A stretch of DNA of 26,533 bases, from IMG/VR virus record IMGVR_UViG_3300035698_022773, positions 1 to 26,533 of that record; one strand, given 5' to 3'. The notes under the pieces were generated by a model. The model was not told where the DNA came from. It made no database searches and worked only from the letters and a program-made list of their open reading frames with translations. The number at the start of each line of letters is the position of its first letter. The stretch's first letter is position 1. This document shows positions 1 through 26,533 of this stretch, in pieces. A program made the translations under genes and the position numbers. The stretch is from a virus.

Positions 1-2
1 AA

Positions 3-28
3 AAAACACCTCTAAATGAAGTGTTTTT
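3..28 (-). terminator. Intrinsic terminator of the VWA gene
   Basis: On the minus strand CACTTC and GAGGTG pair around the loop ATTTA. The stem is flanked by A and T runs. It lies 15 bp past the stop codon at 43. Confidence 0.75.
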
Positions 29-42
29 TTATTTTAGATATT

Positions 43-1713
43 TTATTCTTGTTTACCTACGTCAAGAATTTGTTTAACTTTACCATTATCCCAATCAATA
101 GGACATTTACTTGCTGTAGAAAGTATTAATGTTTGTGTTTTTACTTCTTTAAAATTTAAATTATCTGTCCAACCATCAGTTAAAATTACAGTGTTGTTTC
201 TGTGAATTTTATTCTTTGGATTGGACATAAAGTCAATACCAGGCTGTAAAGTTGTTCCACCGAGACCACGGATCCTCATTTTTTCAAGTTGCTTCTTATC
301 TTTAATTTTAATAACATCTTGAACTCTAGCATCAATTTGAATTAAATTGATTTCGATATCATTTTGAAATACATATGAAAGAACTTTTTCAAATTCTCCA
401 CCCATTGAACCTGATGTATCAAGAATAACATTTATTTCAGTTCTATATTTTTTGTGACCTTTTAATCCTACAATTCCACGTCTGTTTGGACGAACAATAG
501 TTTTCTGTTTTTTAGTACCAAAAACGTGACTACTCATAGTTCTTTTAATTTCTTTTAAGTAATCTTTACGAGTTTTACGAAGTTTGTTCAAGATAGTTTC
601 AACTTCTCCACTTGATAACCCACGACTTTTTAATGTTTGCATAACACCTTCTACAACTTCACGCTTCATTTCTGGTGGTACTTCATCCGTAATGTGAGTA
701 TCTAGTGTATTTTGTTCATTTCGTTCTTCTCCTTCAAAAATAGTTTCTTTTGAGTAACATTCTACATCATTTTTACCATTTTTTCCATATCGGTCGTTAC
801 CTTCAGTATCTTTATCTCCATTACGAGATTCCATTTGTTCTTTTGCAGATTTTTTATGTCCACAACTTGGACAAGTGTTTGGGTCGTGCTCTTGTTCTCC
901 ACCTGAGCCAGAACCTGAACCATCACCTTCACTACCAGAAGGTTCACCGTCAGAACCATCACCTTTTCCTTCACCTTTTCCTTCACCTTCACCTTTTCCG
1001 TCGTCACCGTCACCTTTTCCTTCGCTATCTTTTTCGTCTCCTTCTTTACCTTCTCCACCGTCTTCACCTTTACTATCTTTGTCAGATTTTTCATCTTCAT
1101 TCATAGATGAACCACATTTAGGACAAGAATTAGTATTATCTTTCATGTCTTTAACTTTATCACTGTTCTTTTGCTTCCATTTTTTCTGTTCAGAAATAAG
1201 CCATTCGTAAAGTTCTTCAAAAATATCTTCACCTTTATATTCTTTTGGAATAAAGAGTGCGGAATTATTCTTAAAGTGATCTTTTGGAATATCAAGAAAT
1301 GGATCACCTTTGACTCCAGTTCCAGGTTTTCCTAAACCTTGCAGTTTCATAATTTCATCATATATGATTTGATTGATAATCATATCTTGAGCAATATTCG
1401 CCATTTTTGCATCATAACCAACAGTTCTTTTTATGTGGTCGAACAAAAGGTGAAATTCTTCGTGTAGAAGTAAGAAATTTACTTCTGGTTGAGGTAAACT
1501 ATCAATAAATTCAGGATTCCAAAAGAAATTCATTCCTTCGGTAGATACATTAACACCAGCAGTTGGAACTTGAGGACTATTAATTTCGTGAAAATTTATG
1601 AATAATGCAAACTCGCCATAGTAAGGTAAATCTCCAGTAGCCATCATAGCAACTACAGCATCTGTAAGTTTTTTGTGCATTTTAGGCACATAATTTTTTA
1701 AGTATGAACTCAT
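43..1713 (-). CDS. Metallopeptidase-like / VWA domain protein
   Basis: A 556-residue protein with two recognisable ends. The N-terminal part resembles the DUF2201 putative metallopeptidase domain: HEEFH at residues 84-88, followed by the NIAQD segment near 106-110 that usually follows it. The C-terminal part resembles a von Willebrand A domain with a MIDAS motif (DTSGS at 432-436, GGTT near 485-488, TDGW near 512). Between them lies a low-complexity stretch rich in Gly, Asp, Glu, Lys and Ser (about 205-275), bounded by CPKCG and CPSCG, a possible split zinc ribbon. Proteins of this layout often work with a MoxR-type AAA+ ATPase, but none is visible here. A host-like promoter box lies 32 bp upstream and a terminator follows. 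The domains are well supported; the role in phage growth is unknown. Confidence 0.85.
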   Translation of the reverse strand: MSSYLKNYVPKMHKKLTDAVVAMMATGDLPYYGEFALFINFHEINSPQVPTAGVNVSTEGMNFFWNPEFIDSLPQPEVNFLLLHEEFHLLFDHIKRTVGYDAKMANIAQDMIINQIIYDEIMKLQGLGKPGTGVKGDPFLDIPKDHFKNNSALFIPKEYKGEDIFEELYEWLISEQKKWKQKNSDKVKDMKDNTNSCPKCGSSMNEDEKSDKDSKGEDGGEGKEGDEKDSEGKGDGDDGKGEGEGKGEGKGDGSDGEPSGSEGDGSGSGSGGEQEHDPNTCPSCGHKKSAKEQMESRNGDKDTEGNDRYGKNGKNDVECYSKETIFEGEERNEQNTLDTHITDEVPPEMKREVVEGVMQTLKSRGLSSGEVETILNKLRKTRKDYLKEIKRTMSSHVFGTKKQKTIVRPNRRGIVGLKGHKKYRTEINVILDTSGSMGGEFEKVLSYVFQNDIEINLIQIDARVQDVIKIKDKKQLEKMRIRGLGGTTLQPGIDFMSNPKNKIHRNNTVILTDGWTDNLNFKEVKTQTLILSTASKCPIDWDNGKVKQILDVGKQE

Positions 1714-1744
1714 ATTTGTGATTATTTTTGATTGTTATTTAATG

Positions 1745-1752
1745 CAAAGATA
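1745..1752 (-). promoter_or_regulatory. Host-like -7 promoter box TATCTTTG
   Basis: Reads TATCTTTG on the minus strand and matches the Bacteroidetes -7 consensus TAnnTTTG. It lies 32 bp before the start codon at 1713. I see no clear -33 box. Confidence 0.6.
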
Positions 1753-1780
1753 CTATTTTTATTGATATAAAATGGCTATT

Positions 1781-2059
1781 TTAATCTTTTTTACTTCTCA
1801 TTGATAATATGTATAAGAATATAAGTATTAATCCACTGATTATAAAGTATTTGAATGTTCGGACAAAAAGTACAAATCCAAGAACTTCGTAATATTCGTG
1901 TACCATACTACCAATTTCCTTAATATCATCAGCAACAGAATTTATACTATCCGCAATATAGTTGAATGATGTATCTTGTTCTAATATATAAGTATCTTGT
2001 TGTGAGAATAGGTTAACCCCTAGTAATAATACTAATGCTAATATAATGATTTTTTTCAT
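1781..2059 (-). CDS. Small membrane protein with signal peptide
   Basis: A 92-residue protein. The N-terminus (MKKIIILALVLLLGVNLFSQ) is a typical Bacteroidetes Sec signal peptide with likely cleavage before QQD. A hydrophobic segment near residues 60-86 and a basic tail (RSKKD) suggest a single-span inner-membrane anchor, with the short middle part in the periplasm. The start lies 9 bp after the rhomboid stop codon, so the two are probably co-transcribed and the protein could be a partner or substrate of the protease. The family is not recognised. Confidence 0.7.
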   Translation of the reverse strand: MKKIIILALVLLLGVNLFSQQDTYILEQDTSFNYIADSINSVADDIKEIGSMVHEYYEVLGFVLFVRTFKYFIISGLILIFLYILSMRSKKD

Positions 2060-2068
2060 TGTTGTTGA

Positions 2069-2794
2069 TTAAATAAATGTTGTGTATAAATTTCCTTTTT
2101 CTTTCCAATACTTTGTAATTAAGTAACCTGTGACAAGTCCACCAAGGTGAGCAGCATTACCAATACCAAAGTTAAAATTAGTTAATGCTAATATTAATGA
2201 TATTCCTGCAAACCACATTACAGCAGTTTTAATTTTTATAGGTATAAAGAAGAATAGCATTATTTTTGATTCAGGGTGAAGAACACACATTGCGCCAATG
2301 AGTCCACTAATTGCTCCTGATGCACCAACCATCATAGTGTAGTCATATACTACACTGAATAATAATGATAATATAGCTGCACCAATTCCACTGAGTATAT
2401 ATAATATTAGGAATTTTTTAGCTGACCATATTTTTTCTAATATTTTACCAAAACTCCATAACACTATCATGTTTAATAATAAGTGTATGAAACCACCATG
2501 TAAAAACATATGAGTAAAAATTTGGTATATTCTAAAATTGTCACTTTGGATATCGTATAGTGCAAAAAATTCAACAAGAGAAATACTACCAAATAGTTGT
2601 GGTATGTACATTAATGTATTCAATGTAATCATAAATCCAACAACACCAAATTTAGCGATTGTCTCTAGTCTTTTTTGTGTAGTTTTTTTCTTATTTTTAT
2701 ATTGTTCAAAATCATCATCAAAAAATTTTGATTTTAGATTATTCTTTTTATTGTCTGATAATTTATTATATCCCTCAACTGTTTTTTCGAACAT
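2069..2794 (-). CDS. Rhomboid family intramembrane serine protease
   Basis: A 241-residue polytopic membrane protein. It has the rhomboid signature: H104 and N108 in HLLLN (oxyanion region), the catalytic serine S159 in GASGAISG, and the catalytic histidine H216 in AAHLGG. About six hydrophobic segments are visible after a charged cytoplasmic N-terminus of roughly 45 residues. Rhomboids cut transmembrane segments of membrane proteins within the bilayer. The gene has its own TATCTTTG box and is followed at once by a small membrane protein. A rhomboid is an unusual phage cargo. Possible roles are processing of a host surface protein or receptor, or of the neighbouring small membrane protein; the sequence does not say which. 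Confidence 0.93.
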   Translation of the reverse strand: MFEKTVEGYNKLSDNKKNNLKSKFFDDDFEQYKNKKKTTQKRLETIAKFGVVGFMITLNTLMYIPQLFGSISLVEFFALYDIQSDNFRIYQIFTHMFLHGGFIHLLLNMIVLWSFGKILEKIWSAKKFLILYILSGIGAAILSLLFSVVYDYTMMVGASGAISGLIGAMCVLHPESKIMLFFFIPIKIKTAVMWFAGISLILALTNFNFGIGNAAHLGGLVTGYLITKYWKEKGNLYTTFI

Positions 2795-2816
2795 ATAGTA
2801 GTTTTTAATACAATTG

Positions 2817-2824
2817 CAAAGATA
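2817..2824 (-). promoter_or_regulatory. Host-like -7 promoter box TATCTTTG
   Basis: Minus-strand TATCTTTG, 23 bp before the rhomboid start codon and after the stop of the gene at 2854. It fits the Bacteroidetes TAnnTTTG box. Confidence 0.6.
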
Positions 2825-2853
2825 TGGAAATTAAATGGAATAAAAATAGGAAA

Positions 2854-3072
2854 TTAAGAAAATCTTTGGAGTTTTGTAAGTTCGATATGTTTTTTAATTT
2901 CAAACCAAGAATTTATTAAAATTTTTCTATCGTGCTTATTAGGTTGCTCTATAATCATATTAAGAGTTCTTGGGTGCCAGATATTTCTTTTTATAAAAAT
3001 ACATGGTATGATAAAATACCAACGTTTTCGCCATATTCTAACATACCATTTACTTGATTCATAACATTTCAT
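2854..3072 (-). CDS. Hypothetical protein, Trp-rich and basic
   Basis: A 72-residue open frame that starts 10 bp after the sigma factor stop codon. It is rich in Trp, Arg, Lys and Ile (WYVRIWRKRWYFIIP), with one short hydrophobic patch near residues 17-28. No family is recognised. The close spacing and conserved-looking composition support a real gene, but the small size leaves doubt. Confidence 0.45.
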   Translation of the reverse strand: MKCYESSKWYVRIWRKRWYFIIPCIFIKRNIWHPRTLNMIIEQPNKHDRKILINSWFEIKKHIELTKLQRFS

Positions 3073-3082
3073 ATTCTACATT

Positions 3083-3727
3083 TTATATATCATATTCACT
3101 TAAGCCATCCCTGTCAATTTTTTGAAGGGTTTTATTTACTTTCTTTCTAATAATACTTCTACCTTTTCTAATTTGTGATTTTATAGTTGATAAATTTATA
3201 TCAAGACATTCTGAAATCTCCTTATATGCCATACCTTCTAATTCCCTCATAATTAATACTTGCTTATATTTTTCGTCTTTTTGAGGTAAATTGTAGATTG
3301 CATCTTTTATAATTTCAGCTTTACGAACAAAAACATGATATTCATGTTCTGTATGTTTACCATCATCATAAGGTATGAGATTTGTCAAATTTACATTTTC
3401 TTCAAATTCTTTATCTAAAGATGTTGAAGGTAATCTTGCCTTATCTTTATAACCTTTCTTCACTATATTCTCAGCAATTTTATAAACCCAAGTATTTGCT
3501 TGTGCTCCACCTTCATTTGGTCTTTTATATGTTTTGATGTTTAATAATGCTTGAATAAATGCTTCCTCTGCATAGTCCTCTGCAAGTTCTAAATCTCTAG
3601 TATAACGATTTAAGTAATATATTAATTTTGGTTTGTAATCCTTATAGAATTTCATAAAATTTAAAGTTGTACGTTCTTCAAATTCTACTGCTAAGTTGCT
3701 AATTTTGTCAATAGATTTATCTATCAT
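3083..3727 (-). CDS. Phage ECF-type RNA polymerase sigma factor
   Basis: A 214-residue sigma-70 family protein of ECF size. Region 2 covers about residues 25-85 (core-binding helix with YYLNRYTRDLELAEDYAEEA, then a promoter-melting part with NTWVYKIAENIV). Region 4 covers about 140-195, with a helix-turn-helix in AYKEISECLDINLSTIKSQI. There is no region 1 or 3. It would direct host core RNA polymerase to a specific promoter class. An obvious candidate target is the TAATATATA motif before structural and tagged genes in this window, but that link is an inference. It lies upstream of the Trp-rich gene and the rhomboid on the same strand. No anti-sigma gene is visible nearby. Confidence 0.9.
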   Translation of the reverse strand: MIDKSIDKISNLAVEFEERTTLNFMKFYKDYKPKLIYYLNRYTRDLELAEDYAEEAFIQALLNIKTYKRPNEGGAQANTWVYKIAENIVKKGYKDKARLPSTSLDKEFEENVNLTNLIPYDDGKHTEHEYHVFVRKAEIIKDAIYNLPQKDEKYKQVLIMRELEGMAYKEISECLDINLSTIKSQIRKGRSIIRKKVNKTLQKIDRDGLSEYDI

Positions 3728-3807
3728 TTTGTTTTTAGTTTTAGTTTATAATTATAATTATGTAAAGCCGAACCTTATTATAGTACAGAATATACAATAA
3801 GTTTAAG

Positions 3808-4014
3808 TTATTTTATTATTTTATACTTATTTAAGATATCAAATATTTTATTACATCCGATATCTTGTAAAATTATCATATTATTATTAATTTCTACTAT
3901 TTCTCCTGTTATTAAGCCGAGCAGGTCCCGATGTGAAAACTTTATATCATTATAAGTCATATCATTACTCATGAATAATATAAAATCTTCCTCAGTTAAG
4001 ACGATTTTATTCAT
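3808..4014 (-). CDS. Hypothetical protein, 68 residues
   Basis: A short acidic-to-neutral open frame (MNKIVLTEEDFILFMS start) rich in Ile, Asn and Asp, with no motif I recognise. It lies between the 4107-4916 gene and the sigma gene on the same strand. The leader upstream of its ATG contains an AT-rich TATAAATATATAA stretch. Its reading frame uses codons like those of its neighbours. Confidence 0.5.
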   Translation of the reverse strand: MNKIVLTEEDFILFMSNDMTYNDIKFSHRDLLGLITGEIVEINNNMIILQDIGCNKIFDILNKYKIIK

Positions 4015-4106
4015 ATTTATACGTTTTTTAATTAAAAATGTTACTTCTTTATTGAAGTTTGTTATATATTTATATCATTTCATTCAAATGGAAAAGTTAT
4101 TCAATA

Positions 4107-4916
4107 TTATTTTACGTTTAGTGCTGTTAATATTCTTCGTGTTTCTCTTGCAATTACTGAAGTATCGTATTTCTTAAATAGTTCAGTATAAGCATCGAAT
4201 ATGTCTTTTGTGTTGATTTTAAAATCCTCAACTGTATCTGAAAATGGATTATTTAAAGTGTTGCGAAATTTGGAATAGCCATACTCTGATAATTTTTTAC
4301 CTAATGCTCTCACCTTTAAGCTCATACTTTTAATTTTATCACCATCAATATTTGTTGATAATGCTTCTGCTAAATCTAGGAAAGACATTTCTTTCGTTGC
4401 TAAATCTTTAAGAGTTTTAACATGATATTCAATGTCCATATTAAAATTAATAAGATTATCAGCAAAGTTTTTTAATTTATCAGGCATAGTAGCTTTATAA
4501 TGTTTATTTCTGAAACTTAAATGTACTGAACCTGTAACATTAGATTTGCGTACTAATCCAACATTCATAGAAAGTGCTAATTGTGTATTAGTTGAGTTTG
4601 TAATACCAAGCATTTTTAGATAAGGTTCACCATTAACGTCAATTTCTTCACCCACTAATCTTAATTCTTGAGTTCCTTGTCTTATTCTCAGCATATATGC
4701 TTCAGGTGTGAAATAATTTTCAATTTCTAAAACTATATTCTTACAAAAAGCTGCAAAATCAAAGTTATAATATTTATTAGAAACTTGAACAGTACTTATA
4801 ATTTTCCCATCAAATGAAGTTACAATGTTATTTTCATTTTGGATATTTTTGAATTTGTCAAGTGTATCGTTGATTTTATCAAAGTCATATTTATTTGCTA
4901 GATTAAATTTTATCAT
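4107..4916 (-). CDS. Phage protein, possibly DUF932-like
   Basis: A 269-residue protein starting MIKFNLANKYDF. A longer frame exists back to a TTG at 4967, but that TTG lies inside a TATCTTTG promoter box, so the ATG at 4916, preceded by an A-rich leader, is preferred. The middle part (MLRIRQGTQELRLVGEE, then LALSMNVGLVRKSNVTGSVH) loosely resembles DUF932 phage/plasmid proteins, and the C-terminal third is helical. No catalytic motif is evident. It is divergent from the tail sheath gene, with about 200 bp of regulatory DNA between. Confidence 0.75.
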   Translation of the reverse strand: MIKFNLANKYDFDKINDTLDKFKNIQNENNIVTSFDGKIISTVQVSNKYYNFDFAAFCKNIVLEIENYFTPEAYMLRIRQGTQELRLVGEEIDVNGEPYLKMLGITNSTNTQLALSMNVGLVRKSNVTGSVHLSFRNKHYKATMPDKLKNFADNLINFNMDIEYHVKTLKDLATKEMSFLDLAEALSTNIDGDKIKSMSLKVRALGKKLSEYGYSKFRNTLNNPFSDTVEDFKINTKDIFDAYTELFKKYDTSVIARETRRILTALNVK

Positions 4917-4964
4917 TTTTTTATTTTTAGTGTTGATTTGATATTTTTCTTTCAGTTTAGAGTG

Positions 4965-4972
4965 CAAAGATA
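4965..4972 (-). promoter_or_regulatory. Host-like -7 promoter box TATCTTTG
   Basis: Minus-strand TATCTTTG, 48 bp before the ATG at 4916. It overlaps the alternative TTG start and so argues against it. Confidence 0.6.
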
Positions 4973-5035
4973 CAACATAATCTGAATTAAAAAATTATAT
5001 CTTGCCTGTTTTTTGTGTATTTTTCATTATTTCGT

Positions 5036-5056
5036 TTTAATATATAATGTAAATTA
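5036..5056 (+). promoter_or_regulatory. Shared distal promoter-like element of the sheath gene
   Basis: TTTAATATATAATG followed by TAAATTA. The 16-mer TATATAATGTAAATTA at 5041-5056 recurs exactly at 10213-10228. Both copies begin 83 bp before the start codon of a tail structural gene. Confidence 0.5.
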
Positions 5057-5082
5057 AAAACAGCACAAATATAGTTAATTTT

Positions 5083-5095
5083 TTTAATATATAAA
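5083..5095 (+). promoter_or_regulatory. TTTAATATATAAA motif, proximal, sheath gene
   Basis: Matches the recurring phage motif TAATATATA(A/G)A, 41 bp before the sheath ATG. It is a candidate late promoter. Confidence 0.5.
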
Positions 5096-5123
5096 AATAC
5101 AATAAAAAATAATCAATAAAATT

Positions 5124-8100
5124 ATGCCAATAAGAGATAGAGACCTTGGAAAATATAAACGACCAGGAATTTTTATAGAAGAGATAGATGCTAGTGTGAT
5201 AGAACTTCCAGTACAGGATGTCCTTGTCAACTTAGTACCAGGTTTTTCCAAAAAAGGACCTTTCAACGCACCAATCTACATTACAAATCCTACGGATTTC
5301 GAATCAGTTTTTGGTGAAGATGATAGAAGATTAGAAAATAAAGGTTCATATTTTCATAAAACAGTAAAACAGATGTTAAAATCTGGTCCAGTTTGGGCGT
5401 TAAACTTGTTATCAACAGACCCAAATAGAGATAAATTAGAATGGCAATCAATTTCAGTTTCTGCTGAATATGAAAATAGTGTTGTTAATAGTTCAGCTTA
5501 TGAATTGTTTTTTAATAGACAAGATTTTTGGGAAAGAGATACTGACGCTTTTTTAAATTTAGTAAAAAATAATAATAACGGAATATCAGATGATAATAGA
5601 TTGTTTCATATTACTAATATGGGAGATAAAGATATTACAGTATTTATGTTTAAATCAAGTGTTACTGGCTTTGATGTAACTGCCGAAGAATGGTATGGTG
5701 GTAGAGATAAAGTGCCAATGTATGTTGATTTTAGAGAATTGATGTCAGATTATATAGTAAGCCTTGTTGTGGTTGCTGGAGATTGGACAGATTATAAATC
5801 GTTATCTAACGATTCTACATTTTCTGCATATTTTAACAAAAATGGTTTAATTAAAGAACAAGTTGAATATTTTGTTAATGAAAGAACTGTGACAGTATTA
5901 GCATCATATGACACTTCATTAATTCCTTACTTTAAGGATTTAAATGGTAGAGATATGTATATCAAAAATGTTGTTAATAACAACACAGATAAAACAGGAT
6001 TATTCTGTACATATAATGAAGATGCTTTATTAGAAGCTGATTTTAAAATAGGTAATCTTGATATTATTGGTGATATATTAGTAGGACAAGATTATGCAAG
6101 TATTAACTTTATGTCTTATAATGAGTCATTAAAAGAAGCTCTTACTTATAGTCAAAAATATTTAGACTCAGCAAATAATGTTTTTTCTAATACTAGTACA
6201 GAATTAGTTCATGAAACTTCTGGTGTTACTACTAGAAGTGGAGTGTATACTAATGGACATACATATGGATTATTTTTTGATAGTGGTACAACTATAACAG
6301 GAACAACAGAAAATAGAGTTACTATTGGTACTGATACAGGAGCATATTATATTTTAAATGGGTCAGTGCATGAACCATCATTTACATATGATTTTGTGTC
6401 ATTAGAACCTATTACACAATCAACAATTTATGCATCAAGGATTGATGTACTGTATCTTACAAGTGACACAACAACTGTTAGTGTATTAAAAGGTTCAGAA
6501 TCAACAAGTGATATAACAGAACAAATAGCAAATGCTCCAGATTATACTTATAGTTTAGATTCTACTACAATACTTGGATATGTTACACACCTTAGAACAA
6601 CAGGTACTACTGATGTACAGACATCAGAATATACTCCTATAACAGTTGACACTAATACTATAACTAACAAAGGGTTTATTGCAATTAATGAATTTGAGAT
6701 TACATCAAATACTGACGGTTCTATTGACAATTTTAATGTTCAAATTGAGTTTTTAGGTACATCAGGTATGACAGGAACGTATAATGATTATAATTATTTA
6801 AGAATAAATCATTTATTCAATGAAATGGATACCTATATTTTAACTGATAAAACTGTTTTAATTAAATCAGGTACAACTTTTGCGACTTCAGATAAAACAC
6901 CTATTACAGGTAGAGCAGTAGTAGATTCTACATCATCCGCAAATGCTTTAATTAGACTTTATGTTGAAAATCCATCATATTATATAAACGGTTCAGATTT
7001 ATTGATGTATTATTTAGATGATGAATTTGTGATGTATAATTCAAAGCCAGCAGCAAGAATGAAATTAGTTTATCAAGAAGTGTCTATTATTCCAGCTATT
7101 ACACTTGGTGGTATTACTTCTGGTGTTGGAGTAATTGGTAAATATTCAACATTTTACCAAAATTATTACAACGGCATAATTAACACAAGTGATTTCTTTT
7201 ATAGAGATAATGATTCACAAAGTACATTAACTGAAAATAAGATTTTGTTGAATATGTTTTTAGATCAATCAGACATATTAACTGTTGATTTTCAAACTTT
7301 TGATGGTTCAGTTTATACTTACACAACAGTTGCTGATTGGGATTCTATATATAATAATGAACTTATAATTTATTCAGATAAATCTAATTGGAGACAATCA
7401 GTAGAAATTGAAGGAGATTATGGCGATGACTTAACAACAGTACAACAAATTTCAGTTGACAAAACAAGGTATTCTGAACTTAAAAGAGGTGATTACCTTG
7501 AAGCGTATTATGATGTTGCAAACTGGCAAGTAGGTGGTGAAGGCTATCTTGAAGGTTCAGTTCCAAGAAAATTTACTCGCATTATCAATATTAAAAATGA
7601 TACAGTAGATACATCATTAAAAGTTCTTTATACTGACGCACCTATCAGATTAACAGATACTAATATGTCAGGTGGTACAAGTGAAATAGATTATCAAACA
7701 TTTACTTATCAAAGTATAGATGTTTATGTTGATGAATATAAAGGTTTAAAAATCTCACCATTCATTGTACACCAAGATTCTATACCTAATGGTACTGATT
7801 CAAGACAAAATTCTATTTTAAATGTTCTTTCTATAGATACAAATCTTGCTAAAGCTCTTACAGATAAGAATAAAATTTCTTGGAGATATCTTGTTGATCC
7901 TTGGGGATTAGGAATAGAGCCAAATGATGGTTTTGGTTGTAAACAACAACTTGTTGACCTTACTGGGCTGAAACTTAATGCACTAGGGTTTATTAATATG
8001 CCTTCTGTTAAAGATTTTAAAAATTCAACTAACCCTTCATTTATTGATGATACTGGTGCACTTAGTACAGCATTTGTGAAAGATGGTGCAGATGAAGATA

Positions 8101-8804
8101 AGAATCCAGATTATTTATACCAATTTGCAACATCTAACGGTGATGTAGATGGACGTTCAACAGTAGGATATTTCTTCCCATATGTCAGAATTTATGATAA
8201 TGGTATACCAAAATGGTTTCCGCCAGCATCATATGCAGCTACAACTTATATGCAAAAATTTGTATCTAGTGTTGCAGGATTTGCACCTTGGACAATTTGT
8301 GCAGGTATCACTAATGGTAGAATTAATGGTATAACAAAAACTGAAATGGACTTCAATGGTGAAGACCTTGAAAACTTACATCAAATGGGTGCAAATCCAA
8401 TTGTATATAAGCTTAACAATGGTTACTGTATCAATGATGAATCATCAGCACAAGTATATCCATTTAGTTCATTGTCATTCATGCACTCAAGAGAAGTACT
8501 TATCGAACTTGAAAATAAACTTTATGATATGTTACTTAGATATCAATGGTCATTTAATACCGCTGAAATTAGAGCAGAAATTAAGTATAGAGCAGATAAA
8601 ATCTGTAAAGATATGCTTGATGGCAATGCCCTCTATGACTTCAAAAATGTTTGTGATGAAACAAATAATACAGATTATATCATAGACCTTCAAATGGGAG
8701 TTCTTGATACATATGTTGAAATTATAAAAGGAATGGGTATTATTGTTAATAACATTACAATACTTAAAAAAGGTGATATACAATCAGGTGGTTTTACATC
8801 TTAA
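5124..8804 (+). CDS. Contractile tail sheath protein (T4 gp18-like), enlarged
   Basis: A 1226-residue protein, almost twice T4 gp18 (659). The N-terminal part (RDRDLGKYKRPGIFIEEID, then PGFSKKGPFNAPIYIT) and the C-terminal part (about 950-1226, with WFPPASYAATTYMQKFVSS, SLSFMHSREVLIELENKLYDML and the closing ILKKGDIQSGG strand) fit the conserved sheath core that polymerises around the tube and contracts. Between them is a long Thr/Ser/Asn-rich, beta-looking region (about 110-900) that probably forms extra surface domains. It starts with MPIRDRDLGKY, preceded by two candidate late promoter motifs, and is followed by a strong terminator. The tube gene lies about 1.5 kb downstream rather than directly next to it, with decayed genes between. 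Confidence 0.9.
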   Translation: MPIRDRDLGKYKRPGIFIEEIDASVIELPVQDVLVNLVPGFSKKGPFNAPIYITNPTDFESVFGEDDRRLENKGSYFHKTVKQMLKSGPVWALNLLSTDPNRDKLEWQSISVSAEYENSVVNSSAYELFFNRQDFWERDTDAFLNLVKNNNNGISDDNRLFHITNMGDKDITVFMFKSSVTGFDVTAEEWYGGRDKVPMYVDFRELMSDYIVSLVVVAGDWTDYKSLSNDSTFSAYFNKNGLIKEQVEYFVNERTVTVLASYDTSLIPYFKDLNGRDMYIKNVVNNNTDKTGLFCTYNEDALLEADFKIGNLDIIGDILVGQDYASINFMSYNESLKEALTYSQKYLDSANNVFSNTSTELVHETSGVTTRSGVYTNGHTYGLFFDSGTTITGTTENRVTIGTDTGAYYILNGSVHEPSFTYDFVSLEPITQSTIYASRIDVLYLTSDTTTVSVLKGSESTSDITEQIANAPDYTYSLDSTTILGYVTHLRTTGTTDVQTSEYTPITVDTNTITNKGFIAINEFEITSNTDGSIDNFNVQIEFLGTSGMTGTYNDYNYLRINHLFNEMDTYILTDKTVLIKSGTTFATSDKTPITGRAVVDSTSSANALIRLYVENPSYYINGSDLLMYYLDDEFVMYNSKPAARMKLVYQEVSIIPAITLGGITSGVGVIGKYSTFYQNYYNGIINTSDFFYRDNDSQSTLTENKILLNMFLDQSDILTVDFQTFDGSVYTYTTVADWDSIYNNELIIYSDKSNWRQSVEIEGDYGDDLTTVQQISVDKTRYSELKRGDYLEAYYDVANWQVGGEGYLEGSVPRKFTRIINIKNDTVDTSLKVLYTDAPIRLTDTNMSGGTSEIDYQTFTYQSIDVYVDEYKGLKISPFIVHQDSIPNGTDSRQNSILNVLSIDTNLAKALTDKNKISWRYLVDPWGLGIEPNDGFGCKQQLVDLTGLKLNALGFINMPSVKDFKNSTNPSFIDDTGALSTAFVKDGADEDKNPDYLYQFATSNGDVDGRSTVGYFFPYVRIYDNGIPKWFPPASYAATTYMQKFVSSVAGFAPWTICAGITNGRINGITKTEMDFNGEDLENLHQMGANPIVYKLNNGYCINDESSAQVYPFSSLSFMHSREVLIELENKLYDMLLRYQWSFNTAEIRAEIKYRADKICKDMLDGNALYDFKNVCDETNNTDYIIDLQMGVLDTYVEIIKGMGIIVNNITILKKGDIQSGGFTS

Positions 8805-8832
8805 TTAAAAATTGAATTATTAAAATTCGTTA

Positions 8833-8864
8833 AAATAGAGTCCAACTTGGACTCTATTTTTTTT
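8833..8864 (+). terminator. Intrinsic terminator after the sheath gene
   Basis: ATAGAGTCCAA pairs with TTGGACTCTAT around a minimal loop, followed by a T run. It lies 28 bp past the sheath stop codon. Confidence 0.9.
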
Positions 8865-8890
8865 ATATAGGAGTAAAAGAAACATTAGTT

Positions 8891-9066
8891 ATGAATAAAA
8901 TAGCATTCAACGATATATCAGGGTTAGAAATTCAATTAGAGCTCTTCATTAAAAAAAATATAATGGTGTTATTTTATTAAATAATAGAAATGCGGCTAAA
9001 TATAACGATATTTATCATAATTCTAAATCTGGATATTTTTTTAATAAATCTGTATCTATAACATAA
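8891..9066 (+). pseudogene. Frameshifted small gene or remnant
   Basis: An ATG at 8891 (after ATATAGGAGTAAAAG) opens MNKIAFNDISGLEIQLE. The frame stops after 29 codons. A -1 shift in the A8 run at 8951-8958 would continue with KYNGVILLNNRNAAKYNDIY and end at 9066, for about 58 residues in total. This may be a decayed gene, a slippage product or a homopolymer sequencing error. Its 3' end overlaps the convergent gene at 9015. No family is recognised. Confidence 0.35.
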
Positions 9067-9731
9067 TCATCTGAATTTTTAACCCATTTCCTAATTATAT
9101 TTTCAATTATATTAATATCTAAATCACCATCAAAACAAACAATAGATAAATCTTTTATGCATGTATAAAGTTTATTATCGTTACTTAACGATTCCCATAC
9201 AAATTTAGAATCTTTGGAAGAATCATAATTTGATGACAAATATCCTAATTTTTTAATAAAAGTCTTATATAAAATTTTACCAAATCCTATATTTCTAATA
9301 GAATAAGGTAATTCATTATTTATATCTATTCTATTAAAATTTAATGTATCTATTTGAAATCGTGGATTAAAATCCATTTCTTCTTCTGAACCATATATAA
9401 TTTTATTCGCCTTTAATAATATATCAGGATCGTCTATTTCTTCTAAAGTTTCTTTAAATTTTTTCAATACCATTTCTATTCTATCATTATAAACTACATT
9501 ACCTATAATATATTTACCATCAGTTTTATATTTCATATTAAATTTACCTGGATCATTAAATTCCAATATAAGTTCTTTAAACTTATCCATTTCATTAGAT
9601 AAGTTTTTCAAAATTTTTTTTTCATTATTTATATTATCCAAATAATTATCAAATCTTTCCAAATCCCCAAAATATAAAGCATGCTCTTTTAACTTTTCTT
9701 CAAAATTTAAATATTTTTTATAAGTTTTCAT
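9015..9731 (-). CDS. Hypothetical protein with a T4-signal-like N-terminus
   Basis: A 238-residue protein starting MKTYKKYLNFEEKLKEHAL. The upstream extension in the same frame is AT-derived hydrophobic sequence overlapping a promoter motif, so the ATG at 9731 is chosen. The first residues resemble the T4 internal-protein signal MKTYQEFIAE but lack a clean (L/I)-X-E. Residues 15-50 look like a coiled coil. The rest is mixed, with KFNMKYKTDGKYIIGN and many charged residues, and no domain I recognise. The motif TTTAATATATAAAA ends 2 bp before the ATG, so the transcript would be nearly leaderless if this is a promoter. Confidence 0.7.
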   Translation of the reverse strand: MKTYKKYLNFEEKLKEHALYFGDLERFDNYLDNINNEKKILKNLSNEMDKFKELILEFNDPGKFNMKYKTDGKYIIGNVVYNDRIEMVLKKFKETLEEIDDPDILLKANKIIYGSEEEMDFNPRFQIDTLNFNRIDINNELPYSIRNIGFGKILYKTFIKKLGYLSSNYDSSKDSKFVWESLSNDNKLYTCIKDLSIVCFDGDLDINIIENIIRKWVKNSDDYVIDTDLLKKYPDLEL

Positions 9732-9733
9732 GA

Positions 9734-9747
9734 TTTTATATATTAAA
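9734..9747 (-). promoter_or_regulatory. TTTAATATATAAAA motif
   Basis: Minus-strand copy of the recurring motif, directly before the ATG at 9731. Confidence 0.4.
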
Positions 9748-9777
9748 TATAAAAAGAAAAGTTTTATATATACATTT

Positions 9778-10202
9778 ATGAAACACTTAAAACTATATGA
9801 AGGTTTTGACTTCAACTATGATGACTTCGATGATGAAGAATTCGAAGATGGATATATTAGAAGATGGATATATTAAATGGGATTACAATAGTTAAATAAA
9901 ATCATATCATATAACATCAAGTTATATCATTTCAACTGATTTTCTAAAAAAAAGAATTTTGTCAATTTTAGTTCATTATCAAAACATATATCATGTGATG
10001 GTAATGAGAAAATAGATGGTATAAAATTTTTATAACTGAACATGAAATTATGCTCGAAAGAAAAATTTATCGAATATATGATTCTGGAAATTTAAAATTT
10101 ATATGGCATAAAAAATGAAAAAATTGTTTTTTTATAAATGCTAGTCAAAGAAAACTACGACATCTTCACTTTAGTGAAAATTTTATGGTATTTTTCCAAT
10201 AA
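9778..10202 (+). pseudogene. Decayed gene with intact MKHLKLYE tag
   Basis: Begins with ATG and MKHLKLYEGFDFNYDD, preceded by TTTTATATATACATTT. After 32 codons it stops. A perfect 16-bp tandem duplication (9844-9859 and 9860-9875) shifts the frame; without it the reading continues as EDGYIKWDYNS. Further shifted pieces read as protein: STDFLKK, NFSSLSKHISCDGNEKIDG, then ITEHEIMLERKIYRIYDSG and, past one in-frame TGA, NASQRKLRHLHFSENF, ending at 10202. The relic would have encoded a tagged protein of about 140 residues. No family is recognised for the remnant. Confidence 0.6.
9844..9875 (+). repeat. Perfect 16-bp tandem duplication
   Basis: GAAGATGGATATATTA occurs twice head to tail inside the decayed tagged gene and causes its first frameshift. 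Confidence 0.95.
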
Positions 10203-10212
10203 TTAACTTTTA

Positions 10213-10228
10213 TATATAATGTAAATTA
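10213..10228 (+). promoter_or_regulatory. Shared distal promoter-like element of the tube gene
   Basis: TATATAATGTAAATTA, identical to 5041-5056 and likewise 83 bp before the start codon. Confidence 0.5.
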
Positions 10229-10249
10229 TTTTCTGAGGAAAAACATAAT

Positions 10250-10262
10250 TTTAATATATAGA
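10250..10262 (+). promoter_or_regulatory. TTTAATATATAGA motif, proximal, tube gene
   Basis: Copy of the recurring motif, 46 bp before the tube ATG. It parallels the one at 5083 before the sheath gene. Confidence 0.5.
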
Positions 10263-10295
10263 ACATAAAAACAAAGAAAAAATAATAAATAAGAT

Positions 10296-10859
10296 ATGCC
10301 ACTAGCACACTTCACAATGATAGACTCGCATAAAGAAAAATGGGAACCAATTCACCAAAATCTTTATGAGGTAACAATTATATTACCCGAAATTTTACAA
10401 AGTATTCACCCAGATGCGACTCATTTGCTTTTGGAAAATAGTACAACTGCCACAATGCCAACATATAAAGATTTGCCTGTAATTAAACAAAAATTTAAAT
10501 ATTCAAGTAGAGTGTTCTTATCAACACCTGCAGACACGTCAATAGATGATATGAAAATTACATTTAACCTAAACCAAAATGACGACTACCAAATATTCGT
10601 CTTTAAAATGTTGAAAGATTGGTACGATTTAGGTTGGAACAATGAAACTGGCACACTTCACTATAAGAAAAATATGGTAGGCGATGTTATAATTCACCAA
10701 CATGATAGAGAAGGTAAAGTTATCAGAAGAGTAACTTATCATAATTGCCAAATGAAAAACTTTACTGGCATGGAAACACTATCATGGGATGCTAATACTG
10801 ATCTTATGAAATTGGACGCCAGTTGGGCTGTTGATTATTGGGAAGATTTCTACTACTAA
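10296..10859 (+). CDS. Tail tube protein (T4 gp19-like)
   Basis: A 187-residue protein, slightly longer than T4 gp19 (163). It has the tube-protein layout: an N-terminal strand pair (NLYEVTIILPE), a central strand with FSTP-like context, a DWYDLGWNNETG loop, and a closing segment LDASWAVDYWEDF that resembles the gp19 C-terminus ending in ALDYWE. It forms the inner tube through which DNA and any packaged proteins leave the head. It has the same double promoter arrangement as the sheath gene and a strong terminator directly after it. Confidence 0.9.
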   Translation: MPLAHFTMIDSHKEKWEPIHQNLYEVTIILPEILQSIHPDATHLLLENSTTATMPTYKDLPVIKQKFKYSSRVFLSTPADTSIDDMKITFNLNQNDDYQIFVFKMLKDWYDLGWNNETGTLHYKKNMVGDVIIHQHDREGKVIRRVTYHNCQMKNFTGMETLSWDANTDLMKLDASWAVDYWEDFYY

Positions 10860-10885
10860 TAATTATCTCATTATCAGACACTTAC

Positions 10886-10915
10886 AAAGACACAATTTCT
10901 ATTGTGTCTTTTTTT
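10886..10915 (+). terminator. Intrinsic terminator after the tube gene
   Basis: AAAGACACAAT and ATTGTGTCTTT pair around TTCT, followed by a T run. Confidence 0.9.
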
Positions 10916-10971
10916 ATGCTTTTTTGACTATTGGGACACAACTTTTTTTATATATAAAAGTAAAAGAAATT

Positions 10972-11674
10972 ATGGAAATTACAACAAGTAAAAAAGTATG
11001 TAGATTGTGTGGTGATGAAAAATATATAAATGAATTTCATAAAAAGAAGGGAACAAAAGACGGTCATAGAAATGAATGTAAAGAGTGTGTAAAAGGTATT
11101 CAAAAGAAATATGCTGACCCTGAGAAAAGGAAAGAATATGATAAGAAAAGATATGATGAAAATAGAGAACAAATTCTAGACAGAAAAAAAGAATACCATA
11201 AAGAAAACAGAGAAAAGATATTAAACGATAAGGAACAATATCGTAATGATCCAAAGAATAAAGATAAAATAAAAGATTACCTTGAAAATTATAGGGAGGA
11301 GCATAGAGAAGAAGCGAAAGAATATGTTAGAAATAACTCAGACAAAAACTCTAATGGTCAAGCAAGATATAGAGAAAATCATCCCCACATAATTGCATGG
11401 CGTTCAATTCTTTATAGTACATTAAAAAGACTTAACACCGAAAAATCTGACCACACCATTAAACTTTTAGGTTACACAGCCGATGATTTAAAGTTACATA
11501 TTGAGAATCAATTCACTGAAGGTATGGCTTGGGACAATCACGGAGAGTGGCATAGATCACTGTCATCCAGTGACAAGGTTTGCGGAAGACACACCAGTTT
11601 CAATTATTTGTGCTTTGGATAATTTACAACCTTTATGGGCTTTTGACAATTTAAGTAAATCTAATAAAATTTAA
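10972..11674 (+). pseudogene. HNH endonuclease, frameshifted in the catalytic motif
   Basis: The open frame 10972-11622 starts MEITTSKKVCRLCGDEKY, with a zinc ribbon (C10, C13, C36, C39), a long charged helical middle (DPEKRKEYDKKRYDENRE type repeats) and the conserved segment GMAWDNHGEWH. In this family a WHIDH catalytic core should follow. Instead the frame runs out as RSLSSSDK to a stop at 11622. One base later the +1 frame reads IDHCHPVTRFAEDTP and then CALDNLQPLWAFDNLSKSNK, the expected C-terminus, ending at 11674. A 2-bp loss (AT) near 11551-11554 explains the break. It looks like a homing-type nuclease recently inactivated next to the tail genes. The longer upstream frame is not used because the ATG at 10972 has a TATATAAAAGTAAAAG leader. 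Confidence 0.75.
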
Positions 11675-11684
11675 TAATATATAG
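11675..11684 (+). promoter_or_regulatory. TAATATATAG motif
   Basis: Copy of the recurring motif ending 4 bp before the ATG at 11689. Confidence 0.4.
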
Positions 11685-11688
11685 GTTT

Positions 11689-12480
11689 ATGTTAGATTTC
11701 AACGAATTTATTTTAGAGAGGTTAGGATATTCTGGTGATATTGAGAAATTAACTACTTACGTTATAGATTACATTCAGGATGATAGGATTTATGAGGGTA
11801 TAGTTGAAATTGATGTTCATCAATTTGGTTTTGGTATATCGAAGGTTATCATAGAACTCATCAAGGATTATGAGAAGGATCATAATAGGTATGCATCATT
11901 TAATCAACATTTATCGAAATATGTTTCAAATAAGTCAGTAATATATTTAATGTTTGATATTGATAATATGACACATGGTAGGTTAAGTCACGAATTATTT
12001 CACGGATATGATTGGGTAAAGAATAAGGGTAAGGAAATAACGGGAGATGAAGAGATGTCTATAATTGCGATGTTTGATTATTTTGCGGATGATATTGTTA
12101 TATCGGATATTATAGATGTAGTTTATTCATTATCATCGGCTGAGGTAAAGGCAAATTTTCATGAGGTTGTATATGAAATAAATCATCATGATGATGATGT
12201 TAAGGTTGAGGAAACTGAATTTTACGAAGATTATATTTACTATAAGGATGTAAATTTAGAGCAAGAATTCAGTAAATTATCAAAAGATAAGTTAAATGAA
12301 TTCATAAGTGTATTTGAGTTATTGAAAGGTTTGGATCATGGTGATGAGGGTGACTTAAATATAATTAATTATTCAAAAGAAGAGCAAACTAAATTTATAA
12401 GAAAGGTTGTAGATATTTACGATAAACAGATTAAAATATATTCAAAATATATATCAAGGTTATATTCATATTTAAATTAA
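11689..12480 (+). CDS. HExxH zinc-protease-like protein with tag-like N-terminus
   Basis: A 263-residue protein. It begins MLDFNEFILERLG, which resembles the T4 signal MKTYQEFIAE and contains I-L-E, a fit to (L/I)-X-E. A single gluzincin-type motif HELFH lies at residues 101-105 in the context GRLSHELFHGYDWV, with an acidic stretch (GDEEM near 118-122) that could provide a third ligand. The C-terminal half is acidic and helical. The family is not recognised. The ATG immediately follows a TAATATATAG motif. Codon use is richer in GGT, AGG and AAG than in the tail genes, which may indicate a different origin. Confidence 0.75.
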   Translation: MLDFNEFILERLGYSGDIEKLTTYVIDYIQDDRIYEGIVEIDVHQFGFGISKVIIELIKDYEKDHNRYASFNQHLSKYVSNKSVIYLMFDIDNMTHGRLSHELFHGYDWVKNKGKEITGDEEMSIIAMFDYFADDIVISDIIDVVYSLSSAEVKANFHEVVYEINHHDDDVKVEETEFYEDYIYYKDVNLEQEFSKLSKDKLNEFISVFELLKGLDHGDEGDLNIINYSKEEQTKFIRKVVDIYDKQIKIYSKYISRLYSYLN

Positions 12481-12488
12481 TATATAGA
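12477..12488 (+). promoter_or_regulatory. TTAATATATAGA motif
   Basis: Copy of the recurring motif overlapping the stop codon of the preceding gene, 98 bp before the ATG at 12586. The gap between contains a short coding-like remnant (DYLDDKALEEYIISKNEFK, ending near 12568) without a start codon. Confidence 0.4.
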
Positions 12489-12585
12489 AAATCATCCGAT
12501 AGTTATGAGACTATTTAGATGATAAAGCATTAGAAGAGTATATAATTAGTAAGAATGAATTTAAATAAAAAATAAAATAGTAATT

Positions 12586-13059
12586 ATGAAACACATTGAC
12601 AAATTTTCAATTTTTGAATCTAGGGATGTCACAAAAATCAATTTTGAGTGGAATGGTTTTAAATTTAGGAACATTTCTATAAAGGATGGACAATATGGTG
12701 TTTATGTACCTATTGGTGCAGTATCACAAGTAGTTAGGCAATATATTAAACAAAAATATGCGGCACCTTTTCAAATAGCGTCACAAAGTTATGCTGGAGG
12801 TGATAGTATTAGGGTTTATTTTTCACCTTTAGATGTATCTAAAAAAGACTATGATGAGATGAACAATCATTTAAGTTCATTATTTAGTGCGGGGTCGTTT
12901 GATGGTATGGAGGATATTTACAATTATGATAATGATAAGGAGATGATATCATATACATATAATGATAATGTAGTTACTTTTGGTACTAAATATTTTTTTG
13001 CTGAGTATAGACCAAAATATGGTACAGTAGCATATAATAAATGGGAAGAATCAGAATAA
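12586..13059 (+). CDS. Tagged protein resembling the LPD29 domain
   Basis: A 157-residue protein that starts MKHIDKFSIFESRD, a variant of the shared N-terminal tag ending in I-F-E. The middle (FQIASQSYAGGDSIRVYFSP) and the later FDGMEDIYNYDND segment resemble large polyvalent protein-associated domain 29, a small domain found in phage polyvalent proteins and of unknown activity. The assignment is from pattern memory only. No catalytic residues are obvious. Confidence 0.7.
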   Translation: MKHIDKFSIFESRDVTKINFEWNGFKFRNISIKDGQYGVYVPIGAVSQVVRQYIKQKYAAPFQIASQSYAGGDSIRVYFSPLDVSKKDYDEMNNHLSSLFSAGSFDGMEDIYNYDNDKEMISYTYNDNVVTFGTKYFFAEYRPKYGTVAYNKWEESE

Positions 13060-13095
13060 TTTTTGTTTTTAATAAAAAAGTCTGATATTTTTTCG

Positions 13096-13103
13096 TATAT
13101 TTG
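13096..13103 (+). promoter_or_regulatory. Host-like -7 promoter box TATATTTG
   Basis: TATATTTG matches TAnnTTTG and ends 4 bp before the ATG at 13108. A transcript from here would be leaderless or nearly so. Confidence 0.55.
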
Positions 13104-13107
13104 CATT

Positions 13108-13632
13108 ATGAAAATAAAAGAAATAAAGAAAGAAATAAAGGGAGTTTTTAAGTTACCAAAAAAGGATTATTACTTTGGTAAGGTGAGTTTAGGAACACCT
13201 TATATGTATCCTCGAAATTATTGTGGAAGTATAATAAATATCAAATCATTCAAACCTAGATTTAATCGACTTAAAAATTTCAAATTAGGTAAATATTACA
13301 TATTTTATGGGTTTCCTATAATAATCACAAAGGTTAGTCTTGGATGGAAGGATAAATTTGGTAGTCCAAGATATGAATGGTCGCCACAATTTCACATATT
13401 TATGTTTGGGCTTCAGTTTACTATATTTTGGAATGCGCCAGATGGTGATAGTGATACGTATTATGAGATGATTCTTCATTATTTAAACTATTCAGACAAA
13501 GACATTAAGAAGGCAAAAAGTACATGGAGTTGGGTTGATGGTGACACTAAACAATCTACATGGAATAATAAATATTTAATAAATTTAAGGAAAGAAAAGC
13601 TTAAAAAATTAATGGGTAAGAGTCTGAAGTAA
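13108..13632 (+). CDS. Conserved-looking phage hypothetical protein
   Basis: A 174-residue protein starting MKIKEIKKEIKGVFKLPKKDYY. A longer frame from 13063 runs through the promoter box, so the ATG at 13108 is used. Aromatic and Gly/Pro-rich segments (SLGTPYMYPRNYCGS, then SLGWKDKFGSPRYEWSPQFHIF) suggest a compact beta fold. Similar proteins occur in Bacteroidetes phages as far as I recall, with no known function. Its last codons (MGKSLK, stop) lie in a repeat also seen at 14627 and 15352 before terminators. Confidence 0.75.
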   Translation: MKIKEIKKEIKGVFKLPKKDYYFGKVSLGTPYMYPRNYCGSIINIKSFKPRFNRLKNFKLGKYYIFYGFPIIITKVSLGWKDKFGSPRYEWSPQFHIFMFGLQFTIFWNAPDGDSDTYYEMILHYLNYSDKDIKKAKSTWSWVDGDTKQSTWNNKYLINLRKEKLKKLMGKSLK

Positions 13633-13643
13633 AAAAAAACACA
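13612..13643 (+). repeat. Terminator-associated repeat, copy 1
   Basis: ATGGGTAAGAGTCTGAAGT, then an A run and ACAC. Related copies lie at 14627-14656 and 15352-15385. Here it covers the 3' end of a gene and no strong hairpin follows. Confidence 0.6.
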
Positions 13644-13708
13644 TAACGTATTTTTTTGTTTTTATTCAAATTTTATATATTTATTAAAGAATTCGTGACA
13701 TATAAAAA

Positions 13709-13719
13709 TAATATATAGA
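13709..13719 (+). promoter_or_regulatory. TAATATATAGA motif
   Basis: Copy of the recurring motif, 3 bp before the ATG at 13723. Confidence 0.4.
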
Positions 13720-13722
13720 ATT

Positions 13723-14589
13723 ATGAAACATTTAAAATTATATGAAAATTTCGAAAATGGTTACACAATAAGTGATTTTCCTTATGTGGTTGAATATTTT
13801 AAAAAGTTCGGCAAAGAAGTTAGTGATATACCAGTTTATATTATTTCTGAAGAGGATTGGTCTGATGGTAAATCAAGAGGGACTGAAAATGATAGAAAGG
13901 GTGGTATACGAATTCACGAAAACCAAGTTAAGAATGATAGTGAAATTGGTTGGTTAATTCATGAAGTTGGTCATGTTTTAGATTTAAGAGGCGAAACAAT
14001 GGATTATTTGGTTCCTGAGGAGGAATTTAGTGGGTATCCAAATGCTGATGATGAACAAACTCCAATGTGGTATCAATTTAAGTATTTACTTTCTAAGGGG
14101 TTATCTGAAGAACAAGTCATAAAATTATTAAAGGATTCTTATTCTGATTCTAAAGGTGATTCTGGTACATGGGAGCAACCACCTGGATATAAAAATAGAT
14201 TTTTTAGAGCATATTATCAAAAAATTAGTCAAAATATGAAATACCAAGACACGTCTTGGAGTATGGAAATAGATGGCGAAAAAATTACTATTACTATACA
14301 AGAAGTTGAAAATTATCTTAAAGATGTACCAATTACTAATATTTTAGTTGAAGATATAGCAAATATGTGTATTCATAAAGATAAAAAGGATAAAGAGACT
14401 TATAATCGTGCAATGAGTTCTAATTTGGATTATCCTATTATTATATCTCAGAGTAATGGTAATTATGAAATGATTTTGGATGGTCATCACAGGTTACAAA
14501 AATCTATCAACATTAATAAAAAGTATATTGGTGCAAAGATTTTAAATTTAGATATAGCGTCGAACATTTACCAAAAAATGTTTAAATAA
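13723..14589 (+). CDS. Tagged zinc-protease-like / ParB-like fusion protein
   Basis: A 288-residue protein starting with the canonical tag MKHLKLYEN. The first domain has a zinc-protease motif HEVGH at residues 80-84 in GWLIHEVGHVLDLRG. The second (about 190-288) resembles a ParB/Srx-type nucleotide-binding fold: a PIIISQSNGNYEMILDG strand followed by the GHHR box at 254-257 and LQKSI. ParB-type domains bind CTP or ATP, and in phage polyvalent proteins they are fused to diverse enzymes. If the tag targets the head, this would be an injected effector acting early in the cell. A bidirectional terminator follows. Confidence 0.8.
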   Translation: MKHLKLYENFENGYTISDFPYVVEYFKKFGKEVSDIPVYIISEEDWSDGKSRGTENDRKGGIRIHENQVKNDSEIGWLIHEVGHVLDLRGETMDYLVPEEEFSGYPNADDEQTPMWYQFKYLLSKGLSEEQVIKLLKDSYSDSKGDSGTWEQPPGYKNRFFRAYYQKISQNMKYQDTSWSMEIDGEKITITIQEVENYLKDVPITNILVEDIANMCIHKDKKDKETYNRAMSSNLDYPIIISQSNGNYEMILDGHHRLQKSININKKYIGAKILNLDIASNIYQKMFK

Positions 14590-14626
14590 TAAAAGGTTCT
14601 ATTTTTCGGTCAATATGTCGGATTGT

Positions 14627-14656
14627 ATGGGCAAAGAGACTGAAGTAAAAAACACT
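14627..14656 (+). repeat. Terminator-associated repeat, copy 2
   Basis: ATGGGCAAAGAGACTGAAGT and an A run, leading into the hairpin at 14647. Related to 13612 and 15352. Confidence 0.7.
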
Positions 14657-14673
14657 TTATAGTGTTTTTTTTT
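14647..14673. terminator. Bidirectional terminator
   Basis: AAAACACT and AGTGTTTT pair around TTAT, with A and T runs on either side. It lies between convergent genes ending at 14589 and 14676. Confidence 0.85.
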
Positions 14674-14675
14674 AT

Positions 14676-14900
14676 TTATCCCCAAGCACCAGTTTCGTCT
14701 GGATTTTCCTTTAAATATTTATTGTAAATTTGTTGTACTACGTCATAAGTACCTTTTGCATCAATTCCCTTTTCTTTTAGAAAATTTTGCATTTTACCTA
14801 ATTTCATCATTAGATAGTTTGTGTTATCTGCTCCTGAAGTGGTATATACATTTTTACCATTATCGTCAGTATAATCTTCGTATAATTTTAAGTGCTTCAT
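14676..14900 (-). CDS. Small tagged protein MKHLKLYED...
   Basis: A 74-residue protein with the perfect tag MKHLKLYE followed by an acidic linker (DYTDDNGK) and a small helical domain (LMMKLGKMQNFLKEKG, then YDVVQQIYNKYLKENPDE). No function is recognised. If the tag is cleaved after E8, a 66-residue mature protein remains. It is one of the shortest members and so a good test of the signal. Confidence 0.75.
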   Translation of the reverse strand: MKHLKLYEDYTDDNGKNVYTTSGADNTNYLMMKLGKMQNFLKEKGIDAKGTYDVVQQIYNKYLKENPDETGAWG

Positions 14901-14935
14901 ATTTTTTAATTTATTTTTACCATTTATTGTATTGT

Positions 14936-15000
14936 TTCGTCGAATTTATCTCCATTTATTTCTGTACCATCTTCTAAGATAAATTTCTCTTTAATTATAT
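14936..15000. repeat. 65-bp direct repeat, left copy
   Basis: Matches 15436-15500 at 64 of 65 positions, exactly 500 bp apart. It is a duplicate of the 3' coding end of the gene at 15409-16116; on the minus strand it reads IIKEKFILEDGTEINGDKF and is a non-functional relic. Together the copies flank the cassette with the gene at 15070. Confidence 0.95.
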
Positions 15001-15060
15001 ATAAATATTAATTTTTAAACTTTTTGTATTATTGGTATATAAAAGATATAACTTAAAAAA

Positions 15061-15065
15061 GGAGG
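15061..15065 (+). promoter_or_regulatory. Strong Shine-Dalgarno sequence
   Basis: AAGGAGGAATA directly precedes the ATG at 15070. It is the only strong SD at a gene start that I found in the window. Bacteroidetes and their phages rarely use one, so the gene probably came from elsewhere. Confidence 0.7.
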
Positions 15066-15069
15066 AATA

Positions 15070-15333
15070 ATGAGCGGAGGACATTTTGATTACAAACAGC
15101 ACAGTATTGATGATATAGCTGATAGCATAGAGTCAGAAATATTGTTTAATACTAAAAAAAAGACTAAAGAGGATTTGATATACAGTCCAGAGGTACTTAA
15201 AGAGTTTGATAATGCTATTGGAATATTACGAAAAGCAGCTATATATGCACAACGAATAGACTGGTTGTTGTCAGGCGATGATGGTGAAGAAACATTCATT
15301 GAACGACTTAATGACGAGTTAAACGCAGAATGA
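15070..15333 (+). CDS. MSGGHFDY-type small phage protein
   Basis: An 87-residue protein of a family I recognise from phages of varied hosts: the N-terminus MSGGHFDYKQ, then helices, and the hallmark AQRIDWLLSGDDGEETFIERLNDEL near the C-terminus. Its function is unknown. It has a strong Shine-Dalgarno sequence unlike its neighbours and sits in a cassette between 65-bp direct repeats. Both point to recent gain by recombination. A bidirectional terminator follows. Confidence 0.85.
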   Translation: MSGGHFDYKQHSIDDIADSIESEILFNTKKKTKEDLIYSPEVLKEFDNAIGILRKAAIYAQRIDWLLSGDDGEETFIERLNDELNAE

Positions 15334-15351
15334 ATATCTATAAAAAATAGT

Positions 15352-15385
15352 ATGGGGGTAAAGAGCCTGAAGTAAAAAAAGACAC
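15352..15385 (+). repeat. Terminator-associated repeat, copy 3
   Basis: ATGGGGGTAAAGAGCCTGAA, then GTAAAAAAAGACAC, running into the hairpin at 15376. Related to copies at 13612 and 14627. Confidence 0.7.
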
Positions 15386-15402
15386 TATATAGTGTCTTTT
15401 TT
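15376..15402. terminator. Bidirectional terminator
   Basis: AAAGACACTAT and ATAGTGTCTTT form a near-perfect palindrome with flanking A and T runs, between convergent genes ending at 15333 and 15409. Confidence 0.9.
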
Positions 15403-15408
15403 ATTTTT

Positions 15409-16116
15409 TTACCAATTATTATATTGTTGTTGAGTTTCGTCGAATCTATCTCCATTTATTTCTGTACCATCTTCTAAGATAAATTTCTCTTTAATTATAT
15501 CTCTGATAATAAATTCATCTACACGTTTTCTTGTTTCTATATCTACACCTTTAACGGAGTATTTACCTGAAAATTTATTGGAATTAAATATTTCTTCAAA
15601 TTCTGTCACTTCTATTTCATCTCTAAAATAAAGAATTTTATTTCTTCTGATTACTCTATCTATTCTTTCAGATTTAATTTTTATATCTTCATCTTCAAGA
15701 TTTGTTTCAGATACTGGAACAATTTCTACTAATCCTGTTTTTACAGCTATTGTTAAAAAATGGTGTTTCCATTCTGATATTTTGTCTAACCAATGCGCTA
15801 AGTAACTTTCCCTTTTGTTGTGTGTAGTCGTAGTTTCAGCATATCCAGAATACCCTTCATAACCAACGTCACCATGCACACTCACAAATATTATATCGCC
15901 TTTTTTCCATTCTATTCCATTATCTTTATTAAAATTTCTAGCATTTGAAATATTTCTACCTGTCCAAGTTTCTCCTGTTTCTTTAAAATCTATATCATCT
16001 GGCGTTATATCTTCTTTACATATAAAAACTTGCCCATCTTCAATTTTTATCAATTCAGTTTTTTCTTTATTTAGGAAACCTTCATTATGTTGTTCCCAAT
16101 TTTGTAAATTCTTCAT
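15409..16116 (-). CDS. Hypothetical protein, possible variant tag
   Basis: A 235-residue protein starting MKNLQNWEQHNEGFLNKE. An upstream ATG would add eight Lys/Asn-rich residues, but this start resembles the tag family. The sequence shows a beta-rich region (GDIIFVSVHGDVGYEGYSG) and a mixed C-terminal half with KYSVKGVDIETRKRVDEF. No family is recognised. Its 3' end is duplicated 500 bp away (14936-15000). Confidence 0.7.
   Translation of the reverse strand: MKNLQNWEQHNEGFLNKEKTELIKIEDGQVFICKEDITPDDIDFKETGETWTGRNISNARNFNKDNGIEWKKGDIIFVSVHGDVGYEGYSGYAETTTTHNKRESYLAHWLDKISEWKHHFLTIAVKTGLVEIVPVSETNLEDEDIKIKSERIDRVIRRNKILYFRDEIEVTEFEEIFNSNKFSGKYSVKGVDIETRKRVDEFIIRDIIKEKFILEDGTEINGDRFDETQQQYNNW
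15436..15500. repeat. 65-bp direct repeat, right copy
   Basis: The in-place copy, inside the 3' end of the gene at 15409-16116. It differs from 14936-15000 at one position (15446). Confidence 0.95.
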
Positions 16117-16208
16117 ATTAATATTTTTTTTTAAATTCAAAAAAATCTAATGTACCATCGTTAACCTTTTCATTAAAATACTGTGTTAATTTTTCAATAG
16201 TTTTTGTA

Positions 16209-16221
16209 TTTATATATTAAA
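16209..16221 (-). promoter_or_regulatory. TTTAATATATAAA motif
   Basis: Minus-strand copy of the recurring motif, 93 bp before the ATG at 16116. Confidence 0.4.
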
Positions 16222-16245
16222 TGTAAATAATCAAAATAATTATTG

Positions 16246-16253
16246 TATCTTTG
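16246..16253 (+). promoter_or_regulatory. Host-like -7 promoter box TATCTTTG
   Basis: Plus-strand TATCTTTG, 147 bp before the cold-shock gene. It would give a long 5' untranslated region. Confidence 0.55.
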
Positions 16254-16363
16254 CTGGAAATTTAATTATAATTAAAAATAAATTTAAAGGAAATTAGTAG
16301 AGTAAAACTAGAAAAAAAATAGGAATAGAATAAACTTATATTTTTTATGTTATATATAGTAGT

Positions 16364-16377
16364 GTGTAATATTACAC
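16364..16377. promoter_or_regulatory. 14-bp perfect palindrome in the csp leader
   Basis: GTGTAATATTACAC, 23 bp before the cold-shock ATG. It may be a protein operator or part of an RNA hairpin. A TTATATATAG motif lies just upstream at 16350-16359. Confidence 0.4.
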
Positions 16378-16400
16378 GATAATAAAAATAAATTAAATAA

Positions 16401-16595
16401 ATGAAAAAAGGTAAAGTAAAATTCTTTAATGAGGTCAAAGGTTTTGGTTTCATTGTAGATTCTGATACATCAGAAGAATACTTTGTTCATGCATCTGGTA
16501 TCTTAACTGATACACTATACGATGATGACGAAGTTGAGTTTGAATTAGTTGAAGGTAAAAAAGGAGAAAATGCTGTTAATGTGTCTGTTATATAA
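16401..16595 (+). CDS. Cold-shock domain protein (CspA-like)
   Basis: A 64-residue single cold-shock domain. The RNA-binding motifs are present: KGFGFI (residues 13-18, RNP1) and YFVHAS (27-32, RNP2), after the usual GKVKFFNE start. It would bind single-stranded RNA or DNA, melt RNA structure and may affect translation or antitermination. It has a host-like promoter box 147 bp upstream and a long AT-rich leader with a palindrome, as is usual for csp genes regulated through their 5' untranslated region. A terminator follows. Confidence 0.93.
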   Translation: MKKGKVKFFNEVKGFGFIVDSDTSEEYFVHASGILTDTLYDDDEVEFELVEGKKGENAVNVSVI

Positions 16596-16627
16596 CCAAA
16601 TATATATATATATTCAAATTAATCATA

Positions 16628-16655
16628 AAACCACAATTTAATTGTGGTTTTTTTA
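16628..16655 (+). terminator. Intrinsic terminator after csp
   Basis: AAACCACAATT and AATTGTGGTTT pair with a TA loop and are followed by T residues. Confidence 0.85.
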
Positions 16656-16683
16656 TTTTAGATTGTACAGGGAACCAAACGCA

Positions 16684-16694
16684 ATTTATATATA
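16684..16694 (+). promoter_or_regulatory. ATTTATATATAAT motif region
   Basis: A weaker variant of the recurring AT motif, about 25 bp before the baseplate gene. Confidence 0.35.
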
Positions 16695-16715
16695 ATCTAA
16701 AAAATAAGCATAAAT

Positions 16716-17678
16716 ATGTCAAATAAGAAAGAGGAACAAGCTAAGAATTTCTTACAAAGCAAATTTGTTGATGAAGCTTCTGCTTCTTCTACAAAAGTTT
16801 CGATGCCTGTTAATACTGCACCAAGTTTTGGTTCACCTAACACGGAATATATGGTTATTCCATTAGATTTGTTACCTTGTGGGATGTTTTACAAAACTGG
16901 CACAAAAATTAGCATTAGAGGTGCTAAAGTTCATGAAGTTCAAAATTATTCAGTAGTTGATGATAAGAATTATATTGATATTACCGATAAGATGAATGTG
17001 ATTTTAAAAACTTGCATTAGGTTTATGAATCCTGATAATACTTTGGGATCTTATAAGAACGTCAAGGATGCTGATAGGTTATATTTAATTTTCATGATTC
17101 GCGAATTAACATTTCCAGGTGGTAAGAATTTATCTAAGGAGGTCACTTGTACAAATTGTAAACATGAATTTAATATTGAATTTAGGTCTACTCATGCAGA
17201 AGATAAAGCTAAAACATTTGTGAATCATGAGATGCCTGAAGAACTTCAAAAGTTTTTTGATCAATATGAAAACGTATATAGAATACCTATTACAGATAAA
17301 AATGGTAATAAATTAGATTATAATTTAGCACCACCAACTATTGGATTACAGGAGGTTTTGTTCGGTGATATTAAGAATAAGGTACAAGCAGAAAAAGAGC
17401 CAAATGTTTCTTTTTTGAAGATTATACCATTTCAATTACATGATAGAATTGATATAACACCAGAAGGAATTAAAGCAAAAGAGCAGGAATATAGTAGTAT
17501 GGATATGACTACATTCCAAGTACTGAATCAAGTCATTAATCTAATGTTATTTGGGATTAAGGAATTGAAAGCAGATTGTCCAGTGTGCGGCATGGAGGTC
17601 CGCACCGACATGTCGTTTCCCGATGGAGCATCAAGTCTTTTCGTTATTTCAGGTTCCATTGACCAACTTATTGGATAA
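16716..17678 (+). CDS. Baseplate protein (T4 gp26-like)
   Basis: A 320-residue protein that resembles the T4 base plate protein family (gp26-type), known for baseplate hub assembly. Matching features are the LDLLPCGMFYKTGTKISIRGA segment (about 50-70), a helical region with DADRLYLIFMIREL (about 118-131), and CTNC (145-148) starting a zinc-ribbon half, completed by CPVC at 288-291. The N-terminal 45 residues are Ser-rich and probably disordered. The last codons overlap, in another frame, sequence that resembles an N-terminal extension of the next gene. Confidence 0.75.
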   Translation: MSNKKEEQAKNFLQSKFVDEASASSTKVSMPVNTAPSFGSPNTEYMVIPLDLLPCGMFYKTGTKISIRGAKVHEVQNYSVVDDKNYIDITDKMNVILKTCIRFMNPDNTLGSYKNVKDADRLYLIFMIRELTFPGGKNLSKEVTCTNCKHEFNIEFRSTHAEDKAKTFVNHEMPEELQKFFDQYENVYRIPITDKNGNKLDYNLAPPTIGLQEVLFGDIKNKVQAEKEPNVSFLKIIPFQLHDRIDITPEGIKAKEQEYSSMDMTTFQVLNQVINLMLFGIKELKADCPVCGMEVRTDMSFPDGASSLFVISGSIDQLIG

Positions 17679-17691
17679 TAAGTTTGCGTTT

Positions 17692-17889
17692 ATGAGTCAT
17701 CTTTCATTACCAACTACGGTTGTTGATACATGGAAATGGTGGGAGTTTGAGGAGTATATGAAAAGATTAAATACAAAATTAGAGAAGGAGGAAAAGTCTC
17801 AAAATGAACAAAATGTAGACCAACCTAATATGCCTGACTATTCTAAACAGATGCCGGATATAAATTCAATGATGAATAAATTTAAGTAA
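17692..17889 (+). CDS. Small baseplate/tail assembly partner protein
   Basis: A 65-residue protein starting MSHLSLPTTVVDTWKWWEFEEYMKRLN. Similar short proteins with an aromatic WKWWE-type helix often follow the gp26-like gene in large myophages and are thought to help baseplate or tape-measure assembly. The ATG lies 13 bp after the previous stop. The frame is open further back to 17623 and reads NLLDNKFAF just before the ATG, so a +1 frameshift fusion with the upstream protein is also possible. The C-terminal part is Asn/Gln/Met-rich. Confidence 0.6.
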   Translation: MSHLSLPTTVVDTWKWWEFEEYMKRLNTKLEKEEKSQNEQNVDQPNMPDYSKQMPDINSMMNKFK

Positions 17890-17914
17890 AGTCCAATGGA
17901 CTTTACTTTTTTTG
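17884..17914 (+). terminator. Intrinsic terminator overlapping the stop codon
   Basis: AAGTAAAGTCC and GGACTTTACTT pair around AAT, then a T run. The stem includes the TAA stop at 17887-17889. Confidence 0.9.
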
Positions 17915-17923
17915 TTTTAAAAC

Positions 17924-17935
17924 TTTAATATATAA
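17924..17935 (+). promoter_or_regulatory. TTTAATATATAA motif
   Basis: Copy of the recurring motif, 27 bp before the Nudix ATG at 17963. Confidence 0.45.
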
Positions 17936-17962
17936 TAAAAAATATAGAATTAATAATATTAA

Positions 17963-18424
17963 ATGTTATTAGAATATAAAAAGTATTTGCGAGACGACCA
18001 CGAACACAATTTAGCAGGGGTTGTTGTAATATATAAGAATAAAATTCTTTTGGTGAAACCTAAGAAATTTAAAGTGAAAATGAGAAAATGGTCGATACCA
18101 AAAGGTCACATTGAAAATAATAGTATAATACAAACTGCGTTGGATGAATTGAGAGAAGAAACAAGTCTTAGGATTACACCAGATGTGCTTAGGGCTTCAC
18201 TAACAGACAAAGTGACATACTTTAAGAATGGTGTAAAGAAAGACTTAAATTACTTTGTGGTGAAGATTAAAAAGAAAGATTTGGATATGAAATTATTCAA
18301 TAATATGATTTTGGGTAACTTTTTACCAAAGGGAGAAACTAGTGAAGCTGGATTTTTCTCAAAAGAAGATGCAAAGGAATTAATTGAAACTAATCAAAGA
18401 GGATTATTAAAATATTTAAAATGA
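17963..18424 (+). CDS. Nudix hydrolase family protein
   Basis: A 153-residue protein with a Nudix layout: LAGVVVIYKNKILLVKPKK strands, then the Nudix box at about 48-70 (PKGHIENNS ... ALDELREETS). Family enzymes cut nucleoside diphosphates linked to another group. The box is imperfect: the usual first Glu is replaced by Ser, the usual Arg before the E-L core by Asp, and the final Gly by Ser, while the metal-binding REE core is kept. It starts MLLEYKKYLRDD, which only loosely resembles the head-signal family. A second Nudix-like gene follows 13 bp downstream. Confidence 0.8.
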   Translation: MLLEYKKYLRDDHEHNLAGVVVIYKNKILLVKPKKFKVKMRKWSIPKGHIENNSIIQTALDELREETSLRITPDVLRASLTDKVTYFKNGVKKDLNYFVVKIKKKDLDMKLFNNMILGNFLPKGETSEAGFFSKEDAKELIETNQRGLLKYLK

Positions 18425-18437
18425 AAATTTGTAATTT

Positions 18438-19085
18438 ATGAAACATTTAAAATTGTATGAGGAGTTTTTATTTGAGTATGTTAATGTGAAGCGTGAGTAC
18501 ATTGATGATGGATACATACTTGACATAACGTCACTAGAACAACTTAAATCTATATTAGAAGAGTATGGTGTAGATTTGTCTATTTGGGGTACTGAAGGCT
18601 ACAAAACAGTTGAGCATCTTTGGAATGAAATTGAAGAAGGTGAGTGTATTATTTATGGCGTGGATGGCGTACTAAAAAGAGAAGTTAATTTTGTGGGTGC
18701 TAAAATTTTATACATTAAAGATGGTGTTAAGTATCATTTATATGAAGAAAAGTCATTATTTAAAGATGGTAGAGAAAGAATTCGTGATATTTGGTATTCT
18801 ATGGCTGAAAAATTCAAATTTGGTGAAGATCCAAAAGAAGCTTTAGTTAGAGGAATGGAAGAAGAATTAGGAATTCATATAAATCATAACCAATTTACAC
18901 AATATAATAAGTTATACTTTCCAAGTGATGGTGATTATCCAGGTATAAAATCGTCACATACAGGATACTCATTCTTAATAACATTAAATGACTACCAATA
19001 CGATCCAGATGGGTATATAGAAAAACAGAGCGATAAGGATATATATTTCACATGGAAAAAAATTCAATATAGAGGAAATGGGTAG
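18438..19085 (+). CDS. Tagged Nudix-like protein, C-terminus probably frameshifted
   Basis: A 215-residue protein with the perfect tag MKHLKLYEEF. The Nudix box lies at about 129-146 (GEDPKEALVRGMEEELGI) and agrees well with the family except for Gly in place of the usual Glu after Arg. An N-terminal domain (about 20-110) with LWNEIEEGECIIYGVDG precedes it. Past an A7 run at 19055-19061 the reading in the +1 frame continues as FNIEEMGRGKTLTIERLNE and stops at 19143, so the present C-terminus (KIQYRGNG) is probably the product of a 1-bp indel. A tagged Nudix protein could act on nucleotide or RNA-cap-like substrates in the infected cell if injected. Confidence 0.75.
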   Translation: MKHLKLYEEFLFEYVNVKREYIDDGYILDITSLEQLKSILEEYGVDLSIWGTEGYKTVEHLWNEIEEGECIIYGVDGVLKREVNFVGAKILYIKDGVKYHLYEEKSLFKDGRERIRDIWYSMAEKFKFGEDPKEALVRGMEEELGIHINHNQFTQYNKLYFPSDGDYPGIKSSHTGYSFLITLNDYQYDPDGYIEKQSDKDIYFTWKKIQYRGNG

Positions 19086-19236
19086 AGGTAAAACATTGAC
19101 TATTGAAAGGTTAAATGAAATATCAAATAAGATATATACATAATAATAAGTATGAGGATTTATATCATTGGTAAAAAATGTACATGGTATGTATAAAAAT
19201 TAAAATCTGATGATATTTTAAAAGAAATATATAAAT
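19086..19236 (+). other. Coding-like remnants between genes
   Basis: Contains the shifted end of the Nudix-like gene (to 19143), then short readable pieces (NNKYEDLYHW, KSDDILKEIYKYE) in different frames. No intact gene is seen. An AAATATATAAAT stretch at 19225-19236 directly precedes the next ATG. Confidence 0.4.
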
Positions 19237-20118
19237 ATGAATAGTTTAAAGGAGATTGCATTTTTTGATTTAGATAATACTTTGTGGTATATAAAGTCTA
19301 ATGCGTGGGTTATACATAAAAATAATCCAGCCAAGCCTTTAATGAAGATTAGCAATTTAGAATTCACACTTATCCAAAATGGTGTTTATATCGCTGATGA
19401 TAATGTTATTGAGTTTAATAATGAAAAATATTTCGTATCTAATGATTTCGTAGAGAGATTGGAACGACGCAAAAAAGGAATTAAATTGAAAGATGTTGGT
19501 ATATCTTATGCTGAGTATTTTGATGAAGAAATTTTAAATAAAAAGGATGTTACTATGTTATTAAATAACATCAAACATTTAATTGGTAAAGACATAGAAA
19601 TTGCTTTAATAACTGCAAGGTCAGAACGAAAGAAACATGCAGGACTATTGAATAAGCTTAGGGTGAAAATGGAAGAATATGGATTTGAAATAAGTAAAAT
19701 ATATTTTGTGTCTGATAGAATTAGATTTATCGGTTCTTCTGATAAAGTTGCATATAATAAAAATAAAGTTTTATTAGAACATTTAATTGGATTAGAGATT
19801 AAAGATGAAAAATTTATACCTATAAAGAAAGATGCTTATAATAGAGTATATTTCTATGATGATATAGAACAAAATTTCTTATCTTTAAATTCAATGCAGG
19901 AATATTTTGGTAGACTACTATCAAATAGCGATGACGAAGTTGTTGAATATATTAAAAATAGATTGAATAACGAAACATTGTTATTGATGAACAATTTAAT
20001 CACCAACAACGAGGTTAATCCATTTGAAACTAAGATAATAAAATTAAGGGAACCTCTCAAATATCCTATTTCATCTGAAAATTTTAGGAGTAATTTTATA
20101 GATTTTAGACGATTATAA
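19237..20118 (+). CDS. HAD superfamily hydrolase
   Basis: A 293-residue protein with the HAD motifs: DLDNT at residues 11-15 (D11 nucleophile, D13 acid/base), a Thr/Ser motif II in ALITARSE (about 123-130), a possible motif III Lys around NKNK (174-177), and DD at 208-209 in VYFYDDIEQN. The insert between motifs I and II (about 20-110) is large and acts as a cap. It probably removes a phosphate from a nucleotide, sugar or nucleic-acid end; the substrate cannot be told from sequence. It has no head-signal tag. Confidence 0.85.
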   Translation: MNSLKEIAFFDLDNTLWYIKSNAWVIHKNNPAKPLMKISNLEFTLIQNGVYIADDNVIEFNNEKYFVSNDFVERLERRKKGIKLKDVGISYAEYFDEEILNKKDVTMLLNNIKHLIGKDIEIALITARSERKKHAGLLNKLRVKMEEYGFEISKIYFVSDRIRFIGSSDKVAYNKNKVLLEHLIGLEIKDEKFIPIKKDAYNRVYFYDDIEQNFLSLNSMQEYFGRLLSNSDDEVVEYIKNRLNNETLLLMNNLITNNEVNPFETKIIKLREPLKYPISSENFRSNFIDFRRL

Positions 20119-20123
20119 TACCC

Positions 20124-20161
20124 GTCAAAGAAACACAGAAGTCTTCAGCGATGAATTTGAC
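20124..20161. other. Intergenic hairpin with GNRA-type loop
   Basis: GTCAAA pairs with TTTGAC, and TTCA with TGAA around GCGA. It lies between convergent genes ending at 20118 and 20179 and may act as a terminator or RNA-stability element, although no T run follows. Confidence 0.35.
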
Positions 20162-20178
20162 TTATAATAATTTCTTAA

Positions 20179-20613
20179 TTAAATATCTTTCACACTAACA
20201 ACTAATTTTGTATCCCAAATTATATAATTAATATTTGAGCCACCTTCGGTGATAATAATACAATCATAATTACCAAAAGATTCAACTCCCAGATATTCTA
20301 TCATTTCCCATGTATCTGACATATAACTACCATTTTTATATTCATCAAAAGTAATATATTCTTCATTATATGGATCATAAAGTTCACCATCATTATCTTC
20401 AAATAACTCTTCCATTTGTTTATAATCAGTGGAATCGAAAATATTTGTTGGATTAATTGTAACTTCATAAAGAAATTTGCCATATTCTTCTGAAAAAACT
20501 ATATTTTCTGACAAAAAAAGAATATTAAAATCATCAAAATCTTGAGGTTCAGTTGAGCCGTGATATAATGTTAACTTATTATTACTTTCGAACATTTTAA
20601 ATTTAGTTTTCAT
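20179..20613 (-). CDS. Tagged ADP-ribosyltransferase-like protein
   Basis: A 144-residue protein that starts MKTKFKMFESNNK, a tag variant with M-F-E. The sequence then follows an ADP-ribosyltransferase pattern: LTLYHGS at 14-20 (NAD-binding His/Tyr region), ILFLSENIVFSEEYGKFLYEVTI at about 31-53 split by the usual Ser/Tyr positions, and a last motif YDCIIITEGGSNINYIIW near the C-terminus where the catalytic Glu would be expected. That Glu is not in its usual position, so activity is uncertain. T4 Alt, a head-packaged and injected ADP-ribosyltransferase, is the clear functional precedent. This is the last gene of the operon and overlaps its upstream neighbour by 11 bp. Confidence 0.7.
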   Translation of the reverse strand: MKTKFKMFESNNKLTLYHGSTEPQDFDDFNILFLSENIVFSEEYGKFLYEVTINPTNIFDSTDYKQMEELFEDNDGELYDPYNEEYITFDEYKNGSYMSDTWEMIEYLGVESFGNYDCIIITEGGSNINYIIWDTKLVVSVKDI

Positions 20614-21610
20614 ACATCACTTTAATTCTTTTTGAGCCATTTTGTACAGCTTTCTCAGGTATTCTCTTAGTTTCACCAGATTTAAAATCATCATAAGGAA
20701 TCCAGCCCTTTTTACTTTTATCTTTATATTCATCAGATACTCCATAATCTACTAAATTGACATATTCATAACCTTTTGATATGATTTCCAAATAGTTATC
20801 TTCCATATTACGTATTTTAAAATCTGTCACAAGTAATAGTGGTTTCTCCTGCCAAGTTTGTTGAAATATTTTATAATCAACATTAACAAATTTACCTTTA
20901 ATGCCATTAGATTCTTGGTATACATATTTACTTGCTCTTGCTCTTGCTTCAACTTCTGATTCTCCAGGTAATTGATATTTGAATTTTTTGGGTGACCAAC
21001 CTTCTGGTTTTTTTGATTTTTTTAACATAGGCGGGATTTCATGTTCTTGGTTAAATTCTTCTTTGCTTCTTTTACCACTTGATTTATAATCTTCTATAGG
21101 CAATAAATAATCTTCTCTATCATCATTGACCCATTTACCTTCTATTTTTGCAAAATATTCTTTATCTTCTTCAATAACTTCAATTCTCCAACCATCAGGC
21201 TTAAACTTTTTTCTAAGAGCACTTGATATATCTTTAAGTATTTGTAATAAAATTTCATTATTTTCTGGATAACTCCAAAAAGTGATAATTTTTCTCTTAG
21301 TCCATAATCTACCAGCATAATCTAAAATTTGTCTACCGTTTGGTTCGTTTTCACCTTCGTACTCAGGGTGCACATTTATCCATTCCTCGACAATTTCATC
21401 TTTATTTAATTTTTTATCTTTAATGTATTTATCAAGCATTAAATGATGTTTAGCATTAGGATCGCCATATTTCTTTATAATTAAATCATTTTTGTAATAT
21501 CCAAAAGAAATTGCATCCTTATTATTCCAATAGACTTCACCATCCAAATCTACATGTTCTATGATGTCAGGATTCTCAAATAATTTATATTTATTAAAAT
21601 TAGTTATCAT
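20603..21610 (-). CDS. Tagged four-copy-domain protein, copy 4, with C-terminal extension
   Basis: A 335-residue protein starting MITNFNKYKLFENPD (tag, L-F-E). Residues about 15-232 are one copy of a domain repeated in the two upstream genes: DAISFGYYKNDLIIKK, then GRLWTKRKIITFWSYPEN, GWRIEVIEEDKE and the closing GWSPKKFKYQLPGESEVEAR segment and KYVYQE. A unique 100-residue C-terminal part follows (FVNVDYKIFQQTWQEKPLLL, SKKGWIPYDDFKSGETKR). The domain is not one I can name. The gene starts at ATGA overlapping the previous stop, so translation is coupled. Confidence 0.8.
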   Translation of the reverse strand: MITNFNKYKLFENPDIIEHVDLDGEVYWNNKDAISFGYYKNDLIIKKYGDPNAKHHLMLDKYIKDKKLNKDEIVEEWINVHPEYEGENEPNGRQILDYAGRLWTKRKIITFWSYPENNEILLQILKDISSALRKKFKPDGWRIEVIEEDKEYFAKIEGKWVNDDREDYLLPIEDYKSSGKRSKEEFNQEHEIPPMLKKSKKPEGWSPKKFKYQLPGESEVEARARASKYVYQESNGIKGKFVNVDYKIFQQTWQEKPLLLVTDFKIRNMEDNYLEIISKGYEYVNLVDYGVSDEYKDKSKKGWIPYDDFKSGETKRIPEKAVQNGSKRIKVMYEN

Positions 21611-23760
21611 AATTTGTATATATTTTCTTGGTACACATATTTACTTACTCTTGCTCTCGCTTCAACTTCTGATTCTCCAGGTAATTGATATTTGAATTTT
21701 TTGGGTGACCAACCTTCTGGTTTTTTGGTATTTTTTAATATAGGCGACAATTCATGTTCTTGGTTAAATTCGTCTTTATCTCTTTTGCCACTAGATTTAT
21801 AATCTAACACAGATATCAAGTAATCTTCACGCTTATCATTTGACCATTTACCAACTTTTTTTGCTAATTCTTCCTTTTCTTCACTTATAACTTCGATAAT
21901 CCAATCTTCAGGATAAAATCCTACACCAATTACATTTAAAACTTCTTTAAGGACTTTTAATAAAGTTTCTATATTTTCTGGGTAATTCCAGAAAGTAATA
22001 AGTTTTTGCTGAAACCATAATCTACCACAATAATCTAACAGTTGTCTACTATTTGATGAGTACGCTTTACTTTCAGGATGTTTTTCTAACCATTCATTAA
22101 AAGCATCATCTTCGTCTATGTTGTTATTTTTAAAATATTCTTCAAGCATTTCATAATGCATATAATTATCATCATTTAACCTCTTTACAATTAAATCAGT
22201 CTTGTAATATCCAAAAGAAATTGCGTCACTATCACTCCATCTAGCATACCTATCTGAAATTTCATCCTTTAAAGTGTCAGGATTTTCAAATAACTTGAAT
22301 TTAATTATCATAATTTATAAGCTATTACTTTTTTATCACCTGCAATTGATTCTTTATTAATCTTTTGTATGAAATTTTGATTTTCTAATTCATCCACAAT
22401 TTCACGTCTTACATCAGGAGCCATAAAAAATTCATCATCTTGTAATTCCTTACTATCTGGAATTTTGATATCTAATCTTTGATAAATTTCATCTTGCATC
22501 ATTAAATATACTTTATTATTTTTAGATAATACATTAAAAGTATTTTCATCACCATCAATAACAATAGTTATTACACTACTTTCAAAATTCTCAAAAAGTG
22601 TTATCATATTCTCTTGATATTTATATTTAGTTACTCTATTTCTAGCTTCAACTTCCGTTTCGTCAGGTAGTTGATAGTTGAATTTCTTTGGAGTCCATCC
22701 TGGAATTCTATCCTTAATTTTTCCTTTTTTATCTATTGGTTTTTGTAGGTGCATTAAGTATTTTTCTTCTGGAACATCTTCACTACCAGCATATTCATCA
22801 GCAGATATAATTTCATCTGTTTCACTTACTGTTTCACCGTCACCATCTTCAGAGTTTATTACTACACGCCAACCATTATTTAATATTATTAAACCTTCTT
22901 GTTTTTCTAAAGCATTACACATTATTCTAAACATTTTTTCATCTGGATATAACCAAAATGCCATAATTTTTGATTCTTCCCAAAGTCTACCAGGATATTC
23001 CCTATTTTTACACCTATTATATAATTGATAATGATTACTACCATAGTCACCTATGGCTAATTGTCCTTCTATTGGACACCATTCAAATGGTATTGCATCA
23101 TCATCTGAATCATATAATTCATCACCATTTGGCAAATCAAGTGCATCTGGTGTGCCAATATTGGAAAAAAATACATTTTCTTGATATTTATATTTAGTTA
23201 CTCTATTTCTTGCTTCAACTTCTGTTTCATCAGGTAATTGATATTTGAACTTTTTAGGTTCCCATCCTGATAATCTATCTTTTGCTTTTCCTTTTTTGTC
23301 TATCGGTTTTTGTAGGTGCATCAAATAATCTTCTTCTGGTGCATCTTCACTACCAACATAATCTTCAACAGGAATAATTTCATTATCAAGTTCATCTTCC
23401 CAATCCACTTCATAATACTTGTCGTCGTCACTATTTTTAATTTTAATTTCACCGTCGATAGTATTTATCACGATGAGCCATCCATTATTTAGTATTTTTA
23501 TGTGTTCTTTTTCAAAAGATGAGCACATCTTTTGAAATATATTTTTATCTGGAAACACCCAAAATGTAATAATTTTAGAATCTTTCCAAAGTCTACCAGG
23601 ATATTGCATATTATCACACCTATCTATTATATCACAATGATTAGAACTATTTGCACCAAGTTTCAATTTTTCTTCATCTGGACACCATTCAAATGGTATT
23701 GCATCATTATCATAATATGATAACTCACCATTTGGTAAATCAAGTGCATCTGGTGTACCA
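20905..23760 (-). repeat. Four tandem copies of one protein-coding domain
   Basis: Two copies in the gene at 22308-23804 and one each in those at 21607 and 20603, each about 185-220 codons long. Copies 1 and 2 are most alike, as are 3 and 4. Confidence 0.85.
21607..22311 (-). CDS. Tagged four-copy-domain protein, copy 3
   Basis: A 234-residue protein starting MIIKFKLFENPDTLKD (L-F-E), then a single copy of the repeated domain ending GWSPKKFKYQLPGESEVEAR and KYVYQENIYKL. It is most similar to the 20603 protein, for example DAISFGYYKTDLIVKRL and GRLWFQQKLITFWNYPEN, so these two are the more recent pair. Both ends overlap neighbours by 4 bp (ATGA type). Confidence 0.8.
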   Translation of the reverse strand: MIIKFKLFENPDTLKDEISDRYARWSDSDAISFGYYKTDLIVKRLNDDNYMHYEMLEEYFKNNNIDEDDAFNEWLEKHPESKAYSSNSRQLLDYCGRLWFQQKLITFWNYPENIETLLKVLKEVLNVIGVGFYPEDWIIEVISEEKEELAKKVGKWSNDKREDYLISVLDYKSSGKRDKDEFNQEHELSPILKNTKKPEGWSPKKFKYQLPGESEVEARARVSKYVYQENIYKL

Positions 23761-23804
23761 TAATTATTTCCACCATTTTCAAATATTTTAAAATTTATTA
23801 TCAT
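22308..23804 (-). CDS. Tagged fusion protein with two copies of the repeated domain
   Basis: A 498-residue protein starting MIINFKIFENGGNN (I-F-E). Residues about 16-209 and 217-399 are two copies of the domain (GTPDALDLPNG, DAIPFEWCP, YPGRLW, LNNGW, then KKFKYQLPDETEVEARNRVT or KKFNYQLPDETEVEARNRVT and KYQEN). After copy 2 the sequence reads MITLFENFESS at residue 400, itself like an N-terminal tag with L-F-E, followed by a 90-residue separate domain (DDEFFMAPDVRREIVDELEN). The protein looks like three formerly separate tagged genes joined by loss of stop codons. Residue 400 (22607) could also be an internal start. The first gene of the operon, it has a promoter motif 24 bp upstream. Confidence 0.8.
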   Translation of the reverse strand: MIINFKIFENGGNNYGTPDALDLPNGELSYYDNDAIPFEWCPDEEKLKLGANSSNHCDIIDRCDNMQYPGRLWKDSKIITFWVFPDKNIFQKMCSSFEKEHIKILNNGWLIVINTIDGEIKIKNSDDDKYYEVDWEDELDNEIIPVEDYVGSEDAPEEDYLMHLQKPIDKKGKAKDRLSGWEPKKFKYQLPDETEVEARNRVTKYKYQENVFFSNIGTPDALDLPNGDELYDSDDDAIPFEWCPIEGQLAIGDYGSNHYQLYNRCKNREYPGRLWEESKIMAFWLYPDEKMFRIMCNALEKQEGLIILNNGWRVVINSEDGDGETVSETDEIISADEYAGSEDVPEEKYLMHLQKPIDKKGKIKDRIPGWTPKKFNYQLPDETEVEARNRVTKYKYQENMITLFENFESSVITIVIDGDENTFNVLSKNNKVYLMMQDEIYQRLDIKIPDSKELQDDEFFMAPDVRREIVDELENQNFIQKINKESIAGDKKVIAYKL

Positions 23805-23828
23805 TAGATTTATATATTTTTATATAGA

Positions 23829-23841
23829 TTTATATATTAAA
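23829..23841 (-). promoter_or_regulatory. TTTAATATATAAA motif, operon promoter
   Basis: Minus-strand copy of the recurring motif, 24 bp before the ATG at 23804 and just after a terminator. A further AATATATAAA copy lies closer to the ATG. Confidence 0.5.
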
Positions 23842-23851
23842 AACCTAAAGT

Positions 23852-23881
23852 AAAAAAGAGACTCAATTGAGTCTCTTTTTT
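23852..23881. terminator. Palindromic terminator
   Basis: AAAAAAGAGACTCAA and TTGAGTCTCTTTTTT are perfectly complementary. It terminates the gene ending at 23924 and separates it from the operon below. Confidence 0.9.
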
Positions 23882-23923
23882 AAATTGTTATGATTTTATT
23901 TCTTATTTTCATCAAGTGTACCT

Positions 23924-24592
23924 TTACCCCCATTCTTGTCCTTGTAGAAAATTTTCAAGTATTTCTTTATATTTTCCAAATAATATTTCTTCTATATTAA
24001 ATTTTTCTTTACTACTTTCTAGTGATTCTCCACCACCGTCTGACAATCTATGAACGTCAATTGGAATTGTATCTGCACCTTGCCAAAAAGGCGTAGCTTT
24101 CATGGAACAATCTAATTCTTTATTATCAAATTCAAATACACCAGATTGATTATCATAATTAAATTCCCACCCATCAAAATTGTCACCATTTAGATTACTA
24201 ACAAAATATTGATTTAGTGCGGCACGATAAGTGTCACCTAGTTGTGTGTCAGTAATTTTCTCATTTAATATAAATTTATTACCTACCTTAACTTTATTTA
24301 AACCATCAATTTGCTCATTCAACCATTTCATATCAAAATTTCTAAATGAATTGGTTTTAACATATTCAAGAGTATTTTTTCTTTCTTGTATTCTAATATC
24401 ATCAATAAAAGTTTTTATATTTTCTATAATTTCTTCTTTACCTTGAATGTCAATATCTACATTTGATAAATTTTCTGTACCTTCGCCTGATACTTTAATA
24501 TTTAGATTTTCTAAAATGCTAATTAATTCGTTTTTTATAGAATCTTTTGTTTTTTTATTTTTTGATTCTTTTATTTCTGTAAACTTTTTCAT
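23924..24592 (-). CDS. Hypothetical protein with tag-like N-terminus
   Basis: A 222-residue protein starting MKKFTEIKESKNKK, a weaker tag variant with I-K-E. Residues 15-80 look helical and charged (ELISILENLNIKVSGEG, KTFIDDIRIQERKN). The rest has an acidic, aromatic segment (NGDNFDGWEFNYDNQSGVFE) and ends LENFLQGQEWG. No family is recognised. It follows the gene at 24612 by 19 bp and is followed by a terminator. Confidence 0.7.
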   Translation of the reverse strand: MKKFTEIKESKNKKTKDSIKNELISILENLNIKVSGEGTENLSNVDIDIQGKEEIIENIKTFIDDIRIQERKNTLEYVKTNSFRNFDMKWLNEQIDGLNKVKVGNKFILNEKITDTQLGDTYRAALNQYFVSNLNGDNFDGWEFNYDNQSGVFEFDNKELDCSMKATPFWQGADTIPIDVHRLSDGGGESLESSKEKFNIEEILFGKYKEILENFLQGQEWG

Positions 24593-24611
24593 GTTATATT
24601 TTTTTTATTTT

Positions 24612-24845
24612 TTATGGTAATGAATTATAGAACGTGTCTCTATCAGCACTATTTGGGAATTTGAAAGTTTGGGATTTAGTACCGAATACACAAACAACAC
24701 CATAATAAGTTAAAAGTACTCCATTATAATAATCGTGCTTATAATATGTCTCAATTGCAACATTATTAAATTGTTGATCATAAGTTATGCTTGTTTCTCC
24801 TGAGGTTATGCAACCTACAATATCGCTTAATGCAAAAAATGCCAT
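24612..24845 (-). CDS. Small hypothetical protein, 77 residues
   Basis: Starts MAFFALSDIVGCITSGE. It is neutral, Tyr/Thr/Asn-rich and beta-looking (YYNGVLLTYYGVVCVFGT) and ends FPNSADRDTFYNSLP. No family is recognised. It has a TTTAATATATAAAA motif 16 bp upstream and leads a two-gene unit with the gene at 23924. Confidence 0.65.
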   Translation of the reverse strand: MAFFALSDIVGCITSGETSITYDQQFNNVAIETYYKHDYYNGVLLTYYGVVCVFGTKSQTFKFPNSADRDTFYNSLP

Positions 24846-24861
24846 GTTTTTAATTATTTTC

Positions 24862-24875
24862 TTTTATATATTAAA
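24862..24875 (-). promoter_or_regulatory. TTTAATATATAAAA motif
   Basis: Minus-strand copy of the recurring motif before the ATG at 24845. Confidence 0.45.
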
Positions 24876-24890
24876 TAATTAAAGTGGTAA

Positions 24891-24922
24891 AACAAAAAAC
24901 CATCTAAAAAATAGATGGTTTG
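24891..24922 (-). terminator. Intrinsic terminator of the RNA locus
   Basis: On the minus strand AACCATCTA and TAGATGGTT pair, followed by TTTTGTTTT. It ends transcription of the structured RNA just upstream. Confidence 0.8.
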
Positions 24923-25064
24923 TTGGGTTATCAAGAACCTCAGGTTGTGGTTAGCATTATTTGTTCACTTGATGTGCCACGGTGGTTATTCTCCTCCGCC
25001 ATATAGCTTTATGGCTATTTCGACCTGCAATCTTCATTTATAACTTTCATTATAAACAACCCAA
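24923..25064 (-). ncRNA. Candidate structured non-coding RNA
   Basis: About 142 nt with no open frame, less AT-rich than its surroundings. The ends pair (TTGGGTT with AACCCAA). Inside are TTTATAA/TTATAAA, ATAGC/GCTAT, ATCAAG/CTTGAT enclosing AACC/GGTT, and a GGCGGAGGAG ... ACCACCGTGG region. A terminator follows directly and the tmRNA terminator lies upstream. I do not recognise the class. It resembles neither a tRNA nor the SRP RNA. Confidence 0.6.
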
Positions 25065-25105
25065 TTATTTGTATGTATTATTTTAGAATCTTAAACAAAA
25101 GGTTA

Positions 25106-25150
25106 AAATTAAAAAAGGTTACAACTAAATGAAAATAGTTGTAACCTTAT
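25106..25150 (-). terminator. Intrinsic terminator of the tmRNA gene
   Basis: AAGGTTACAACTA and TAGTTGTAACCTT form a 13-bp stem, followed on the minus strand by a T run. It begins 14 bp past the tmRNA 3' end. Confidence 0.9.
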
Positions 25151-25161
25151 GATAATCAGAG

Positions 25162-25531
25162 TGGAGATGGAGGGTACCGATTCCCTCGTCCATATAAGCC
25201 TTTCAATAGCCTTCTACAAGTTTAGTTTATTTTTTCTGAACAAACAAACATATTCAATTTTTAATTAGTAATTGATAAATCTAATAACTCATCTTTTCTT
25301 TTAAGTCTTAAAGATATATTAGTGTCAAGACATTCTGGTTTTGCTTAGGCTGCAAGAGCAACACCTGAATCAACAACAGTTCCAGTAACTGCGAAGATCG
25401 AGTTTGTGTTGGCTATATGCGTGTGTGTTTTGCCATTTCAAAATTACCTTCTAATTTATTAATCGCATATTAGATAAAGCGATACTTGCCAGTTTTCTTA
25501 TTATACTTACTGTCTATTCCATTTCATCCCC
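25162..25531 (-). ncRNA. ssrA: Transfer-messenger RNA (tmRNA)
   Basis: A 370-nt RNA. The 5' end GGGGATG pairs with CATCTCC near the 3' end as a 7-bp acceptor stem with one G-T pair, followed by discriminator A; CCA is not encoded. GGGGATGAAATGGAATAGAC matches the tmRNA 5' consensus. An H-type pseudoknot is visible before the tag (ATCGC/GCGAT with TCTAAT/ATTAGA). The tag reading frame ends in VALAA and TAA. GGACGAGGG and CCCTCCATCTCCA match the tmRNA 3' end. tmRNA rescues stalled ribosomes and marks the unfinished protein for proteolysis. The T-loop (AATCGGTA) is not of the usual TTCRANY form. It is followed by its own terminator. Confidence 0.92.
25345..25413 (-). other. tmRNA proteolysis-tag reading frame
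   Basis: Starting at a probable GCC resume codon at 25411-25413, the tag reads ANTNSIFAVT, then GTVVDSG and VALAA, and ends with TAA at 25345-25347. At 22 residues it is longer than most known tags but keeps the protease-recognised ALAA end. The exact resume codon is an inference. Confidence 0.8.
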
Positions 25532-25599
25532 ATAAATCAAAGAACTAAATAATAGTTAAATAAAATGATGAAATCTAATGAATTCAAGCATTTTACCGT

Positions 25600-25668
25600 G
25601 ATTTCCTAATTCAACGAGGGTCTAATGACTTCCTCTCCAAAGGCGTTAATTCGGGCAAACTCATCCCT
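25600..25668 (-). ncRNA. Possible second structured RNA upstream of tmRNA
   Basis: Locally GC-richer than its surroundings. GAATTAACG pairs with CGTTGAATT (one bulge), extended by CC/GG pairs, enclosing CCTTTGGAGAGGAAG. No gene is evident: only a 17-codon ATG frame without a leader, so an RNA leader or separate small RNA is likelier. The remaining DNA (25532-25599 and 25669-25775) is very AT-rich and shows only a GTATATATAGAGTATATAA stretch that may be a promoter. Confidence 0.3.
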
Positions 25669-25775
25669 ATATTTTTTAATTATATACTCTATATATACCA
25701 CAAAAATATTAAAGTTTTTCTATTTTTCAATATTAGGTTTAATATTTCTTCGCATATTACATTTTAGTTTATTTT

Positions 25776-26153
25776 TTATTTAAATTGCAAATAAGGTGCA
25801 ATTTGGGTTTCTATTTCTTTTTCAGATAAATTAGGATATTTTTCTGTAATTGAATTATAAAGTTTGTCTGCATCTTTTCTTAGCCTTTCAATATTATCAT
25901 AATGTGGTTTTATTCTATCTTGTATTTTTTTAATTATTTTTTCTATTTTAATTAAGTTATTATTCAATTTAAGTCTTTTTGTAATATCATTCATATCTTC
26001 TTCGATAATAGTCTCCATATTATTTTGTAAGGTATCTACTTCACTTTTATTTTCTTTAATAGAATTTTCTTCTGTAAGAATCATTTTTAGCGATGTGATA
26101 TACTCTTTTCTGATTCTCGTTGCTTCATTAATATAAGGTTTGTCAAGTTTCAT
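25776..26153 (-). CDS. Coiled-coil hypothetical protein
   Basis: A 125-residue, highly charged, almost entirely helical protein (KEYITSLKMILTEENSIKEN, then KIEKIIKKIQDRIKPHYDN). It is probably a coiled-coil dimer. It starts MKLDKPYINEATRIRKEY; the ATG directly abuts the stop codon of the upstream gene, so translation is probably coupled. No family is recognised. Confidence 0.7.
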   Translation of the reverse strand: MKLDKPYINEATRIRKEYITSLKMILTEENSIKENKSEVDTLQNNMETIIEEDMNDITKRLKLNNNLIKIEKIIKKIQDRIKPHYDNIERLRKDADKLYNSITEKYPNLSEKEIETQIAPYLQFK

Positions 26154-26516
26154 TTAAGATTTTCTTTTTTTAATCATTTCATTAACATACTCATCTTTAT
26201 TTTTAATATGCATATCAGGTAAAATTTTCCTAATTCTTGCTTCTTCTTTTTTTATCTCTTCTTGAATTTTATACCAATCTTCAGCAACAAAATCTACATC
26301 ATCAACTTTTTCTTCTAATCCAGACTCTTTAAATTTAGTTAAAAGATATCCAGTATCCTTACCTTCGAAGTAATCAATTAAAGTATTACTAATGAAATTA
26401 AAATCATCACTTTCAACAGCTTTATCTATTTCATTATCTACTAGATAACCACACATTTTTAATCTATTTATGTTTAAATTGTTAAACTTTTTCGTTAATT
26501 CATTTAATTTTTTCAT
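26154..26516 (-). CDS. Hypothetical helical protein, possibly extending past the window
   Basis: A 120-residue helical, charged protein starting MKKLNELTKKFNNLNINRLK and ending NEMIKKRKS. The frame is open upstream to the window edge, so a start outside is possible. It is coupled to the coiled-coil gene downstream. No domain is recognised. Confidence 0.65.
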   Translation of the reverse strand: MKKLNELTKKFNNLNINRLKMCGYLVDNEIDKAVESDDFNFISNTLIDYFEGKDTGYLLTKFKESGLEEKVDDVDFVAEDWYKIQEEIKKEEARIRKILPDMHIKNKDEYVNEMIKKRKS

Positions 26517-26533
26517 TATTTCTTCATTATTTT

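Follow-up and report, generated by a model that had tools for sequence, protein, structure and literature searches.

A one-piece tmRNA gene in a huge-phage fragment

The window (the whole stretch analysed, 26,533 nucleotides of IMG/VR record IMGVR_UViG_3300035698_022773) contains a one-piece tmRNA gene, ssrA, with a structured element in its leader and an intrinsic terminator about a dozen bases 3′ of it (Table 1). When Rfam is searched with E-value reporting, RF00023 matches the minus strand at 25531-25159 over its full length (model positions 1-374) with 46.4 bits and an E-value of 4.6e-17, and the family ranking second in the searched stretch has an E-value of 2. This confirms the tmRNA of the initial annotation, which gave no strand. 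The covariance model supports the gene by the full-length match and its E-value, but the score is 0.6 bits below the curated cut-off of 47. At the gathering threshold, zero Rfam families are matched in the window, and ARAGORN calls no tmRNA in it. A permuted or two-piece tmRNA was rejected, as RF04321 scores only 12.3 bits.

Six viral relatives align with the window tmRNA at ~70% identity. One of them (G036, 69.7% over 347 nt) is ARAGORN-positive and scores 59.2 bits with RF00023; because it passes both tests, the sub-threshold score and the ARAGORN miss in the window reflect divergence. ARAGORN also misses the tmRNA of a 735-kb relative, and phage tmRNAs are undercounted by surveys based on it.

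Table 1 Features of the tmRNA locus, in window coordinates
Feature	Position	Strand	Details
TnpB omega-RNA-like structured element, orphan	25595..25669	−	~75 nt in the tmRNA leader; model R1, 89.8 bits
GTTCTTTGA	25537..25545	−	just upstream of the tmRNA 5′ end; sequence comparison
One-piece tmRNA (ssrA)	25162..25531	−	mature 5′ end 25531, discriminator A73 at 25162; RF00023 and relatives
Pseudoknot PK1	25451..25483	−	stem 1 AUCGC/GCGAU, stem 2 CUAAU/AUUAG; from sequence
Tag frame	25345..25434	−	resume codon GGC 25434-25432, 29 codons GKTHTHIANTNSIFAVTGTVVDSGVALAA, stop TAA 25347-25345
Hairpin in tag frame with downstream pairing	25335..25391	−	CAGUU 25391-25387 / AACUG 25381-25377
Intrinsic terminator	25110..25149	−	hairpin and T-run, fold z-score −6.9

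Comparison of the tail sheath identifies the window as a 26.5-kb fragment of a Mahaphage-type huge phage. The 1226-aa sheath is closest to that of the 735-kb phage LR756501 (47% identity over its length), then to those of 634-642-kb phages, with Lak phages further away. All these phages are members of the Mahaphage clade, whose predicted hosts are Bacteroidota (PMC7162821). The window tmRNA DNA matches LR756501 at 718414-718763, and homologues of the flanking orf25776, orf26154 and orf23924 lie near the tmRNA in several relatives; the neighbouring 77-aa protein used as a query has no close relatives. The 735-, 636- and 462-kb phages yielded tmRNAs, as did two Lak phages and several contigs.

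The T-loop of the 735-kb phage tmRNA is interrupted by a group I intron (RF00028, 96.1 bits; L074 1272-1503, minus strand, near 718388 in LR756501), like tmRNA genes with such an intron described elsewhere (PMC11915505), whereas the window copy is without intron. Elsewhere on the minus strand, the window encodes a sigma-70 family factor (3083-3727; PF04542, PF08281) and three adjacent ORFs (20603-23804) that share repeated related segments (PGRLW, KPEGWSPKKFKYQLPGESEVEARAR) and are apparently tandem paralogues.

Anatomy of the tmRNA and its flanks

As read from the sequence, the acceptor stem pairs GGGGAUG with CAUCUCC and is followed by A73. It includes G3-U70, the wobble that serves as the identity pair of alanine tRNAs. 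The 3′ CCA is not encoded in the window gene. The T-loop AAUCGGUA keeps UCG and is atypical in having 8 nt instead of the canonical 7; several relatives have a canonical loop. The 8-nt loop lowers confidence in function, not in homology. PK1 stem 1 covaries, being AACGC/GCGUU in L233 and AUCGU/ACGAU in the 735-kb phage, and PK1 is followed, as in tmRNAs, by a resume codon and a tag frame with a hydrophobic end and stop. Of the parts listed in the initial annotation, acceptor pairing, a pseudoknot before the tag, a VALAA-ending frame with its stop and a terminator were found.

The GTTCTTTGA site, which we take to be boxA-like, is kept as GTTCTTTRA or GTTCTTTTA in most relatives; by itself it is not rare enough within the window to stand out. 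On the other side of the gene, the segment 24918-25062 (minus strand), flanked by the tmRNA terminator and by another one at 24896-24921, likely encodes a non-coding RNA. It folds better than shuffles (z −2.4) and has no convincing relative among the loci searched.

The leader element recurs in ~18 viral contigs, and a model trained on 14 copies picks up weaker ones in Lak phages as well. Two of its hairpins covary, with 21 double-change cells versus 5.6 in shuffles. In other huge phages, which hold several copies per genome, some of these lie directly after TnpB genes (PF07282, PF01385) or overlap them, which makes a TnpB omega-RNA scaffold the most likely identity of the element. No TnpB is detectable in the window. 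From comparison of 3′ ends, the predicted guide starts after AACTAT and spans ~20 nt up to the mature tmRNA 5′ end. We speculate that RNase P, in trimming the tmRNA precursor, would also set the end of the guide.

A mobile element inserted directly upstream of the tmRNA, together with the 8-nt T-loop and the sub-threshold RF00023 score, might be expected of a tmRNA that is decaying or inactive, or that acts as a decoy titrating SmpB, a role that has reportedly been proposed for the tmRNA of phage DS6A, which is truncated. We regard this as very improbable, as no damage is seen in acceptor, PK1, resume codon, frame or terminator and the tag frame is kept in relatives.

A tag of 29 codons

In the six relatives (L198, L231, L204/G004, L233, L235 and L169/G036), UAAAU is followed by the resume codon GGC, and a frame of 28 open codons gives tags of the type GEAHTHIVTSKSTxSVAGTVVEREVSVA. 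In the window, GAAAU precedes GGC, and the tag that starts there has 29 codons. The frame of 28-29 codons is open in 7/7 sequences, while stops are present in the other two frames in most of the seven. A tag of 22 residues starting from GCC, as initially annotated, is therefore wrong, being an in-frame truncation: the conserved start is found in this frame seven codons further upstream. The window tag ends in VALAA, and the ends of the relatives vary (SVA, FVA, LVA, VLA). No homology to known proteins is found in Pfam, and PDB yields only matches with E ≥ 0.2, mostly designed propellers.

The tag was compared with those of 30 bacterial genomes picked from SmpB matches, all titled as Bacteroidota. 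A tmRNA was found in 29 of these, with a readable tag in 27 (25 by ARAGORN and two re-read by hand). The 27 tags are all of 9-10 residues, mostly GxNNYALAA or GxxxYAMAA. The window tag is long for a tmRNA, as initially claimed. Two host tags of 26 and 29 residues called by ARAGORN are artefacts, as re-reading gives GNNSDYALAA and GENTYAMAA. The window tmRNA resembles the Bacteroidota chromosomal ones in its GGC resume codon, Gly-first tag and one-piece form, but theirs is a GENNYALAA-type tag, and that of the phage crosses an RNA hairpin. In a tmRNA database of 97,179 sequences, the commonest tag length is 10 (PMC11915505).

ARAGORN called 29 distinct phage tags in a pattern-based sample, of which seven have 9-10 residues and twenty have 20-32; since the pattern biases this sample and tags can be misplaced by ARAGORN, only tag families present in several contigs are to be trusted.

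RNA structure and peptide constraint in the tag

The hairpin within the frame has a loop, CUGG (25385-25382), for which CCAG (25338-25335), downstream of the stop, is a potential pairing partner. The motif CAGUU-N-CUGG-AACUG in the frame and CCAG a few bases past the stop are present in 7/7 sequences. From these pairings, we infer an H-type pseudoknot across the tag, which would be opened by the ribosome in mid-tag. Covariation cannot prove it because its sequence does not vary, but third positions are frozen only in the hairpin codons, which is a supporting sign. That the tag frame crosses this structure suggests that the tag grew by extending into a downstream pseudoknot.

Substitutions were counted as uncorrected proportions over few codons. 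With this caution, the whole tag of the six relatives has pN 0.123 and pS 0.241 (pN/pS 0.51); pS falls to 0.056 in codons 15-20, the hairpin, and the remaining codons have pN 0.134 and pS 0.307 (pN/pS 0.44). A second long-tag family, (A)EDxMSIxTSLT (e.g., EDIMSIPTSLT), is present in the 735-kb phage (L074) and in L095, L122, L146, L172 and L192. Its peptide constraint is stronger than that of the window's family, with pN 0.04-0.23 versus pS 0.47-0.75, and Ser and Leu codons are exchanged for synonymous ones with the peptide unchanged. Because the tag also folds, constraint on the peptide is in part confounded with constraint on the RNA, and substitutions are few in so short a frame.

The long tag could lack a role of its own: the C-terminal degron would suffice, and the added length would have arisen by drift once an early stop had been lost, with RNA structure keeping the frame open. 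The conserved hairpin in codons 15-20 with its frozen third positions would fit, as would the differing C-terminal ends (VALAA, VSVA, VFVA, LVLA). However, outside the hairpin silent changes outnumber amino-acid changes, and the EDIMSIPTSLT family holds its peptide constant. We therefore consider drift possible but rather unlikely. Since in this phage lineage the additional ~20 residues are under constraint at the peptide level, they are probably functional, and a tag about three times the host length that is conserved across related phages is probably more than a simple destruction mark.

Further unrelated long-tag families were seen in L160, L170, L205, L098, L375 and others (GKNKNRVVAFSPKAEQLALAA, AKTAKYKGHISARVSLVEMTESVA, AREEYDNLVQFEQAEELEMVA, AKDYAVKFALAFADNISLGVASSIAA); a blastn search for isolate phages carrying other long-tag families gave no match. 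We tentatively propose, at somewhat less than even confidence, that phages repeatedly evolved extended tmRNA tags (~20-33 residues, in several unrelated families) with the N-terminal part selected as peptide.

SmpB and proteases

Among eight complete phage records, SmpB is encoded in six, namely the 735-, 634-, 642- and 636-kb phages and two Lak phages. None lies within the 26.5-kb window, and host SmpB could serve as the partner. The best 80 bacterial matches to the phage SmpBs are 46-59% identical and nearly all from Bacteroidota. ClpP is encoded in the SmpB-bearing phages except the 735-kb one, and also in the 462-kb phage. A ClpB/ClpX-type domain is present in all six SmpB-bearing phages, and a Lon_C domain in none of the complete relatives.

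The initial annotation had suggested that tagged proteins might be redirected to a phage-favoured protease. Extended tags of similar length (~27 residues) occur in Mycoplasma and Mesoplasma, without sequence likeness to those of the phages, and go with ClpXP loss and use of Lon. By analogy, the long tag might send phage-tagged proteins to another protease, such as a phage ClpP complex or host Lon or FtsH. A VALAA end, which the window tag carries, is however an ordinary ClpXP-type degron. The precedent of Lon recognising the Mycoplasma tag (as cited in PMC3985003), the ClpP and ClpB/ClpX-type ATPases of several Mahaphages and the SVA or FVA ends, not ALAA, of the relatives' tags speak for such redirection. 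Against it stand the ordinary end of the window tag and the 735-kb phage, the nearest complete relative, which lacks both ClpP and Lon_C. The case is weak for this phage, and we judge redirection improbable.

Discussion

Taken jointly, the locus is probably a working ssrA of a Mahaphage-type huge phage, a rescue RNA that would add a ClpXP-type degron plus an extra N-terminal segment. The anatomy gives good support to ribosome rescue with a degradation tag, the tRNA-like and mRNA-like halves of the RNA being complete in sequence (alanine identity pair, PK1, resume codon, tag frame and terminator). The tmRNA would be charged with alanine, bind SmpB, either phage-encoded as in complete relatives or the host's, and rescue ribosomes stalled on broken mRNAs during infection. 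Alanine and 29 residues ending in VALAA would be appended, and host ClpXP should recognise this end. The extra ~20 residues might provide, for example, a second contact with a protease or adaptor, or a stronger start of unfolding. Replacement of host ribosome rescue by the phage tmRNA, also proposed in the initial annotation, is plausible, given that SmpB is encoded as well in complete relatives.

Phage tmRNAs are already known, as initially stated, and so is the combination of tmRNA and SmpB in huge phages (PMC4131195, PMC9004378 and the tmRNA passages of PMC7162821). Those passages (Al-Shayeb et al. 2020) report phage tmRNA and SmpB in the same clade, but the tmRNAs there were found by ARAGORN, which misses that of the window and that of its 735-kb relative, and the passages do not discuss tag sequences or lengths. 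The new part is the long, constrained tag, as long peptide-constrained phage tags were not found described in the literature searched.

Phage tmRNAs are commonly regarded as a backup of the host's ribosome rescue. A tag that is conserved as a peptide and three times as long as the host's suggests a phage-specific use of tagging. If this is true, each protein rescued in infection would bear a phage-specific signal, unlike the host's 9-residue tag, which would alter its fate or partner.
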